A stretch of 64,000 bases of DNA from an uncultured Pseudomonadota bacterium (lineage in GTDB: Bacteria; Pseudomonadota; Gammaproteobacteria; Steroidobacterales; Steroidobacteraceae): NCBI GenBank assembly GCA_946479515.1, contig CAMLGF010000007.1, positions 1-64,000 on the forward strand. Direction: 5' to 3'. Shown here piece after piece: positions 1 to 64,000 of the stretch (the first letter of the stretch is position 1; every line of letters starts with the position of its first letter). The position numbers and the translations under genes were made by a program. Under the pieces are notes generated by a model. It made no database searches. It was not told the DNA's origin and saw nothing but the letters and a program-made list of their open reading frames with translations.

Positions 1-803
1 GCGAGTTCTTCATGGACAACGGTGAAGACGCGCTGATCATCTACGACGACCTGTCCAAGCAGGCCGTGGCCTATCGCCAGATCTCGCTGCTGCTGCGCCG
101 CCCTCCGGGCCGCGAAGCGTATCCCGGCGACGTGTTCTATCTGCACAGCCGTCTGCTCGAACGCTCCGCGCGCGTCAACGAGGCGTACGTGGAAGAGAAG
201 ACCGGCGGCAAGGTGAAGGGGAAGACGGGTTCGCTCACGGGCCTGCCCATCATCGAGACGCAGGCGGGCGACGTGACCGCGTTCGTGCCCACCAACGTCA
301 TCTCGATCACCGACGGCCAGATCTTCGTCGAAACCGATCTGTTCAATGCCGGCATCCGTCCCGCCATGAACGCCGGTATCTCGGTGTCGCGCGTCGGTGG
401 CGCGGCGCAGACCGACATCATCAAGCGCCTGGGCGGCGGCATCCGCCTCGCCCTCGCGCAGTACCGCGAGCTCGCGGCGTTCTCGCAGTTCGCGTCCGAC
501 CTCGACGAGGCGACCCGCCGCCAGCTCGAGCGCGGCGCGCGCGTCACCGAGCTCATGAAGCAGAAGCAGTACGCGCCCATGTCCGTCGCGGAAATGGCCG
601 TGTCGATCTACGCCGTGAACAACGGCTACTTCGACAAGGTGGATCGCAAGAAAGTGGTGGATGCCGAAGCCGCACTGCAGGCCTTCGCCAAGTCCGCCCA
701 CAAGGCCACGCTCGACGCCATCAATGCGGAGCCCGTGCTCAAGAAGCACGAGACCGCGTTGAAGAGCCTGTGCGAGGACTTCCAGAAGAACGGCGTGTTC
801 TAG
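1..803 (+). CDS. atpA: ATP synthase F1 subunit alpha, 5' truncated by window
   Basis: C-terminal half of the alpha subunit of F1Fo ATP synthase, which forms the non-catalytic nucleotide sites of the alpha3beta3 hexamer on the cytoplasmic face of the membrane. The reading frame is open from base 3, so the true start lies before the window; about 266 residues are seen. The run [18 protein letters not shown], followed by [21 protein letters not shown], is diagnostic of AtpA. The C-terminal helical domain is complete and ends in FQKNGVF. It leads the atpA-G-D-C order normal for proteobacteria, with 37 bases to atpG, and is surely cotranscribed with it. Truncation is a window edge, not a mutation. 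Confidence 0.98.
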
Positions 804-840
804 TCTTCAGCAGACCGTCAGCCAACTACTCAAGAGCACC

Positions 841-1704
841 ATGCCAGGCACCAAGGAAATCCGCGCCAAGATCGCCAGCGTGAAGTCCACGCAGAAGATC
901 ACCAAGGCGATGCAGATGGTCGCGACCAGCAAGATGCGTCGCGCCCAGGACCGCATGCGCCTGGCGCGCCCGTACGCCGAGAAGATCCGCGCGGTCATCG
1001 GCAACCTCACGCAGGCCAACCCCGACTACCGCTCGCCGTTCCTGCAGGAGCGCGACGAGGTGAGGAACGTCGGCATCATCGTGATCTCCACGGATCGCGG
1101 TCTCGCCGGCTCGCTCAACATCAACATCTTCAAGGCCGCACTGCTGGCAATGAAGGAATGGCAGGGCAGGGGCGCCGCGATCTCGATGTGCCTCATCGGC
1201 GGCAAGGCCACGGCCTTCTTCCGCCGTCTGTCCAACCCCATTCTGGCGAACACCCAGGGCCTCGGCGATCAGCCGCACATCAAGGATCTGATCGGCACGG
1301 TGAAGGTCATGCTGGACGCCTACAAGGACGGCAGGATCGACCGGCTGCTGCTGGTCCACTCGAGCTTCGTCAACACCATGACGCAGAAGCCCGAGGTGCA
1401 GCAGCTGCTGCCCGTGCAACCCATCGAGGGCGCGCAGCTGCAGGAGCACTGGGACTACATCTACGAGCCGGGCGCCGCGGAGATCCTCGACGGCCTGCTG
1501 ATGCGCTACATCGAGTCGCAGGTTTATCGCGGCGCGGTGGAGAACGTCGCCTCCGAGATGGCGGCGCGCATGGTGGCGATGAAGGCCGCCTCGGACAACG
1601 CCGGCAAGCTCATCGGCGAGCTGCAGCTCATCTACAACAAGGCCCGCCAGGCCGCGATCACCAAGGAATTGGCGGAGATCGTCGGCGGCGCGGCGGCGGT
1701 TTGA
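841..1704 (+). CDS. atpG: ATP synthase F1 subunit gamma
   Basis: Central rotary stalk of F1Fo ATP synthase, coupling proton-driven rotation of the c-ring to catalysis in beta. At 287 residues it has the family's usual length. The N-terminal helix carries the conserved [20 protein letters not shown] stretch (about residues 16-35), and the C-terminal helix carries [21 protein letters not shown], which pairs with it to form the coiled-coil shaft. The ATG at 841 gives the family-typical N-terminus MPGTKEIR. It lies 37 bases after atpA and 53 bases before atpD in the atp operon. I see nothing unusual in it. Confidence 0.98.
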
Positions 1705-1745
1705 GCGCGCGGACGCGCTCCGGACAGACAAGCGGAATTAGTTAG

Positions 1746-3176
<1,431 letters not shown>

Positions 3177-3212
3177 GCGTCGGTTAGATAGACAGGAAGC
3201 GAGACAGCAGCC

Positions 3213-3641
3213 ATGGCGACCGCAACGAACACCATTCACGTCGACATCGTCAGTGCCGAGGGCGAGATCTTCTCCGGCGCCGCGTCCATGGTGTTCGCTC
3301 CCGGTTCGCAGGGCGAGCTGGGCATCGCGCCGCGCCATGCGCCGCTGCTCACCCTGATCAAGGCCGGCGAAGTACGCGTGCAGACGCCGGATGGCGCCGA
3401 ACAGCACTTCTTCGTGGGCGGCGGCGCCCTCGAGATCCAGCCCAACAAGGTGACCGTGCTCGCGGATACCGCATTACGCGCCAAGGATCTGGACGAGGCC
3501 GCGGCGCTGGCCGCGAAGCAGCGCGCCGAAGATGCCTTGCGCGATGCCACGGACAAGCTCGAACAGGCCGAGGCCCTCAAGGAGCTGGTGCGCATGAACG
3601 AGCAGATCAAGCTCATCCAGAAGCTGCGCAAGATCAAGTAA
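3213..3641 (+). CDS. atpC: ATP synthase F1 subunit epsilon
   Basis: Small stalk subunit that links gamma to the c-ring and can inhibit ATP hydrolysis. At 142 residues it has an N-terminal beta-sandwich (IHVDIVSAEGEIFSG, then APRHAPLLTLIKAGEVRV) and a C-terminal helical hairpin (roughly residues 90-142) rich in Ala, Lys and Glu. AGGAAG at 3194-3199 is a plausible but distant ribosome binding site. It is the last atp gene. The next gene begins 76 bases on, and no hairpin with a T-tract is visible in that gap, so read-through into the accessory genes is possible. Confidence 0.97.
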   Translation: MATATNTIHVDIVSAEGEIFSGAASMVFAPGSQGELGIAPRHAPLLTLIKAGEVRVQTPDGAEQHFFVGGGALEIQPNKVTVLADTALRAKDLDEAAALAAKQRAEDALRDATDKLEQAEALKELVRMNEQIKLIQKLRKIK

Positions 3642-3717
3642 TCGCCGTGGCCCCCGCGGCGCATCGGCGACCGCGGCGCGAGTTGCGTGCGCGCGGGCCG
3701 GGCGCGAGCATAGCGCC

Positions 3718-4350
3718 ATGACCGAGCCCCCGGCGCGTCCGCTGCCTGCCGGCAACTTCTCGCAGTGGCTGCGCGCCATGCGCCAGGCACTGGCCGGCCG
3801 CGGCGAGATGGACGTGGCCTGCGGCGAATGCCGCGGCTGCTGCATTTCCTCCTACTACGTGAAGGTACGCGACCGCGAGCTGGATGCGATCGCGCGCATC
3901 GGCCCGGAGCGGCTTCAGCCCGGCCCCGCGGGCAGCCGGCTCCTGGGTTTCACCGAAGACGGCCGCTGCCTCATGCTCCTGGATGGCGATTGCTCTATCT
4001 ACTCCCATCGCCCGGAGACCTGCCGCACGTACGATTGCCGGGTGTTCACCGCCGCCGGCATGAACGCCGGACCCGGCAAGTCCGCGATCAACCAGCGAGT
4101 GTCGCAATGGCAGTTCGCATATCCCACGGAACAGGCTCGCGCCGAGCAGCGCGCGGTGGCGAAGGCTGCCGGCTATCTCCGGCAGCATCCGGTGCGTTTT
4201 GCCGGTGGACACGTACCGTCTCGACCCAGTGAGATCGCGGTGCTGGCCGTGAAGGTGTACACGGTATTCCTGGACCCGCCGGACGGAGACGCCGCCATTC
4301 GGGCGGCCATCATCAGCGCCGCGGCGGACTTCGAGCGCGCGGCCGGGTAA
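3718..4350 (+). CDS. YkgJ-type cysteine-cluster protein
   Basis: Member of the YkgJ/CxxCxxCC family, whose members are presumed to bind zinc or an iron-sulfur centre; the cellular role is not established. The protein is 210 residues. The signature is visible as C35-x2-C38-x2-C41-C42, with further cysteines at about 84, 92, 102 and 107 (the last two in the typical PETCRTYDCR context). No signal peptide or membrane segment is seen, so it is probably cytoplasmic. It sits between atpC and glmU, as the first of several accessory genes in this normally compact region. No clear Shine-Dalgarno sequence precedes the ATG. Confidence 0.85.
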   Translation: MTEPPARPLPAGNFSQWLRAMRQALAGRGEMDVACGECRGCCISSYYVKVRDRELDAIARIGPERLQPGPAGSRLLGFTEDGRCLMLLDGDCSIYSHRPETCRTYDCRVFTAAGMNAGPGKSAINQRVSQWQFAYPTEQARAEQRAVAKAAGYLRQHPVRFAGGHVPSRPSEIAVLAVKVYTVFLDPPDGDAAIRAAIISAAADFERAAG

Positions 4351-4446
4351 CAAGCGAGGCCAGCAATGCAGAGAATGCCGAGAATTCAGGCACGCATGTT
4401 CCGCCCGGCCGGCGGCCCGAAGATCTGCCTCGTGTCGCCGCCCTGA

Positions 4447-5001
4447 ATGGCCCGCTACGTCGCGCTGTTTCGCGGCATCAACGTGGGCAGGGCGAAGCGC
4501 CTGACGATGGCGGACCTGCGCGCACTGCTGGTGGAGCTCGGCCATGCCGACGTGCGCACGCTGCTCAACTCCGGCAATGCGCTGTTCACAGCCCGCGCCA
4601 CTGATACGACGCGCCTGGCGGCGCGCATCCAGTCCGCGGTGGCGAATAAGTTCGGCATCGATGCGTTGGTCATCGTCAAGTCGGCCGAGGACATCGCCGC
4701 CATCGTGGCGGGCAATGCGCTGCGGGAGACCGCCACCGATCCCTCGCGCCTGCTGGTCGCCATGAGCGCCGAAGCGCGACCCCGCGCGGCTCTGCGGAGG
4801 CTGGCGAACCAGGCCTGGGCCGAGGAACGGGTTCACGTGGGGCGGCACGCCGCCTATCTCTGGTGCGCGCACGGCATACTGGAAAGCAAGGCGGCAGCAG
4901 CCTTGCTCGGCACGCTGGCGGACGCCGGCACCACGCGCAATTGGGCCACATTGCGGAAGATCCACGCCGTGCTGAACCCGGGCGCGCCGGACGAGCGGTA
5001 G
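4447..5001 (+). CDS. DUF1697 domain protein
   Basis: Full-length DUF1697 protein of 184 residues. The family is recognised by the N-terminal block YVALFRGINVGRAKRLTMADLR and the following TLLNSGNALF. Its biochemical function is unknown; the fold is a duplicated alpha/beta unit and no catalytic residues are agreed. It is probably cytoplasmic, as no signal peptide is visible. The ATG at 4447 gives the standard MARYVALFRGIN start. It is a single gene in the same direction as atpC and glmU, separated from its neighbours by about 95 bases on each side. The gap before it (4351-4446) shows no other feature. Confidence 0.85.
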   Translation: MARYVALFRGINVGRAKRLTMADLRALLVELGHADVRTLLNSGNALFTARATDTTRLAARIQSAVANKFGIDALVIVKSAEDIAAIVAGNALRETATDPSRLLVAMSAEARPRAALRRLANQAWAEERVHVGRHAAYLWCAHGILESKAAAALLGTLADAGTTRNWATLRKIHAVLNPGAPDER

Positions 5002-5096
5002 CTAGCGGCGGATGGCCGGCCCGCCCGGCGACGAGCGGCATTGCGCGTCCGACGGCGGACATGCGTCGGCGAGCTCCCCCGGGCTATATTTCCCGC

Positions 5097-5315
5097 ATGT
5101 GCCCGCGCAATGACAACCAGATCGATTGGACCGCCGCGTCGACGCCCCGAGGCGAGGCCGTGGTGCCCAGCCTGTCGCGCCAGCCACGGCCGAAACCGGT
5201 TCAGCAGACGCGCAGCAGCGTCATGGACACGCTGCTGGGAGCGAACAACCTGTCGGCCAGCGATGTGAGCGGCAACGATCCCTACAACACGACCGGACGT
5301 CATTTCCGCCGCTAG
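5097..5315 (+). CDS. small hypothetical protein (72 aa)
   Basis: A 72-residue hydrophilic protein that I do not recognise. It has no signal peptide, membrane segment or Cys pair. The N-terminus reads MCPRNDNQIDWT, the middle is rich in Pro, Arg and Gln, and the C-terminus ends in NDPYNTTGRHFRR, with a basic tail. Most of it is probably disordered. A TATATT hexamer at 5085-5090 lies only 6 bases before the ATG and there is no Shine-Dalgarno sequence, a pattern shared with several genes here. A longer in-frame extension to 4863 would overlap the DUF1697 gene and is unlikely. It lies just upstream of glmU. Confidence 0.5.
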   Translation: MCPRNDNQIDWTAASTPRGEAVVPSLSRQPRPKPVQQTRSSVMDTLLGANNLSASDVSGNDPYNTTGRHFRR

Positions 5316-5362
5316 CCCGCGCCGGAACTGGCTCACAGCGCGTCCGGGGCGCCGCGTGGCGA

Positions 5363-5393
5363 TTGACCGCGGCCGCGCGCGACCCGCTACACT
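5363..5393 (+). promoter_or_regulatory. candidate sigma70 promoter of glmU
   Basis: TTGACC at 5363-5368 (five of six matches to the -35 consensus) and TACACT at 5388-5393 (-10) are separated by 19 bases, which is longer than ideal. Initiation would fall within a few bases of the glmU ATG at 5403, giving a leaderless or nearly leaderless mRNA; no Shine-Dalgarno sequence is seen there. This is inferred from sequence only. Confidence 0.4.
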
Positions 5394-5402
5394 CGCGGCG
5401 CC

Positions 5403-6794
5403 ATGAAACTCGCCGTCGTCATCCTCGCTGCCGGCCAAGGCAAGCGAATGAAATCAGATCTGCCCAAGGTGCTGCAGCCGCTCGCGGGGTTGCCGCTCCT
5501 GGCCCATGTGGTTAGCCGTGCGCGCACCTTGCAGCCCTCGTCCATCCACGTGGTGTACGGCCACGGTGGCAATGCGGTGCGTGCCGCCATCGAAGACCCC
5601 GACCTGTGCTGGTCACTGCAGGCCGAGCAACTGGGCACGGGTCACGCGGTGATGCAGGCCATGCCCGCCGTCGCCGAGGACGAACAGGTGCTGGTGCTGT
5701 ACGGCGACGTGCCGCTCATCGATCCGGACACCCTGCGACAGCTCATCGCCGCGGCGGATGGGCAATCCGTGAGCCTGTTGACCGTGATGCTCGACGACCC
5801 CGCCGGTTACGGGCGCATCGTCCGCGATACCCGGGGCGCGATCCAGAAGATCGTCGAGCAGAAGGACGCCAGCCCGGCCGAGCTCGCCATTCGCGAGGGC
5901 AACAGCGGCATCATGGTCGCGCCCGCCAAACTACTGCGGCAGTGGCTGGGCAAGTTGAAGAATGCCAATGCCCAGGGTGAGTATTACCTCACCGATGTCA
6001 TCGCCATGGCGGTCGCCGGCGGAGTGAAGGTGAGCCCGCTGATCGCGCCGACGCTCGCCGAAGTGCTCGGCGTCAATGACAAGGTGCAGCTCGCCGAGCT
6101 GGAAGCGCTGCACCGGGCGGCGCGCGCGCGCCAGCTCATGGAGGCCGGCGCCACCCTCATCGATCCGGCTCGCATCGACATACGCGGCGAGGTCACGCTC
6201 GGGCGAGACGTGGTGATCGAGCCCAATGTGCTGCTCGAAGGCAGGGTGACGCTGGGCGACCGCGTGCGCGTGGGCCCCAACGTGGTATTGCGTGACGTGA
6301 GCATCGGCGCCGACAGCATCATCCATCCGAACTCGGTGCTGGAGCAGAGTGAGTTCGGTGCCGGTTGCCTCATCGGCCCCTTCGCCCGCGTCCGGCCGGA
6401 GTCGAAGATTGGCGCCAAGGTGCACGTCGGCAATTTCGTCGAGATCAAGAAGACCATCATTGCCGAAGGCAGCAAGGCCAACCACCTCACCTATCTCGGT
6501 AATGCCGTGATCGGCAAGGGCGTGAACGTCGGAGCGGGTACCATCACCTGCAACTACGACGGCGCGAACAAGTTCACCACGACCATCGAAGATGGCGCCT
6601 TCATCGGCTCGGGCAACATGCTGGTGGCGCCGCTGCGCATCGGCCGGGACGCAACCACGGGCGCGGGCAGCACCATCACGCGCGACGCACCGGACGGCCA
6701 GCTCACATTGACCCGGGGCAAGCAGACCACCATCGAGGGCTGGAAACGGCCCAGGAAAGCAGACAAGGACAAAGCCGACAAGGGCAAAAAATGA
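5403..6794 (+). CDS. glmU: Bifunctional GlmU uridyltransferase/acetyltransferase
   Basis: Makes UDP-GlcNAc, the precursor of peptidoglycan and LPS, in two steps: acetylation of glucosamine-1-phosphate, then uridylyl transfer. The protein is 463 residues. The N-terminal nucleotidyltransferase domain (about 1-230) opens with LAAGQGKRMKSDLPKVLQPL, and QLGTGHAVMQA and YGDVPLI follow. The C-terminal left-handed beta-helix (about 250-450) shows hexapeptide repeats and the conserved NFVEIKKTIIAEGSKANHL and GAGTITCNYDGANK segments. The tail is Lys-rich (KADKDKADKGKK). The atp-glmU-glmS order is typical of gammaproteobacteria, but here glmS lies about 4 kb further on, beyond an insert of small genes. 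Confidence 0.98.
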   Translation: MKLAVVILAAGQGKRMKSDLPKVLQPLAGLPLLAHVVSRARTLQPSSIHVVYGHGGNAVRAAIEDPDLCWSLQAEQLGTGHAVMQAMPAVAEDEQVLVLYGDVPLIDPDTLRQLIAAADGQSVSLLTVMLDDPAGYGRIVRDTRGAIQKIVEQKDASPAELAIREGNSGIMVAPAKLLRQWLGKLKNANAQGEYYLTDVIAMAVAGGVKVSPLIAPTLAEVLGVNDKVQLAELEALHRAARARQLMEAGATLIDPARIDIRGEVTLGRDVVIEPNVLLEGRVTLGDRVRVGPNVVLRDVSIGADSIIHPNSVLEQSEFGAGCLIGPFARVRPESKIGAKVHVGNFVEIKKTIIAEGSKANHLTYLGNAVIGKGVNVGAGTITCNYDGANKFTTTIEDGAFIGSGNMLVAPLRIGRDATTGAGSTITRDAPDGQLTLTRGKQTTIEGWKRPRKADKDKADKGKK

Positions 6795-6943
6795 ACGGCG
6801 CCCTCTGGGTCGAACCATCGGGCGACATCATTCTCGCCCGTATACGTGGCGAGCCGACGGTGGAGTTGCTGGCGGACTGCCGTCGGCAGGTGCTCCAGCT
6901 GGCGCGCGCTGCGGGCCGGGGGCGCGCGGCACGGCTGCGCTGA
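6791..6943 (+). pseudogene. N-terminal remnant of a STAS/SpoIIAA-like protein
   Basis: A 50-codon frame that starts inside the glmU stop (ATGA overlap at 6791-6794). The run LWVEPSGDIILARIRGEPTV, with LLADCRRQVLQLAR after it, resembles the N-terminus of a proteobacterial STAS/SEC14-type family whose members are usually well over 100 residues. Here the frame ends abruptly in an Arg/Ala-rich tail (GRGRAARLR) and I could not find the rest of the domain in another frame before the next gene. I read it as a decayed or truncated gene, though a functional short peptide cannot be excluded. The family match is from memory and needs a search. Confidence 0.45.
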
Positions 6944-7017
6944 GTCGACCGGCGTACGCGGGCGGCGATCGGCACCTGCATTGCTCAACCGGCGTGGCTG
7001 ACGCGACAATGCGTCGC

Positions 7018-7533
7018 ATGCAACGTCGCGATCTCGATTCCACCACCCTGGCCGCGCTCGCGGCCTTTCCCGCCGATCTCGAAAGGCACTACGCCGCGTT
7101 TCCGCCCGCGTTCGTGCATTGGGCGCCGGACTCATGGCAGGGCGTGCCGAGCGAGCCGTTCACCGCCATCGAGCAGATCTGTCACGTGCGCGACATCGAA
7201 ATCGAGGGTTACCAGCTGCGATTCAGGCGCACGCTCGACGAAGACATGCCCACGCTGGCGTCGATCGACAGCGAGGCGGTGGCGCGGGCACGCGACTATG
7301 GCGCCGCCGATCCCGCCAGCGTATTCGCCGCCTTCCGTGATGCCCGCGCGCGAACTGTCGCGCTGCTTCGCGGTCTGGCCGAGCGCGAGCTCGATCGCCG
7401 CGCCTTCTTCGAGGGGTACGGGCCGGTCACGCTGCGCGCGCTGGTCCACTATCTGTGCAGCCACGATCAGCAGCATCTGGCCGGGCTGCAATGGTTGTTA
7501 GGCAAGGCGGAAACGGCCGGGGCCGGAAAGTGA
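7018..7533 (+). CDS. DinB-like (DinB_2) metal-binding protein
   Basis: Four-helix-bundle protein of the DinB/YfiT superfamily, a group of metal-binding proteins with thiol-transferase or unknown activities. This is unrelated to DNA polymerase IV. From the ATG at 7018 it has 171 residues. The presumed metal-binding histidines are visible at about 56 (ICHVRDIE) and 149 and 153 (SHDQQHL). Upstream in-frame starts exist (GTG 6994, ATG 7009), but GACAAT at 7005-7010 with TTGCTC at 6981-6986 (18-base spacer) looks like a promoter directly in front of 7018, which favours that start. Its stop overlaps the next gene's GTG (GTGA). Confidence 0.75.
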   Translation: MQRRDLDSTTLAALAAFPADLERHYAAFPPAFVHWAPDSWQGVPSEPFTAIEQICHVRDIEIEGYQLRFRRTLDEDMPTLASIDSEAVARARDYGAADPASVFAAFRDARARTVALLRGLAERELDRRAFFEGYGPVTLRALVHYLCSHDQQHLAGLQWLLGKAETAGAGK

Positions 7534-8048
7534 GCGCCGCGATCCGGGCCGCGGTGGGCGCGCTGGCGCTCGGTGCGACGGGCACGACCTCGGCCGCGGG
7601 CTCCTGGTGCCTCGGCTTCGACCATCTTGGCCCGATCCGCGCCGGCATGACGGTGGAACGCGTGCTCACGCTCGCGGATTTCTCCGGCATGGAACGCAAG
7701 CATCCCGTCGATCAGTGCTGGTACCTGCGCTTCGATCCGCGCCGTGACCCTGCCGGACCCGGCTTCCAGCTCATGATCATCGACGGGCGCGTGGCACGCA
7801 TCGAGCTGCTGGGGTCGCTGCATACGCTCTCCGGTGCGCGCATCGGCAGCAGCGAGCTTGAGCTGCGGCAGCTCTATGGCGACCCGTTCGATGCACATCC
7901 TCACAAGTACGATCAGCACGGCCGCACGTTGACCTACCGCTCGAACGACGGTGCCTATGGGCTGCGCTTCGAGACCTCATCGGGCAAGGTGACCGCGATC
8001 CAGGCCGGCCCCTGGGACCATCTCAACTACGTGGAAGGATGCTCTTGA
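7530..8048 (+). CDS. secreted protein of unknown function (172 aa)
   Basis: I do not recognise the family. The GTG at 7530 overlaps the previous stop (GTGA) and gives an N-terminal hydrophobic, Ala-rich segment ending in TTSAAGSWC, a likely signal peptide, so the mature protein is probably periplasmic. It then has GPIRAGMTVERVL, RIELLGSL, a strand pattern around LTYRSNDGAYGLRFETSSGK, and the C-terminus VEGCS. The layout (short helix followed by antiparallel strands) is reminiscent of BamE/SmpA-like folds, but that is only a guess. Cysteines at the start and end of the mature region could pair. Translational coupling with DinB_2 and DUF1272 suggests one transcript. Confidence 0.65.
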   Translation: MSAAIRAAVGALALGATGTTSAAGSWCLGFDHLGPIRAGMTVERVLTLADFSGMERKHPVDQCWYLRFDPRRDPAGPGFQLMIIDGRVARIELLGSLHTLSGARIGSSELELRQLYGDPFDAHPHKYDQHGRTLTYRSNDGAYGLRFETSSGKVTAIQAGPWDHLNYVEGCS

Positions 8049-8050
8049 CC

Positions 8051-8302
8051 ATGCTGCAACTCCGCCCCAACTGCGAGTGCTGCGATCGCGATCTCGCCGG
8101 CGACTCGTCCGAGGCATACATATGCACCTACGAGTGCACGTTCTGCGTCGATTGCGCGCACGGCGCGCTGAACGCCCGCTGCCCCAACTGCGGCGGCGAA
8201 CTGGTGCGGCGCCCGCGCCGGCCCGCACACAGACTGCTCGTGGATCCCGCTGCCACGGTCCGCGTGTTCAAGCCCTCCGGATGCGGCAAACGCGTTGCCT
8301 GA
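8051..8302 (+). CDS. DUF1272 zinc-ribbon-like protein
   Basis: Small Cys-rich protein of the DUF1272 family, probably zinc binding; no function is known. It has 83 residues from the ATG at 8051, which restores the family N-terminus MLQLRPNCECCDRDL. Cysteine pairs appear in NCECC, ICTYECTFCVDC and RCPNCGG, consistent with one or two zinc sites. GAAGGA at 8033-8038 serves as ribosome binding site for this ATG (12 bases), whereas an ATG at 8039 would directly abut it. The 3' end overlaps the next gene by 8 bases. The C-terminal tail (roughly 55-83) is basic and lacks family motifs. Confidence 0.8.
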   Translation: MLQLRPNCECCDRDLAGDSSEAYICTYECTFCVDCAHGALNARCPNCGGELVRRPRRPAHRLLVDPAATVRVFKPSGCGKRVA

Positions 8303-8813
8303 AACCGCGCTGATCTGCCGCGTTCCCGAGGCCGAGCGCTACATCGCGCATCATCGGCAGAGATTCGATCCGTCCGCACGCCGCAACGTGCCGGCGCACG
8401 TGACCGTCCTGTATCCCTTTCTCCCGCCCGGCGAAATCGATGCGGATGTCGAGCGCACGCTGGCGGACCTCGCGGGGTCGGTGCCGCGCTTCGATTATCG
8501 TCTGCGCGAGATGCGACGCTTTCCCGTCGCCTTGTATCTCGCGCCAGATCCCGACCTGCCGTTCTCCGCACTGACCGGTGCCGTATATCGGGCATTTCCT
8601 GACTATCCGCCGTTCGCGGGCAAGTTCGCGGTGGTCGTGCCGCACGTCACGGTGGCGCACGGCGACGAGCCCCAGCTGTGCGCGATCGAGATCGAGCTGC
8701 GTATCGCGTTGCCACCCGCCGGCATTGCCGCGCACTGCGCGGAACTGGTGCTCATCGAGAATTCCACCGGCCGCTGGGAAACCTTGCGGACTTTCCCGCT
8801 GGGCGAGCGGTGA
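8295..8813 (+). CDS. 2H phosphoesterase (2'-5' RNA ligase-like)
   Basis: Member of the 2H phosphoesterase superfamily, enzymes that act on 2',3'-cyclic or 2'-5' phosphodiester bonds in RNA or nucleotides. Both HxT signatures are present: H35-V-T37 in NVPAHVTVLYPF and H117-V-T119 in VVPHVTVAH. The 172-residue length fits the family. The substrate is unknown. The start is a TTG at 8295 overlapping the DUF1272 stop; no in-frame ATG lies before the first motif. It continues the chain of overlapping small genes from 7018 onward. Confidence 0.8.
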   Translation: MPETALICRVPEAERYIAHHRQRFDPSARRNVPAHVTVLYPFLPPGEIDADVERTLADLAGSVPRFDYRLREMRRFPVALYLAPDPDLPFSALTGAVYRAFPDYPPFAGKFAVVVPHVTVAHGDEPQLCAIEIELRIALPPAGIAAHCAELVLIENSTGRWETLRTFPLGER

Positions 8814-8878
8814 TATCCCACAAGGTCTCAGGGGCGCGGCCGGCGGATCGGGACGGCCGACGGTGTTTGGCTGTGCAC

Positions 8879-9028
8879 ATGATCCGCAAGCTCGCCAGCG
8901 GCAAGTACCGCCTGTACTCACGCAAGGCCGATCCCAGGACGGGCAAGCGCCGCAATCTTGGCACTTTCGGCACGCGCGCCGCGGCGGAGAAGCACGAGCG
9001 CGACGTGCAGTACTTCAAGCGCCATTAG
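8879..9028 (+). CDS. small conserved basic protein (49 aa)
   Basis: A 49-residue, highly basic protein reading MIRKLASGKYRLYSRKADP, then TGKRRNLGTFGTRAAAEKHER and ending in VQYFKRH. I recall near-identical small proteins in many proteobacteria, all of unknown function. The pattern (short beta strands, then a helix starting AAAEKHER) resembles the N-terminal AP2-like/arm-type DNA-binding module of phage integrases, so nucleic acid binding is a fair guess. The ATG at 8879 is chosen because the homology begins there; an in-frame extension back to 8678 overlaps the previous gene and looks unlike protein. Confidence 0.7.
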   Translation: MIRKLASGKYRLYSRKADPRTGKRRNLGTFGTRAAAEKHERDVQYFKRH

Positions 9029-9109
9029 CCTGCGATGATCGCGGTAGACTGCGCGGCGCGCCGTGAAATCAACGGCGCTGCCCGTGGCGGCTTCATGGGG
9101 GAATTGCCA

Positions 9110-9538
9110 ATGAGCGTCCGTATCGTGCGCCTGGGATCGGCACGCAGCGCCGACGAAGGAACGCGCCTCGGCACCGTGCGACGCCCACCGCGCGGTGTCG
9201 CGAGGCGGGACTACGCGCGCGGGAACTGGTACGACGTCTGGTTCCCGCTGCTCTCGCCCAGCGCCGCGACAGTGAAGCTCGGGCTCGCCGCGCAGGCTGC
9301 GGCCCAGGCGGCAGCGAAACGTGGAAGTCGTCCTGCCGGGCGCGCCTGGGCGGCCTTCGCGCGCAAATTCCGCACCGAGATGCGGGCACCGACACCCAGC
9401 CAGGCGCTCGATGTGCTCGCCGCGCTCTCGCATCACGCTAACTTCTCGCTGGGTTGCTACTGCGCAGAGGAGGCCCTCTGCCATCGCTCGCTGTTGCGCG
9501 CACTGCTCGAGGAGCGCGGTGCTAACATCGTGCCATGA
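9110..9538 (+). CDS. DUF488 family protein
   Basis: DUF488 protein of 142 residues, probably cytoplasmic, function unknown. The family pattern is clear: IVRLGSARSADEGTRLGTVRRPPRGV, then YDVWFPLLSPSA and the C-terminal block LGCYCAEEALCHRSLLRALLEERGA, where the Cys and His residues are conserved and may bind metal. I start it at the ATG at 9110, preceded by GGGGGAA at 9097-9103. A start at 9035 is in frame but adds residues without homology. The 3' end overlaps the following signal-peptide gene by 4 bases. Confidence 0.8.
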   Translation: MSVRIVRLGSARSADEGTRLGTVRRPPRGVARRDYARGNWYDVWFPLLSPSAATVKLGLAAQAAAQAAAKRGSRPAGRAWAAFARKFRTEMRAPTPSQALDVLAALSHHANFSLGCYCAEEALCHRSLLRALLEERGANIVP

Positions 9539-9855
9539 AGCCTCCGGCCGCGTGTTTGCTCGCGGCGCTCGCCGCGACCGCGTTCGGCGCAGCGCATGCC
9601 GACAATTTCCGGTGTGGCAAGTGGATTGCCACCGCGGACCTGCCGGTTGCCGTGCTGCTGGCCAGGTGCGGTGAGCCCGCCGCGCGCGAGACGCGGATCG
9701 AGGACGTCATGTCACGGAACTACGACACCGGTCTCGTGTACAAGAGCGGCGAGCAGGTGGTGGAGATCTGGACCTACGATCGTGGCGCCAATGCCTCGCC
9801 CATGGTCGTGACCATTGTCGACGGCCGCATCAAGAGCATCGACCGGAAGAAGTAG
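9535..9855 (+). CDS. DUF2845 secreted protein
   Basis: A 106-residue protein with a classic signal peptide (MKPPAACLLAALAATAFGAAHA, cleavage expected before DNFRCG). The mature part matches the DUF2845 pattern, with FRCGKWI, then LARCGEPAARE and a C-terminal VEIWTYDRGANA. The two Cys residues of the mature part could form a disulfide in the periplasm. The function is unknown; the fold is probably BamE-like. TAACAT at 9523-9528 lies 6 bases before the ATG and there is no Shine-Dalgarno sequence. It overlaps the DUF488 gene by 4 bases and is followed 3 bases later by the GST gene. Confidence 0.75.
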   Translation: MKPPAACLLAALAATAFGAAHADNFRCGKWIATADLPVAVLLARCGEPAARETRIEDVMSRNYDTGLVYKSGEQVVEIWTYDRGANASPMVVTIVDGRIKSIDRKK

Positions 9856-9858
9856 CGG

Positions 9859-10461
9859 ATGGCGCTGCGCATACTCGGCAAGGTCGCGTCCATCAACGTG
9901 CGCAAGGTGCTGTGGACCTGTGCCGAGCTCGACCTGCCGTACGAACACGTCGCGGAGGATGCAGCGCTCCTGGCCCGCAACCCCAATCGCCTGGTGCCGG
10001 TGATCCAAGACCGCGATTTCGTGCTCTGGGAATCCAATGCCATCTGTCGATACCTGGCTGGCAGGCATCCGCGCTCCGCCTTGCTGCCCGAGGATCCGCG
10101 GCTGCGTGCGCAGGTGGACCAGTGGATGGACTGGCAGGCGACCGAACTTAACAATGCATGGCGCTACGCGTTCCTGGCGTTGGTGCGCCGGCATCCCGAG
10201 TTCACGCAGGCGCGCGCCATCGCCGAGAGCATCGTCAATTGGCATCGCCACATGAAGATGCTCGACGAGCATTTCGCCCAGGGCGGCCAGTTCGTCACCG
10301 GGGAATTCTTCACGCTGGCCGACGTGGTCCTCGGGCTCTCGGTGCATCGCTGGCTGCTGAGCCCGATCGAGCGACCCCCTCTCGACGCGGTGCACGGCTA
10401 CTACCAACGCCTGTCGGTCCGGCCGGCATTCCGCGCCCACGTCGACATGACCCTGCCGTGA
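9859..10461 (+). CDS. Glutathione S-transferase family protein
   Basis: Soluble glutathione transferase-like protein of 200 residues. The N-terminal thioredoxin-like domain (about 1-80) shows NPNRLVPVIQDRDFVLWESNAICRYLA, with the cis-Pro (LVPV) and the Glu-Ser glutathione-binding pair. The C-terminal all-helical domain shows FVTGEFFTLADVVLG, the usual capping motif. It probably conjugates or reduces electrophiles with glutathione; the substrate is unknown. It starts 3 bases after the DUF2845 gene and is the last of the overlapping small genes before the glmS promoter region. Confidence 0.88.
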   Translation: MALRILGKVASINVRKVLWTCAELDLPYEHVAEDAALLARNPNRLVPVIQDRDFVLWESNAICRYLAGRHPRSALLPEDPRLRAQVDQWMDWQATELNNAWRYAFLALVRRHPEFTQARAIAESIVNWHRHMKMLDEHFAQGGQFVTGEFFTLADVVLGLSVHRWLLSPIERPPLDAVHGYYQRLSVRPAFRAHVDMTLP

Positions 10462-10623
10462 GCATGCGGCGGGCCGGGCCATGATGACCGGGCGGGTCCG
10501 GCCGTTGCCCCTGGGGGCCTGACGAGGAGCTGCTAAGGTACTGATTCGCAATACTTCCCGGGGCGATAGCCGATCGGTTGTGAAGGGCGTATCAGAAGCC
10601 TCATTTGGCGGTCTTTGCCCCTC

Positions 10624-10637
10624 CGATATTGATATCG
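10624..10637. repeat. 14-bp palindrome upstream of glmS
   Basis: CGATAT at 10624-10629, TG, then ATATCG at 10632-10637 form a perfect inverted repeat in the 218-base gap before glmS, in an A+T-rich patch unlike its surroundings. It could be a regulator binding site or part of a promoter. No regulator is identified. Confidence 0.4.
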
Positions 10638-10679
10638 GGTCAGGCACACTACCGCCCCCAAAATCCTGGACACACCCGA

Positions 10680-12515
<1,836 letters not shown>

Positions 12516-12529
12516 CGAGGCGAGGCGCG

Positions 12530-12796
12530 ATGGAACGCAAGATCGCCGAGCAGATCGTCGCTCTGGTCAACAGCCAGATCGATCAGCTCATCGCCACGCT
12601 CGGGCCCGTCGAGCAGGCCGTCAGTCCGGAGGATTTCGCGGCCTACAAGCGCGGCATCGCCAGGGTGATCAGCGCATTCGACGCCGAGATCATCGACCGG
12701 GTGGCGCGCGAATATCCCGATCTCAAGCCCGCCGACGATGATATGGACGAGCCCGGGACGGACGAGAAGAGCGCGGTCCGCCGATCGCATAACTGA
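12530..12796 (+). CDS. small hypothetical protein (88 aa)
   Basis: An 88-residue acidic, mostly helical protein I cannot place in a named family. It reads MERKIAEQIVALVNSQIDQL, then SPEDFAAYKRGIARVISAFDAEIID, and has an Asp/Glu-rich tail (ADDDMDEPGTDEK). No signal peptide, Cys pair or membrane segment is present. The helical pattern suggests a small cytoplasmic dimer. It begins 14 bases after glmS and follows a GAGG-type ribosome binding site, so it is probably cotranscribed with glmS. Nothing indicates its role. Confidence 0.6.
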   Translation: MERKIAEQIVALVNSQIDQLIATLGPVEQAVSPEDFAAYKRGIARVISAFDAEIIDRVAREYPDLKPADDDMDEPGTDEKSAVRRSHN

Positions 12797-12895
12797 GAAG
12801 TCCACGAACACCGCCGCGGGCGCCGCGCGGCTGAGACGAGGAGCGCTCCGCGGACACTGCTGGCCGCGGCGGCCACTGTGGCATCCTTCGCGGCG

Positions 12896-13771
12896 ATGAC
12901 GCCCCTGGCAATCCTTACCTTCGCACTGTTGCTGACAACCGTGCTCTGCCTGTGGATCCATCGCGTGGCGTGGCTGACCGCGCTCGGCGCCGCGGTGGTC
13001 GCCGGGTACCTCTCGGGCGCGCTGCGCGGCCCGGCCGGAGTGTGGATCATTCTCGCGGCGGCACTTTGCGCGTGGTATGCCCACAGCCGGGCGCGCGCGG
13101 GCGGTGGCCGCGGTCGGGCACAGCAGGTCATCTCGGGCGTCGCACTGTTCGTGTACGGGCTCGCCATGGCGCTGCCGCTGCTGCCGGGCTTCGTTCGTAT
13201 CGAGCTCGTGCCCGCCCAGGCGCTGTCGGCGGGTGCCGCTCCCTACGCGCTCGCCGTGGGGTTTCCAAAAGTGACGCTGGGTATTCTGCTGCTCGGCCTG
13301 GTGAGTCCGTCGCTGCTGTCCCGACAGGGGCTGGGTGTCGTGCTCGCGCGCGCCGCGCCCGTTCTCGCCGCGACGCTGCTGGTCGTGGTGGCCTGCGCAC
13401 TGGCACTCGGATACACGAAGTTCGCGCCGCACTGGCACGCCTTGTTCTTCTGGTGGGCGCCCATCAATCTGTTCTTCACCTGCCTCTCCGAAGAAGCGTT
13501 CTTTCGCGGCTTCGTGCAACAGGAGCTGGCCGGCGAGGGCGAGGCGGCGGGTGGCGCGTCCAGAAAGCTGCTGGCGCTCATGGCCGCCGCGCTCTTGTTT
13601 GGCCTGGCTCACTACGCGGGGGGTGCGACCTATGTGCTCGCCGGCACGGCGGCGGGCCTGGGCTATGGGTGGGCGCTCCTGCGCACGCGGCGCATCGAGG
13701 CGCCGATCGCGGTGCACTTCGGCGTGAACGCGGCCCACTTCCTGCTGTTCGTGTATCCGCGGCTGGCCTGA
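12896..13771 (+). CDS. CPBP family intramembrane metalloprotease
   Basis: Integral membrane protein of 291 residues with about eight hydrophobic segments and the CPBP/Abi (CAAX protease-like) signature. The EExxxR motif is seen as E199-E200-x3-R204 (SEEAFFRG), the second motif as FGLAHYAGG with His at about 239, and the third as HFGVNAAH with His274 and Asn278. Such proteins are predicted glutamic/metallo-type intramembrane proteases; the substrate is unknown. I use the ATG at 12896; a GTG at 12878 is the alternative. No transcriptional partner is obvious. Confidence 0.85.
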   Translation: MTPLAILTFALLLTTVLCLWIHRVAWLTALGAAVVAGYLSGALRGPAGVWIILAAALCAWYAHSRARAGGGRGRAQQVISGVALFVYGLAMALPLLPGFVRIELVPAQALSAGAAPYALAVGFPKVTLGILLLGLVSPSLLSRQGLGVVLARAAPVLAATLLVVVACALALGYTKFAPHWHALFFWWAPINLFFTCLSEEAFFRGFVQQELAGEGEAAGGASRKLLALMAAALLFGLAHYAGGATYVLAGTAAGLGYGWALLRTRRIEAPIAVHFGVNAAHFLLFVYPRLA

Positions 13772-13926
13772 TCAGGCGGGATTTCGCAGCAGCGGAACCG
13801 GCGCTCCGCAAAGGCCCACGCTCGCGGCCAGGACCGCAAGTCAGCCCCTTCGTTCAAGCCGGTCCGGCAGCGGGCCGACTAATCTGCGCTCCGCCAAACG
13901 GTGTTTCATCAACCAGGAGAACAGAC

Positions 13927-14013
13927 ATGAACGATTCCACCACGACCAACCGCTGCCGCTGCGGCGCCAATTGCCGCTGTGATAACTGCAGCTGCAAGCG
14001 TTCCGGAGCGTGA
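13927..14013 (+). CDS. 28-residue Cys-rich metallothionein-like peptide
   Basis: A 28-codon gene with a good ribosome binding site (AGGAGAA, 13915-13921) before the ATG at 13927. Six of 28 residues are Cys, all within NRCRCGANCRCDNCSCKRSGA, arranged CxC-x3-CxC-x2-CxC. This spacing is that of metal-thiolate ligands and resembles pieces of bacterial metallothioneins, which are usually longer (about 50-60 residues). Binding of Zn, Cd or Cu(I) is inferred. It is a stand-alone gene in a 280-base stretch between the CPBP protease and the convergent araC gene. It is easily missed because of its size. Confidence 0.65.
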   Translation: MNDSTTTNRCRCGANCRCDNCSCKRSGA

Positions 14014-14025
14014 ACGCGCACGGTC

Positions 14026-14046
14026 GCGCCCGGCCCCTGCGGGCGC
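14026..14046. terminator. possible hairpin between convergent genes
   Basis: GCGCCCG (14026-14032) and CGGGCGC (14040-14046) can pair around a 7-base loop, between the end of the Cys-rich peptide gene and the end of the araC gene. No T-tract follows on either strand, so intrinsic termination is uncertain. Confidence 0.25.
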
Positions 14047-14053
14047 GGCTGGC

Positions 14054-14809
14054 TTACCGCGACGTGACGTCCATGAAGCTGGGTGCGATGCCCATCATGC
14101 GGCGGAATGTGCGCGCCAGATGCGCTCCATCGGCAAAGCCGGCGGCATGCGCCGCACCCGTGACCTTGCCGCCGCGGGCCAGCAGATCGATGGCGCGCTG
14201 CAGCCGCAGCCAGAGCTGATGGCTGCGAAAGCTCTGGCCGGTCTGTTCGACGAACAGGTGCCGGAAGCGACCCGGCGAGAGGTTCGCATGCTTCGCCGCT
14301 TCGGCGAGCGTCATGGTGAGCTCGCCGCGCCGCAGTGAAGCCAGCACGCCGGCGATCCGCCGGTCGAGCACCGCGGGTCGCCGCGCGCCGGACAGCCCCG
14401 TGATCAGCGTGCGTGTCGCGGCTTCCAGGGCCCGGTCGCTGGCGGTGGACAGCTCCAGTGTTCGCAGTGGCCCGGCATGCCGGCCGACCTCGCCGGCCGG
14501 TAGTTCCACGATGGCTCTCGTGCCGAATCTATCTAGCAACGCGCGGCCCTCGATCGTCTCGGGTTCCAGGAAGATCTGCGCGGTGAATGGTGCAATCGCC
14601 TCGAACGCGTGCGCGAGGTGCGGCGGTATGAGCGCGGCGGTGAAATCGCGCCAGCCCTGCGACCGGGTCCTGAATCGCACGCGTCCCGAAAAAGCGAGGC
14701 TGATCTGCAGGGCGTGATGCTCGTGCAGGCGGGCGTCGCCCGCGGCCGCGCCGATCCACAGGCTGCCGCCTTCCCAGCAATGGATGCGGCCGCGCGCGGC
14801 GGCGTTCAT
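14054..14809 (-). CDS. AraC family transcriptional regulator
   Basis: A 251-residue regulator. The C-terminal third holds two helix-turn-helix units of the AraC type: LAEAAKHANLSPGRFRHLF followed by GAAHAAGFADGAHLARTFRR and the closing MMGIAPS. The N-terminal half looks like a cupin-type sensor (LHEHHALQISLAFSG and PPHLAHAFEAIAPF), which would bind an unknown small ligand. Its ATG overlaps the rimO stop (positions 14807-14811), so it is translationally coupled to rimO, an odd partner. No dedicated target operon is adjacent. Its own regulon cannot be told from the sequence. Confidence 0.88.
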   Translation of the reverse strand: MNAAARGRIHCWEGGSLWIGAAAGDARLHEHHALQISLAFSGRVRFRTRSQGWRDFTAALIPPHLAHAFEAIAPFTAQIFLEPETIEGRALLDRFGTRAIVELPAGEVGRHAGPLRTLELSTASDRALEAATRTLITGLSGARRPAVLDRRIAGVLASLRRGELTMTLAEAAKHANLSPGRFRHLFVEQTGQSFRSHQLWLRLQRAIDLLARGGKVTGAAHAAGFADGAHLARTFRRMMGIAPSFMDVTSR

Positions 14810-16134
14810 CAGTCCGGCCTGACGCGCCGGGCTTCCAGGTCGTGATCGCCGGAGCCGGTGATCTCGACGTCCGCGAAGTCCCCGGGCGCGAGTCTGCCGG
14901 CACCACCCACCAGCACCACGCCATCGATCTCCGGAGCGTCGCCTTCGCCGCGCGCGATGGCGGTGTGGCCCTCGACGCTGTCCACCAGCACGCGCATGCG
15001 GCGGCCGACCTTGCCCGCGAGCTTCGCGGCGCTGATGGCCGCGGTCTTGCGCATGAAGCGCGCGAGCCGCTCTTCCTGCACATCCGCTGGCACGTGCGGC
15101 GCGATGTCGTTGGCCGCGGCGCCTTCCACCGGCGAATACTTGAACGCGCCGACGCGATCCAGCTGCGCCTCGTCCAGCCAGTCGAGCAGCTCTTCGAACT
15201 CTGCCTCGGTCTCGCCCGGGAATCCCACGATGAACGTGCTGCGCAGCGCGAGATCCGGACAGATGGCGCGCCAGGCGCGAATACGTTCCAGCGTCTTGTC
15301 CACCTGGCCGGGGCGCCTCATGCGCTTGAGCACCGCGGGGCTGCCGTGCTGGAAAGGGATGTCCAGATAGGGCAGCACCTTTCTTTCCGCCATCAACGGG
15401 ATGACGTCGTCCACGTGCGGATACGGATACACGTAGTGCATGCGCACCCAGACACCGAGCTCGCCGAGTCCGCGCGCGAGATCGAGGAAACGCGTCTGGT
15501 ATTGCTGTCCGCGCCATTCGGCGCCGCGATAACGGATGTCGACACCGTACGCCGAAGTGTCCTGCGAAATGACCAGCAGTTCCTTCACGCCGGCGCGCGC
15601 CAGCTTCTCTCCCTCGCGCAGCACCTCGTCGATGGGCCGGCTGGCCAGCAAGCCGCGCATCGAAGGGATGATGCAGAAGCTGCACTTGTTGTTGCAGCCT
15701 TCGGAGATCTTGAGATAGGCGTAGTGGCGCGGCGTGAGCCGGATGCCCTGGGGCGGCACCAGGTCCACGAAGGGGTCGTGCTTCGGTGGCAGATGCTCAT
15801 GCACGGCTCCGAGCACGTCCTCGTACGCCTGCGGGCCGGTCACCTTGAGCACCTTCGGGTGACGCTCGAGAATGCGCTCCGGCCGCGCGCCCAGGCAACC
15901 CGTGACGATCACCTTGCCATTTTGTTCGAGTGCTTCGCCGATCGCATCGAGCGACTCGTCCACGGCGGAGTCGATGAAGCCGCAGGTGTTCACCACGACC
16001 ACGTCGGCAGCATCGTAGCTGGGCGCGACCTGATAACCCTCGGCGCGCAGCTGCGTGATGATGCGTTCGGAATCCACCAGTGCCTTCGGGCACCCGAGAC
16101 TCACGAATCCGACTTTGGGCTGGCGGCGGCTCAT
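14809..16134 (-). CDS. rimO: Ribosomal protein uS12 methylthiotransferase RimO
   Basis: Radical-SAM enzyme that beta-methylthiolates the conserved Asp of ribosomal protein uS12. At 441 residues it equals the E. coli protein in length. Visible are the N-terminal UPF0004 domain ([18 protein letters not shown] with cluster Cys, then [12 protein letters not shown]), the radical SAM motif CNNKCSFC within [18 protein letters not shown], and the C-terminal TRAM domain. TACAAT on the minus strand at 16147-16152 lies 12 bases before the ATG and may be the -10 box. It is divergent from the tonB-like gene and overlaps the araC start. Confidence 0.97.
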
Positions 16135-16250
16135 AAAAGGCGCGCGATTGTACAGGTGCCCTCGGCGCGCTGCATGAGGCTAACCCTGCCCACCGTACCC
16201 GCGCGTTGACCTTTTTACCGCGGGGTTTTCCAGGAATCTCGGAGGGCACG

Positions 16251-16883
16251 ATGAACACGAGCGTTGCACGAAGACGTCCGTTGGGAGCATTAGGTCGAAT
16301 GGGGATGGTCGCCGGGCTGCACCTGGCCGCGCTTTACCTGATCGCAACCAGCCTGGGGATCGTTCCGCCGCTGGTCCCCGAATCCAGGCCGTTCGTTCTG
16401 CAGCCGCCGGACGATTCGCCGCCAGAGCCTGCGCCGGAACCCATCGGCCCGGTGCCACGCTACGAGCCCAGGATCGTCTTCGACGAGCCGGTCGCCCCGC
16501 CCGTCGATCCGCCCGACAGCGACCTCGGCATCACCGCCGAGCTGCGCAACGATCCACCCGTCGCGCCGCCCGGCGTGCCGGCACACGAGACGCAGTTGGT
16601 GGGTGTTCGCGTGGACGCCAGGCATCCGCTCACGCAGCCCGTGTACCCGTCCACGGACATCCGCCAAGGCAACGAAGGCACGGCCGAAATCGAGGTGTAC
16701 GTTCTGCCCACCGGGCGCGTGGGCGATGCCCGTATCGTGAAGAGCGCGGGTTCGCCGACGCTGGACCAGTCGGCCCTGGATGAGGCCAGGCGCCGCTGGC
16801 GTTTGCTGCCGGCCACTCGCGACGGCCAACCCTACGCGCAGTGGCACCGGTTGAAGGTGACCTTCAACCTGAAGAATCGCTGA
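16251..16883 (+). CDS. TonB family energy-transducer-like protein
   Basis: A 210-residue TonB-type protein. A single N-terminal membrane segment (about residues 18-36, GMVAGLHLAALYLIATSLGI) is followed by a Pro-rich spacer (PPDDSPPEPAPEPIGP and PVAPPVDPPDSD). The C-terminal TonB domain shows GTAEIEVYVLPTGRVGDARIVKSAG and ARRRWRLLPATRDGQP. It would span the periplasm to drive outer-membrane receptors or act in an unrelated envelope process. The ATG at 16251 has GGAGGG at 16241-16246. No exbB, exbD or receptor gene adjoins it, so it relies on genes elsewhere. Confidence 0.85.
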   Translation: MNTSVARRRPLGALGRMGMVAGLHLAALYLIATSLGIVPPLVPESRPFVLQPPDDSPPEPAPEPIGPVPRYEPRIVFDEPVAPPVDPPDSDLGITAELRNDPPVAPPGVPAHETQLVGVRVDARHPLTQPVYPSTDIRQGNEGTAEIEVYVLPTGRVGDARIVKSAGSPTLDQSALDEARRRWRLLPATRDGQPYAQWHRLKVTFNLKNR

Positions 16884-16898
16884 CAGCCCTGCCGAGGG

Positions 16899-17060
16899 TT
16901 ATGGCGACGCCGGTTCGACCGGCGTCGCTTCGGCCGGATGCGACTGGCTGGCGGGCGGAATGTGCTGCTGGCAATAGCGCAGGACGAAGAACAGGCTGAT
17001 CGCGCCGACGGGGACCAGGATCCAGGGCCACTTGGAACTCTTCTTCTCGGCCTCGCTCAT
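16899..17060 (-). CDS. small single-pass membrane protein (53 aa)
   Basis: A 53-residue protein with a charged N-terminus (MSEAEKKSSKWPW), one hydrophobic segment (ILVPVGAISLFFVLRY) and a Pro/Ala/Glu tail (PPASQSHPAEATPVEPASP). A GGGGAG ribosome binding site precedes the ATG at 17060 on the minus strand; a longer frame to 17123 lacks one. The topology suggests an inner-membrane protein with a periplasmic tail. I do not recognise it. It is convergent with the tonB-like gene and divergent from the DUF3592 gene. Confidence 0.55.
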   Translation of the reverse strand: MSEAEKKSSKWPWILVPVGAISLFFVLRYCQQHIPPASQSHPAEATPVEPASP

Positions 17061-17143
17061 CGCGCTCCCCACATCGATTAGACTGCGCACTGTAGTTTTC
17101 CGGCCGCCCGGCCGCAACATCAAAAGTGTGACAGGTTGACGGA

Positions 17144-17581
17144 ATGCAGCTTGCCGTACGAATCGTCGGACTCGCGGCGCGGCTGCTGCTCGCGCTCGGT
17201 CTGGTCTGCCTGTTGTTAGGCGGCTATCTCGCCTGGCAGTCGGCGAGCTTCGCGTCGACGGCTGTTTCCACCACAGGCACGGTGGTTAGCTACTTCGAGC
17301 ACCACGTGGACGGCCGCATCCGGCACCGGCCACGCATCCGCTTCACCACGGAGAACGGCGACATCTACACCGTGGCCGGCCAGATGGACTACACCTCGCA
17401 GCGCATCCCCGTGGGGTCGCAGGTGCCCGTGCAGTACCAGGCGGCCGAACCGACGAAGATCCGCGTCGCGACGTTCTTCGACAACTGGTTAGGTGCCGCC
17501 ATTGCGGCTGCCGTGGGCGCCGTGGCCATGGCGGGTGGCCTGCTGGTGCGCAGGTCCCTGAAGCGCGCACCGCCCGCATGA
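17144..17581 (+). CDS. DUF3592 membrane protein
   Basis: A 145-residue protein with two membrane segments, at about residues 12-32 (LLLALGLVCLLLGGYLAW) and 112-134. Between them is an extracytoplasmic beta-rich loop with the DUF3592 pattern: TTGTVVSYFEHHVDGRIRHRP, then RIRFTTENGDIYTV and IPVGSQVPVQYQ. The function is unknown. Its stop overlaps the ATG of the methyltransferase that follows (ATGA at 17578-17581), so both are likely made from one mRNA. It uses the rare TTA Leu codon twice (LLLGG and WLGA contexts). Confidence 0.8.
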   Translation: MQLAVRIVGLAARLLLALGLVCLLLGGYLAWQSASFASTAVSTTGTVVSYFEHHVDGRIRHRPRIRFTTENGDIYTVAGQMDYTSQRIPVGSQVPVQYQAAEPTKIRVATFFDNWLGAAIAAAVGAVAMAGGLLVRRSLKRAPPA

Positions 17582-18165
17582 GCGCGCGTTTCGATCGCGA
17601 TTACTACCAGCGTTTCTACTTCGATCCGCGCACCGCCGTGGTGTCACGCGCGGAGATGAACGCGCGCGCCAAGCTGATCGCCGCCTATACCGAGCACATC
17701 GGCCTGCCGGTGCGGCGCATGCTCGATGCCGGCTGCGGCATCGGCCTGCTGCGCGGCCCGCTGCAGCGGGCCTTCCCGCGGGCGGAGTACGTCGGTCTCG
17801 AATACAGTGAGTATCTCTGCCGGCGTTACGGCTGGCAGCAGGGATCGCTGGCCACCTACGCGGCCGAGCCCTTCGACCTCGTGGTGTGCTACGACGTGTT
17901 GCAGTATCTGGACGACCACACGGCGGCACGCGCCATCGCGAATCTCGGGCGACTGGCCCGGGGCGCGCTCTATCTGTCGGCGCTGACCGAGCGCGACTGG
18001 CGCGAGAACTGCGACCGCAGCCGGACGGATCGCGACGTGCACCTGCGCGAGGCTGCCTGGTATGGCAAGCGCCTGCGGCGCCATTTCCGCCCCAGCGGTG
18101 TCGGCTTCTGGGTGCGGCGCGGTTCGCCGCTCACCACCTGGGAAATGGAAACCGCCGCCGTCTGA
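17578..18165 (+). CDS. class I SAM-dependent methyltransferase
   Basis: A 195-residue Rossmann-fold methyltransferase. Motif I is RMLDAGCGIGLLRG (about residues 47-60), the acidic motif II region follows in YVGLEYSEYL, and FDLVVCYDVLQYLDDH is motif IV with the post-motif. The C-terminal part is short and has no recognised substrate domain, so the substrate cannot be told. The start codon overlaps the stop of the DUF3592 gene. It is cytoplasmic by sequence. Small-molecule methylation is more likely than rRNA methylation, on family grounds alone. Confidence 0.8.
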   Translation: MSARFDRDYYQRFYFDPRTAVVSRAEMNARAKLIAAYTEHIGLPVRRMLDAGCGIGLLRGPLQRAFPRAEYVGLEYSEYLCRRYGWQQGSLATYAAEPFDLVVCYDVLQYLDDHTAARAIANLGRLARGALYLSALTERDWRENCDRSRTDRDVHLREAAWYGKRLRRHFRPSGVGFWVRRGSPLTTWEMETAAV

Positions 18166-18183
18166 TTCGGTATGCTGCGCTGC

Positions 18184-18378
18184 ATGTCCGAACACCTGCT
18201 GCCTGCCGACGCGCCCCGGGGCGACGCGCGTCACCGCGACGTGCGCGCGGAAGTCTTCGCGGTGGTGCCGCAGCGCCAGGCCGGCCTGGGCAAGCGCCTC
18301 TTCTGGCGGCTGGTGCTCGTCCTGGCGCGCGTGCCGGGCGCATTGCGGCTGCTGCGTCGTCCGCAACGGGCAGGGTAG
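18184..18378 (+). CDS. small basic hypothetical protein (64 aa)
   Basis: A 64-residue protein rich in Arg, Ala and Leu: MSEHLLPADAPRGDARHRD, then a hydrophobic/basic stretch (KRLFWRLVLVLARVPGALRLLRR). The latter could be an amphipathic membrane-binding helix. I do not recognise it. TATGCT at 18171-18176 sits 7 bases before the ATG with no Shine-Dalgarno sequence; an in-frame ATG at 18172 is the alternative start. It lies between the methyltransferase and the DMT transporter gene, 4 bases before the latter, and may be translationally coupled to it. Confidence 0.45.
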   Translation: MSEHLLPADAPRGDARHRDVRAEVFAVVPQRQAGLGKRLFWRLVLVLARVPGALRLLRRPQRAG

Positions 18379-18382
18379 TTAG

Positions 18383-18823
18383 ATGCGCGGACTTTCCTGG
18401 GTGCTGGGCGTCGTCGCGGGCTTCGGTCTCACCGTGCAGGTGGGCATGAACTCGCAGCTGCGCAAGCTGCTGCAGAGCGCCAACCTCGCGGCGCTCATCA
18501 GCTTCTGCGTGGGAACGCTGGCGCTGGTCATGCTCGTGTTGCTGCTGCGCACGCCGATGCCGGAGCGGTCCCTGTTCGCGGCCGTTCCCTGGTGGGCTTG
18601 GCTCGGCGGCCTGCTGGGCGCCTTTTATGTCGCCAGCTCGACGGTGGTGGCCGCGGAGCTGGGCGCGACCACGCTGCTCGGGCTGGCGCTGCTGGGCCAG
18701 CTGGCCACGGCGCTGGTCATCGATCACTTCGGATGGCTGGGACTGCCGGTAAATCCCATCACCTGGGCACGCCTGGCCGGGGTAGCCTTGCTCGGTGCGG
18801 GAGTCTGGCTGATCTCGCGTTGA
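18383..18823 (+). CDS. DMT family (YdcZ/DUF606-type) transporter
   Basis: A 146-residue membrane protein with about five hydrophobic segments, matching the short DUF606/YdcZ branch of the drug/metabolite transporter superfamily. The typical opening is GFGLTVQVGMNSQLRKLLQSANLAALISF, and a later segment reads GGLLGAFYVASSTVVAAELGATTL. Short members usually act as dimers in the inner membrane. The substrate is unknown. It begins 4 bases after the small basic protein gene. A perfect 8-bp hairpin follows its stop (18830-18848). Confidence 0.82.
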   Translation: MRGLSWVLGVVAGFGLTVQVGMNSQLRKLLQSANLAALISFCVGTLALVMLVLLLRTPMPERSLFAAVPWWAWLGGLLGAFYVASSTVVAAELGATTLLGLALLGQLATALVIDHFGWLGLPVNPITWARLAGVALLGAGVWLISR

Positions 18824-18829
18824 ACCTCG

Positions 18830-18848
18830 GAGTCGCCGGCGGCGACTC
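18830..18848 (+). terminator. GC-rich hairpin after DMT transporter gene
   Basis: GAGTCGCC (18830-18837) pairs perfectly with GGCGACTC (18841-18848) across a 3-base loop. There is no T-tract. It may stabilise the 3' end of the upstream mRNA or lie in the leader of the gene at 18865. Confidence 0.35.
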
Positions 18849-18864
18849 AGTAAGAGGAGGCCCC

Positions 18865-20631
18865 ATGCGAACCCGAGTCATATTCTGCGTCACGGCGCTG
18901 CTGTTCGTGGGTGGCATCACCGCGCATCCCGATGCCACCGGCACCCGTTTCGTCGCGCCCGGCGGCGTGGACTCGGGCGACTGCGACGTCAATCACGACC
19001 CCTGCCGCACGCTGCAGTACGCACTCACGCGCGTGCGACCCGGCGACGCCATCAAGCTCGCCGCCGGCAGTTACGAACTCTCCAACGTCGACCTGGAGGC
19101 GCTGGCCATCGGCAAGGAAGGCGTTCGCGGCGGCTATTCCGCCGAGGACCATTTCCAGATTCAGAACGCCGAAGCCAATCCGACGCGTGTGTCGGGAGTG
19201 CCCGACGAGTATCGCAACAACTTCATCGCGCATGGCTTCATCGTCGTGGATGCCGGCGGCGACGTGCTGCCGCGCCTGGTCGCACCGAAGGTTCTCGCGC
19301 CCACGGCCTGCCTCGGTGGCTTTGCCGGACCCTTCCCCTGCCACAACATCGACTATCTGGCGCAGGTGCAGCTGCAGGACGTCCCCACCGAACCGAGCAG
19401 CGCCAGCGAGGTCTGGGGCTTCGTCGACGCGGACGACCAGCGTGAGTACGCCATCCTGGGGCATCGCAACGGTACCGCCATCGTCGACGTGACGTCGCCG
19501 GGAGCACCTGTGGTGGTCGGAAACATTCCCGGCAATCCTTCGCTGTGGCGCGAAGTGAAAGTGCTGCAGGTCGCGCAGGCCGGCGGCCCGCATCGCGCGT
19601 ACGCCTATGTCACCACCGAGGCGCCGGCCAGCGGGCTGCAGATCATCGACCTCACGCAACTGCCGGACAGCGTATCGCTGGTGAATACACTGGCCGAGTT
19701 CAGCACCTCGCACACGCTCTACATCTCCAATATCGACTACGCCACCAACTTGGCGCTTCCGGGCCGGCAGCCCTTTCTGTACATCGCCGGGTCGAACATC
19801 AACGGCGGCGCCTATCGCATCTATGACCTGAGCGATCCGGTGACGCCCGCGCTGGTGACCACCGCGCCCGCCGGCACGGGCTACATGCACGACTCGACGT
19901 CCATGCTGATCACCGACAACCGCACCACGCAATGCGCCGAGGCGCACGATCCCTGCGAGGTGCTCGTGGATTTCAACGAGACGTCGGTGGATCTCTGGGA
20001 CGTAACGGACAAGGCCACGCCCGTGCGTCTGAGTACCACCACCTATCCGACCGCGACCTACGTGCACTCGGGCTGGCCCACGGCCGACCAGCGCTACATC
20101 GTCGTACACGACGAGCTCGACGAGCTGCGCCGCGGGCTGCGGACCCAGATTTACACGCTGGACGTCGGTGATCTGCGCACGCCCAGCCTGGTCACGTCCT
20201 ATATCGGCGGCACGACCACCACCGATCACAACGGCTACACCCTCGGCGACCGCTACTACCTGTCGCACTACAAGCGCGGCCTCGTGATCTTCGACGTGAG
20301 CAATCCGCGGGCCCTGACGGAGATCGGCTCGTTCGACACCTACCTGTCGCCCGCGGCCAATTCCGCGGGCACGGACGGCGCATGGGGCGTCTATCCATTC
20401 CTGCCGTCGGGCACGCTGCTGGTCAGCGACATCGAGAACGGCCTGTTCCTGCTGAAGAAGAACGAGACGTTGCCGCCGCCGACCAGCACGCCGCCGGGGT
20501 CGAGCGATCCTCCGGCCGCGCCGCGTGGCGGCTCCGGCGGCGGTGGATCTCTGCGCGGAATCGGCGATCTCGCGCTATTGATTTTGCTGGCGGGGTTCGC
20601 GATGGTACGCGCCCGCCGAAAGCCCACGTAG
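18865..20631 (+). CDS. choice-of-anchor B type secreted/surface protein
   Basis: A 588-residue exported protein with a signal peptide (about 1-20, TALLFVGGITAHP). A region with the pattern of choice-of-anchor B proteins follows: repeated blocks such as WGFVDADDQREYAILGHRNGTAIVDV, then LYISNIDYATNL and GYMHDSTSMLI, probably forming a beta-propeller (LVIvD-like repeats). The C-terminus is a sorting-type tail: a Gly-rich linker (RGGSGGGGSLRGIGD), a hydrophobic helix and a basic end (RARRK). This resembles GlyGly-CTERM or related anchors processed by a membrane protease. AGAGGAGG precedes the ATG at 18865. The ligand or role is unknown. Confidence 0.75.
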   Translation: MRTRVIFCVTALLFVGGITAHPDATGTRFVAPGGVDSGDCDVNHDPCRTLQYALTRVRPGDAIKLAAGSYELSNVDLEALAIGKEGVRGGYSAEDHFQIQNAEANPTRVSGVPDEYRNNFIAHGFIVVDAGGDVLPRLVAPKVLAPTACLGGFAGPFPCHNIDYLAQVQLQDVPTEPSSASEVWGFVDADDQREYAILGHRNGTAIVDVTSPGAPVVVGNIPGNPSLWREVKVLQVAQAGGPHRAYAYVTTEAPASGLQIIDLTQLPDSVSLVNTLAEFSTSHTLYISNIDYATNLALPGRQPFLYIAGSNINGGAYRIYDLSDPVTPALVTTAPAGTGYMHDSTSMLITDNRTTQCAEAHDPCEVLVDFNETSVDLWDVTDKATPVRLSTTTYPTATYVHSGWPTADQRYIVVHDELDELRRGLRTQIYTLDVGDLRTPSLVTSYIGGTTTTDHNGYTLGDRYYLSHYKRGLVIFDVSNPRALTEIGSFDTYLSPAANSAGTDGAWGVYPFLPSGTLLVSDIENGLFLLKKNETLPPPTSTPPGSSDPPAAPRGGSGGGGSLRGIGDLALLILLAGFAMVRARRKPT

Positions 20632-20639
20632 AGATCGTC

Positions 20640-21626
20640 ATGGAATACCAGCCTGCCGCCACGCGTTATCAATCCATCGAGTACAAGCGTGTCGGCCGCA
20701 GCGGGCTGAAGCTGCCCGCAGTGTCATTGGGCTTCTGGCACAACTTCGGCGACGTCGACGTGTTCCAGAACGGCCGCGACATCGCGCGCCGCGCCTTCGA
20801 TCTGGGCATCACGCATTTCGACCTGGCTAACAACTACGGCCCATCGCCGGGTTCGGCCGAGGAGAACTTCGGCCTGCTGATGAAGAAGGATTTCCACCCG
20901 TACCGCGACGAGTTGATCATCTCCTCGAAGGCCGGTTACCTCATGTGGCCGGGCCCGTACGGCGAGTGGGGGTCGCGCAAATATCTGGTCGCGAGCTGCG
21001 ATCAATCGCTGCAGCGCATGGGTCTTCCGTACGTGGACATCTTCTACAGCCATCGTTTCGACCCGCAGACGCCGCTGGAAGAAACCATGGGTGCGCTCGA
21101 CTACATCGTGCGTTCGGGGCGGGCGCTGTACGCCGGCATCTCGAGCTACGATCCCGAGCAGACCGCAAAGGCCGCGGCCATCCTGCGCGATCTCGGCACT
21201 CCCTGCCTGATCCACCAGCCCAGCTATTCCATGTTCAATCGCTGGATCGAAGCCGGGCTGCTCGACGTTCTGGAGCGCGAGGGCATGGGATGCATCGTGT
21301 TCTCGCCGCTGGCGCAGGGGCTGCTCACCAACAAGTATCTCAACGGCATCCCCGAGGGCTCGCGCGCCTCGAAGCACACCTCGCTCGATCCCGAGGCGAT
21401 CACGCCCGACAAGGTGGGCAAGATCCGCAAGCTCAACGACATCGCCAGGGCCCGCGGTCAATCCCTGGCGCAGCTCGCGGTGGCCTGGACGCTGCGGCAC
21501 AAAGGCGTGACTTCCTCGCTGATCGGCGCCAGCAAGGTGGCGCACGTCGAGGAGGCCGTTGCCGCCTCGAAGAACGCGACGTTCTCGGCCAGCGAGCTCG
21601 CGGCCATCGAGGCCGCGCTCAAGTAG
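20640..21626 (+). CDS. Aldo/keto reductase (YghZ-like)
   Basis: NADPH-dependent aldo/keto reductase of 328 residues, similar to the L-glyceraldehyde-3-phosphate reductase (YghZ) branch. Visible are the catalytic Asp and Tyr in FDLANNYGPSPGSAEENFG, a Lys in IISSKAGYLMW, and His in YVDIFYSHRFD. A cofactor-binding segment is FSPLAQGLLTNKYL, and TSSLIGASKVAHVEE lies near the C-terminus. It starts 8 bases after the previous stop, so cotranscription is possible. It probably detoxifies small aldehydes. It is convergent with the gntP gene. Confidence 0.9.
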   Translation: MEYQPAATRYQSIEYKRVGRSGLKLPAVSLGFWHNFGDVDVFQNGRDIARRAFDLGITHFDLANNYGPSPGSAEENFGLLMKKDFHPYRDELIISSKAGYLMWPGPYGEWGSRKYLVASCDQSLQRMGLPYVDIFYSHRFDPQTPLEETMGALDYIVRSGRALYAGISSYDPEQTAKAAAILRDLGTPCLIHQPSYSMFNRWIEAGLLDVLEREGMGCIVFSPLAQGLLTNKYLNGIPEGSRASKHTSLDPEAITPDKVGKIRKLNDIARARGQSLAQLAVAWTLRHKGVTSSLIGASKVAHVEEAVAASKNATFSASELAAIEAALK

Positions 21627-21638
21627 TCAGGACACCGG

Positions 21639-21660
21639 CTCCGGCAGAAGAAGACCGGAG
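21639..21660. terminator. possible hairpin between convergent genes
   Basis: CTCCGG (21639-21644) and CCGGAG (21655-21660) can pair around a 10-base purine-rich loop in the gap between the aldo/keto reductase and the convergent gntP gene. It is a weak candidate, lacking a T-tract. Confidence 0.25.
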
Positions 21661-21679
21661 GCGCGGCCCACGCGCGCCC

Positions 21680-22987
21680 TCAGTAGAGCACGGCCTCGAG
21701 GATCAGCACGCCGATGATGCCAACGATGCCGACGATGCCTTCCATCAGGGTCCAGCTCTTCAACGTGTCCTTCAGCGACAGGTTGAAGTACTCCTTCGCC
21801 ATCCAGAAGCCCGAGTCGTTCACGTGCGAGAACATCAGGCTACCGGCGCCGACGGCCAGCACCATGAGGTTGGGGTCCACGTGGGCGTTGGCCACCACCG
21901 GCGCCATGAGTCCGGCAGCCGTCATGCCTGCCACCGTGGCCGAGCCCAGCGAAACCCGGATGATGCCGGCGATCAGCCAGCCGAGGATCAGCGGGTCGAT
22001 GGGAATGCCGGTCAGCGAGGCCGATATCTGCTGGTCGACCCCGGTGGCGGTGAACACCTCTTTCAAGGTGCCGGCGCCGGCGATGATCAGCAGGATCACG
22101 GCGATGTCCTTGACCGAACCCGCGTAGTCGTCCATGAGCTGCTGGATCTTCATGCCTCGTGACAGGCCCAGGGTCCAGGTGGCCACCGCCAGCGACAGCA
22201 GCATGACGATCAGCGGATTGGTCCAGAACAGCAGTGTGGAGTGCAGCCGTGGCGGCGCCAGCGGCACGGCCATGGAGCAGGCGATGAGCGCCACCGGCAG
22301 CAGCGCGCTCGCGAAGCAGTTGAACGCGCTCGGCAACTCGCCTTCGGGGCGCAGCGGCGCCACGAACAGCGTGATCGGATTGTAGCGGGCGTTCCTGAAC
22401 AGCCGCGCGAACACCGGACCCGCCAGGATCATGGCCGGGAGCGCGACGATCAGGCCGTACATGAGCGTGGTGCCGATGTCCGCGCCGAACAGCGGCAGCA
22501 TCGCGGTGGGCGCCGGATGCGGCGGCAGGAAGCCATGCGTAACGCTCAGCGACGCAAACATGGGCACGCCCACGTAGATGGGTGGCACCTTGGTCTGCTG
22601 CACCACCGAGAACACCAGCGGCACCAGCAGCACGAAGCCCACGTTGTAGAAGAGCGGGATGCCCACGAGGAAGCCGGTGAACATCATCGACCAGGTAACG
22701 TGCTTCTCGCCGAACAGGCGCATGAGCACCATGGCAATCTTCTGCGCGGCGCCGCTGTTGGCCACGAGTTTGCCGAACATGGCGCCGATGCACACGATGC
22801 CGAGCAACCCGCCCAGCAAGCTGCCCATGCCCCGTTCGAGCACTCCCGGCACTTTCTCGGCCGGCAGGCCGAGCAGCACGGCGGCCACCGACGAGGCGAC
22901 CAGGAAAGCGAGGAACGGCTGAATCTTGCCCCAGCTGATGAGCAGGACCAGCAGGACGATGGATGCGAATACCCAGAGCATTTCCAT
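21680..22987 (-). CDS. GntP family gluconate permease
   Basis: Inner-membrane permease of the GntP family, 435 residues with about 12 hydrophobic segments; family members import gluconate or related sugar acids with protons. Recognisable are LVPLVFSVVQQTKVPPIYVGVPM, with SVTHGFLPPHPAPTA next, and the late segment SHVNDSGFWMAKEYFNLS. It starts just 2 bases after the lactonase stop, the last gene of a three-gene minus-strand operon with the glucosidase. Context suggests the substrate is gluconate made outside the cytoplasm. No gluconate kinase gene is in the window. Confidence 0.9.
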   Translation of the reverse strand: MEMLWVFASIVLLVLLISWGKIQPFLAFLVASSVAAVLLGLPAEKVPGVLERGMGSLLGGLLGIVCIGAMFGKLVANSGAAQKIAMVLMRLFGEKHVTWSMMFTGFLVGIPLFYNVGFVLLVPLVFSVVQQTKVPPIYVGVPMFASLSVTHGFLPPHPAPTAMLPLFGADIGTTLMYGLIVALPAMILAGPVFARLFRNARYNPITLFVAPLRPEGELPSAFNCFASALLPVALIACSMAVPLAPPRLHSTLLFWTNPLIVMLLSLAVATWTLGLSRGMKIQQLMDDYAGSVKDIAVILLIIAGAGTLKEVFTATGVDQQISASLTGIPIDPLILGWLIAGIIRVSLGSATVAGMTAAGLMAPVVANAHVDPNLMVLAVGAGSLMFSHVNDSGFWMAKEYFNLSLKDTLKSWTLMEGIVGIVGIIGVLILEAVLY

Positions 22988-22989
22988 GA

Positions 22990-24027
22990 TCAGAAACCCT
23001 GGCCGGAGATGTTCAGGCGGATGCGCGCCAGCATGTCCTGCGACGTGAGGTACAGGGTCCTGCCGTCATCGCCGAACTTGCAATTGGCCGTCGGCTTGCC
23101 GTCGCTGATTCGGCCCAGCCGTTTGCCTTCCTTCGACAAGACCAGGATGCCGCCGGGGCCGCTGCTGAAAACGGTGCCGTCCGCCGCCACCGTGATGCCA
23201 TCGGGCAAACCAGGGGCGTCATTGCTGACGAGGTCCGTGACGTCGGCGAACAGCCTCTTGCCGGTGACATGGCCGGTCTTGTCCAGCGAGTACGCCATGA
23301 TGATGGCTTTGGCCGGTTCGGATTGCGTGACGTACAGCGTGCGTTCGTCCGGCGACAGCGCCACGCCGTTCGGGCGGGAGAGTTCCTTCTCGATGGCCGT
23401 CACGCTGCCGTCCCTGCCGCGGCGGTACACGCCGTTGAAGGCGATCTCCTTCTGTGGGGCCGCGTCGAACTTCTTGAAGCCATACGGCGGATCCGTGAAG
23501 AACAGGACGCCGTTCTTCAAACGGATCACGTCATTGGGACTGGAGAACTTCCTGCCTTCGAACACCGTGGCAACCGGCGTGCGCTTCCTGCTGCGCAGGT
23601 CCAGCCTCTGGATCATGCGATTGCCGGTGTCCGCATACACCAGCGACCTGCGGTCGTAGATCGCGAGGCCATTGGCGCCCGCCTCGCGCCAGATGTCCGG
23701 GTCCGGATTGGCGGCTCCCGAGGGGTCGAGGAATTTCTCGAGCCCGCCCTGTTCGGACCACTTCCACATCTTGTTGCCGGGCACGTCGGTGAACAGTAGA
23801 TAGCCGCCCTTCTTCACCCAGATGGGTCCCTCGGTCCAACCGAAGCCCTCGGCGAGCTTCTCGATCTTCCAGTCCATCGGCACGATCGCATCGAGCTCCG
23901 GATCCCAGCGGTCGACGCGCGCATTTTCGATCTTCTGCGGTGCCACCGCCGTTTCGACGGCCTGCGCCGTGATGCCGGCTGCGGCCAGGATCAGGCCCGC
24001 GGCTCCGGCTAACAATGACTTCCGCAT
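22990..24027 (-). CDS. Exported SMP-30/gluconolactonase family protein
   Basis: A 345-residue protein with a signal peptide (MRKSLLAGAAGLILAAAGIT, then AQA) and a six-bladed propeller of the SMP-30/gluconolactonase/LRE type. Segments include GWTEGPIWVKKGGYLLFTDV, the Glu being a metal ligand in the family, and FSSPNDVIRLKNGVLFFTDP with its Asn/Asp. ELSRPNGVALSPDERTLYVT and DAPGLPDGITV also fit. It should hydrolyse sugar lactones in the periplasm, giving sugar acids for the adjacent GntP permease. It starts 9 bases after the glucosidase stop and ends 2 bases before gntP. Confidence 0.88.
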   Translation of the reverse strand: MRKSLLAGAAGLILAAAGITAQAVETAVAPQKIENARVDRWDPELDAIVPMDWKIEKLAEGFGWTEGPIWVKKGGYLLFTDVPGNKMWKWSEQGGLEKFLDPSGAANPDPDIWREAGANGLAIYDRRSLVYADTGNRMIQRLDLRSRKRTPVATVFEGRKFSSPNDVIRLKNGVLFFTDPPYGFKKFDAAPQKEIAFNGVYRRGRDGSVTAIEKELSRPNGVALSPDERTLYVTQSEPAKAIIMAYSLDKTGHVTGKRLFADVTDLVSNDAPGLPDGITVAADGTVFSSGPGGILVLSKEGKRLGRISDGKPTANCKFGDDGRTLYLTSQDMLARIRLNISGQGF

Positions 24028-24036
24028 GAATCCCCC

Positions 24037-26364
24037 TCAATTCGTGGACGAAACGATGACCCGTGTGGGCAGCGCCGCGGCCGGTGCCATGCCCGTGTGT
24101 GTTTTCGTGATCTCGAACGAACCCGAGGCACGCAGATCTGCAGCCGATGCGCCCAGCGCAAAGTCGATGCGCCCGGCCTCGATCAGCCAGCCGTTCGCGG
24201 TCCAGAACGCCAGCTGCTCGGGCGTGAGAGTGAACGTCACGCGCTTGCGCGCACCAGGTGCGAGCTCGATGCGCTTGAAGCCGCGCAGTTCGAGCACTGG
24301 GCGGGAGATGCTGGCCACCGGGTCGTGCACGTAGAGCTGCACCACTTCGTCACTGGCAACATTGCCGACGTTTTGCACCGTGATGGAAATGTCGATGCGC
24401 TCACCCGGACCCATGCCGGCCGCGCTCTGCGTCAGGTCGCTGTACTTGAACTCGGTGTAGGAGAGCCCGTGACCGAACGCATAAAGCGGCGTGATGGGCA
24501 GGTCGTGGTAACGAACCGTGTCCTTGGCCAGGTCCGGATCCGCCGGCCGGCCCGTGGGGTTGGCCGCGTAGTAGCCCGGCACGGCCCCGGTGACACGAGG
24601 AAACGCGGCAGGCAGCCGGCCGGCGGGCGAATAGCGGCCGAACAGCGCGTCGGCCACCGCAGGTCCCGACTCCACGCCCAGCATCCAGGTCTCGAGGATG
24701 GCCGAGGCATTGTCCGAAAGCCATTGCAGCGCCAGCGGTCGGCCGTTGGCGAGCACCACCACAACCGGTCTGGCGGGTTTGCGGGTCCGTGCCGCGGCGA
24801 GCACGCGGCGCGCCAGTTCCAGCTGATTCGCCGGCAGCTCCAGATCCGAACGGCTGCGCGCCTCGCCGGACAGATCGAAATCCTCACCGATGACCAGCAC
24901 GGTGGCGTCGGACGACTTCACGGCCTTCACCGCCGCATCGAAGCCGGAGACATCGCCGGGCTTGCGCGGGTCGGCGCCAGGCGCATAGGTGATCTTCAGG
25001 TTTGCGGGCGCCGCCGCCCGCAGGCCCGCGAGGATGGTGACCACGTCCTCGGCCTTGCCCTGCGCGCGCCACGAGCCGAGCGCGCTCAAGCCGTCGTCTG
25101 CGAGTGCGCCGACCACCGCGAGGCTGCGCAGCCTGCCGGCATCCAGCGGCAGCAACCGGCCCTCGTTCTCGAGCAGCACCAGCGACTGCCGCGCGACGGC
25201 GCGCGCCGCCGCGCGGTGCTCGGCGGACAGCAGCGCCGCGCGCTCGCGCGCTGCGTCGTGATAGCGCATGGGGTCGTCGAACAGGCCGAGCTGCTCCTTC
25301 ACGCGCAGGATGCGCAGCACCGCCTCGTCGAGCAGTTTGAGTCGCGCCGGGTCCGCGGCGATCGCGGCCTTGAGGTCGTCGGCATACACACCGCCCACCA
25401 TGTCCATGTCGACCGACGCATCGAGCGCCAGCACGCCCGCTCCGGCGCGGTCCGCGGTCACGCCATGGTTCAGCAGCTCGCCGATCGAGCCCCAGTCGGA
25501 AACCATGAGGCCCTGCCAGCCCCAACGCTCGCGCAGGGTGCCGCGCAGCAGCTCGCGGTTCGCCGTGGTGGGCACGCCGGCGATGTCATTGAACGCCACC
25601 ATGAACGACCCGGATCCTGCGCGCGCCGCCGCGTAGAACGGCGGTAGATAGACTTCGTTGAGGCTGCGCTCGGAAATGTCCGCGGTGTTGTAGTCGCGCC
25701 CGCCGATGGCGGCGCCGTAGGCACCGAAATGTTTGGCGGTGGCCATCAGCGATCCGGGACGCAAGGCGTTCCCGCCCTGGTAGCCGTTCACGGCGGCAAC
25801 CGCCATGCGCGCGCCGAGGTAGGGATCCTCGCCCGCGCCCTCGACGATGCGGCCCCAGCGCGGGTCGCGCGCGATGTCGATCATCGGCGCGAACGTCCAG
25901 TGCAGCCCGGCAGCCGTGGCCTCCTCGGCGGCGACCCGCGCGGCCCGCTCCTGCGCTTCCGGCGCCCAGGTGGCGGCCAGGGCGAGCGGCACCGGAAAGA
26001 TCGTGCGGTAACCGTGCACAACGTCCATGGCGAACAGCAGGGGGATGCCGAGCCGGGACTCTTCCACCGCCACTTTCTGCAGCATGGCGAGCGGTTCGGC
26101 GCCGGCCACGTGCAGGTAGGATCCCACCTGTCCGGCGCGCACGCGGTCGAGCTCAGTGGCGTCGAGGCGCGAGTTCAACGCCTTGCTGCGTCCGCCCGCG
26201 CGCTGCACCAGCTGGCCGATCTTCTCGTCCAGCGTCATCTTCCCGAGCAGGGCTTCGGGACCCGACCGGCTCCGCTCGTTTGCTTGTGGGTGCGCCTGGC
26301 CTGCACCGGACAGAAAGGCGACAGCGAGACAGGCCACCACCAGGTGGCGCGCGGAATCCTGCAA
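24037..26364 (-). CDS. bglX: Periplasmic beta-glucosidase, GH3 family
   Basis: Glycoside hydrolase family 3 enzyme of BglX type. I place the start at a TTG (26364), because GGGGGAG lies 6 bases upstream on the minus strand and the resulting N-terminus is a proper signal peptide (MQDSARHLVVACLAVAFLSG, then AGQA). A start at 26460 would add an unlikely Arg-rich leader. The protein is 775 residues. It shows KMTLDEKIGQL, then FAMDVVHGYRTIFPVPLALAA, the nucleophile region GLMVSDWGSIGEL and the C-terminal fibronectin III-like domain (EVVQLYVHDPVASISRPVLE). It heads the operon glucosidase-lactonase-GntP and is divergent from dacB. Confidence 0.93.
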   Translation of the reverse strand: MQDSARHLVVACLAVAFLSGAGQAHPQANERSRSGPEALLGKMTLDEKIGQLVQRAGGRSKALNSRLDATELDRVRAGQVGSYLHVAGAEPLAMLQKVAVEESRLGIPLLFAMDVVHGYRTIFPVPLALAATWAPEAQERAARVAAEEATAAGLHWTFAPMIDIARDPRWGRIVEGAGEDPYLGARMAVAAVNGYQGGNALRPGSLMATAKHFGAYGAAIGGRDYNTADISERSLNEVYLPPFYAAARAGSGSFMVAFNDIAGVPTTANRELLRGTLRERWGWQGLMVSDWGSIGELLNHGVTADRAGAGVLALDASVDMDMVGGVYADDLKAAIAADPARLKLLDEAVLRILRVKEQLGLFDDPMRYHDAARERAALLSAEHRAAARAVARQSLVLLENEGRLLPLDAGRLRSLAVVGALADDGLSALGSWRAQGKAEDVVTILAGLRAAAPANLKITYAPGADPRKPGDVSGFDAAVKAVKSSDATVLVIGEDFDLSGEARSRSDLELPANQLELARRVLAAARTRKPARPVVVVLANGRPLALQWLSDNASAILETWMLGVESGPAVADALFGRYSPAGRLPAAFPRVTGAVPGYYAANPTGRPADPDLAKDTVRYHDLPITPLYAFGHGLSYTEFKYSDLTQSAAGMGPGERIDISITVQNVGNVASDEVVQLYVHDPVASISRPVLELRGFKRIELAPGARKRVTFTLTPEQLAFWTANGWLIEAGRIDFALGASAADLRASGSFEITKTHTGMAPAAALPTRVIVSSTN

Positions 26365-26515
26365 GTGATGCTCCCCCTCGATCTTGTTTCTGAAATCTAC
26401 CCGATGCGGCGCGATTCGTCGCGGCATCCGGCATGCAGGAAAGACGGCTGCGCGCGGCATCGCCGTTAGTGCCCCGGTCCCAGGCCCCGGGGCTCATGGC
26501 CAGCGCTCCCACCGG

Positions 26516-26521
26516 CATAAT
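26516..26521 (+). promoter_or_regulatory. candidate -10 box of dacB
   Basis: CATAAT lies 6 bases before the dacB ATG at 26528, with no Shine-Dalgarno sequence between. No good -35 hexamer is visible at the usual distance. It would yield a leaderless mRNA; this is one of a set of similar cases in the window. Confidence 0.35.
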
Positions 26522-26527
26522 CCACGC

Positions 26528-27949
26528 ATGAAGCTGTTGTCGCGAACATTGCTCTGCCTCGCCGGCCTGCTGCCCGCCATTGCCGTCACTGCCGCCGAGC
26601 CTGCGCCCGGCCCGGCGCCGGCGCCCTCCGCCTATCTCGCACGGCTCGCGGCCGCGCGCATTCCTGCCGATGCCACGGCCGTGATGGTGAGGCCGCTGGA
26701 TGGCGGCACGCTCCACTGGGAAGCCAATCCGACCCTGCCGATGAATCCGGCCAGCACGATGAAGCTCGTCACCACCTACTCGGCGTTGCACTTGTTAGGG
26801 CCGGCGTTCACGTTTCGCACCGAGCTGCTGTCGGAAGCCCCGGTGATCGGCGAGGCGCTGCGTGGCGACCTGTACGTGCGCGGCGGCGGCGACCCCGAGC
26901 TGGTCATCGAGGACCTGTGGTACCTCGCGAGCCGCCTGCGGGGTTTCGGCATCCGGGAGATCCGCGGCGACCTGGTGCTCGACAAGACGCTGTTCGCACC
27001 CATCCGCCACGATCCCGCGGAGTTCGATGGCGAGGAGGGCCGTGCTTACAACGTCGGGCCGGATGCGCTGCTGCTCAACTTCAAGTCCATCGCCATTCAC
27101 CTGGTGCCCGACCCGGTTGGCAGGGTGGCGCGCGTGGTGGTGGTGCCCGAGATCGATGGTCTGGTCGCGCCGCGCAGCGTGCCCCTCGTGGACGGCGGCT
27201 GTGGCAACTGGCGCGGGCGCCTCGGCGCGAATCTCGCGGACCCGATGAACATCCGCTTCGGCGGCGTGTATCCCGCCGCCTGCGGTGAGCGCGTCATCCA
27301 CATGGGCGCGCTCGAGCACACTAACTACTTTGCCGCGGTATTCCGCGCTCTGTGGGAGCGCGAGGGTGGCGCCTGGACCGGCAGGGTCCGCGAGGGGATG
27401 GTGCCGTCCGGGGCGCGGCTGATCGCCGCGCAGGAGTCGCCGCCGCTGGCCATGCTGATCCGCGACATCAACAAGTACAGCAACAACGTGATGACCCAGC
27501 AGCTGTTCCTGACCATGGGTGCGGCGGGTGGCGAGCCCGGCAACCCGGCCCGGGGCGGCGCGGCCGTGCGCAACCTGTTGTCGGCGCGCGGCATCGATGC
27601 GACCGGCCTGGTGCTGGAAAACGGCTGCGGCCTGTCGCGCGTGGAGCGGGTGACGGTGACCCTGCTCGCGGACGTGCTCAGCGATGCGTGGAAGAGCCAA
27701 TGGATGCCGGAACTCATGGCCTCCCTGCCGATTTCCGGCGTCGACGGCACCATGAAGGTGCGCGATGTGCCGTCGGGCGTGGCCCACATGAAGACCGGGC
27801 TCCTGGAGGACACGCGGGCCGTGGCCGGATACGTGCTCGCCGCCAGCGGCAGGCGCTACGTCGTGGTCGCCATCATCAATCATGGCAACGCCAGCCGCGG
27901 GACGGGTGCGCACGATGCCCTGATCGATTGGGTGTACCGCACCGGCTGA
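26528..27949 (+). CDS. dacB: D-Ala-D-Ala carboxypeptidase/endopeptidase (PBP4-type)
   Basis: Periplasmic class C penicillin-binding protein of 473 residues, trimming or cleaving peptide stems of peptidoglycan. The signal peptide is MKLLSRTLLCLAGLLPAIAV plus TAA. All three active-site motifs are present: SxxK as S76-T-M-K79, SxN as S318-N-N320 (INKYSNNVMTQQL) and KTG at 422-424 (HMKTGLLED). The large domain inserted between SxxK and SxN (about 100-300) is typical of the PBP4/DacB group. The ATG at 26528 is the first start giving the signal peptide. It is divergent from bglX. Confidence 0.92.
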   Translation: MKLLSRTLLCLAGLLPAIAVTAAEPAPGPAPAPSAYLARLAAARIPADATAVMVRPLDGGTLHWEANPTLPMNPASTMKLVTTYSALHLLGPAFTFRTELLSEAPVIGEALRGDLYVRGGGDPELVIEDLWYLASRLRGFGIREIRGDLVLDKTLFAPIRHDPAEFDGEEGRAYNVGPDALLLNFKSIAIHLVPDPVGRVARVVVVPEIDGLVAPRSVPLVDGGCGNWRGRLGANLADPMNIRFGGVYPAACGERVIHMGALEHTNYFAAVFRALWEREGGAWTGRVREGMVPSGARLIAAQESPPLAMLIRDINKYSNNVMTQQLFLTMGAAGGEPGNPARGGAAVRNLLSARGIDATGLVLENGCGLSRVERVTVTLLADVLSDAWKSQWMPELMASLPISGVDGTMKVRDVPSGVAHMKTGLLEDTRAVAGYVLAASGRRYVVVAIINHGNASRGTGAHDALIDWVYRTG

Positions 27950-27975
27950 TGCTCTTTCTATAAAATGGCCGGCCT

Positions 27976-29421
27976 ATGCCAGTCACATCTTCACGTGTAC
28001 CGGTCACGGTACTCACGGGTTTCCTCGGCTCCGGGAAAACCACGCTGCTGAACCGCATCCTGTCCGAGAACCACGGCAAGCGCATCGCGGTCATCGAGAA
28101 TGAATTCGGCGAGGTCGGCGTCGACAGCGAGCTGGTCATCGGCGCAGAGGAGGAGCTCTTCGAGACCAACAACGGTTGCATCTGCTGCACGGTGCGCGGC
28201 GATCTCATCCGCATCCTCGGCCAGCTGATGAAGCGCCGCGACCGGTTCGACTACATCCTCATCGAGACCACGGGCATGGCGGACCCCGGGCCGGTGGCGC
28301 AGACCTTCTTCCTCGACGACGAACTCAAGAACCAGTTCCAGCTCGATGCCATCGTCACGATGGTGGACGCCAGGCATTTCGAGCAGCACTTGGACGAGCT
28401 CGACGAGCCCGCCGAACAGGTGGCGTTCGCGGATCTCGTGCTGCTCAACAAGACCGACCTCGTGGACGAGGCGACGCTGGAACGCGTCGAGAGCCGCATC
28501 CGCGGCATCAACGGCTCCGCGAAGATCCTGCGCACGAGGAACGCGGACGCGCCCATCGACCAGGTGCTGAACGTCGGCGCGTTCGACCTGCAGCGCGCCT
28601 TGTCCGTCGACAGCGCCTTTCTCGAGCCGGAGTATCCGTTCGAGTGGGCCGGCGCCTGGACGCTGCCGCCCGGCGACTATCTACTGAAGACGGCCGGCGA
28701 ACACGACCATCATGCCCACGAGCATGCGCACCCTGAACAGGGCCACGAAGAGGAGAGCGGGCAGCATGCGCACCCTCGCCACGGGCACGATGGCGACGGA
28801 CATGATCACGCGCATGACCGGCTGTCGCTGGTGCTGCTGCCGCTCGCCTCGGCCGACGCGGACAGCCTGGCGTCGGCCATCGAGCCGGCAGTGCGGGCTT
28901 TCTCGGAACAGCCGGTCGACGTGCGCTGTCATGGTTCACTCGGGCCGTCGCCGGCGCACTACGCGCTGGATCTGTCGCACCCGGGAGCGGATTTCACGCT
29001 CCGGATCGCGAAGCCTGGGGCCTACGCGCTGTTCTGCGAACACCATCCGCGCGAGTTCGGCCTGCACCTGCAGGGCCAGGATGCCGCCGCCGAGCGCAGG
29101 TTCGCGTCGCATCATCACCAGGATGACATCAGCTCCATCGGCATCAGCGACCCGCGCCCGCTCGATCCCGCCAGGCTCAACCAGTGGCTGGAATATCTGC
29201 TGAAGACGCGCGGCCAGGACATCTTCCGCATGAAGGGCGTACTCAACATCAAGGGCGAGGATCGCCGCCACGTGTTTCATGGCGTGCACATGATGTTCGA
29301 CGCGCAGGCGGAGCGGCCCTGGGGCGATGCAGCGCGCGCCAATCACCTGGTCTTCATCGGCCGCGGCCTGGACCGCGCGGAATTCGAAGCCGGCTTCGAA
29401 TCTGCGGTCGCGCGGCCGTGA
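27976..29421 (+). CDS. COG0523 (CobW/ZNG1-like) GTPase metallochaperone
   Basis: G3E-family P-loop GTPase of 481 residues. The P-loop is GFLGSGKTT (G15-T23), the metal site CxCC is C68-I-C70-C71 in NNGCICCTVRGD, and NKTD is visible in VLLNKTDLV. A His-rich segment of about 45 residues (about 240-285, with repeated HxH and HAH) separates the GTPase from the C-terminal CobW_C domain. The family delivers or manages metal, often zinc, for client enzymes. TAAAAT at 27961-27966 lies 9 bases before the ATG; I find no convincing Zur box. A WD40 gene and an unknown gene follow with overlapping stops. Confidence 0.9.
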   Translation: MPVTSSRVPVTVLTGFLGSGKTTLLNRILSENHGKRIAVIENEFGEVGVDSELVIGAEEELFETNNGCICCTVRGDLIRILGQLMKRRDRFDYILIETTGMADPGPVAQTFFLDDELKNQFQLDAIVTMVDARHFEQHLDELDEPAEQVAFADLVLLNKTDLVDEATLERVESRIRGINGSAKILRTRNADAPIDQVLNVGAFDLQRALSVDSAFLEPEYPFEWAGAWTLPPGDYLLKTAGEHDHHAHEHAHPEQGHEEESGQHAHPRHGHDGDGHDHAHDRLSLVLLPLASADADSLASAIEPAVRAFSEQPVDVRCHGSLGPSPAHYALDLSHPGADFTLRIAKPGAYALFCEHHPREFGLHLQGQDAAAERRFASHHHQDDISSIGISDPRPLDPARLNQWLEYLLKTRGQDIFRMKGVLNIKGEDRRHVFHGVHMMFDAQAERPWGDAARANHLVFIGRGLDRAEFEAGFESAVARP

Positions 29422-29435
29422 CCCCGGACAGGCGC

Positions 29436-30473
29436 ATGCCGAAACAGTCCCTGTCGTTCGCGCTGGAGCCGCGTGCCACGGCGGCTTGCGACGATTACGT
29501 CGTCGATTGCGCCTGGTCGCCCGATGGCCGCGCGCTGGCCGTGGCCGGCGGCGAGGGCAAGGTGGCGCTGGCGCGCCTCGATGGCGGCTCACTGACGATC
29601 GATGCCGTGGGCGAACACCTGCTCGGCACGTTGGCCGTGGGATGGCGCCCGCACGCCAGGTCTTTTGCCACTTCCGGCCAGGACGGCGCCGTCGCGCTCT
29701 GGGATGGCGACACCGGCAAACTCCTCAGGCGATGGAAGCCCGCGCCGACTCCCACGCAGGCATTGGTGTATTCACCGACCGGCGAGCTGCTCGCCACCGC
29801 GGCCGGCAAGATCGTCACGCTGTGGTCGGCGGAGGGCGAGAAGATCCACGCATTCGGCGCCGCGTCGAGCACGGCCGTGGCGCTGGCCTTCGACAAGCCG
29901 GGCACCGATCTCGGCGTCGCGCTCAATGGCGAGATCGTCGTGCACCGCATCGAAATGTCCCGCTACGAAACACGGCGGTACAAATGGCCGGCGGCCTGCC
30001 TGACGGTAAACTTCAGCGGCAATGGCCGGTTTCTCGCCAGCGGCATGGCGGACGGCACCTTGCATTTCTGGAACAGGTCGACGGGCAAGGACTCGCAGAT
30101 GCGCGGCTACGACGGCAAGCTCGAGCTCGTCGGCTGGAGCGCCGACTCTCGCTACCTGGCATCGTGCACCGGCCACGAGCTGGTGCTCTGGGATTTCGGC
30201 GGCCGCGGCCCCGAGGGTACGCGGCCCGTCGTCCTGAGTGGACACACCGAGCGTGTCGATGCCTTTGCCTGGCAGCCGGGCGGCGACTACCTGGCGAGCG
30301 GCGGCCGCGACTGGCGCATCGCGCTCTGGCGGCCGTCGAAGACGCGCGAGGCCATCGACGTGCAACTGACGGATTCCGAAGTGTCGGCGCTGCGCTGGTC
30401 GGCGGACGGAAAATTCCTGGCCGCGGGCGAGAAGAACGGCCGCCTCACGCTGTACGAGCTGGTGGCGCGATGA
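29436..30473 (+). CDS. WD40-repeat protein
   Basis: A 345-residue beta-propeller protein with about seven WD40-type repeats. Examples are VVDCAWSPDGRALAVAGGEG, then SFATSGQDGAVALWDGDTGK, FLASGMADGTLHFWNRSTGK and YLASGGRDWRIALWRPSK. No signal peptide is seen, so it is probably a cytoplasmic scaffold. The start is ATG 29436; an alternative GTG at 29418 overlaps the GTPase stop (GTGA) and would couple translation. WD40 genes beside COG0523 GTPases recur in proteobacteria, and I infer a shared job in metal delivery. The next gene overlaps its stop. Confidence 0.85.
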   Translation: MPKQSLSFALEPRATAACDDYVVDCAWSPDGRALAVAGGEGKVALARLDGGSLTIDAVGEHLLGTLAVGWRPHARSFATSGQDGAVALWDGDTGKLLRRWKPAPTPTQALVYSPTGELLATAAGKIVTLWSAEGEKIHAFGAASSTAVALAFDKPGTDLGVALNGEIVVHRIEMSRYETRRYKWPAACLTVNFSGNGRFLASGMADGTLHFWNRSTGKDSQMRGYDGKLELVGWSADSRYLASCTGHELVLWDFGGRGPEGTRPVVLSGHTERVDAFAWQPGGDYLASGGRDWRIALWRPSKTREAIDVQLTDSEVSALRWSADGKFLAAGEKNGRLTLYELVAR

Positions 30474-31048
30474 ACGTCGAACTGCGCGATCTCGCGCCCG
30501 ATGAGCGCACACGCGTGCAGCAGCGTTTCGAAACCCTCGCCTCCCTGAGGTTCGCGCCCTCGCCCAGGCGACCGCGCCAGGAGCTGTGGTGGCCCAAGGC
30601 GCCGCTCGATGCGCGCGCGTTTCCGCAAGGCATCCATCCGCCCGTCGGCGATGACCCCTTCAACGAGTCCGCCCGGCTGCTGGGCTTTCTCACCGGCGTC
30701 TGCGGCGCGGAATTCTACGTCGCGAACCTGAGCGCGCCCAAGCCGCAGTTCCGGCACACGGGCAGGCTGGACGCGGCGCTGGCGCTGTGGATACGCGCCC
30801 GGCTGGTGTCCAATCCCACCTGCCTGCTGGCGTCCGCGAAAGACGTGCTCCTCATAATGGATTCGCAGATGCACTACTCGGTGCTCGGCGCTCCGCCCGA
30901 GGTCATCGATCTCTTCGAGAAACGCTTCGGGGGCGCAGAGACCCTGCGCCACACGGTCACAGAATACGTGGAACAGATGCGCGTGGGCTCTGGCCTCGAA
31001 GACCTCAGGTGGGCCAAGGACTATCTACTGAAATGGTCCGGGTGGTAG
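30470..31048 (+). CDS. unknown protein linked to COG0523/WD40 genes (192 aa)
   Basis: A 192-residue soluble protein I do not recognise. The ATG overlaps the WD40 stop (ATGA at 30470-30473), so it belongs to the same transcript as the GTPase and WD40 genes. Features are an N-terminal helix (DLAPDERTRVQQRFETLASL), a Pro-rich part (FPQGIHPPVGDDPFNESARL), a block LLIMDSQMHYSVLGAPPEVIDL and an aromatic C-terminus (AKDYLLKWSGW). There is no His/Cys cluster that would bind metal on its own. Context suggests a role in metal handling or as a client of the GTPase, which is inference. Confidence 0.7.
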   Translation: MNVELRDLAPDERTRVQQRFETLASLRFAPSPRRPRQELWWPKAPLDARAFPQGIHPPVGDDPFNESARLLGFLTGVCGAEFYVANLSAPKPQFRHTGRLDAALALWIRARLVSNPTCLLASAKDVLLIMDSQMHYSVLGAPPEVIDLFEKRFGGAETLRHTVTEYVEQMRVGSGLEDLRWAKDYLLKWSGW

Positions 31049-31089
31049 CGTCCGGACGGCGGGCCGCCGTGCCGCCTCACGGACCCTGA

Positions 31090-32244
31090 CTACTGGATCG
31101 TGCCGGCGCTGGGCAGCGCGGTCTCCACGGCATCGCGCCGTCGGGCGCTCACCACCGCCTGGTAGCGGGTCATCAAGCCCTGCAGCGCGCGTGTCCAGCT
31201 GTAGTTGGATTCCACGTGGCGGCGCGCAGCCACGCCCATGACGTCGAAATCCCTGGCGAAGAGCGTCACGATCGCGCCGGACAGGTTCGCCGCCATCGCC
31301 TCCGGGTCCGCGGCCGCGTCGGCCAGCACGCCGGCGGATTCATCGACCAGCTCCGGCAGTGCGCCCGCGCGCATGGCCACGACCGGCCGTCCGCAGGCCA
31401 TGGCTTCCAGAACCACCAGGCCGAAGGTCTCGTGCACGCCGGCATGCACGAAAGCATCGACCGAGGCGAGGTAGCTCGCGAGCTGGCGGTTGTCGCGGCA
31501 GTACGGGATGCGCGTGACATTGCCTTCGCGCCGCGCCTCGTCACCGCCGATGAGCAGCAGGTGATAGCGATCGCCGAGCCTGCGCAGCGCATCGAGCAAC
31601 ACCGGAATGTTCTTCTCGGCGGAGAAGCGACCGGCGTAGGCAAGCAGCCGCGTGCCACGCGGCAGGCCGAGCTCGCCGATCAGATCGCGCCCGCGGCGCT
31701 GCGGATGAAAGGTGTCCACGTCCACGCCCAGCGGCTGGCAGGTGGCATGCGTCACGCCGATGCTGTGCAGGTAGTCGCAGGTGTGGCGGCTCGGCGCCAG
31801 CACGATCTCGCAACGCTCATAGGTGCGGCGCACATACCATTCGATCAGGCGTTGTACCGCCGGGCCGAGGCGCCGTCCCGCGAGCTGCGGAAAGTTCGAA
31901 TGATAGAAGGCGATGAGCGGAATGCCGCGGCGGCGCGCGACGCGCGCTGCCGCCCAGGCCGGATGGAAGGCATCGCCAACCTCGATGAGATCCGGCTCCA
32001 GCGCGTCGATGGCGCGCGACCAGCGCAGGGGATTCAGCGGCAGGCGGTAGTTGAAGGCGCCGGGAACCCGGCCGCCGGCCACCGTGGAGATGTCGCCCGG
32101 CGCATGCGATGGTGATTCGCCGGGCACCACCAGACTGTGCCGCCAGTTGGTGTGCTCGCGCATCCACTCGTGCTTGGCGAGCAGATATCGCTTCACGCCA
32201 CCGCTGGTGGGCGAGAAGAACAGGGTTGCGTCGACGACGTGCAT
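31090..32244 (-). CDS. Glycosyltransferase family 4 protein
   Basis: Retaining GT-B glycosyltransferase of 384 residues. The N-terminal domain opens with MHVVDATLFFSPTSGGVKRY, the Gly-rich loop typical of GT4. The C-terminal domain has the nucleotide-sugar site AYAGRFSAEKNIPVLLDAL and the EX7E motif in HETFGLVVLEAMACGRP. Donor and acceptor are unknown; close relatives act in capsule or glycolipid synthesis, or in alpha-mannosyl transfer to lipids. A GAAG ribosome binding site lies before the ATG. It stands alone, convergent with the unknown gene at 30470 and divergent from the M20 amidohydrolase. Confidence 0.88.
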   Translation of the reverse strand: MHVVDATLFFSPTSGGVKRYLLAKHEWMREHTNWRHSLVVPGESPSHAPGDISTVAGGRVPGAFNYRLPLNPLRWSRAIDALEPDLIEVGDAFHPAWAAARVARRRGIPLIAFYHSNFPQLAGRRLGPAVQRLIEWYVRRTYERCEIVLAPSRHTCDYLHSIGVTHATCQPLGVDVDTFHPQRRGRDLIGELGLPRGTRLLAYAGRFSAEKNIPVLLDALRRLGDRYHLLLIGGDEARREGNVTRIPYCRDNRQLASYLASVDAFVHAGVHETFGLVVLEAMACGRPVVAMRAGALPELVDESAGVLADAAADPEAMAANLSGAIVTLFARDFDVMGVAARRHVESNYSWTRALQGLMTRYQAVVSARRRDAVETALPSAGTIQ

Positions 32245-32319
32245 GCGTGCTTCTTCGGGCAGTTCGTTAGTATCCGGACGTTGCAGGACTGCGACCAGTC
32301 AGCGCAGACTGGGTTCCCT

Positions 32320-33642
32320 ATGTCGAACTCCACCTACAAGTCGCCTCCATGGGTGGCGCCGGTCGCGATCCTGGTTTCATTGATCTTGTTCGATACGGCG
32401 AAAGCCGCCGACAAGGAGTCGGCGACCGACACGGCCATCGCGGCCGTGAGCGGAAAGGTAATCTCCTGGCGCCGGGATTTCCACCAGAACCCGGAGCTTT
32501 CCAATCGCGAGTCGCGCACCTCCAGAATCGTCGCGGAGCATCTGCGTAAACTCGGCCTCGAAGTGGAAACCGGCATTGCGAAGACGGGTGTGGTCGCGCT
32601 GCTCAGGAGCGGACGGCCCGGTCCCACCGTCGCGTTGCGCGCGGACATGGATGCGCTGCCGGTGGTGGAGCGCACCGACGTGCCGTTCCGTTCCACCGTC
32701 AAAGCTAACTACCGTGGCGAGGAGGTCGGGGTGATGCACGCCTGCGGCCATGACGCGCATACCGCGGTGCTCATGGGCGTGGCGGAAGTGCTGGCGAAAG
32801 GCAAGTCGCGGCTGCACGGTAACGTGCTGTTCGTGTTCCAGCCGGCCGAGGAGGGCGCGCCTGCGGGTGAAACGGGTGGCGCCTCCGACATGGTGAAGGC
32901 CGGCATCTTCGAGAAATACCGGCCCGACGTGGTCATCGGTTCGCACGCCTGGTCGAGCATGAACACAGGTGACATCGGTTATCGCTCCGGACCGCTGATG
33001 GCCGACTCGAACATTTGGCGCATCGTGGTGCAGGGCCGGCAGTCGCACGGGTCACGCCCCTGGAATGGCGTGGACCCCATCCTGGTGGCCGCGCAGATCG
33101 TGACGTCGCTCAACACCATCGTCTCGCGCCAGGTGGACATCACCGACCATCCCGCGGTCGTCTCGGTGGGCATCATCGAGGGCGGCGTGCGCAACAACAT
33201 CATTCCCGAGCGCGCCGAGATGATCGGCACGCTGCGCACTTTCACGCCCGACCAGAAGGCGAAAATCGTCGCCAGCATGCAGCGCATGGCGGAGAACATC
33301 GCCACGGCTTCCGGTGCCACCGCCACGTTCGAGCTCGACCCGTACTCGAACCCGGTGGTGGTCAACGAGCCCGCGCTAACGGACCGGTTGTTGCCGGCAC
33401 TGCGGCGCATCGTCGGCAAGGACCACGTGAAAGAAGTGCCCCTGGTGACCGGCTCCGAGGATTTCGCCTACTTTGCGCAGCAGGTGCCGAGCTTCTTCTT
33501 TTTCTACGGCGTGACCCCCCGCGAGCGCGACCCTGCGACGGCGCCTTCCAATCATTCGCCGGAATTCTTCCTCGACGAGGCGGCGCTGCCGATCGCCGTG
33601 CGGGCGATGACTGCCGCCGCCACCGACTACCTGGCCAATTAG
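32320..33642 (+). CDS. Exported M20 family amidohydrolase
   Basis: Zn-dependent M20/ArgE-type amidohydrolase of 440 residues, with similarity to hippurate/indole-acetyl amino acid hydrolases. A signal peptide or anchor is seen at about residues 11-30 (WVAPVAILVSLILFDTAKAA). Metal ligands and catalytic residues appear in ALRADMDALPV, then MHACGHDAHTAVLMG, FQPAEEGAPAG and TGSEDFAYFAQQVP. The dimerisation domain (about 205-320) begins near RIVVQGRQSHGSRPWNGVDP. It would split N-acyl amino acids in the periplasm; the precise substrate is not determinable. Its start is the ATG at 32320; the frame continues upstream without homology. Confidence 0.9.
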   Translation: MSNSTYKSPPWVAPVAILVSLILFDTAKAADKESATDTAIAAVSGKVISWRRDFHQNPELSNRESRTSRIVAEHLRKLGLEVETGIAKTGVVALLRSGRPGPTVALRADMDALPVVERTDVPFRSTVKANYRGEEVGVMHACGHDAHTAVLMGVAEVLAKGKSRLHGNVLFVFQPAEEGAPAGETGGASDMVKAGIFEKYRPDVVIGSHAWSSMNTGDIGYRSGPLMADSNIWRIVVQGRQSHGSRPWNGVDPILVAAQIVTSLNTIVSRQVDITDHPAVVSVGIIEGGVRNNIIPERAEMIGTLRTFTPDQKAKIVASMQRMAENIATASGATATFELDPYSNPVVVNEPALTDRLLPALRRIVGKDHVKEVPLVTGSEDFAYFAQQVPSFFFFYGVTPRERDPATAPSNHSPEFFLDEAALPIAVRAMTAAATDYLAN

Positions 33643-33655
33643 CCCGCCGCCGGCC

Positions 33656-35794
33656 TCAGGCCAGCTGCGCGCCGATTGGCAGTCTGCGGATGCGCCTTCC
33701 GGTCACGGCATGGATCGCGCCGGCCACCGCGGGCGCGATCGGCGGCGTGCCGGGCTCGCCGGCACCGCCCATGCGCTCGCCACTGTTGACGATGGTCACG
33801 TGGATCCGCGGCGCCTCGTCGATGCGCAGCATCGGGTAGTCGTGGAAGTTGCTCTGGTCCACCTTGCCGCCGGTGATCGTGATCTCGCCATGGAGTGCGG
33901 CGGTGAGCCCGAAGTTGATGGCGCTCTCCATCTGCGCCTTCACGCCCTCCGGGTGCACCGCGAAGCCGCAGTCGATGGCGCACCAGACGTCGTGCACGCG
34001 TACCCGGCCGCGTTCCACCGATACCTCGGCAACCTGGGCCACGATGCTGCCGAAGGATTCGTGGACGGCCACGCCGCGGCCCCGGCCCGAAGCCGGCGGA
34101 GTCGACCAGCCGCTGGCGCCGGCAACGGCATCCAGCACCGCGAGGTGCCGCGGCTTGCCGGCCAGCAGTCGGCGACGCAGCGCGAGCGGATCCTGGCCAC
34201 CGAGAGCGGCGAGTTCGTCGATGGCGCAATTCACCGTGAAGCCTGTGTGCGAGTGCCCCACCGAACGCCACCACAACACCGGCACGGGGCCCTGAGCGTC
34301 GTGCACGTCCACCAGCAGGTCGGGCACGTCGTAGATCATGTCCGCAGCGCCTTCCGCGCTCGATGGGTCGTAGGCCTGACCCTTGGGAATGAAGGCGTCC
34401 GTCCAGCCGCCGCGCAGCACGCCCTGGCTCACGATGGTCTGCTGCCAGGCCACGGGCATGCCCGCCGCGTCCACGCCAGCGCGCACGCGCGACACCACGA
34501 AGGGCCGGTAGCTCAGGCCGCGCACGTCGTCTTCCCGGGTCCAGGTGACCAGCACGGGCTTGCCGATCGCCTTCGATGCCTGCGCCGCCTCCACGGCCAC
34601 CTCGGAAAAGCGCTGTGCGCGTCGGCCGAAGCCGCCGCCGAGAAACTGGCTGTGCACCACCACCGTCGCCGGCTTCAGGCCGAGCGCCTGCGCCACCGCA
34701 TCGCGATCCGGACCCTGCATCTGTGTGCCGAGATACAGATCGCAGCCATCGGCGCGCGCGTCGGCCAGGCAATTCAGCGGCTCCATCGGCGCGTGCGCGA
34801 GATACGGCAGCTCGTACTGCACGTCGAAGCTCTTCGCGGCACCGCGCAGCGCGGCCAGCGCATCACCCCTGCGGCCGGCGATCGCCCCAGGCACGCCGCA
34901 CAGCTGCTGATATTCCCTGCGCAGCGCCTCGGTGGAGAAATGTTTGTCAGGGCTGTCGCTCCACTCGATGACCAGCGCTTCGCGGCCGCGCATGGCGGCC
35001 CAGGTGTTGGCGGCGTACACGGCCACGCCACCGGGAATCGGCCTGACGTCGACGACGTCACGCACGGCGCGCGCGGCCGTATCGTCGAGCTTCAGCATTT
35101 TCGCGCCGATCACCGGCGGGCGGGCGACCACCGCGAACCACATGCCCGGCAGGCGCGCATCGAGGCCGAATCTGGCGCTGCCGTCAGTCTTGATGGGCGT
35201 ATCGAGCCGCTTCTGCGGCTTTCCCAGGTAACGAAACGCCGCCGGATCCTTGAGCGTCACGGTCTCGGGCACGGGCAGCTTCGCGGCGGCATCGGCCAGC
35301 TCGCCGTACGAGAGCGATCGCGAGCCGTGGAACACCCGGCCGTTCTCGGTACGCAGCTCAGTCACTGCCACCGCCCAGCGTTGCGCCGCCGCGCCCAGCA
35401 GCATGGCGCGCGCCCGCGCGCCGGCCTCACGCAGTTGCGGATACGTCGTGCTGGTGCTCATGCTGCCGCCGGTGAACTGCAGCGGCATGAACGGCACGTT
35501 GAACGCAGGATCCGCGCCCGCGAGTTCCACCCGCACCCGGTTCGGATCCACGTCCAATTCCTCGGCAGCCACCATGGCCATGCCGGTGTAGACGCCCTGG
35601 CCCATCTCGGCCTTGCCGATGATGACTGTGACCGCGTCGTCGGGCGCGACGCGCAGGAAAGCATGCGGTTGCAGCGCGGCGCCTGCGGACCTGCCGAACC
35701 TGCTCTCGGCGAAGTGGATGCCGAGATACAGGCCGCCACCGACCACGGCGCCGGCGATCAGGAAATTGCGGCGGGAAGTTGCGGGTGTGCTCAT
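33656..35794 (-). CDS. Molybdopterin oxidase large subunit (IorB-like), Tat-exported
   Basis: Large subunit of the xanthine dehydrogenase family, of the isoquinoline 1-oxidoreductase beta (IorB) or aldehyde-oxidase type, 712 residues. The N-terminus carries a Tat signal (RRNFLIAGAVVGGG). Moco-binding segments appear as GKAEMGQGVYTGMAMVAAEE, then GTQMQGPDRDAVAQALGL and SQFLGGGFGRRAQRFSEVAV. The C-terminal active-site region is GERMGGAGEPGTPPIAPAVAG with the catalytic Glu. GAGG precedes the ATG at 35794. The usual partner, a small 2Fe-2S subunit, is not in the window. Substrate unknown; aldehydes or N-heterocycles are typical. Confidence 0.9.
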   Translation of the reverse strand: MSTPATSRRNFLIAGAVVGGGLYLGIHFAESRFGRSAGAALQPHAFLRVAPDDAVTVIIGKAEMGQGVYTGMAMVAAEELDVDPNRVRVELAGADPAFNVPFMPLQFTGGSMSTSTTYPQLREAGARARAMLLGAAAQRWAVAVTELRTENGRVFHGSRSLSYGELADAAAKLPVPETVTLKDPAAFRYLGKPQKRLDTPIKTDGSARFGLDARLPGMWFAVVARPPVIGAKMLKLDDTAARAVRDVVDVRPIPGGVAVYAANTWAAMRGREALVIEWSDSPDKHFSTEALRREYQQLCGVPGAIAGRRGDALAALRGAAKSFDVQYELPYLAHAPMEPLNCLADARADGCDLYLGTQMQGPDRDAVAQALGLKPATVVVHSQFLGGGFGRRAQRFSEVAVEAAQASKAIGKPVLVTWTREDDVRGLSYRPFVVSRVRAGVDAAGMPVAWQQTIVSQGVLRGGWTDAFIPKGQAYDPSSAEGAADMIYDVPDLLVDVHDAQGPVPVLWWRSVGHSHTGFTVNCAIDELAALGGQDPLALRRRLLAGKPRHLAVLDAVAGASGWSTPPASGRGRGVAVHESFGSIVAQVAEVSVERGRVRVHDVWCAIDCGFAVHPEGVKAQMESAINFGLTAALHGEITITGGKVDQSNFHDYPMLRIDEAPRIHVTIVNSGERMGGAGEPGTPPIAPAVAGAIHAVTGRRIRRLPIGAQLA

Positions 35795-35836
35795 GGGACC
35801 TCGCGGCTGGAGAGCCGATGTTAATGTAGCGGCCGC

Positions 35837-37267
35837 ATGCAGTTGGAATTCTTTGGAGCGGCCGGCGAGGTCACCGGTTCCTGTCACATCGTGCGCGCCG
35901 GTGACGCGCAGCTGCTGCTGGACTGCGGCATGGTGCAGGGCGGCCGTGATGCGCCCGCGCGCAACCGCGAGCCGTTTCCATTTGACGCCGCGCGCATCGA
36001 CGCGGTGGTGCTGAGTCACGCGCACATCGATCACTGCGGTCGCCTGCCGCTGCTGGTGAAGCGCGGCTATCGCGGACCTATCTACACCAACAGGGCCTGC
36101 GCCGACCTGATGGCCATCCTGCTCGAGGACTCGGCCGACCTGCTGGCCCGCGAGACCGAGCGCGCCAACCGGGATGTGCCGCGCGAGCGGCGCGCGGAAC
36201 CGCTGTTCGGCCAGGCGGACGTCGCGCACACGCTGCGCCTGGTCGAGCCCATCGGCTACGACACCGCGGTGCAGGTGCTGCCCGGCATCGAGGCATGCGT
36301 GCGCGACGCCGGGCACATCCTCGGCTCGTCCAGCGTCGAGCTCACCGTGAGCGAGGGCGAGGCCAGCCGACGGATCGTCTTCTCCGGCGACCTCGGCCAG
36401 TACGACACGCCCATCCTCAAGGACCCCTGGCGCTTCGCGTCTGCGGACCTGGTGCTCATGGAGAGCACATATGGCGACCGCCTGCACCGCCGTCTCGACG
36501 ACACCGAGCGCGAGCTCGGCGGCATCCTGGCGCAGGCGGCGCGCGACGGCGGCAACGTGCTCATTCCTGCCTTCGCGATCGGCCGCAGCCAGGAGATACT
36601 CTATCTACTCGCGCGGCACTACGGCGACTGGCACCTGGATCGCTGGAAGGTGTTCCTGGACAGCCCCATGGCCATCGCCGCCAGCCGCGTGTACTGGAAG
36701 CACCACGACCGTTACGACGAGGAGGCCGCGAGATTGCGCGCGAGCTTTCGCGGCATGCCGCCGCTGCCCAATCTCGTTACCTGCGAATCGCCGGACGAGT
36801 CGCGCGCCATCAACCGCGTGCGCAGCGGCGCCATCATCATCGCCGGCAGCGGCATGGCCAACGGCGGGCGCATCCTGCACCACCTGCGGCACAACCTCGA
36901 GAGGCCCGAATGCCACGTGATCATCGCCGGGTTCCAGGCGCCGGGCACGCTGGGCCGCCGGCTGGTGGACCGCGAACCGGAGGTATTCATCCACGGAACC
37001 CGGGTGCGCTGCGCGTCTCAGGTACACACATTGGGCGGACTCTCGGCACATGGCGATCAGGCGGACCTCCTGCGCTGGTATGACAGCTTCACACCTCGGC
37101 CTCCGGTGTATCTGGTGCACGGCGAAGCCGCGCCCGCCGAGGCGCTCGCGGCCAGGCTGCGCGAGCGCGGGGCGCAAGCGGATGTCGCTCGGCCTGGTCT
37201 GGTGGTCGACCTGGCGAAATTGCCGGCGCTCGCGCGACACCAGCGCCTAGACTGGAACCCCGACTGA
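35837..37267 (+). CDS. Beta-CASP metallo-beta-lactamase RNase-like protein
   Basis: A 476-residue protein of the MBL-fold RNA metabolism family (YSH1/CPSF-73-like). Zn ligands are seen in H61-A-H63-I-D65-H66 (VVLSHAHIDHCGRLP), in RDAGHILGSSS and in FSGDLG. The beta-CASP domain (about 205-390) contains MESTYGDRLHRR, FAIGRSQEILYLLA and IIAGSGMANGGRILHHL, and motif C is GGLSAHGDQADLLRW. Family members are endo- or exoribonucleases. It is a lone plus-strand gene; TAATGT at 35822-35827 lies 9 bases before the ATG. The bacterial homologues' targets are not well known. Confidence 0.88.
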   Translation: MQLEFFGAAGEVTGSCHIVRAGDAQLLLDCGMVQGGRDAPARNREPFPFDAARIDAVVLSHAHIDHCGRLPLLVKRGYRGPIYTNRACADLMAILLEDSADLLARETERANRDVPRERRAEPLFGQADVAHTLRLVEPIGYDTAVQVLPGIEACVRDAGHILGSSSVELTVSEGEASRRIVFSGDLGQYDTPILKDPWRFASADLVLMESTYGDRLHRRLDDTERELGGILAQAARDGGNVLIPAFAIGRSQEILYLLARHYGDWHLDRWKVFLDSPMAIAASRVYWKHHDRYDEEAARLRASFRGMPPLPNLVTCESPDESRAINRVRSGAIIIAGSGMANGGRILHHLRHNLERPECHVIIAGFQAPGTLGRRLVDREPEVFIHGTRVRCASQVHTLGGLSAHGDQADLLRWYDSFTPRPPVYLVHGEAAPAEALAARLRERGAQADVARPGLVVDLAKLPALARHQRLDWNPD

Positions 37268-37286
37268 TGGCACCGATTCGAACCTC

Positions 37287-38585
37287 ATGAGCCAGACCCT
37301 GGACGCCTTTCTCGCGCGCTTCGTGCGCATCGAACCCAATGAGAAGCGCGCGGTGTTCACCGCGTTCGCGCTGATGTTCTGCGTCATGGGCGGCTATTTC
37401 GCCGTGCGGCCGATCCGCGAGACCGTGGGCACGATCCTGGGCGAGGCCATCACCAGCGACACCTGGATATGGACCGCGGTGTTCGCCATCGCGATCATTC
37501 CCGTGTATGGCTTCCTGGTCGCGCGCGTGAGCCGCGCGACGCTCGTGCCCGCCATCTACGGCTTCGTGGCCGTGGCGCTCGCGGCGACCGGCCTGATCCT
37601 GCGCGCCGACCCCGGAAACATGGTGGCCGGCCGCGTGTTCTACGTCGGAATCAGCGTCGTCAATCTGTTCCTGGTGTCGGTGTTCTGGAGCTTTCTCCTC
37701 GAGCTCTTCCAGAGCGATCAGACCAAGCGCCTGTTCGGCTTCATCGCCGCGGGTGGCACGACCGGCGCGCTGGTGGGGCCTTTCATCACCGACCGCATCG
37801 TCGAGCACGTCGGCATCCACGGCGTCCTGTTCTTCGGCGCCACCATGTTCGTCATCGCCATTTTCTGCCAGCGAGCACTGCTGAGCGAGCTGCGTCACGG
37901 CGGAACGGCGCCGGCGGCCGCGGCGACCGCGGACGGCGGTGCCGCGCCGCGCGGATCGCGCGGCGTCGGCGGCAACCCCTTCGCCGGCATCGCCATCGTG
38001 TTCAAGTCGCCGTTCCTCCTCGGCATCGCGTTGTTCGTCATCCTCATCTCGACGGCCAACACCGTCCTGTACTTCGAGCAGCTGCGCCTCGTGAAGGACA
38101 TGTTCGACGATCCCGAGCAACGCACGCAGATGTTCGCGCGCATCGACTTCATCGTGCAGACGCTCAGCGTGCTGTCGCAGCTGCTGATCACCGGCCGTGT
38201 CGCGCAGAAGCTGGGTGTCACCGCGCTGCTGACCATCGTGCCGCTCATGGTGATGACCGGGTTCCTGGTGCTCGCCGGCAGCGGAGTCTTCCTCGCGCTG
38301 GCGGCGGTGATGATCCTGCGTCGCTGGGGCGAATACGCGTTCATCCGCCCGGGTCGTGAAATGCTCTGGAGCCGCTTTGACGTCGAAACCAAATACAAGG
38401 CCAAGAATTTCATCGACGTGACCGTCTATCGGTTCGCGGATGCGGTGGTGGCACAGGTTCAGGATGGCCTCAAGTCGGCCGGCATGAGTCCCGCGCAAGG
38501 CGCGTTGCTGGGCGCCGGCGCCTGCGTGATCTGGACGCTCAATGGCTGGTGGCTGGGGCGCAGGCACGACAAGTCGAGGGATTGA
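37287..38585 (+). CDS. MFS/ATP:ADP antiporter-like transporter
   Basis: Inner-membrane protein of 432 residues with about twelve hydrophobic segments, of the MFS-like group annotated as NTP/NDP exchange (TlcC-like) transporters. Typical are ALMFCVMGGYFAVRPIRETV, LFGFIAAGGTTGALVGPFI and RRWGEYAFIRPGREMLWSRF. Free-living proteobacteria carry these proteins although they do not need to import ATP, so the true substrate is open. A cytoplasmic loop (about 205-235) is Ala/Gly-rich and low-complexity. It starts 19 bases after the RNase-like gene stop and may share its transcript. Confidence 0.82.
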   Translation: MSQTLDAFLARFVRIEPNEKRAVFTAFALMFCVMGGYFAVRPIRETVGTILGEAITSDTWIWTAVFAIAIIPVYGFLVARVSRATLVPAIYGFVAVALAATGLILRADPGNMVAGRVFYVGISVVNLFLVSVFWSFLLELFQSDQTKRLFGFIAAGGTTGALVGPFITDRIVEHVGIHGVLFFGATMFVIAIFCQRALLSELRHGGTAPAAAATADGGAAPRGSRGVGGNPFAGIAIVFKSPFLLGIALFVILISTANTVLYFEQLRLVKDMFDDPEQRTQMFARIDFIVQTLSVLSQLLITGRVAQKLGVTALLTIVPLMVMTGFLVLAGSGVFLALAAVMILRRWGEYAFIRPGREMLWSRFDVETKYKAKNFIDVTVYRFADAVVAQVQDGLKSAGMSPAQGALLGAGACVIWTLNGWWLGRRHDKSRD

Positions 38586-38724
38586 GCGGGCGGGCACCGC
38601 CTGGCGACGCGCTCATCGAGTCCCCGTCCGGCGCCTGCGTCGGACGGGCGGCGACACGGCATCGGACGGTTGCGCATCTCGCCTTCGCAGTGAAACGCGG
38701 CATCGCGCCGCGGGTCGTTGTCGT

Positions 38725-38922
38725 ATGCCTTCGAGTGTCATCCGGCATTTCTGGTACGACCCCGCGCATCACAAGATGGACGTCGTGTTCACTTCCGGCA
38801 TGCGCTACACGTATCACGACGTGCCCGAGCAGACCTACCGCTCGATGAAACGCGCGTTTTCGAAGGGGCGGTATTTCAACGTGCACGTGCGCGATCGTTT
38901 CCGGCACACGCGCGACAACTGA
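38725..38922 (+). CDS. KTSC domain protein (65 aa)
   Basis: A 65-residue protein matching the KTSC domain, a small module also found as an appendage of lysyl-tRNA synthetases: MPSSVIRHFWYDPAHHKMDV, then RYTYHDVPEQTYRSMKRAFSKG and FNVHVRDRFRHTR. The function is unproven; nucleic acid or tRNA binding is often suggested. A longer in-frame extension to 38542 overlaps the transporter gene and lacks homology, so I use the ATG at 38725. It ends 13 bases before the stop of the convergent histidine kinase gene. Nothing else adjoins it on the plus strand. Confidence 0.75.
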   Translation: MPSSVIRHFWYDPAHHKMDVVFTSGMRYTYHDVPEQTYRSMKRAFSKGRYFNVHVRDRFRHTRDN

Positions 38923-38935
38923 GATGCCCCGGCGG

Positions 38936-41017
38936 CTACGCGACGGCGGCGTCCGAAGCGTTCTTCTCGTGCGGCAGGGTGACGCGGAAGCGGGTGTACT
39001 CGCCCGGCTTGGTGGCAATGCCCACCCGGCCGCCGGCCTTGTTGACCAGCTCGCGCACCAGGTCCATGCCGATGCCGCGCGCGCCGCCATCGCTCACCGT
39101 GGTGAAACCCGCGCGGAATATCAACGTGGCCAGCTTGCGCGGGTCGACCTTTGCCGCCTCGTCCGCCGACAGCACGCCCTGGCGCACGGCCTCGGCCCGG
39201 ATCTTGTCGTGTTCGAGGCCGCGGCCGTCATCCTGCACGCTGAGCTGATAGCCATCGCCGGCACGCTGGAACTGCACGGCAACCGTGCCGGTTTCGGGCT
39301 TGTCGAGCACCACGCGGTCCGCCGGTGTCTCGATGCCGTGGCGAATCGCATTGTGGATGAGCTGGCCGAGCAGCTTTTCCACCGTGCGCCGGTAAGACGC
39401 GGGCACTTCTTCCAGGCCCACGCAGACCAGCGAGATGCGCTTGTGATACATGTCGGCGAGGAAGGCGGCCATTTCCTCGAGGCTTTCCTGCGACAGATCC
39501 GAGAGCCGCACCGCCTTCTGCGTGGCGGACAACGAGCCGGAGAGGGTGGTCGCGCCGGTGCTCGTGTCGCTGACCGCAAGCCGCGGCTGGCGAATGGTGG
39601 TGCCCGTGGCCGAGCGCTGCGTGGCGTCGATGGGCGGTTGATCCGCGCTGGGGGCCGCGACGCCGTTTTTCTGGCGCCACTCGCGCAGGCGCGTCACCAC
39701 TTCACCCTGTATGGCCAGGTGCGAAAGCAGATCGTCCAGCTTGACGGCCAATGGCAGGAAGTCATTGCCCGACAGCGTCTGTTTGTCGCGCAGCGAATTC
39801 AGCGCGGCTTCGAACTTCTCGGCGCGCTCGTTCACCGACGGCAAGGGCAGGCGCTCGGCGCGCGCATGAATGCCGCGGATCAGCTCGAGGATGAGCACCA
39901 GCTTCTCGCGGAAGGCCTGCGGCTCGCGCGCCGGCAGCTTGAGGATGGCGCGAAGCTGCCCGGCCTTCTCGCGTGCCTCTCCCAGGAACAGGTCGAGCCG
40001 CAGCGCGTCCAGGGGGAACAACTCCTTCAGCACCTCCGTCAGCCGCGGATCGGGCGGATCGATGATCGTGGACAGATCCGGCGGCGCCAACTTCGCGGTG
40101 GCGGCGGCGGCCACGACCATGGGCGTGATGGTCGTGGCGAGCGTACCGGCATCCGACGACGGCGGCCCCTCCACCGAAATGTGCGCCAGCGAGACGGCGC
40201 CGCCGCGCGGCGGCGCGGGCACCGAGTCACTCGTGACGTCCATCGAACCGAGCTCGAACTCGCCCGTGGTCATGGGCGGCAGTGGCGGTGACTCGCCCGG
40301 ATCGACGCTGACGGACATGGCGGGCGGCGGCGCGGCCGCTGTCATCGCCGGCGCCGCATCCATTGTTGCGGGGGCGGCGGCGGACGGCGCGGTGTCGACG
40401 GCCGCGGCCACTGCCGGCGGCAGCTCGGCGGGATTCAGCGCGGGGCGGGTGCCGGTCTCGCCGGCCAGTCGCTTGGCGAAGGTTTCTTCGTTGAGCACCG
40501 GCACTTCGATGGTGTGCGGCACCATGCGCGGCGCCGAGATGCGCTCGATCGACACGATGATGTGGTGCACGCGGCCGTCCACGACCAGCCGCGAGAAGCG
40601 GATGGCGAGGTGATGCGATCCGGAGTGCACCCGCTGCAGGGGATTCTGCGTGGCATCCACCACCGCCGTGGGATCGGCCTTCCACAAGGATTCAAGGTAG
40701 GCCACGGTGTCACGCCGCACGGTCACCGGCACCAGTTCGGCGATCACCTGCACGAAGGCCGTGCCCGCGCCACAGGTGTGGCCCAGCAACTCGGGCGCCG
40801 CCGCGGATGCCTCGCCCATGAGCTTGTGCTCGCGGTCGAGGAACAGCACGCCGGCGTGTGACAGCTCGAGCATCGCGTATGCCTGCGCGCGCGCCACCAC
40901 CAGCTGTTCATCGCGATTGCGCAGGCTGCTGCGCTGGGTGAGGGCGTACAGCGTGACGCCGATCAGGCAGACCAGCGCCGCGGCCAGGGCCACGATGGGA
41001 AAATTCAGGAACTCCAT
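38936..41017 (-). CDS. CheA-like membrane histidine kinase
   Basis: A 693-residue sensor protein. It has an N-terminal membrane helix (about 6-26), then a PAS-like region (about 45-160, HAGVLFLDREHKLMGEASAA). A long Pro/Ala-rich linker (about 195-300) and a helical segment (about 325-440) resembling an Hpt bundle follow, with a candidate phospho-His at 384 (IRGIHARAERLP). The C-terminal HATPase is CheA-like: N box IHNAIRHGIETPADR (551-567), DDGRGL (596-601) and GGARGIGMDLV. GAGGAGG precedes the ATG. It is the last gene of a three-gene operon, 15 bases after the receiver-kinase gene. Confidence 0.8.
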   Translation of the reverse strand: MEFLNFPIVALAAALVCLIGVTLYALTQRSSLRNRDEQLVVARAQAYAMLELSHAGVLFLDREHKLMGEASAAAPELLGHTCGAGTAFVQVIAELVPVTVRRDTVAYLESLWKADPTAVVDATQNPLQRVHSGSHHLAIRFSRLVVDGRVHHIIVSIERISAPRMVPHTIEVPVLNEETFAKRLAGETGTRPALNPAELPPAVAAAVDTAPSAAAPATMDAAPAMTAAAPPPAMSVSVDPGESPPLPPMTTGEFELGSMDVTSDSVPAPPRGGAVSLAHISVEGPPSSDAGTLATTITPMVVAAAATAKLAPPDLSTIIDPPDPRLTEVLKELFPLDALRLDLFLGEAREKAGQLRAILKLPAREPQAFREKLVLILELIRGIHARAERLPLPSVNERAEKFEAALNSLRDKQTLSGNDFLPLAVKLDDLLSHLAIQGEVVTRLREWRQKNGVAAPSADQPPIDATQRSATGTTIRQPRLAVSDTSTGATTLSGSLSATQKAVRLSDLSQESLEEMAAFLADMYHKRISLVCVGLEEVPASYRRTVEKLLGQLIHNAIRHGIETPADRVVLDKPETGTVAVQFQRAGDGYQLSVQDDGRGLEHDKIRAEAVRQGVLSADEAAKVDPRKLATLIFRAGFTTVSDGGARGIGMDLVRELVNKAGGRVGIATKPGEYTRFRVTLPHEKNASDAAVA

Positions 41018-41032
41018 GATGGCGCTGCCTCC

Positions 41033-42790
41033 TCAGCTGCCCGCGCCCACCGACACCAGCGTGGCCGGATCGACGATGCTGTCGCTCATGGACTGGGTCA
41101 TCTGCTCCAGAGCATGCAGCAATTCGTCGCAGGAGGCGATGCGCTGCTCGCGAGACTTGGACATCAGCCGCTCGAGCAGGGGCTGATAGGCGAGATGCTG
41201 CACGGGCAGCTCCGGCACCGGCGCCATCACGTGCTGCTGCAGCACGTCGATCGCGGAGGCGCCGAGATACGGCTTCCGACCCGCGAGCATCTCGTAGAGC
41301 ATCACGCCGAGGCTGTACAGGTCGGTACGCGCGTCCAGCGTCTCACCCTGCGCCTGCTCGGGGCTCATGTAGTAAGGCGAGCCGCGCAGTACGCCGGTGC
41401 GCGTGCTGCCGTCGCCGCCCAGCAGGCTGCGTGCCAGGCCGAAGTCGATGAGCACCACCGAGCCATCGTCGCGCAACATCACATTGGGCGGCTTCAGATC
41501 GCGGTGGATGATTCCGGCATCGTGCACCACCTTGAGCGAGCGGGCGATTTCCTTGACGAACGTGATGGCTTCGTCGGCGGTGAGCGGATTCTGCAGCCGC
41601 GCCTTGAGATCGCCGCAGGGGAAGTACTCCATCGCCAGGTATTCGACGCCTTCGTGAATGCCGTAGTCGTACAGATCGATGATCGATGGATGATCCAGCG
41701 CGGCGATGGCCTCGAATTCGCGCTGGAACATGATGGCGCGTTGCCCGGTGTCCTCCGAGCTGCCGCTGTAGCGCCTCTTGGAGACCTTGAGCGCGACGTT
41801 GTGGCCGATGTCCTCGGAGATGGCCAGGTACACCGCGGCGGCCTCGGATTCGCCGATGCGCTGCAGGATGGTGTACCCGGGAATCTGGTGAGTCTCGGGT
41901 GCGACGGGCCGCGTTTCCGTCGCGACCGGCTTATGGGACCCCTGCGATGCGGACAATCGCTGTGAAGCCGAAACGCCGGGCAACGAGCTCGCCGCCGGGT
42001 CGTCTTGGTTTCCTGCCGGTTCGCTTCGCGTCGGATGCGCCGCCAGGGCCAGGCTGGCCGCCTTCGCCAGGCTGGCGCCGGTGTGAGTGGCAATGTGAGG
42101 CGTGGGAGCCGGGACCGGAGAGATCGCAGCCGTCGGCACCGCGCCCCCCTGAGGAACCGCCGGCGACTGTGCCGCGGACTCGGCCGGTCGGTGCTGCGTG
42201 GCAAGCTGCGCGGCCTGCGCGAGACTGGCGCCGGTGTGGGTGGCGATGTGCGGCGGCAGCGGTGTCTCGGCACTGCGGGAAGGCGCGGGCGCCGGCGGCT
42301 TCGCGTCGGCCGAGGGCCTGGCCTCAGGCCGCTGCTCCGGTTGCGCGGCCGCCTGGGCCGCGCGCCGCGCCCGGTCCTTTTCGATGGCGCGCAACGTGAG
42401 CTTGATGGAGCGCTGCAATCGGGCTGGCGTCAGCAACCGCTTGGGTAGATAGTCCGCGGCGCCGAGGCGCAGCGTGCGCACGGCGGCCAGCTCGCTGCCG
42501 CCATCGGCCAGGGCGATCATTTCCGGAAAGCCGGGCTGGCTGCGCAGCTTGCGGATCCAGTCGAAGCCGTCGGTGGTGACCTCCTCGATGCCCTCGTCGA
42601 AGGCGAGCGACAGCATCACGATGTCGTAGTCGCGCACCGTCATCGCTGTGTGCACGCGGCCGAAAGAGGTCCAGTCCATGACCACGATGGCGTCTTCGGG
42701 CCAGCCGGTGCCGATGGCGTGTTGCAGCCATTGGGCGTACTTGGCGTCGCTCTCGACGATCAGGAATTTCTGCTGGCGCGGCGCTTCCAT
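41033..42790 (-). CDS. Receiver-like domain fused to Ser/Thr protein kinase
   Basis: A 585-residue hybrid. Residues 8-135 form a receiver-like domain (KFLIVESDAKYAQWL, then YDIVMLSLAFDEG and ADYLPKRLLTP); the phosphoacceptor Asp is replaced by Ser61, while the Lys is kept. The linker (140-300) is Pro/Ala-rich and carries a 12-residue sequence twice (180-191, 231-242). The kinase domain (about 303-560) has Lys335 (NVALKVSKRR), HRDLKPPN (429-436), DFG at 449-451 and SPYYMSPEQAQ; its Gly-loop is degenerate (IGESEAAAVY). It lies 2 bases after the TonB-receiver gene. Phosphorylation targets are unknown. Confidence 0.88.
   Translation of the reverse strand: MEAPRQQKFLIVESDAKYAQWLQHAIGTGWPEDAIVVMDWTSFGRVHTAMTVRDYDIVMLSLAFDEGIEEVTTDGFDWIRKLRSQPGFPEMIALADGGSELAAVRTLRLGAADYLPKRLLTPARLQRSIKLTLRAIEKDRARRAAQAAAQPEQRPEARPSADAKPPAPAPSRSAETPLPPHIATHTGASLAQAAQLATQHRPAESAAQSPAVPQGGAVPTAAISPVPAPTPHIATHTGASLAKAASLALAAHPTRSEPAGNQDDPAASSLPGVSASQRLSASQGSHKPVATETRPVAPETHQIPGYTILQRIGESEAAAVYLAISEDIGHNVALKVSKRRYSGSSEDTGQRAIMFQREFEAIAALDHPSIIDLYDYGIHEGVEYLAMEYFPCGDLKARLQNPLTADEAITFVKEIARSLKVVHDAGIIHRDLKPPNVMLRDDGSVVLIDFGLARSLLGGDGSTRTGVLRGSPYYMSPEQAQGETLDARTDLYSLGVMLYEMLAGRKPYLGASAIDVLQQHVMAPVPELPVQHLAYQPLLERLMSKSREQRIASCDELLHALEQMTQSMSDSIVDPATLVSVGAGS
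42065..42100 (-). repeat. second copy of 12-residue linker repeat
   Basis: Encodes PHIATHTGASLA (residues 231-242 of the receiver-kinase). It is identical in protein to the copy at 42218-42253 but differs at several synonymous bases, so the repeat is kept at protein level rather than being a recent DNA duplication. Confidence 0.85.
42218..42253 (-). repeat. first copy of 12-residue linker repeat
   Basis: Encodes PHIATHTGASLA (residues 180-191) in the Pro/Ala-rich linker of the receiver-kinase. It is followed by AQAAQLA, which parallels AKAASLA after the second copy, so the repeat extends as an imperfect unit of about 19 residues. Confidence 0.85.
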
Positions 42791-42792
42791 GA

Positions 42793-45006
42793 CTATTCGT
42801 CCGTGAAGCGGATGCGCACCGCGGCCCGCTGCTCCACGGGCAGGCCGCCGCGGATCACTGGTTCATAGCGCCACTGCGCCACCGCGATCATGGCGGCGTT
42901 GTCGAAGGTGCGCCGCGGGCTCGAGTTGGTGACCACGATGTCGCCGGTGGAGCCATCGGCGCGCACCGTGAACTCGAGCTCGACCCAGCCGGTGCCGCGG
43001 CTCATGCGCGGCAGGATCGGATACTGCGGCGCGACGTATTCCAGGCGCTTCAACGAGTTCGCGCCCACCACCGGGCTGCGTTCCGCCGCCTGCGTGCGCG
43101 CCTCCGCCACCTGCTTCTCGATCGCCCCCAGGTCCGCGGTGTTGAAGCCGATGCCGTGCGCCTCGTCGAGCCAGCGGTCCGCCGAATCGAGCTCGCCGCG
43201 TCCGAGTGCATTGCGTGCCTCGGCCAGCAGCGCGGCGCCCATGCTCTGGCGTGCGCTGGCCACCGCCGGGCTCGCGGCATCGGTGTTGATGAGCGCGAGC
43301 AGGTGCGCCTTCGCGCTGTCGCCCGCCGGTTGCAGCAGGCGGCCACCGGAGAGCGCCGCCGCGAACGATTGCGTGAGCTGGGCCATGCGCTCCGCGCGCG
43401 CGCCGATCAGCGTGTCCTGCAGCGAACGGCGGATGGCGGTCATCTCCTGGCGGGCGGCGCCCGCGCCGTCGGCGTTCGCCAGCCATCGCTCGGTGTCCGC
43501 GGCATTGCCGGTCGTGGCGGCCTGGGCGGCGCGATCCAGCAACTCTCTTTGCAGCGCGCGCGAGGTTTCCAGCACGCCCGGATCATCGGCGCGCAGTTCG
43601 CGCGCGGCCTCGAGGTAGAAGCGGGCGTTGTCACCAGACGGCTCGATCAGCGCGCCGCTGCGCAGGCGGGCATTCGCCAGCCGCAGGTAGGTCGCGGCTC
43701 TCTCCTCCTGCTGGTCGGACGCGGAGTCCCGGTTGCGAACCAGCGAGGCACGCTCCCGTTCCATCTCGATCTGCATCATGAGGAAGGCGCCGCGCGCGGT
43801 CGCCGGCGTGAGCCGTTCGGCCACATCCACCATGTTGCGCGCATCCTCGACGTTGCCGGCGGTGAGTGCACGCTCCGCGGCGCTCAGCAGCCGGTCGGCA
43901 ACCCTCACCAGCCCGGCCTGGGCCAGTGAGTTGCCCGGGTCTAGCTCCAGCGCACCGGTGAACAGCGCCACCGCATTGCTTCCGGCCGGAGACGCGAGCT
44001 CGCCGCGTTGCAGGGCGGATTCCGCGCGCGCCAGCAGGTCGCGCAGGCGTTGCTCATGCGTCAGTGCCGGCGAAGGTGGCGGCGTCTGCGGCGCGTTCTC
44101 GTCGGGCACCTGGACGACACCGCTCGAGGCCGGGCGCAGGTGCGAGGTTTCCTCGGGAGTGAACGCAGAGGGGCGCGGTGCGGGTGGCTCGGCGGCGGGC
44201 GCGGCGAGCACGCTCGCGGGGGCCGGTTGCGCGATCGTGGTCGAAGCTTCCGGCGCGGCGGACGGCGGTGCCGCCTGGGCCAGCCCTGAGATGGATTGCG
44301 CTGGCGGCTGCGCCGTGGCGTCATCCGGCGCGCCGCCCGGACTAGCTACCGGGCCCACGGCCGCCGTGGACCCGGGCGCGGAGTCCGGCCCGCGGGATGA
44401 AAACTCGAACCAGATCGCGCCCGCGGCGACGATGACGACGGCGCCGAGCACGCCCGGCAGAAGCGCGCGCGCTACGCCGGGACTGCGCGCCGGACCGGTC
44501 CTGGCGGCGGACTTGGGCTGCGACTTGTTCTGGGTCTCGAGGCGCGAGAAGTCCGGGCGCACCTGTTCCAGCGTGCGTTCGACGTTCTCCACCTCGTGAC
44601 GCCTGAGCGCCGCGTCCACGAACAGTCGAACGCGCGGCGCGGAAACCGGGCGGTGCAGGAAGCGATACACCACACCAGAAGTGATCTGCGCCGCCACCTT
44701 GGATTGCTCTTCGGCCGTTCCGACCACCACGAGGACGAGATCGGGCCAGGTGGCGCGCAGACGCTCGGCCATTCCGGCCAGATCGCCCTCGATGAACATG
44801 CTGTCGAGCAGCGCTGCCGAGATCCGCCGACTGTTGAGATGCGGCGTCAGCTCGGCTTCCGAGTTGACGATGATGAGATCGTTGGCAGGGTCGACGGTGC
44901 TACGCAGCAGCCCGATGAGCGCGCGGTCCTGCGTAATCGCGGCGATCGCCACCGGCGCCGGGCCGCTGGCGTACATGGGCGATTCGAATTCCGACTGCGG
45001 CAACAT
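42793..45006 (-). CDS. TonB-domain protein with N-terminal receiver-like domain
   Basis: A 737-residue protein with an unusual order. A cytoplasmic receiver-like domain (about 15-140: PVAIAAITQDRALIGLL, AALLDSMFIEGDL with Asp68, VVYRFLHRPVS) is followed by one membrane helix (about 181-201). A Pro/Ala-rich periplasmic stretch and a long helical, TPR-like repeat region (about 300-640) come next. The C-terminal TonB domain reads SRGTGWVELEFTVRADGSTG, then SPRRTFDNAAMIAVAQWRYEP. Starts at 45039 (TTG), 45006 and 44976 (ATG) are all possible; none has a clear ribosome binding site. It leads the three-gene kinase operon. Confidence 0.8.
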   Translation of the reverse strand: MLPQSEFESPMYASGPAPVAIAAITQDRALIGLLRSTVDPANDLIIVNSEAELTPHLNSRRISAALLDSMFIEGDLAGMAERLRATWPDLVLVVVGTAEEQSKVAAQITSGVVYRFLHRPVSAPRVRLFVDAALRRHEVENVERTLEQVRPDFSRLETQNKSQPKSAARTGPARSPGVARALLPGVLGAVVIVAAGAIWFEFSSRGPDSAPGSTAAVGPVASPGGAPDDATAQPPAQSISGLAQAAPPSAAPEASTTIAQPAPASVLAAPAAEPPAPRPSAFTPEETSHLRPASSGVVQVPDENAPQTPPPSPALTHEQRLRDLLARAESALQRGELASPAGSNAVALFTGALELDPGNSLAQAGLVRVADRLLSAAERALTAGNVEDARNMVDVAERLTPATARGAFLMMQIEMERERASLVRNRDSASDQQEERAATYLRLANARLRSGALIEPSGDNARFYLEAARELRADDPGVLETSRALQRELLDRAAQAATTGNAADTERWLANADGAGAARQEMTAIRRSLQDTLIGARAERMAQLTQSFAAALSGGRLLQPAGDSAKAHLLALINTDAASPAVASARQSMGAALLAEARNALGRGELDSADRWLDEAHGIGFNTADLGAIEKQVAEARTQAAERSPVVGANSLKRLEYVAPQYPILPRMSRGTGWVELEFTVRADGSTGDIVVTNSSPRRTFDNAAMIAVAQWRYEPVIRGGLPVEQRAAVRIRFTDE

Positions 45007-45254
45007 GCGGGTGGTGGGCCAACCTGCGAAAAGCAGCAAAAACGCGGGGTGCGGGGCACTTTAACAAGATATGTAAGTTTATCGGGGAAGGCCGCACCAG
45101 GACCTTGCACGCCGGCAATCCGTGAACTGCGTCCCGCGGCGAATGTCCTGTAACGAGACGACATTCACAGTTGGGGTGGCGGTCGATGGCCCGGTTATCA
45201 TCGCCGCCGCCCGAATCCGACTCGCGAATCGAACAAGTGCCGATGGAGCGCCGA

Positions 45255-46190
45255 ATGAGACTAGTTCACACGCTGGCCCTGTGTTTCTGCCTGTCGCTTG
45301 CCCTGGTAGCCGTTCCGGCCCGGGCCGCCGGTCCGAATGGCGCCCAGGAACGTGGTGCCGAGGCTTTTCTGAAGGCCGTGGCCAGCGGCAGCGCGCAGGC
45401 TGTCGCACAGGAAATGCACCCCGATGAGATCGAGAAGCTGCGTTCCCGGCTGCTGGTGCTGCTGCGCGCAGAGGCGGAGCGCGGCGACAATACCTACCGG
45501 GCGAGGCTGTTCGGCCCGGGCCGTTCGCTCGGCGATCTCGAGAGCATGACGGCGGTCCGCTTCTATACCGTGCTCTCCGAGCGGCTGCGCATGCGTGCCC
45601 GCGAGTACCAGCGCTTCGACTGGCTGGCAGCGGTTCCCGACGGCAAGATCGTCTATCTACTCGGCAGGGGCGAGCCTCCCAAGGATCGCGGCGCGGTCAA
45701 GGTGACCGTCACGGTGGCGCTCATGCAGTACGGTGCGCAATGGCGCGCCGTGATTCCGAGCGAAGTCGAGGCGCAGATCGACGACCTGCTCGAGGGTCGT
45801 GCGGCCGCACCCGGTGCCGCACCCCGGGCCGCGGGTCCGACAGCCGCGGCGCCATCCGCGCCACTCGCGCCCGGCATCAGCGAGCTGCTGGCGCGCGCCG
45901 AGGCGGCACTCGCCGCCGGGCACTGCCAGCAGTACTACGACGAGTACATGAGCCCGAATTTCAACCGCGCCACTTCCAGGAGCGCCAGGAAAACGCTGGT
46001 CAATGCCTGCACGAACAGCGAGTCCACGCGCGAGACCATGATCACCACGCTGCGCGTGGTGCAGGAACTGACACCGCGCTACGACATGGGCGGCTCGCGC
46101 GCCATCTACGACGTGAGTGGACAGGGGCTGCCCTATTCTCGCTTCGTGCTGGAGCGCGACAAGGACATGCACTGGTACATTGCCGAGTAG
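45255..46190 (+). CDS. secreted protein of unknown function (311 aa)
   Basis: I do not recognise it. The ATG at 45255 has GGAG 6 bases upstream and gives a good signal peptide (MRLVHTLALCFCLSLALVAV, then PARAAG); an ATG at 45243 is possible. The mature protein has two similar-sized helical domains joined by an Ala/Pro linker (about 195-220). The first contains FLKAVASGSAQAVAQEMHP and the second HCQQYYDEYMSPNFNRATS, with paired Cys (HCQQ, VNACTN). The pattern recalls DUF4019/NTF2-like periplasmic proteins. It is divergent from the TonB-receiver operon across a 248-base gap and may be functionally tied to it. Confidence 0.7.
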   Translation: MRLVHTLALCFCLSLALVAVPARAAGPNGAQERGAEAFLKAVASGSAQAVAQEMHPDEIEKLRSRLLVLLRAEAERGDNTYRARLFGPGRSLGDLESMTAVRFYTVLSERLRMRAREYQRFDWLAAVPDGKIVYLLGRGEPPKDRGAVKVTVTVALMQYGAQWRAVIPSEVEAQIDDLLEGRAAAPGAAPRAAGPTAAAPSAPLAPGISELLARAEAALAAGHCQQYYDEYMSPNFNRATSRSARKTLVNACTNSESTRETMITTLRVVQELTPRYDMGGSRAIYDVSGQGLPYSRFVLERDKDMHWYIAE

Positions 46191-46205
46191 CGGAATGGGT
46201 GCTCG

Positions 46206-46718
46206 ATGCTGAACATCAGACCAGCCACGGCCGAGGATGCGGGCACGGTGGCCGCGCTCGTCCGCGAGCTGGCTTCTTACGAGAAGCTGCTGCACGAGGC
46301 GCGTGCCAGCGAAGAAGATTTCCGCCGCGAGCTTGCCGCCGACACCCCGGTGATTCGCGTGCTCATCGCCGAGTGGCAGGGCGTCCCCGTGGGATTCGCG
46401 CTGTATTTCTTCAACTTCTCGACTTTTGTTGGCCGTCCCGGTCTGTACCTCGAAGACCTGTTCGTGCGCCCGGCGCTGCGCGGCCAGGGCGTGGGTCGCG
46501 CGCTGCTGCGGGCGTTGGCGCGCATTGCGCGCGATCGCGGCTGCGGGCGCATGGAATGGGCGGTGCTCGACTGGAACGAGCCGGCGCTCGCCTTCTACGC
46601 GTCGCTCGGCGCACGGCAGATGAAGGAGTGGATCGTTCATCGGCTCACGCCGGTGGAGATCGCCAGGCTCGCCGATGAAAGTCATTCAGCGGGTAGTCAG
46701 GAGAGGAGATCGACATGA
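46206..46718 (+). CDS. GNAT family N-acetyltransferase
   Basis: A 170-residue acetyltransferase with the standard GNAT layout: MLNIRPATAEDAGTVAALV at the start, the beta4 strand LYLEDLFVRPALRG and the acetyl-CoA loop RGQGVGRALLRALA (Q/RxxGxG/A). WAVLDWNEPALAFYASLGAR is the usual C-terminal helix-strand. It is most similar to the branch that includes diamine/spermidine acetyltransferase-like proteins (AGTVAALVRELASYE), so a polyamine or other small amine is a possible substrate. Its stop overlaps the rhodanese ATG (46715-46718). Confidence 0.88.
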   Translation: MLNIRPATAEDAGTVAALVRELASYEKLLHEARASEEDFRRELAADTPVIRVLIAEWQGVPVGFALYFFNFSTFVGRPGLYLEDLFVRPALRGQGVGRALLRALARIARDRGCGRMEWAVLDWNEPALAFYASLGARQMKEWIVHRLTPVEIARLADESHSAGSQERRST

Positions 46719-47146
46719 ACCGGAAGATGACGATTGCCCTGCTCGGCGGTCTGCTGTGCCCGGCTGCCGGCATGGTCGCCGCCGCCGATGGCGCGCCCGT
46801 GTCCGCGACGGAACCTGCGAAGTCCATCCGTCCGATCTCACAGACGGAGTTGCTGGCGCGCCTGGCGCGCAAGGATCCCGACCTGGTGGTACTCGACGTG
46901 CGCACGGCGGAGGAATACTCCGCGGGTCACGTCCCGGGCTCGCGCAACGTGTCCCATGATGTGCTGCCCGCGCGGCTGGCCGAGCTCGCGTCGCTCAAGA
47001 ACAAGGATGTGGTGCTGTACTGCCGCAGCGGACGTCGCGCCGCCGCCGCTGAAGAGACGCTGCGAAACGCGGGTTTCACCCGCCTGCTGCACCTGGAAGG
47101 GGATTACCTCGAGTGGGACCGCAAGCGGCAGCCGATCGAGCGTTGA
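46715..47146 (+). CDS. Exported rhodanese-like protein
   Basis: A 143-residue single-domain rhodanese with a signal peptide (MTIALLGGLLCPAAGMVAAA). The domain reads VVLDVRTAEEYSAGHVPGSRN and the active-site loop CRSGRR (VVLYCRSGRRAAAA) keeps the persulfide-forming Cys. The C-terminal segment GDYLEWDRKRQPIE is typical. It probably handles sulfane sulfur or redox chemistry in the periplasm. A strong ribosome binding site (GGAGAGGAG) lies before the ATG, which overlaps the GNAT stop. A hairpin at 47158-47174 separates it from convergent gspB. Confidence 0.88.
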   Translation: MNRKMTIALLGGLLCPAAGMVAAADGAPVSATEPAKSIRPISQTELLARLARKDPDLVVLDVRTAEEYSAGHVPGSRNVSHDVLPARLAELASLKNKDVVLYCRSGRRAAAAEETLRNAGFTRLLHLEGDYLEWDRKRQPIER

Positions 47147-47157
47147 GATTCACGCGG

Positions 47158-47174
47158 CCGGCGTCACACGCCGG
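47158..47174. terminator. possible bidirectional hairpin terminator
   Basis: CCGGCGT (47158-47164) and ACGCCGG (47168-47174) form a 7-bp stem with a 3-base loop, between the rhodanese stop and the gspB stop. A short T-run (GTTT) follows on the plus strand. It is plausible but not strong. Confidence 0.35.
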
Positions 47175-47897
47175 TCAGTTTCCCTGCAGGACGAACTGGC
47201 TGCCCTGAAAGGCGAGCCGAGCGCCGGTCGGGGTGATCTCTTCCACGCGCACGCCCTCCGGTAGCGAGTCGCCCTCGCGCAGCTTGCGCATGTTGATGAA
47301 CACGAAGCGCTTCGCCGGGTCGGCATCGTAAACGTGCAAATCCAGGCGCAGATCCGGAAGCTGCGTTCCCCTGGCCAGCATCTCGTCGCGCGATGGCAGA
47401 TCGTTCGCGCGCCTCGCCGCCGCCCTGGCGCCGGCCTGCTCGGGCGTGATCGCCGGCTCGTAGTCTCGCGCGTCGTAGTCCGGCGGCACCGCGGCCTCCC
47501 GGCTCGACAGCAGCGGCTCTTCGGCCAGCGGCGGCGCCGGACTCGGCGCGACCACACCGGGGTCGGGTGTCGGCCCCGGTGCGGGCGCGGCATTCGCGGG
47601 GACGTTCACCTGGAAGGTGACGGTGGCCGGCACGGTCACGGCGTGCTCGGGTCCCTTCGCCGCAGGATCGACGGCCACGGGCGCCGCGGCAGCCGTCGCG
47701 GGCGCATTGCTGCCCGGATCGCGCAGCAGCACCCATGCCAGTACCAGCACGTTGACCGCCGAGAGCACCGCGAGACCCGTGGCCCACCGGGGCCAGCGGC
47801 GCCGCGGCGCCGCGACCTTGACTTCGAACAACGCCGGCGCCGCCTGGCGCTGGCGGTCGGTCTCGGATTTCTTCAGTGCATCGAGTATGAAAGACAT
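47175..47897 (-). CDS. gspB: General secretion pathway protein B-like
   Basis: A 240-residue inner-membrane protein of the GspB family, which works with the ATPase GspA/ExeA to insert the type II secretion secretin through peptidoglycan. The start MSFILDALKKSETDRQRQ (ATG at 47897) is the family hallmark. One membrane helix (about 39-58) and a long Pro/Ala periplasmic linker follow. The C-terminal GspB domain (about 175-240) reads DLRLDLHVYDADPAKRFVFI and ends LAFQGSQFVLQG. It lies 1 base after gspA. No other gsp genes are in the window. Confidence 0.88.
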   Translation of the reverse strand: MSFILDALKKSETDRQRQAAPALFEVKVAAPRRRWPRWATGLAVLSAVNVLVLAWVLLRDPGSNAPATAAAAPVAVDPAAKGPEHAVTVPATVTFQVNVPANAAPAPGPTPDPGVVAPSPAPPLAEEPLLSSREAAVPPDYDARDYEPAITPEQAGARAAARRANDLPSRDEMLARGTQLPDLRLDLHVYDADPAKRFVFINMRKLREGDSLPEGVRVEEITPTGARLAFQGSQFVLQGN

Positions 47898-47898
47898 G

Positions 47899-49548
47899 TC
47901 AGCCGCCATTCGCGCCGGGTCCGGCGCCTCGTCGCGGGAAGGACTCGCTCAGGAACGGAGTGCCGGCGTCATTGAGAGCCGCGTCGAGCGCCACCTGGGT
48001 TTGCACGCCCGCGATGCCGTCCACCGCCAGGCGGTTGCGTCGCTGGAAATCTTCGACCAGGGTGACCAGCGACTGGTCGAAGCGGTCGCTGCCCGGTTCC
48101 TCGACGGGCATGCCGTTCACCCGGCGCAGGCTGTCGCGCAGCCAGCGCACGCGCGCATCGCGCGAGCCCAGGGCCAACGGCTGAGAGGCGCCCGATGCGG
48201 GTTTCCACAGCAGCACGTAGTCCCCGAACCAGGCCCGCGACAGATCGCCGATGCCGATTTCGCGCTGCGCGCCGCCGAGATCCACCAGCGCATGTTCGTC
48301 GTCCAGGCCCGCGAGCACGAGCTGATGCCCCTTGCCCTGCGCATCGATCACATTCAATACGGCCGGGCGATTGAACAGGCGCAGCTGCGCCAGCGAGCCG
48401 CGCTGCGTCAGGCACTCGAGCCCCGAATGCAGCGCCTGACTGCAGGGATCCATGCTGCCGGCCACGTAACGGATTCCCCACAGCGCGAATAGTTTGTTGA
48501 AGGCGTTGTCCGGATCGGTCTCCCCGGAAAACTGCGCCAGCAGCTGCTCCAGCGTCGGCGGCGGCGCAGGATCGGAAGCCGGGATCGCCGCCGCGGATGC
48601 CGGCGGCGGCGCGCCGGCAGCAACGGGCTGTACGCTCGAAGCTTCCCAGATGCGCGGCAGGAACAGCACGGCACTCACGACGGCTACCGCCGCGGCGGTC
48701 GCGCCGAGGGTCCAGGGCAGCCAGCGCGGCGCGACGCCACGGCCGAACACTTCACTGGCGGCGCGGCGCACCACGCCGGCACCCACGGCGTGCCGGTCCT
48801 CGGTGAAGGCGCCGAGCAGCGCGCGGTCGCAGATGATGTTGATCAGCCTGGGAACACCGCCCGAGAGCCGCTGGATTTCGCGCAGGGCGCCATTGCTGAA
48901 AATGTCGCGCGTCGCGCCGGCCACGCGCAGCCGGTGACGCACGTAGGCGCCCGTCTCTTCGCCGGACAGCGGGGCAAGGTGGTATCGGCCGGTGATGCGC
49001 TGGGCGAGTTGCCGCAGCTCGGTGCGGTCAAGCAGCTCGCGCAGCTCCGGCTGGCCGATCAGGATGATCTGCAGCAGCTTCTGGGTCTCGGTCTCCAGAT
49101 TGGTGAGCAGCCGCACCTGTTCGAGAACCTGCGGCGCGAGGTTCTGCGCCTCGTCGACGACCAGCACGATGCGCTTGCCGCCGGCATGGGCGGCCAGCAG
49201 GTGCCGGCTGAGCAGGTCGACGAGATCCTTGATGCTTTCGGGCGACCGGGCGGGCACCGTGATGCCGAGCTCTTCGCAGATCGCCAGCAGGAACTCGGCA
49301 GGCGTCATGCGCGGGTTGAGTATCAGGGCGATTTCCGCATGCCGCGGCGCCTGCGCCAGCAGCGAGCGGACGACCGTGGTCTTGCCCGTACCGACCTCGC
49401 CCGTCAGCTGGATGAATCCGCCCGCCTCGTTGATGCCATACACCAGGTGAGCGAGAGCCTCCGCATGCCGTTCCGAGAGGAACAGGTACCGCGGATCCGG
49501 GGTGATGGCGAACGGCTTTTCGTTGAGGCCGAAGAACGAGGCGTACAT
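47899..49548 (-). CDS. gspA: General secretion pathway ATPase GspA/ExeA-like
   Basis: A 549-residue AAA+ ATPase. The ATG at 49548 gives the family start MYASFFGLNEKPFAITPDPR. The Walker A motif is GEVGTGKTT, Walker B is VLVVDEAQNL, and ARITGRYHLAPLSGEETGAYV is the sensor region. A membrane helix (about 290-312) links to a periplasmic part with a peptidoglycan-binding domain near the C-terminus (SLVTLVEDFQRRNRLAVDG). With GspB it helps the type II secretin cross the cell wall. The gap of 108 bases to dinB holds no clear feature beyond a possible promoter. Confidence 0.92.
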   Translation of the reverse strand: MYASFFGLNEKPFAITPDPRYLFLSERHAEALAHLVYGINEAGGFIQLTGEVGTGKTTVVRSLLAQAPRHAEIALILNPRMTPAEFLLAICEELGITVPARSPESIKDLVDLLSRHLLAAHAGGKRIVLVVDEAQNLAPQVLEQVRLLTNLETETQKLLQIILIGQPELRELLDRTELRQLAQRITGRYHLAPLSGEETGAYVRHRLRVAGATRDIFSNGALREIQRLSGGVPRLINIICDRALLGAFTEDRHAVGAGVVRRAASEVFGRGVAPRWLPWTLGATAAAVAVVSAVLFLPRIWEASSVQPVAAGAPPPASAAAIPASDPAPPPTLEQLLAQFSGETDPDNAFNKLFALWGIRYVAGSMDPCSQALHSGLECLTQRGSLAQLRLFNRPAVLNVIDAQGKGHQLVLAGLDDEHALVDLGGAQREIGIGDLSRAWFGDYVLLWKPASGASQPLALGSRDARVRWLRDSLRRVNGMPVEEPGSDRFDQSLVTLVEDFQRRNRLAVDGIAGVQTQVALDAALNDAGTPFLSESFPRRGAGPGANGG

Positions 49549-49656
49549 GAGGGCAGGCGGATTTACGGGTACCGCCACAATTGAACGGGGCGGCAGTATT
49601 GCACGGGTCATTTTGTCCGGGGAGACGCCGCCGGGGTTCCCGGGCCGCTCGGGGAC

Positions 49657-50940
49657 TCAGCGCCGGTTGGTCTGGCGCGAGCCTCCTGGCGCCCGCATGG
49701 CGGCGCGTTCGCGGGCGCGGCTCGGCGCCGGGTCGGCAGGCTCCTCGCCGGATTCCTCCTGTGCCTCGGGCAGCGCGCTGCCCCGGCGCAGCGCCAGGTT
49801 GCCGAAGCGCTCGCGGATCAGGTCCACCGCGGTGTCCAGCGCGGTGCTCGACGAGCCGGCAGCCGCGGCCGCCGGCGAGGCGAACAGATCCATCTGGTCG
49901 GCGGCGTGCAGATGATTCACGCCCACGCCGAGCAAGCGCACCTTCGCCCCCGGTTGTTCGCGCAGCCAGGCGGCGAGCAGCTCCGCCGCCACCTTGGCAA
50001 TGGTGCGCGAATCGGTGGTCGTGGGCTCGAAGCGCTTCTGGCGCGTGAACGTGGTGAAGTCCGCGCGCCGGATTTTCACCTGCACGCAACCCGTGGCCAG
50101 GTTCTGCGCGCGCATGCGCGCCCCGGCGCGGTCGGCGAGTCGCATCACCTCGGCCTGCAGGCGGGCAGGATCGGTGAGATCGTGGAAGAAGGTTTCCTCG
50201 GCACTGATCGACTTCTCGTCCCACTCGGACATCACCGGGCGGTCGTCGATGCCGGAGGCGCGGTCGCGCATGCGCTGCGAATCACGCCCGAAGATCGGCC
50301 AGAGCAGGGCATCACTGGCGACGCGCAATTCGGCGAAGGTCGAGATGCCAGCCGCCTCGACGCGTTCGCCCAACTTGCGCCCGAGGCCTGGCAGTCGCCG
50401 CACGCTCAGGGGATCGAGCACGGCGCGCAGATTCGATGCATCGACCACGGTCAGGCCATCTGGCTTGTGGAGATCCGAGCCGATCTTCGCCACGAGCTTG
50501 TTCGGCGCGACGCCCACCGATGCCGTCAGCCCGGTGTCGGCCAGGATCCGCGCCTTGATGCCGCGCGCGATGCTCACGGCATCGCCCTTCAGCGCGAGAC
50601 TCGCGGTAACGTCCAGGAAGGCCTCGTCCAGCGACAGGCCTTCCACGACCGGCGTGTACTGGTGGAACACGGCGAATACCTGATGCGAAACCTCGCGATA
50701 CACCGACATGCGCGGCTTCACGCAGATGGCTTGCGGACAGCGACGCAGGGCCTCGCGAATCGGCATGGCCGAGCGCACGCCGAACTTGCGCACCTCGTAG
50801 CTGGCCGCCGCCACGACACCGCGGTTGGTCGTGCCGCCGACGATGACCGGCTGGCCGCGCAGCTCGGGACGGTCGCGCTGCTCCACCGACGCGTAGAACG
50901 CGTCCATGTCGACGTGCAGGATGGCGCGGGCGGCGGGCAT
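49657..50940 (-). CDS. dinB: DNA polymerase IV
   Basis: Y-family translesion polymerase of 427 residues from the ATG at 50940 (MPAARAILHVDMDAFYASVE). A start at 50976 would overlap the preceding DUF4399 gene by 4 bases. Catalytic carboxylates appear in HVDMDAFYASVEQRD and LSLDEAFLDVT; the steric-gate region and ASYEVRKFGVRSAMP follow the expected order. The little-finger domain (about 235-345) ends with LLGVGVNHL. The C-terminal 70 residues are Ala/Arg/Glu-rich with no clear beta-clamp motif that I can identify. An SOS box was not recognised upstream. Confidence 0.95.
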   Translation of the reverse strand: MPAARAILHVDMDAFYASVEQRDRPELRGQPVIVGGTTNRGVVAAASYEVRKFGVRSAMPIREALRRCPQAICVKPRMSVYREVSHQVFAVFHQYTPVVEGLSLDEAFLDVTASLALKGDAVSIARGIKARILADTGLTASVGVAPNKLVAKIGSDLHKPDGLTVVDASNLRAVLDPLSVRRLPGLGRKLGERVEAAGISTFAELRVASDALLWPIFGRDSQRMRDRASGIDDRPVMSEWDEKSISAEETFFHDLTDPARLQAEVMRLADRAGARMRAQNLATGCVQVKIRRADFTTFTRQKRFEPTTTDSRTIAKVAAELLAAWLREQPGAKVRLLGVGVNHLHAADQMDLFASPAAAAAGSSSTALDTAVDLIRERFGNLALRRGSALPEAQEESGEEPADPAPSRARERAAMRAPGGSRQTNRR

Positions 50941-50972
50941 GACCGGCCTTTTACGCCAGCCGATCGCCGCCG

Positions 50973-51404
50973 TCACTCCACCGTGATGGATATCTTCTTC
51001 GAGAGGACCACCGGATCGTGCGGCGTGTGCAGCGCATCGGCGAGCAGCAGCTGCAGCGTGTGCCTGCCCGGGGGCAGGGTCAACGTGGTCTGCGTCTGGC
51101 CCTTGCCGAAATGCAGGTGATGTTCGTCGGCCGGCAGCGGCTTGGACAGATCCGCGGGCGGGTCGGCGTCGACGATGAGGTGGTGATGCCCGGTGTTGTC
51201 GAAATTGATGCCGGCCGGCGCAATGCCCATCCCCTTGAGGCCAAACACCACCGTTACCGGGCCCTTGATCTTCGCGCCATCTTGCGGAGAGATGATGTAC
51301 ACCTCCGCGCCCGCGGCGGAGGGCGTTCGACCGGCCAGCGCCACGCCACCGGCGAGGACCAGCAGGGCGGAAAGCGCGAGGCGCGGCAGCAGTGCGGATT
51401 TCAT
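50973..51404 (-). CDS. DUF4399 periplasmic protein
   Basis: A 143-residue exported protein with a signal peptide (LPRLALSALLVLAGGVALAG). The DUF4399 domain shows VYIISPQDGAKIKGPVTVVF, GINFDNTGHHHLIVDADPP and LPADEHHLHFGKGQTQTTLTL. The His clusters (GHHHL, DEHHLHFG) suggest metal binding, perhaps copper. The C-terminal beta strand reads SKKISITVE. A good AGGAG lies 6 bases before the ATG. The function is unknown. It lies 32 bases upstream of dinB on the same strand and may share its transcript, but no functional link is evident. Confidence 0.82.
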   Translation of the reverse strand: MKSALLPRLALSALLVLAGGVALAGRTPSAAGAEVYIISPQDGAKIKGPVTVVFGLKGMGIAPAGINFDNTGHHHLIVDADPPADLSKPLPADEHHLHFGKGQTQTTLTLPPGRHTLQLLLADALHTPHDPVVLSKKISITVE

Positions 51405-51478
51405 GAGGAGCTCCTTGGGAATCCAGCCGTCAAGTTAGTCCCGGGGCCGGTGGCCGTGCAAGCGCCGCAGGAGCTTCG

Positions 51479-52534
51479 TTACGCGAATGTCATCGCGCTG
51501 TAGAGCGCGGTCAGCAACAGCACGATGAACGCTGCGATGACATACGCGAAGCCGATCGTCAGGAACTTGACCACGGTTATTCCACGGCCCTGTGCGTATA
51601 CCACGCGCATGGCGCGGAACAGGTACCAGATCATGTACAGCCACGCCGCGAACTTCAGCAGTCCCAGGTGCCGCCCCACCACCGGGATCAGCTCCAGCAA
51701 CGCGATGATGACCCACACGAGGAACACGAAGGCGTGGTTGTGGACCAGGAACAGCAGGTGTTCCACGTAGTAGCGCCGCGGCCGCCAGTACAGCAGCTTG
51801 ATCACCAGCGCCAGCAGCGGCAGGAACACGAACATGGCGCGCGGTATGTTGTGGACGATGGTCCTGCCGAGCTCGGCGCCACTGTCTTCGCTGATCTTGA
51901 GGCAGGCGGCGTGCAGCTTGGCGTAATTGCGGTTTGCGGTCGGGTCCGGCTTGCGGAACTCGTCGCAGAACATCGTCAGGCCGTTCTCTTCCTGCAGCCC
52001 CTCCTGCTTCCCGGCCGGGGGCTGACCGGCGAGCTCGGCGCTTTCCCGGTCCGCCTGCCGCTTCAGCTCCGCCGCGGCCTGCTTGAAGGCGTCGCTGCCG
52101 GGGCCGCGCGATTTCTCGAGCTCGCGGGCCGCGTCCTTCATTCCCTCGATGCGCTGCGTGGTCGGCTGGCCGTCGGCCTCGTACAGCGGGCCTTCCGGAA
52201 CCGCGACCACCAGGAAGAACATCACGCTGACCACCAGATACAGGCGGAACGGCGGTAGATAGGCCACGCGGCGGCCGGCGAAGAACTCGCGGGTCAGGAA
52301 GCCCGGGCGGGCGAGCAGGTACCAGATCGTGCGCCACAGCCGCGAATCGGCATGCGAAATGCTCTCGAACGCTTCGCCGGCGAAGTGCGCCACGGTGTGG
52401 ATGTGCGGCTCGTGCCGCTGGCCGCAGTGCGCGCAGTACTCACCCGAGAGCGGCGCGTGGCAGTTGGCGCAAACCAGGGTTTGCGGCTGCGGCGGCTCTG
52501 GCGGCCTGACGACCGGTACCGGCAACTCGCTCAT
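51479..52534 (-). CDS. DUF3667 zinc-ribbon membrane protein
   Basis: A 351-residue protein. An N-terminal zinc ribbon (C22, C25, C34, C37 in VCANCHAPLSGEYCAHCGQR) leads into a short soluble part and about five membrane segments with the DUF3667 pattern (RLWRTIWYLLARPGFLTREF, then PPFRLYLVVSVMFF). A charged cytoplasmic or periplasmic loop (about 115-190) is low-complexity and rich in Glu, Lys and Ala. The function is unknown. It begins 8 bases after the fadE stop, so it is probably cotranscribed with fadE, which may hint at a membrane or lipid-linked role. Confidence 0.8.
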   Translation of the reverse strand: MSELPVPVVRPPEPPQPQTLVCANCHAPLSGEYCAHCGQRHEPHIHTVAHFAGEAFESISHADSRLWRTIWYLLARPGFLTREFFAGRRVAYLPPFRLYLVVSVMFFLVVAVPEGPLYEADGQPTTQRIEGMKDAARELEKSRGPGSDAFKQAAAELKRQADRESAELAGQPPAGKQEGLQEENGLTMFCDEFRKPDPTANRNYAKLHAACLKISEDSGAELGRTIVHNIPRAMFVFLPLLALVIKLLYWRPRRYYVEHLLFLVHNHAFVFLVWVIIALLELIPVVGRHLGLLKFAAWLYMIWYLFRAMRVVYAQGRGITVVKFLTIGFAYVIAAFIVLLLTALYSAMTFA

Positions 52535-52542
52535 TCAGGCGA

Positions 52543-55098
52543 TCACGCCACCTGTCCCGAGGCACGGAACTCGCCCTTGCGCGCGCTCTCGTCCGACACC
52601 TCGGGCACGGCCTGCGCGCCGAGCTCGGCGGTGTCGAAGTCGTCCACGCTGATGATCTCCATGACCTTGCGGTCGTAGTCGCGCAGCAACGCGGCCTCGG
52701 TGTCGGAGATGATGCCGGCGGCATGCGCCTGCGCGATCTGGCCGGGCACGTCGAGCGCGGTGACCTTGCCGGTCTTCACGCCGTCGACACGGATACGCTT
52801 CTCGATGGGTTCGGCGGTCTGCGCCATGACCAGCGCCTCCTGCAGCAGTCCGAGCGAGTTGCCCGGCTCGAGCGTGCGGTACACGAAGCGGCAGACGCGA
52901 TCGCGCACCTCGCTGGGAGCGAGCACGGCTTCGGCGAGCCGGCGGCCGAGGCGGTCGCTGGGCGCGGAGTAGGCGCGCCCGCCCGGGAAGATCAGCGCGC
53001 GCATCACCCAGCCGAGGAAGCGGTTGGGAAAATTCCGCAGGAAGTCGTGCAGCTGCTCCTGGGCCTTGTAGAGCTGGTTGCGGCAGGCCCACTCGACCAC
53101 CGGCAGGTCGTCGGCGGGGCGGCCCTGGTTCTCATGGTGCTTGAGCACCATGGACGCCAGGTACATGGCGGACAGCACGTCGCCGAGACGGGCCGAGAGG
53201 TTCTCCTTCTTCTTCAGGTAGCCGCCGAGCGTCAGCATGGCCACGTCGACGGCGAACGCGAAGGAGGCGCTGAATCGCACGATGTGCTGGTAGTAGCGAC
53301 GTGTGTCGCCCACCTCGGGCACGTGCGTGAAGCGCGCGTGCGTCAACGCCATCACGAAGGAGCGCACCGCGTTGCTGATGGTGAAGCCGATGTGTCCGAA
53401 CAGCGCGCGATCGAACTCGTCCACGTTCTTGGCGCGCGCGGAGTTCATTTCCTTGAGCACGAAGGGATGGCAGCGCACCGCGCCCTGGCCGAAGATGATG
53501 AGCGAGCGCGTCAGGATGTTGGCCCCTTCCACCGTGATGGCCACGGGTACCACCTGGTAGTTGCGGCCGAGATAATTGCGCGGTCCGAGCTGGATGCCCT
53601 TGCCGCCGTGCACGTCCATGGCGTCGTTGGCGACCTGCCGTCCCATTTCGGTGACGTGGTACTTGAGCATGGCCGAGGGCACCGACGGCTTCTCACCGCC
53701 GTCGATGGCGCCCGCCGTCACGGAACGCGCCGCGTCCATGGTGTAGGTGTAGCCCACCATGCGCGCGAGCACGGCCTCGACGCCCTCGAACTTGCCGACC
53801 GGCATGTTGAACTGGCGGCGGACGCGCGTGTACGCGCCCGAGGCGAACACGCCCGCTTTCGCGCCACCGGTGGCGTTCGACGGCAGCGAAATGCACCGGC
53901 CCACCGACAGCTGTTCCACCAGCATGCGCCAGCCCTGTCCGGCCATCTTCGGTCCGCCGATGATGGTGTCGATCGGCACGAACACGTCCTTGCCGGACAG
54001 CGGACCGTTCTGGAACGGCACGTTCAGCGGGAAGTGGCGGCGGCCGATCTGCAGGCCCGGCGTGCCGCGCGGAATCAGCGCGCAGGTGATGCCGTAATCC
54101 ACCTTGTCGGCACCCAACAACTTGTCGGGGTCGTACAGCCGGAACGCGAGGCCCACCACGGTCGCGATAGGCGCGAGCGTGATGTAGCGCTTGGAGAAGT
54201 TGAGCCGGAGGCCGAGTACCTCGCGGCCTTCCCACTGCCCGCGGCAGACCACGCCGGTGTCGGGCAGCGACGCGGCATCGGACCCGGCGCGCGGATGCGT
54301 GAGCGCGAAGCACGGCACCTCTTCGCCCCGCGCCAGGCGCGGCAGATAGTGGTTCTTCTGTTCCTCGGTACCGTAGTGATTCAGCAGCTCGGCGGGACCC
54401 AGCGAATTCGGCACCGCCGTGGTGGCGGCGAGCAGACCCGAGCGGCTGGCCAGCTTCACGAGCACGCAGGAATGCGCGTAGGCCGAGAATTCGAGACCGC
54501 CGTACTTCTTCGGGATGATCATGGCGAAGAAGCCCTTGGACTTGAGGAAGTCCCACACGTGGCGGGGCATGTCGCCGCGCTGGTGGGTGACCTCCCAGTC
54601 GTCGTACATGCGGCACAGCTCTTCGCAGGGACCGTCCAGGAAAGCCTGCTCTTCGGCCGTGAGCTGCGGCGGCTTCGCGGCCAGCAGCTTCTCGAATTGC
54701 GGCTTGCCGGTGAACAGCTCACCGTCCCACCACACCGTGCCGGCTTCCAGCGCTTCCTTCTCGGTCTGCGACATGGTGGGCAGCAGGCGCATGTATGTCT
54801 TCATGAACGGGCGCGTGATCAGCGCCTTGCGCAGCGGCCGCAGATTGAACAGCCAGAGCGCCGCCAACAGCACCCACAGGAAGCCTTTCCAGATGCCCGT
54901 GGGCGCCCAGTCCCACGGATTCCAGGTGTAACCGGCGAGCAGCAGAGTGAACACCACGGTGAACGCGATCAGCGGCAAGCGCTTGTACGCCATGAACACG
55001 ACCGCGCCGATGAACAGCAGCGTGAAGACGGTGCCGACCTTGGCTACGTAGGCAGCGCCGGCGATCAGGGAAAGGATGACCAGGATTGCGCCGAGCAT
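52543..55098 (-). CDS. fadE: Membrane-anchored acyl-CoA dehydrogenase FadE
   Basis: First oxidative step of fatty acid beta-oxidation (acyl-CoA to trans-2-enoyl-CoA). The 851-residue length and the N-terminal hydrophobic segments (about 1-85, AILVILSLIAGAAYVAKVGT) match the FadE type, longer than soluble acyl-CoA dehydrogenases. Visible are AMIIPKKYGGLEFSAYAHS, then CFALTHPRAGSDAASLPDTG and GGKGIQLGPRNYLGRNYQVV. The C-terminal FadE-specific domain reads AYSAPSDRLGRRLAEAVLAP. GAGGGG precedes the ATG at 55098. The DUF3667 gene follows at once. No FadR-type operator was identified. Confidence 0.95.
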   Translation of the reverse strand: MLGAILVILSLIAGAAYVAKVGTVFTLLFIGAVVFMAYKRLPLIAFTVVFTLLLAGYTWNPWDWAPTGIWKGFLWVLLAALWLFNLRPLRKALITRPFMKTYMRLLPTMSQTEKEALEAGTVWWDGELFTGKPQFEKLLAAKPPQLTAEEQAFLDGPCEELCRMYDDWEVTHQRGDMPRHVWDFLKSKGFFAMIIPKKYGGLEFSAYAHSCVLVKLASRSGLLAATTAVPNSLGPAELLNHYGTEEQKNHYLPRLARGEEVPCFALTHPRAGSDAASLPDTGVVCRGQWEGREVLGLRLNFSKRYITLAPIATVVGLAFRLYDPDKLLGADKVDYGITCALIPRGTPGLQIGRRHFPLNVPFQNGPLSGKDVFVPIDTIIGGPKMAGQGWRMLVEQLSVGRCISLPSNATGGAKAGVFASGAYTRVRRQFNMPVGKFEGVEAVLARMVGYTYTMDAARSVTAGAIDGGEKPSVPSAMLKYHVTEMGRQVANDAMDVHGGKGIQLGPRNYLGRNYQVVPVAITVEGANILTRSLIIFGQGAVRCHPFVLKEMNSARAKNVDEFDRALFGHIGFTISNAVRSFVMALTHARFTHVPEVGDTRRYYQHIVRFSASFAFAVDVAMLTLGGYLKKKENLSARLGDVLSAMYLASMVLKHHENQGRPADDLPVVEWACRNQLYKAQEQLHDFLRNFPNRFLGWVMRALIFPGGRAYSAPSDRLGRRLAEAVLAPSEVRDRVCRFVYRTLEPGNSLGLLQEALVMAQTAEPIEKRIRVDGVKTGKVTALDVPGQIAQAHAAGIISDTEAALLRDYDRKVMEIISVDDFDTAELGAQAVPEVSDESARKGEFRASGQVA

Positions 55099-55197
55099 AA
55101 AAAGCCCCTCGATTCGCTTTGGGAAACTATAGCCATTTCTCCGCGTGCAAGTCGCCTGACAGACTGTCTACGGCCGGCGCTCGCGGGTGCGTCGCGC

Positions 55198-55226
55198 TTG
55201 GGTTCCCGCTCGCGAGGCCTGACAAT
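55198..55226 (+). promoter_or_regulatory. candidate sigma70 promoter of methyltransferase gene
   Basis: TTGGGT at 55198-55203 and GACAAT at 55221-55226 are spaced by 17 bases, the optimum. Transcription would begin at about the GTG start at 55233, giving a leaderless mRNA. It is the best-formed example of this arrangement in the window. Confidence 0.45.
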
Positions 55227-55232
55227 GGCGGC

Positions 55233-55976
55233 GTGAGCAATGCCGCGCTGTTTTCCACCGTCGCGCGTGAGTACGCAAATTTTCGCCCGGGATATCCACC
55301 CGAATTGTTCGCATGGCTCGCGCGCGCCGTTGCGTCGCGCCGCGCCGCGTGGGATTGCGGCTGCGGCAGCGGGCAGGCGAGCACCGCCCTGGCCGACATC
55401 TTCGACGCAGTGATCGCCACCGACGTGGCGCCCGAGCAGATCGCCGCCGCGAGGCCGCACGCTCGGGTGCGGTACGCGGTCGCGGCCGCCGAACAGTCCG
55501 GCCTGCCGGACGCGTCGGTCGACCTGGTCACGGTCGCGCAGGCCTTGCACTGGTTCGAGGTCGAGGCGTTCTATGCCGAGGCACGCCGCGTCGCGCGCCC
55601 GGGGGCTCTGCTCGCGGTGTGGACCTATCCGCGGCCCGAGTTCCTCGATCCGAAGCTCGATCGCGTGTTCTTGAATTTCTATGCCGACGTCGTGGGACCG
55701 TACTGGCCGCCCGAACGGCGGCACGTCGAGGCGCACTATCGATCGCTGCCGTTTCCGAACGGCGAGATCGATCACCCGCCGTTCGCGCTCGAGCTCAGCT
55801 GGAATTTCGAGCAGGTGATCGGCTACGCCAGCAGCTGGTCGGCCACGGCGCAGTTTCGCAAGCAAAGGGGCACGGATCCCGTGCCCCTGTTGCGTGATTC
55901 GCTGGCGCCGGTCTGGCCTGGCGGCAACGCCGTGCTGCGCATGCCGCTGGTATTGAGGGCCGCGCGGCTCGGGTAG
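55233..55976 (+). CDS. class I SAM-dependent methyltransferase
   Basis: A 247-residue methyltransferase of the Methyltransf_11 type. The GTG at 55233 gives the family start SNAALFSTVAREYANFRPGY. Motif I is AWDCGCGSGQASTALAD, the acidic loop follows in VIATDVAPEQIAAA, and VDLVTVAQALHWFEVEAFY and ARRVARPGALLAVWTY are the later motifs. TTGGGT (55198-55203), a 17-base spacer and GACAAT (55221-55226) form a promoter ending 6 bases before the GTG, with no Shine-Dalgarno sequence. Substrate unknown. It is divergent from fadE and convergent with mdh. Confidence 0.85.
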   Translation: MSNAALFSTVAREYANFRPGYPPELFAWLARAVASRRAAWDCGCGSGQASTALADIFDAVIATDVAPEQIAAARPHARVRYAVAAAEQSGLPDASVDLVTVAQALHWFEVEAFYAEARRVARPGALLAVWTYPRPEFLDPKLDRVFLNFYADVVGPYWPPERRHVEAHYRSLPFPNGEIDHPPFALELSWNFEQVIGYASSWSATAQFRKQRGTDPVPLLRDSLAPVWPGGNAVLRMPLVLRAARLG

Positions 55977-55990
55977 TCAGGCCGCCTTGG

Positions 55991-56968
55991 TCAGATCAGG
56001 TCCTTGACGCCATCGCGCTCCTCGCGCAGTTCCTTGTCCGTCGCGTCCATGCGCTTGCGGGAGAATTCATCGATGGGCAGTCCCTGCACGACCTGGTAGT
56101 CGCCGCCCGAGCAGGTGACCGGGTAGGAATAAACCACGCCTTCGCCGATGCCGTAGCTGCCATCGGCGGGCACCGCCATGCTGATGAAATTGCCCGCCGC
56201 GGTGCCGAGGTGCCAATCGCGCATGTGGTCGATGGCCGCGGAAGCCGCGGAGGCCGCCGAGGAAGCGCCGCGTGCCTTGATGATGGCCGCGCCGCGCTGC
56301 TGCACCGTGGGGATGAACGTCTCCTCGTACCACTTGCGATCCACCAGTGAATGGGCGGCTTTGCCATCCACGGTGCAGAAATTGAGGTCCGGGTACTGGG
56401 TGCTGGAGTGGTTGCCCCAGATCAGCATCTTCTGGATCCGGGTGACGTGATTGCCGGTCTTTTCGGCGAGCTGCGAGACCGCACGATTGTGATCCAGGCG
56501 CGTCATGGCGGTGAAATTGCGCGGGTTCAGGTCTTTCGCGTTGGCGCGCGCGATCATGGCATTGGTGTTCGCCGGGTTGCCCACCACCAGCACGCGGATG
56601 TTGCGGTCCGCCACCTCGTTCATGGCCTTGCCCTGGGCCGAGAAGATCTGTGCGTTGGCCATCAACAGGTCCTTGCGCTCCATGCCCGGGCCGCGCGGCC
56701 GCGCGCCCACGAGCAACGCCGCGTGGCAATCCCTGAACGCCACGCGCGCATCGTCGGTGGCCACGATCTTGTTGAGCGTGGGGAAGGCGCAGTCATTCAG
56801 CTCCATCACCACGCCCGCCAGTTGCGGCAGCGCCGGCGTGACCTCGAGCAGGTGCAGGTTGACCGGTGTATCGGCGCCCAGCATCTGTCCGGAAGCGACG
56901 CGGAAGGCCAGGGCATAGCCGATCTGACCGGCCGCACCAGTGATGGCGACATTGACTGCGGGTTTCAT
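55991..56968 (-). CDS. mdh: Malate dehydrogenase (NAD, cytosolic-type)
   Basis: TCA-cycle enzyme interconverting malate and oxaloacetate. It is 325 residues from the ATG at 56968 ([20 protein letters not shown]); a longer frame to 57007 has no homology. The NAD loop is TGAAGQIG, the mobile loop with substrate-binding Arg is [16 protein letters not shown], and [18 protein letters not shown] and the catalytic His in [12 protein letters not shown] are present. This is the larger, eukaryote-cytosolic-like MDH type found in Xanthomonadales and Actinobacteria, not the E. coli type. It follows the anti-sigma-like gene by 73 bases. Confidence 0.96.
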
Positions 56969-57041
56969 CGAACGGAACTCCGAAGAGGCGGAAAAACGGG
57001 CCGGCATTCTAGCAGCGGCCCTGATCTGGCGCCCTGCGGGC

Positions 57042-57629
57042 TCAGCGATCCGGGGACGTGGCCATGGCGCGGAACCGGCGCTCGAATTCCGCCTGCTCCG
57101 CGTCGGCCCGCGCCTGCTCGCCGTTGGCGCGCAGACGTTCGATCTCGGCCTGCCAGGCAGCGGCGTCGCGGCGCCACGCCGGACCCTCGCCCGACGTCGG
57201 GGCGCCGCCCCGCGCCGTCATGGGTTCGCGCGGCGCCGGTGAGGCGAGATCCACGACCACGGCGCCATCCGCCGGCACCTCGGCCGCGGGAGCGGTCGCG
57301 GCCGGCGCGGCCGGCGCGGGCGGCGGTGGATAGGCCCGCCGTTCCGCGATGCTTTCCACCTTGACTTCGGGTATCCGCTCCACCGGCCCCCGGCCGGTCT
57401 TCAGTATCAGCGACAGGCCGAGCAGCAGCGTCGCGGCGACCGCCACGGGCGCGGCCCAGCCCGGCATGTGGAACAAGCGCATCGGGCGTTCACCTTCGAT
57501 GGCTTCGCGCGCCTGGCGCAGCACCAGGCGGTCGAGCTCGGCCGGCGGCTCGAGGCCGTCATCCGCGTCGCCGCGGAACAGCCGCCGCCGCCGCTGCAGG
57601 AAATCGTCGAATTCGGGGTCACCGCTCAC
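57042..57629 (-). CDS. anti-sigma-factor-like membrane protein
   Basis: A 195-residue protein with a cytoplasmic N-terminus (about 1-55, [17 protein letters not shown]), one membrane helix (about 58-78, [19 protein letters not shown]) and a Pro/Ala-rich then charged, coiled C-terminus ([20 protein letters not shown]). Its GTG overlaps the stop of the ECF sigma gene (GTGA, 57626-57629), the usual link between a sigma factor and its antagonist. I see no zinc-binding ZAS motif (HxxxCxxC), so anti-sigma function rests on context and topology alone. It may also sense envelope state. Confidence 0.65.
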
Positions 57630-58261
57630 GGCGCCGTTTCCGTGGCGGCCAGGGCCGCCTTCAGCTTGTGGACCGCGTAGCGCAGGCGGCTCTTGGCCGT
57701 TTCGGCGCCCACACCGGTGATGCGCGCGATCTCCTCGAGCGAAAGCTCCGACTCCTCGTGCAGTAGATAGACATCGCGCTGCTCGGCAGGCAGCGAGGCG
57801 AGCGCGGCGCGGTAACGCCGCGTGTCCTCGCCGCGCTCCAGTTCGCGCTCGGGGCGCGACTCGTCCGCGGCCGGCAGCAGATCGGCGGCGTCGGCATCCT
57901 CCACTCCCAGCGACTGCGGCCGCGCACGCGTGCGGCGGCAATGATCGATGAAGCAGTTGTGGGCCAGCGTGAACAGGAACGTGCGGAATTTCGCCCGCGG
58001 CTCGTAGCGTGCGCGGTTGGTCACCACTCGGCTCCAGACTTCCTGGAACAGGTCGTTGGCCACTTCACCGTCGCGTGCCTGGCGCACCAGGTACCGATAC
58101 AGAGCGCCGCGATGGCGCGAGTACAGCGTCTCGAACGCACGTATCTCGCCGCGCGCATAGGCGAGCATCAGTTGCGCGTCTTCGTCCTCGCTCACGGCTT
58201 CGACTCTACGCGCGGAACGCCCGGCGTGTGCAGTCGAGGCTCGAGTAGTAAGACCGTCCAT
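57626..58261 (-). CDS. ECF-type RNA polymerase sigma factor
   Basis: A 211-residue extracytoplasmic-function sigma factor. Region 2 is EIRAFETLYSRHRGALYRYL with DLFQEVWSRVV, followed by FRTFLFTLAHNCFIDHCRR. The linker is acidic, and region 4 is LPAEQRDVYLLHEESELSLE with the helix-turn-helix ITGVGAETAKSRLRYAVHKL. The ATG at 58261 has CGGAG 5-6 bases upstream; GTG 58195 and ATG 58303 are alternatives, the latter overlapping the upstream small gene. The downstream membrane protein is its likely anti-sigma. I found no clear autoregulatory promoter. Confidence 0.88.
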   Translation of the reverse strand: MDGLTTRASTAHAGRSARRVEAVSEDEDAQLMLAYARGEIRAFETLYSRHRGALYRYLVRQARDGEVANDLFQEVWSRVVTNRARYEPRAKFRTFLFTLAHNCFIDHCRRTRARPQSLGVEDADAADLLPAADESRPERELERGEDTRRYRAALASLPAEQRDVYLLHEESELSLEEIARITGVGAETAKSRLRYAVHKLKAALAATETAP

Positions 58262-58290
58262 CGCGACTCCGAGCGGGAAGGCCGCCACGT

Positions 58291-58503
58291 TCACGGATGC
58301 CACACCTCGCTCCTGATATCTGCAGGCGTCAGGTAGGCCAGCATTTCTCGCTGTGGGGCAATGTGCAGCGGCTCGGTGGGGAACTGTGAGCAGCTGGTGA
58401 TCACCGCGTCGCGGTGCCGGGGAGCGTCCTGGGATATCCAGCTGGCGGCCAGGGCTCCGTGCGCCAGAACAATTCCCATTACAAACAGAAGCTTAGGTCC
58501 CAT
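58291..58503 (-). CDS. small secreted protein upstream of ECF sigma (70 aa)
   Basis: A 70-residue protein with a signal peptide (MGPKLLFVMGIVLAHGALAA, cleavage near ASWIS). The mature part has about 50 residues with one Cys and segments such as RDAVITSCSQFPTEPLHI and LAYLTPADIRSEVWHP. GGGAGG lies about 5 bases before the ATG at 58503. I do not recognise it. It directly precedes the ECF sigma gene (29-base gap) and is probably its operon partner, possibly a periplasmic input or a regulated product. Its 5' leader can form one of two overlapping hairpins (58534-58564). Confidence 0.6.
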   Translation of the reverse strand: MGPKLLFVMGIVLAHGALAASWISQDAPRHRDAVITSCSQFPTEPLHIAPQREMLAYLTPADIRSEVWHP

Positions 58504-58533
58504 GTCGCCTCCCGTTTCGGATTGCCCGCGTTT

Positions 58534-58564
58534 CCCGGTGCCTCAGGCACTGCAACGCACCGGG
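58534..58564. other. two mutually exclusive hairpins in the divergent promoter gap
   Basis: CCCGGTGC (58534-58541) can pair with GCACCGGG (58557-58564), or GTGCC (58538-58542) with GGCAC (58546-58550). The two share bases 58538-58541, so only one can form at a time. The element lies in the 5' leader of the minus-strand small secreted gene. On the plus strand the larger hairpin is followed by CAAATTTTT, like an intrinsic terminator. Its role is unknown. Confidence 0.4.
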
Positions 58565-58585
58565 CAAATTTTTCGGGTTAAGGAC

Positions 58586-58614
58586 TTGCTTCTGATCTAG
58601 TGTTGTAGTTATAT
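58586..58614 (+). promoter_or_regulatory. sigma70 promoter of the GntR/ABC operon
   Basis: TTGCTT (58586-58591) and TTATAT (58609-58614) with a 17-base spacer form a convincing promoter for the operon starting at 58682. The -10 hexamer lies inside the palindrome at 58600-58627, so a protein bound there should block RNA polymerase. Confidence 0.6.
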
Positions 58615-58627
58615 ATAACACCAACAC
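58600..58627. promoter_or_regulatory. 28-bp palindromic operator, likely for the GntR regulator
   Basis: GTGTTG (58600-58605) mirrors CAACAC (58622-58627), and the 12-bp core at 58608-58619 (GTTATATATAAC) is a perfect palindrome; 12 of 14 base pairs match over the full site. GT-rich left and AC-rich right arms around TATATA fit GntR-family (YtrA-type) operators. Its overlap with the -10 box implies autorepression by the regulator encoded at 58858. Confidence 0.6.
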
Positions 58628-58681
58628 GTAGGGCGAATTGCACAGTGCAGAGCGCCCCGAAAACCGACAAAGGAGACGGCC

Positions 58682-58843
58682 ATGTTGAAGATGAATCTCA
58701 AAGCGGTGGCGAGCGGCTTTGCCGCCCTGGCCCTGACGGTGGTGCTGAGCTGGACCTTCGTGGATGCCACCAGCATCGCCCGCGTGCACCGCGATGGCAG
58801 CCCCGGCCTGTTCGCCGCCGCGATCAGTGCCCTGGTGCGCTGA
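58682..58843 (+). CDS. small membrane protein leading the GntR/ABC operon (53 aa)
   Basis: A 53-residue protein, MLKMNLKAVASGFAALALTV, then VLSWTFVDATS and a short tail ending AAISALVR. One hydrophobic helix spans about residues 9-28, so it is a membrane peptide or an uncleaved signal-like protein. AAAGGAG, 6 bases before the ATG, is one of the strongest ribosome binding sites in the window, and the operator-promoter lies just upstream. It starts the operon with GntR (14 bases downstream) and the ABC exporter. Small ORFs at this position accompany YtrA-type systems in related bacteria as far as I recall; function unknown. Confidence 0.65.
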   Translation: MLKMNLKAVASGFAALALTVVLSWTFVDATSIARVHRDGSPGLFAAAISALVR

Positions 58844-58857
58844 GCTAGGGGCCGCAC

Positions 58858-59280
58858 ATGGACCCGCAATGGGACGACAGCCAGCCGATCTATCGGCAGC
58901 TGCGCGACCGGGTGGTGGCGATGATCCTCGAGGGTGTCCTCAAGGAAGGCGATCCGCTGCCCTCGGTCCGGGCCGTGGCGGCCGAATTCCGTCTCAATCC
59001 ACTCACCGTACTCAAGGGATACCAGCAGCTCGTGGATGAACAACTCGTCGAGAAGCGGCGTGGCCGCGGCATGTTCGTCAATGAAGGCGCGCGCCAGGCG
59101 CTCATGAAGGACGAACGCCAGTACTTCCTCGATACCGAGTGGCCCAAGGTATACGCGACCATCTCGCGACTGGGCCTCGGCGTCGAGGAGCTGATGAAAC
59201 GCGGCGCCCGCTCGGCGCCGATCACTCAGCCATTTCCGACCCGCAACACAACGGACAACGACGATGACAGCAGTAATTGA
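58858..59280 (+). CDS. GntR family (YtrA subfamily) transcriptional regulator
   Basis: A 140-residue repressor-type regulator. The winged helix-turn-helix (about 8-75) reads PIYRQLRDRVVAMILEGVLK, then LPSVRAVAAEFRLNPLTVLKGYQQL and KRRGRGMFV. The C-terminal part is only about 60 residues, the short dimerisation domain of the YtrA subfamily, which usually lacks a large ligand pocket and controls linked ABC transporters. The palindrome at 58600-58627 is its likely operator. The 3' end overlaps the ABC ATPase gene by 17 bases, implying translational coupling. Confidence 0.92.
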   Translation: MDPQWDDSQPIYRQLRDRVVAMILEGVLKEGDPLPSVRAVAAEFRLNPLTVLKGYQQLVDEQLVEKRRGRGMFVNEGARQALMKDERQYFLDTEWPKVYATISRLGLGVEELMKRGARSAPITQPFPTRNTTDNDDDSSN

Positions 59281-60148
59281 AGCGCGCGGCCTCGCCAAGA
59301 ACTACGGCTCGACGCAGGCGCTGCGCGGCATCGATCTCAACATCCAGGCCGGCAGGATCGTCGGTCTCATCGGCCCCAACGGCTCGGGCAAGACCACGGC
59401 CATCAAATCCATCCTGGGGCTGTCCTCGTTCGAGGGCTCGCTGCAGGTGCTCGGCCTGGATCCGCGCACCCACCGCGACGAGCTCATGAAAGAGGTGTGC
59501 TTCATCGCCGACGTGGCCGTGTTGCCGCGCTGGATCAAGGTCTCCCAGGCGGTCGATTTCGTCGCCGGCGTGCACCCGCGGTTCGATCGCGCGCGCGCCG
59601 AGGAATTCCTGGCAAAAACCGACATCAGGAAAGACAGCCGCGTGCGCCAGCTCTCCAAGGGCATGGTCACCCAGCTGCATCTCGCGCTGATCCTGGCCAT
59701 CGACGCCAGGCTGCTGGTGCTGGACGAACCCACTCTGGGCCTCGACCTGCTGTTCAGGCGTTCCTTCTACGACAGCTTGCTCAACGACTACATGAACAAG
59801 GAGCGCACCATACTGGTCACCACGCACCAGGTGGAGGAAATCGAAAACATTCTCACCGACGTGATCTTCATCGAACACGGGAAGATCCGGCTGGATGCCG
59901 CCATGGAGACGCTCGCCGAGAGATTCACGCAGGTCACGCCCGCGCCGGGCAACGTCGAGAAGGCGCGTGCGCTCGGGCCATTCTGGGAGCGCGAGATATT
60001 CGGGCGCAGCACCATGCTGTTCGACGGGAAGGACGCGGCGATGCTGGCGCAGCTGGGCGAGACCCGGGCGCCGTCGGTCGCCGACCTGTTCGTCGCCATG
60101 ATGCAGCCCATCAGCGCACCCGCCGCGTCCGCGAAGGAGGCCGCATGA
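59264..60148 (+). CDS. ABC transporter ATP-binding protein
   Basis: A 294-residue ATPase. Walker A is GPNGSGKTT (about residues 38-46), the signature is LSKGM (a variant of LSGGQ, within RQLSKGMVTQLHLALILA), Walker B is LLVLDEPTLGLDL, and the H-loop is VTTHQVEEIE. The C-terminal 70 residues are an accessory extension. It pairs with the single permease encoded next, whose ATG overlaps its stop. YtrA-linked exporters are associated with cell-envelope or antibiotic stress; the substrate here is unknown. Confidence 0.92.
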   Translation: MTAVIEARGLAKNYGSTQALRGIDLNIQAGRIVGLIGPNGSGKTTAIKSILGLSSFEGSLQVLGLDPRTHRDELMKEVCFIADVAVLPRWIKVSQAVDFVAGVHPRFDRARAEEFLAKTDIRKDSRVRQLSKGMVTQLHLALILAIDARLLVLDEPTLGLDLLFRRSFYDSLLNDYMNKERTILVTTHQVEEIENILTDVIFIEHGKIRLDAAMETLAERFTQVTPAPGNVEKARALGPFWEREIFGRSTMLFDGKDAAMLAQLGETRAPSVADLFVAMMQPISAPAASAKEAA

Positions 60149-61110
60149 ACACCTATCTCATGCTGGTCCGCCGCGAGCTTTGGGAGCATCGCTCGCTGTG
60201 GATCGCCCCGCTGGTCTGGGTGGGAATCATCCTGGTCATGTTCACCTGGGGCACGTTCCAGCTGGAGCGCGACCAGGACTTCGGCGAGTTCTCGTCGGCC
60301 ACCAGCGTCGAGCAGCTGCGCGATCTCAGCGCCGAGAAACGCGCGGAGATCCAGCGTGCGCTGGAGTACGACAACGACCGCAAGCAGACCGTCTACGCCG
60401 CGTCCTATCTCGCCATCGGCGGGTTGATCTCGGGCTTCGTCTGCATCGTGGTGTTCTTCTATCTCATCGATTGCCTGTTCACCGAGCGGCGGGACCGGAG
60501 CATCCTGTTCTGGAAATCCATGCCCGTCTCCGACGCGCAGGTGGTGTTGTCGAAGTTCCTCACCGCCATGGTGGTGATACCAGCCGGCGTCATCCTGCTG
60601 TCGGCGGCGACGCAGCTGGCCCTGCTCGGCATCTGGAACCTGCGCTTCGCCGGCAGCGTCATCGGCATGTTCACGCCCGATTGGGACATCCTCTCGTGGC
60701 TGCGCTCGATGGTGATCGAAGCCGGCATGATGCTGGGCGGGGTCATGTGGTACGCGCCCATCGCGGCGTACTTCCTGCTGCTGTCGGTGTGGGTGAAACG
60801 CCTGGTGTTCCTGTGGGCGATCGTGCCGCTGGTGGCCGCTCCGCTGCTTGAGATCCTGTTCCTGCGCACGCACCACGTGGCGAACTTCCTCAATGACCGC
60901 TTCACGGGCTACGTGCGCGAGCTGAACCTGGAGCCGACCAGCATGCGCATCTCGCACGCGAATGCCGACATGCCGCGCGTCCAGGACCTGTTCGACAACC
61001 TGGACATGTCGGGCATGTTCACCAGCCTGGAGGCCTGGATCGGCCTGGCCGCCGCGGCCGCACTGCTGTTCGCGACCATCCGCATCCGGCGCTTCCGCGA
61101 CGATTCCTGA
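60145..61110 (+). CDS. ABC transporter permease (ABC-2 type)
   Basis: A 321-residue membrane protein with about six hydrophobic segments: an N-terminal helix (LWIAPLVWVGIILVMFTWG), a large extracytoplasmic loop (about 40-85, rich in Asp, Glu and Gln), then five helices. TERRDRSILFWKSMPVSDAQ is the characteristic coupling helix region of ABC-2 permeases. It forms an exporter with the ATPase encoded upstream (ATGA overlap at 60145-60148). It is the last gene of the operon and is followed by the strong terminator at 61155-61196. Confidence 0.88.
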   Translation: MNTYLMLVRRELWEHRSLWIAPLVWVGIILVMFTWGTFQLERDQDFGEFSSATSVEQLRDLSAEKRAEIQRALEYDNDRKQTVYAASYLAIGGLISGFVCIVVFFYLIDCLFTERRDRSILFWKSMPVSDAQVVLSKFLTAMVVIPAGVILLSAATQLALLGIWNLRFAGSVIGMFTPDWDILSWLRSMVIEAGMMLGGVMWYAPIAAYFLLLSVWVKRLVFLWAIVPLVAAPLLEILFLRTHHVANFLNDRFTGYVRELNLEPTSMRISHANADMPRVQDLFDNLDMSGMFTSLEAWIGLAAAAALLFATIRIRRFRDDS

Positions 61111-61154
61111 TCTGGCTAGTTAGATCGCGACGGCCCCCTGCAATGCCGTCCCCT

Positions 61155-61196
61155 GGCGGCCGACCGGTGCAGCACACCGGCCGGCCGCCCTTTTTT
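61155..61196 (+). terminator. Rho-independent terminator of the GntR/ABC operon
   Basis: A 15-bp stem (61155-61169 with 61175-61189, one mismatch) around the loop CAGCA, followed by C and six Ts (61191-61196). It lies 45 bases after the permease stop and before the mla-type operon. This is the clearest intrinsic terminator in the window. Confidence 0.9.
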
Positions 61197-61218
61197 CCGG
61201 ACCGGCCCCGCCGCGGGT

Positions 61219-61224
61219 TACACT
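61219..61224 (+). promoter_or_regulatory. candidate -10 box of the mla-type operon
   Basis: TACACT, identical to the proposed glmU -10 box, lies 7 bases before the ATG at 61232. No good -35 hexamer is visible; the region upstream is the terminator. It would give a leaderless mRNA. Confidence 0.35.
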
Positions 61225-61231
61225 GGCGGCG

Positions 61232-62347
61232 ATGCACCTGAGCCAGCGGCGCAACGGCGACAACCTGGAAGTCGAGCTGTCGGGCAGCTGGCGCGGCAGC
61301 GAGATGCCCGCCATCGACGCCGAGATCGCGGCTGTGCCGCTGAGTGGGGCGCGCAGCCTGCGCGTCCTGCTGCCGGACTTCCTCGACATGGATCTCGCGG
61401 GCGCCTGGCGTCTGCGCGACTGGCTCGAGGAAGCTGGCCGCGCCGGGGTCGCGGTGCAGTTCGACGGGCGCAAGCCGGGCCAGCTCGATCTGATCGACGC
61501 CACCCTGGCCGGCAAGGTACACGTCACGCCGCCCACCTCGTCCGAGCCCCGTTTCGAGCCGGTGAGTGCGCTCGGCCGCCAGGTCACGCGCCGCTGGAAC
61601 GGGTTGCTGGCGGCACTGGATTTCATCGGCCAGACCACCCTGACCGCGCTGCGTGCCTGCACCAGCTGGCGGCGCATGCGCCCGATATCCATCGCCCGGC
61701 ACATTTACGAGACGGGCATCACGGCCATCCCCATCGTCTCGCTGATCGCCTTCCTGATCACGCTCATCATCGCCTACATCGCCGCGCAGCAGGCGCGCGA
61801 GTACGGCGCGGAAATTTTCGTCGTCGACATCGTCACCGTGGGCGTGCTGCGCGAGCTCGCCGTGCTGCTGACCGCCATCATCGTCGCGGGCAGATCCGGC
61901 AGCGCATTCGCCGCCGAGATCGGCGCGATGAAGCTCAACGAGGAGGTGGATGCGCTGCACGCCATCGGCGTGCCGCCCCACGAGGTACTGATCCTGCCGC
62001 GGGTCATCGGGCTGGTGATCGCGCTGCCGCTGCTCACGGTCATCGCCGATTTCATCGGTCTGACGGGTGGGGCGCTGCTGTGCAAGTGGCTGCTCGACAT
62101 GCCGCTGCCGCTGTACCTGGATCGCGTGCAGGACGCCATCTCCCCGACCACCTTCTGGGTGGGCGTCGTCAAGGCGCCGGTGTTCGGCCTGCTGATCGCA
62201 CTCAGCGGCACCTACCGGGGCCTGCAGGTGCGCGACTCTTCGCGTGAGCTCGGCCGCCTGACCACCGTGGCCGTGGTGCAGTCGATATTCCTGGTGATCT
62301 TCGCCAATGCGATATTCGCCGTCGTCTTCTGGCAGCTGGACATCTAA
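61232..62347 (+). CDS. MlaE-type lipid ABC permease with fused STAS domain
   Basis: A 371-residue permease. Residues 1-90 look like a STAS domain (LEVELSGSWRGSEMPAID, then FLDMDLAGAWRLRDWLEEA), normally the separate MlaB protein. Residues 110-371 are the MlaE permease: YETGITAIPIVSLIAFLITL, AVLLTAIIVAGRSGSAFAAE and EVDALHAIGVPPHEVLILPR. The system moves phospholipid between membranes with an ATPase (next gene) and a periplasmic MCE protein. The ATG is preceded by TACACT and no Shine-Dalgarno sequence; the ATPase ATG overlaps its stop. Confidence 0.92.
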   Translation: MHLSQRRNGDNLEVELSGSWRGSEMPAIDAEIAAVPLSGARSLRVLLPDFLDMDLAGAWRLRDWLEEAGRAGVAVQFDGRKPGQLDLIDATLAGKVHVTPPTSSEPRFEPVSALGRQVTRRWNGLLAALDFIGQTTLTALRACTSWRRMRPISIARHIYETGITAIPIVSLIAFLITLIIAYIAAQQAREYGAEIFVVDIVTVGVLRELAVLLTAIIVAGRSGSAFAAEIGAMKLNEEVDALHAIGVPPHEVLILPRVIGLVIALPLLTVIADFIGLTGGALLCKWLLDMPLPLYLDRVQDAISPTTFWVGVVKAPVFGLLIALSGTYRGLQVRDSSRELGRLTTVAVVQSIFLVIFANAIFAVVFWQLDI

Positions 62348-63135
62348 TGGCGGCAGCCGACATCGCAAACGACGACACGCCGGTCATCGAAGTGCGAGGC
62401 CTGGTGAACCGTTTCGGTCCCCAGGTGGTGCACGACGGTCTCGATATGACTGTCCGGCGCCGCGAAGTGTTCGGCATCGTCGGCGGCTCGGGATCGGGAA
62501 AATCGGTGCTGCTGCGCTCCATCCTCGGTCTGCAACGGCCGCAGGCCGGCGAAGTGCGGGTGCTGGGCCGCGATCTCACGCACATGTCCTTCGAGGAATT
62601 GAAACAGGTGAAGGCCACCTACGGTGTGACGTTCCAGCAGGGGGCATTGTTCTCGGCCCTGACGGTGCTGCAGAACGTGCAGCTGCCCATGCTCGAGCAT
62701 CTGCAGCTTCCGCCGCGGGCGCTCGACGAGCTGGCCATGCTCAAGGTGCGCCTGGTGGGCCTGCCCGACGAGGCGGCGCGCAAGTATCCCGCCCAGCTCT
62801 CGGGCGGCATGATCAAGCGCGCCGCGCTGGCACGCGCGCTGGCGCTCGACCCGCCGCTGCTGATGCTGGACGAACCCACGGCCGGGCTCGATCCCATCAG
62901 CGCCGCGGCCTTCGACGAGCTGCTCATGGACCTGCGCGAGCAGCTCGGGCTCACGGTGGTCATGATCACCCATGATCTCGACACCATCTTCAGAACCTGC
63001 AATCGTGTGGGGGTGATCATCGACCGGAAGATGACCAGCGACACCCTCGAGGGCATCACGCGGAATCCGCATCCGTGGATCCAGTCCTATTTCCATGGAG
63101 AGCGCGCCACGCGCTTCGTGTCGCATGGAGCGTGA
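62347..63135 (+). CDS. MlaF-type ABC transporter ATP-binding protein
   Basis: A 262-residue ATPase of the Mla/Ttg2A type. Walker A is GGSGSGKSVLLRSILGL (about 41-57), the Q-loop is VTFQQGALFSALTVLQNV, the signature is LSGGM in PAQLSGGMIKRAALARAL, Walker B is LLMLDEPTAGLDP and the H-loop is MITHDLD. It energises phospholipid transport by the MlaE-like permease encoded upstream (stop and start overlap at 62347) and is followed by the MCE gene, whose ATG lies 10 bases inside its 3' end. Confidence 0.94.
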   Translation: MAAADIANDDTPVIEVRGLVNRFGPQVVHDGLDMTVRRREVFGIVGGSGSGKSVLLRSILGLQRPQAGEVRVLGRDLTHMSFEELKQVKATYGVTFQQGALFSALTVLQNVQLPMLEHLQLPPRALDELAMLKVRLVGLPDEAARKYPAQLSGGMIKRAALARALALDPPLLMLDEPTAGLDPISAAAFDELLMDLREQLGLTVVMITHDLDTIFRTCNRVGVIIDRKMTSDTLEGITRNPHPWIQSYFHGERATRFVSHGA

Positions 63136-64000
63136 AGCTAACTACACCGCCGTGGGCGCCTTCGTGCTGCTCATCGTCACCATGGCCAGCCTGTTCGTCT
63201 ACTGGTACGCGGGTTCGGGTGACGCGCGCGACTACACCCGTTACGAGATCTATTTCGAAGGCTCGGTGTCCGGCCTGAACCGCGGTAGCACGGTGCGCTA
63301 TCTGGGCGTGGAAGTCGGGCGGGTGGCCGCGATCCGCATCGATCGGCGCGCCGCGGACCGCGTGCAGGTGATCGCCGACATCGATTCCAGCACGCCGATC
63401 TCCGAGACCACGCTGGCGTCGCTGTCCCTGCAGGGCGTGACCGGCCTGCTGTACGTCGATCTGCTGGCCGATGCCCCGGAAGCGCGCAAGATGACGCCGG
63501 TGCCGTCCGAGAAATTCCCGGTCATCGACTCGGTACGCTCGAATTTCGACCTGTTCCTCTCCAGCCTGCCCGATCTCGTGGGTAGAGCCTCCGCCGTGCT
63601 GTCGGACGCGAACATCGACGCCATCACCCGCACGCTGGCCAGCATCGAGCAGGGCGCCGCGAGCCTGCCCGACACCATGCGGGACGCCCGCCAGGTGGTT
63701 GCCGAACTCAAGACCACGCTGGTCGACGTGCGCGCGGCGGCCGCCGGCGCGCGGCAGTTCATCGACTCGTCCGGCCCCGAGCTCACCGCGGCCGCCGAGC
63801 GCTTCCGCGTGCTGGCCGACAATCTCGCGCGCACCACCGGGAACCTGGACAAGCTGATGAGCGATCATCGGCAGGACGTGGGCTTGTTCCTGCGCGACAG
63901 CCTGCCGGAACTCGAGCGGCTGCTGCGCGACAGTCGCGTGGCCGCGCAGGAGTTCCGCGAGCTTTCGCGCAGCCTCAAGGCCGATCCGTCGCAGTTGCTG
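63125..64000 (+). CDS. MCE/MlaD family protein, 3' truncated by window
   Basis: Periplasmic substrate-binding component of the Mla-type system, anchored by an N-terminal membrane helix (about 8-26, YTAVGAFVLLIVTMASLFVYW). The MCE domain (about 38-120) reads YEIYFEGSVSGLNRGSTVRY, then GVEVGRVAAIRID and SLQGVTGLLYVDLLA. A long helical C-terminal region (from about 130) has heptad-like repeats and continues past the window, so at least 292 residues are present. This is longer than E. coli MlaD (about 180) and nearer to the large TtgC/PqiB-like forms. It begins within the 3' end of the ATPase gene. Confidence 0.92.
   Translation, partial: MEREANYTAVGAFVLLIVTMASLFVYWYAGSGDARDYTRYEIYFEGSVSGLNRGSTVRYLGVEVGRVAAIRIDRRAADRVQVIADIDSSTPISETTLASLSLQGVTGLLYVDLLADAPEARKMTPVPSEKFPVIDSVRSNFDLFLSSLPDLVGRASAVLSDANIDAITRTLASIEQGAASLPDTMRDARQVVAELKTTLVDVRAAAAGARQFIDSSGPELTAAAERFRVLADNLARTTGNLDKLMSDHRQDVGLFLRDSLPELERLLRDSRVAAQEFRELSRSLKADPSQLL

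Follow-up and report, generated by a model that had tools for sequence, protein, structure and literature searches.

A TonB-tailed protein, a pseudo-receiver Ser/Thr kinase and a CheA-like protein in one operon: a His-Asp relay that appears to have lost its phosphate-passing sites

Three tandem genes in the 64,000-nucleotide window (the whole stretch of DNA analysed) encode a TonB-tailed protein, a Ser/Thr kinase and a CheA-like protein. On balance, they appear to specify a membrane signalling complex that arose from a chemotaxis-type His-Asp relay and was stripped of its phosphate-passing sites, in which the dead domains would serve for docking. As far as sequence can tell, the operon cannot relay phosphate by known chemistry; the acceptor sites are gone from genes that are not decaying, since enzyme sites and full length are conserved while the acceptors are lost.

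The operon comprises gene 1 (42793-45006, 737 aa), gene 2 (41033-42790, 585 aa) and gene 3 (38936-41017, 693 aa), all on the minus strand, as are the window features located below unless marked otherwise, with intergenic gaps of 2 and 15 bases. Both the operon and its composition, as given in a preliminary description of this DNA, are thus confirmed: Pfam finds TonB_C (E = 4.5e-16), Pkinase (E = 1.8e-45) and HATPase_c (E = 4.1e-16) in genes 1, 2 and 3, respectively. Besides ORF calling and Pfam, the gene assignments draw on AlphaFold2 and Foldseek (gene 1), homologue alignment (gene 2) and a structure match (gene 3). The length of gene 1 is counted from an ATG; an upstream TTG would lengthen the ORF to 45039, but at least 85% of 120 listed homologues share the MLPQ start. 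Near-full-length homologues are numerous (the best 120 of 351, 371 and 7044 scored for the three proteins), and those listed are ~60-90% identical, including a few that carry the name Steroidobacteraceae. Conservation over the full length, together with a recurring gene order, speaks against chance ORFs or decaying genes. A promoter scan returned 0 promoters (shuffle mean 0.5) and a terminator scan 4 terminators (shuffle mean 3.0).

Gene 1 consists of a pseudo-receiver, a membrane helix, a helical solenoid that would lie on the periplasmic side, and a TonB C-terminal domain. While the receiver-like N-terminus gives no Pfam receiver match, its CheY-like fold is borne out by AlphaFold2 (pLDDT mostly 91-97 across residues 20-140) and by Foldseek matches to the receivers 2jk1 (TMt 0.79) and 3kcn (TMt 0.86). 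The site residues of this fold (residues 20-148; 44563-44949) are Thr25, Gln26, Asp68 and Arg119, so that the Asp is kept and the acidic pair is missing. The TonB receivers of related loci show the same pattern, with the Asp kept in 50/50, D12 in 0/50 and D13 in 1/50. The membrane helix (residues 185-203; 44398-44454), defined from the AlphaFold2 model and relatives, is followed by a long stretch predicted to be disordered and then by a TPR-like solenoid (residues 317-643; 43078-44058), which is seen in the AlphaFold2 model and has TPR matches in relatives. Pfam, AlphaFold2 and Foldseek (6i97, TMt 0.89) agree on the TonB C-terminal domain (residues 654-734; 42805-43047). The helix of gene 1 and a hydrophobic N-terminal helix of gene 3 account for the membrane segments previously described in two of the proteins, and low-confidence stretches in the models of genes 1 and 3 fit the long linkers described with them.

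TonB uses a His in its membrane helix for ExbB/ExbD coupling. The helix of gene 1 contains no His, and the most hydrophobic 19-residue stretch of its relatives contains one in 0/50; because the residue is absent in all 50, ExbB/ExbD probably do not power gene 1 as they do TonB. The window contains another TonB gene (16137-16880, plus strand), ordinary in appearance, which served as a control and has a His in its membrane helix. Neither ExbB nor ExbD was found among the 17 window proteins scanned with Pfam. Of the energy-transducing TonB protein proposed in the preliminary description, the TonB_C domain stands, while energy transduction is doubtful. Gene 1 has the C-terminal fold in common with TonB but adds a large cytoplasmic pseudo-receiver and a solenoid to a helix without His.

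In gene 2, the pseudo-receiver (residues ~8-139; 42374-42769) was located from alignments and a weak Pfam receiver match (E = 1.7e-4; 22.1 bits, cut-off 30.2), and the earlier recognition of receiver folds is judged right. Its site residues are Glu13, Ser14, Ser61 and Lys117, whereby Ser61 occupies the phosphoacceptor position. Among the 120 listed homologues, that position holds Ser in 60, Ala in 50, Gly in 8, Cys in 1 and Asp in 1. The kinase domain (residues 306-558; 41117-41875; Pfam) possesses the catalytic Lys, HRD Asp, Asn and DFG Asp of Hanks-type Ser/Thr kinases (Lys335, Asp431, Asn436 and Asp449), each kept in 120/120 listed homologues. The linker between the two domains (42038-42250) carries two HIATHTGASLA copies, starting at residues 181 and 232; at least one copy of the core pattern is present in 104/120 listed homologues and two copies in 31. 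The best NCBIfam kinase match is to the PknB/Stk1 PASTA kinases (NF033483, E = 1.4e-68, below cut-off), from which gene 2 differs by its N-terminal pseudo-receiver and by giving no Pfam PASTA match.

Gene 3 resembles CheA in its P4-like ATPase (residues 510-684; 38966-39490), identified by Pfam and by matches to PDB 1i5d (E = 8.1e-22) and, with Foldseek, 1i58 (E = 1.5e-14), and in the HPt-like helical bundle upstream of it (residues 324-451; 39665-40048). However, it is membrane-anchored and lacks the HPt His, and Pfam gives no Hpt match, nor any to the dimerization (P3) or CheW-like (P5) domains at E up to 1. The NCBIfam model T2SS_HK matches weakly (E = 0.009). The HPt acceptor position, Arg381, is Arg in 120/120 listed homologues, while the checked ATP-box residues are also kept in 120/120. 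His384 was considered as the HPt His and rejected: it aligns with the Lys of the HxxKGE motif and varies (H62 R30 N26 K2), the true position being R381. A conserved linker motif, TQRSATGTTIRQP (residues 466-478; 39584-39622), lies in a region of low model confidence, and 12 of its 13 positions are at least 98% conserved in the 120 listed homologues; together with HIATHTGASLA of gene 2, it is a candidate phosphorylation or docking site. Nearer the N-terminus, His64, His80, His131, His136 and His152 are identical in 120/120 listed homologues and could form a metal or cofactor site, or merely reflect close kinship. A PAS domain is suggested by a model of moderate confidence and gives no Pfam match.

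These residues bear on the pathway proposed in the preliminary description, a classical phosphorelay in which the CheA-like protein autophosphorylates and feeds both receivers, and the Ser/Thr kinase is the output. The acidic pair, Asp and Lys of a phosphorelay receiver occur together in neither gene 1 nor gene 2, and among the relatives the HPt His is replaced by Arg in 120/120, the Asp of the kinase receiver is lost in 119/120 and an intact acidic pair is absent from the TonB receiver in 50/50. An ATP site intact in all 120 listed homologues, a TonB Asp68 kept in 50/50, a sister system that looks competent beside CheY and CheX, and one locus (L195) that joins an intact HPt kinase to an intact receiver-kinase speak for such a relay, yet with its acceptors missing it comes close to being untenable. 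A modified relay, in which the pseudo-HPt is phosphorylated at an unusual acceptor such as His433, is very unlikely. His433 is kept in 117/120 listed homologues and its column is invariant in 11/11 aligned histidine kinases of both versions of the system, but its presence alongside a normal HPt His suggests a structural role, and the kinase receiver would still be without its Asp.

Related loci (labelled L###) and genomes (G###) were searched with 4, 5, 7 or up to 9 candidate frames scored per genome, depending on the search (5 in the family TonB and class-wide HPt-ATPase searches, 4 in the class receiver-kinase search). With TonB matches counted at E <= 1e-50, gene 1 is matched in 48 of 217 family genomes at 49 places, of which 47 were fetched (G197 and G202 were left out). 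All three genes lie at 6 of these places, the TonB and kinase genes at 22, the TonB gene with a CheA-like kinase and CheX at 1, and the TonB gene alone at 18. The kinase thus adjoins the TonB gene at 28/47 places and all three genes co-occur at 6/47, in keeping with the preliminary description of a joint system. The fetched stretch runs past the kinase at 15 of the 22 two-gene loci and no CheA-like gene follows, while at the other 7 (L082, L083, L087, L088, L094, L096 and L119) it ends at or near the kinase, so that a CheA-like gene next to it could have gone unseen. Since the CheA-like gene is absent after the kinase in 15/22 loci, its product is not essential to the core; gene order and homology identify the TonB and kinase genes as the core, to which the CheA-like gene is an optional addition. 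Within the genus of L001, the TonB gene is matched at E <= 1e-50 in 4/4 genomes, and the three genes are present at all four loci (L001, L002, L080 and L081). A peptide-pattern scan of genome contigs with strict patterns returned two loci, L001 (titled Steroidobacteraceae) and L002, which have the genes in the same order and share flanking genes. Another clade (L170-L172, L174-L182) has the kinase and CheA-like pair, with the TonB gene absent from the stretches fetched; of its genomes, G099, G198, G212 and G213 have such a pair plus a lone TonB gene elsewhere (L037, L117, L107 and L092). The HPt-ATPase family was matched at E <= 1e-55 in 6 of 369 genomes of a class-wide draw.

Further evidence comes from a sister system consisting of an HPt/CheA-like kinase, a CheY-like receiver, the phosphatase CheX and, usually, a TonB protein (a TonB-solenoid protein lies beside the sister kinase at 21/28 loci). 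Its TonB protein is homologous to gene 1 and its kinase to gene 3 (33-40% identity to L039, L052, L053 and L118 across HPt and ATPase), but the sister system keeps the HPt His and the receiver Asp, and the CheY-like receiver and CheX stand in place of the Ser/Thr kinase. The HxxKGE motif is intact in 13/13 sister kinases inspected, and Pfam finds Hpt in the CheX-linked L039, L052, L053 and L195, whereas the window, L081 and L115 give no Hpt match. When window 30001-56000 was searched by BLASTP with the L039 proteins, neither a CheY-like receiver nor CheX was found. The comparison covers 55 distinct histidine kinase loci (duplicates L173 and L199 dropped); 40 loci were picked from a ranked match list and hence not at random. 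His occupies the HPt position at 28/28 CheX-linked loci (24 from the family and 4, L195-L198, from other genomes of the class) versus 1/25 kinase-linked loci (24 assigned by script plus L116, where the kinase immediately upstream scored below the script's cut). The remaining two loci are L186, with Gln and neither neighbour found, and L200, with Asp on a contig that ends before a kinase would be visible.

That the HPt residue tracks the neighbouring genes, His with CheX and lost with the kinase, argues for a relay stripped of its acceptors. Against it stand the kinase-linked L183, whose HPt position holds His but whose motif lacks the Lys and Gly; the loss at L186 without a kinase neighbour; the retention of the TonB Asp68 and of His433; and the 15 of 22 two-gene loci at which the CheA-like gene is absent after the kinase. 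L186 (G149) sits among the CheX-linked kinases on the tree, where it may represent a separate loss of the HPt His. In that tree (55 sequences, root not placed), a branch with support 96/86 sets the 25 kinase-linked sequences and L200 apart as a group. A single conversion with later drift would fit this, and the system was probably converted once. Both versions may go back to one ancestral locus, as the transporter flanking the window operon adjoins the TonB gene in 7 of the 24 family CheX loci (L039, L150-L155).

The receiver-kinase tells a similar story. At L195 (G548, outside the family), an intact HPt kinase, a CheY-like receiver, CheX and a receiver-kinase lie side by side, and this receiver-kinase is the only one of 48 from related loci that has the receiver Asp; that the sole intact example adjoins an intact HPt kinase again favours the stripped relay. 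Receiver-Ser/Thr kinases of other Gammaproteobacteria (for example L195, L244-L253) likewise have an N-terminal receiver and a kinase and a length similar to that of gene 2, with full-length matches to L195 at 33-40% identity. The Asp, lost in gene 2, is kept in 19/23 class receiver-kinases, a count in which the intact query favours intact ones. As the receiver is intact in L195 and in these 19 relatives, the receiver-kinase probably began phosphate-competent. In three other genomes of the class (L244, L245 and L248), a short TonB gene stands ~1-1.4 kb away from an intact receiver-kinase, with opposite orientation.

The persistence of the sister system also raises the question of phosphorylation in trans, whereby the CheA-like ATPase would act on the intact HPt or receiver of the CheX system or of another relay. 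The ATP site is kept, and both versions are present in G001 and G221 and in 9/9 TonB+kinase genomes checked (G093, G112, G124, G149, G155, G188, G225, G227 and G332). However, no full-length match to the sister kinase was found in the three-gene genomes G002, G220, G252 and G254 (completeness not stated), and this explanation seems unlikely, though less so than a relay within the operon.

Several neighbours of the operon are conserved and at present are leads only. A divergent gene (45243-46190, plus strand; start approximate), with a likely signal peptide, is found at 18/28 TonB+kinase places; its product matches no Pfam family above cut-off and could be a fourth part or unrecognised partner. 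Further upstream lie GspB and GspA/ExeA-like genes (47175-49611), whose link to the operon is putative. On one account, the operon serves the assembly or control of type II secretion with GspA/GspB. Although GspB is conserved at 25/28 and ExeA at 24/28 TonB+kinase places, a DNA polymerase IV-type gene, the transporter and other genes nearby are conserved likewise, so that plain synteny may be the reason; a secretion role is compatible with the stripped relay and in itself rather improbable. A further TonB-linked layout occurs at L042 (4847-10569), L045 (10330-13430) and L046 (8463-13798), where the receiver-like domains are on a protein of their own, after which come a TonB-solenoid protein and another TonB protein; at L042, a HisKA/HATPase kinase precedes the receiver-like and TonB genes.

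For the stripped relay, an allosteric mechanism is the simplest, since the Ser/Thr kinase is the sole complete signalling enzyme of the operon. This kinase and the membrane-bound TonB-tailed protein are probably the parts that still work. The dead receivers and the dead HPt would keep their old binding surfaces and act as docking sites. Gene 1 would read the envelope via its solenoid and TonB_C tail, and its pseudo-receiver would bind either that of the kinase or the pseudo-HPt. Gene 3 would act as an ATP-dependent switch or scaffold and the Ser/Thr kinase as the output; the conserved Thr/Ser motif in the gene 3 linker may be one of the kinase's targets. A kinase output and a TonB-tailed envelope sensor, as envisaged from the outset, are plausible. 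A more far-reaching version can be offered only tentatively: the whole relay may have turned into a Ser/Thr-kinase system, in which HPt, both receivers and the CheA-like core form an ATP-gated scaffold, the kinase replaces CheY/CheX, and the TonB-tailed protein, not driven by ExbB/ExbD, feeds in mechanical or envelope status.

No system with this combination was found by title and start of abstract in one open library, and no NCBIfam model matches the operon or sister proteins above cut-off except for the TonB C-terminal domain. The nearest principle appears to be that of DivL of Caulobacter. DivL belongs to a different kinase class than gene 3, and we know of no Ser/Thr kinase or TonB partner for it. 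DivL is described as a repurposed histidine kinase that is kept for binding, not phosphotransfer (PMC4211667, PMC5361649). Compared by this description, not by sequence, the principle is alike: gene 3 is a histidine kinase-type protein without the acceptor His and with a conserved ATPase. The operon thus combines domains and a principle that are both known in a way that is new, and the two versions clearly show a before and an after. It also carries a caution: domain names alone do not make such operons phosphorelays, nor such proteins TonB transporters. The operon offers a concrete case in which to study the roles of receivers and an HPt that are dead and of a CheA-type ATPase that is live. 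If the reading is true, it would provide a natural before-and-after pair, in several cases within a single genome, of the replacement of His-Asp by Ser/Thr signalling with the scaffold kept.
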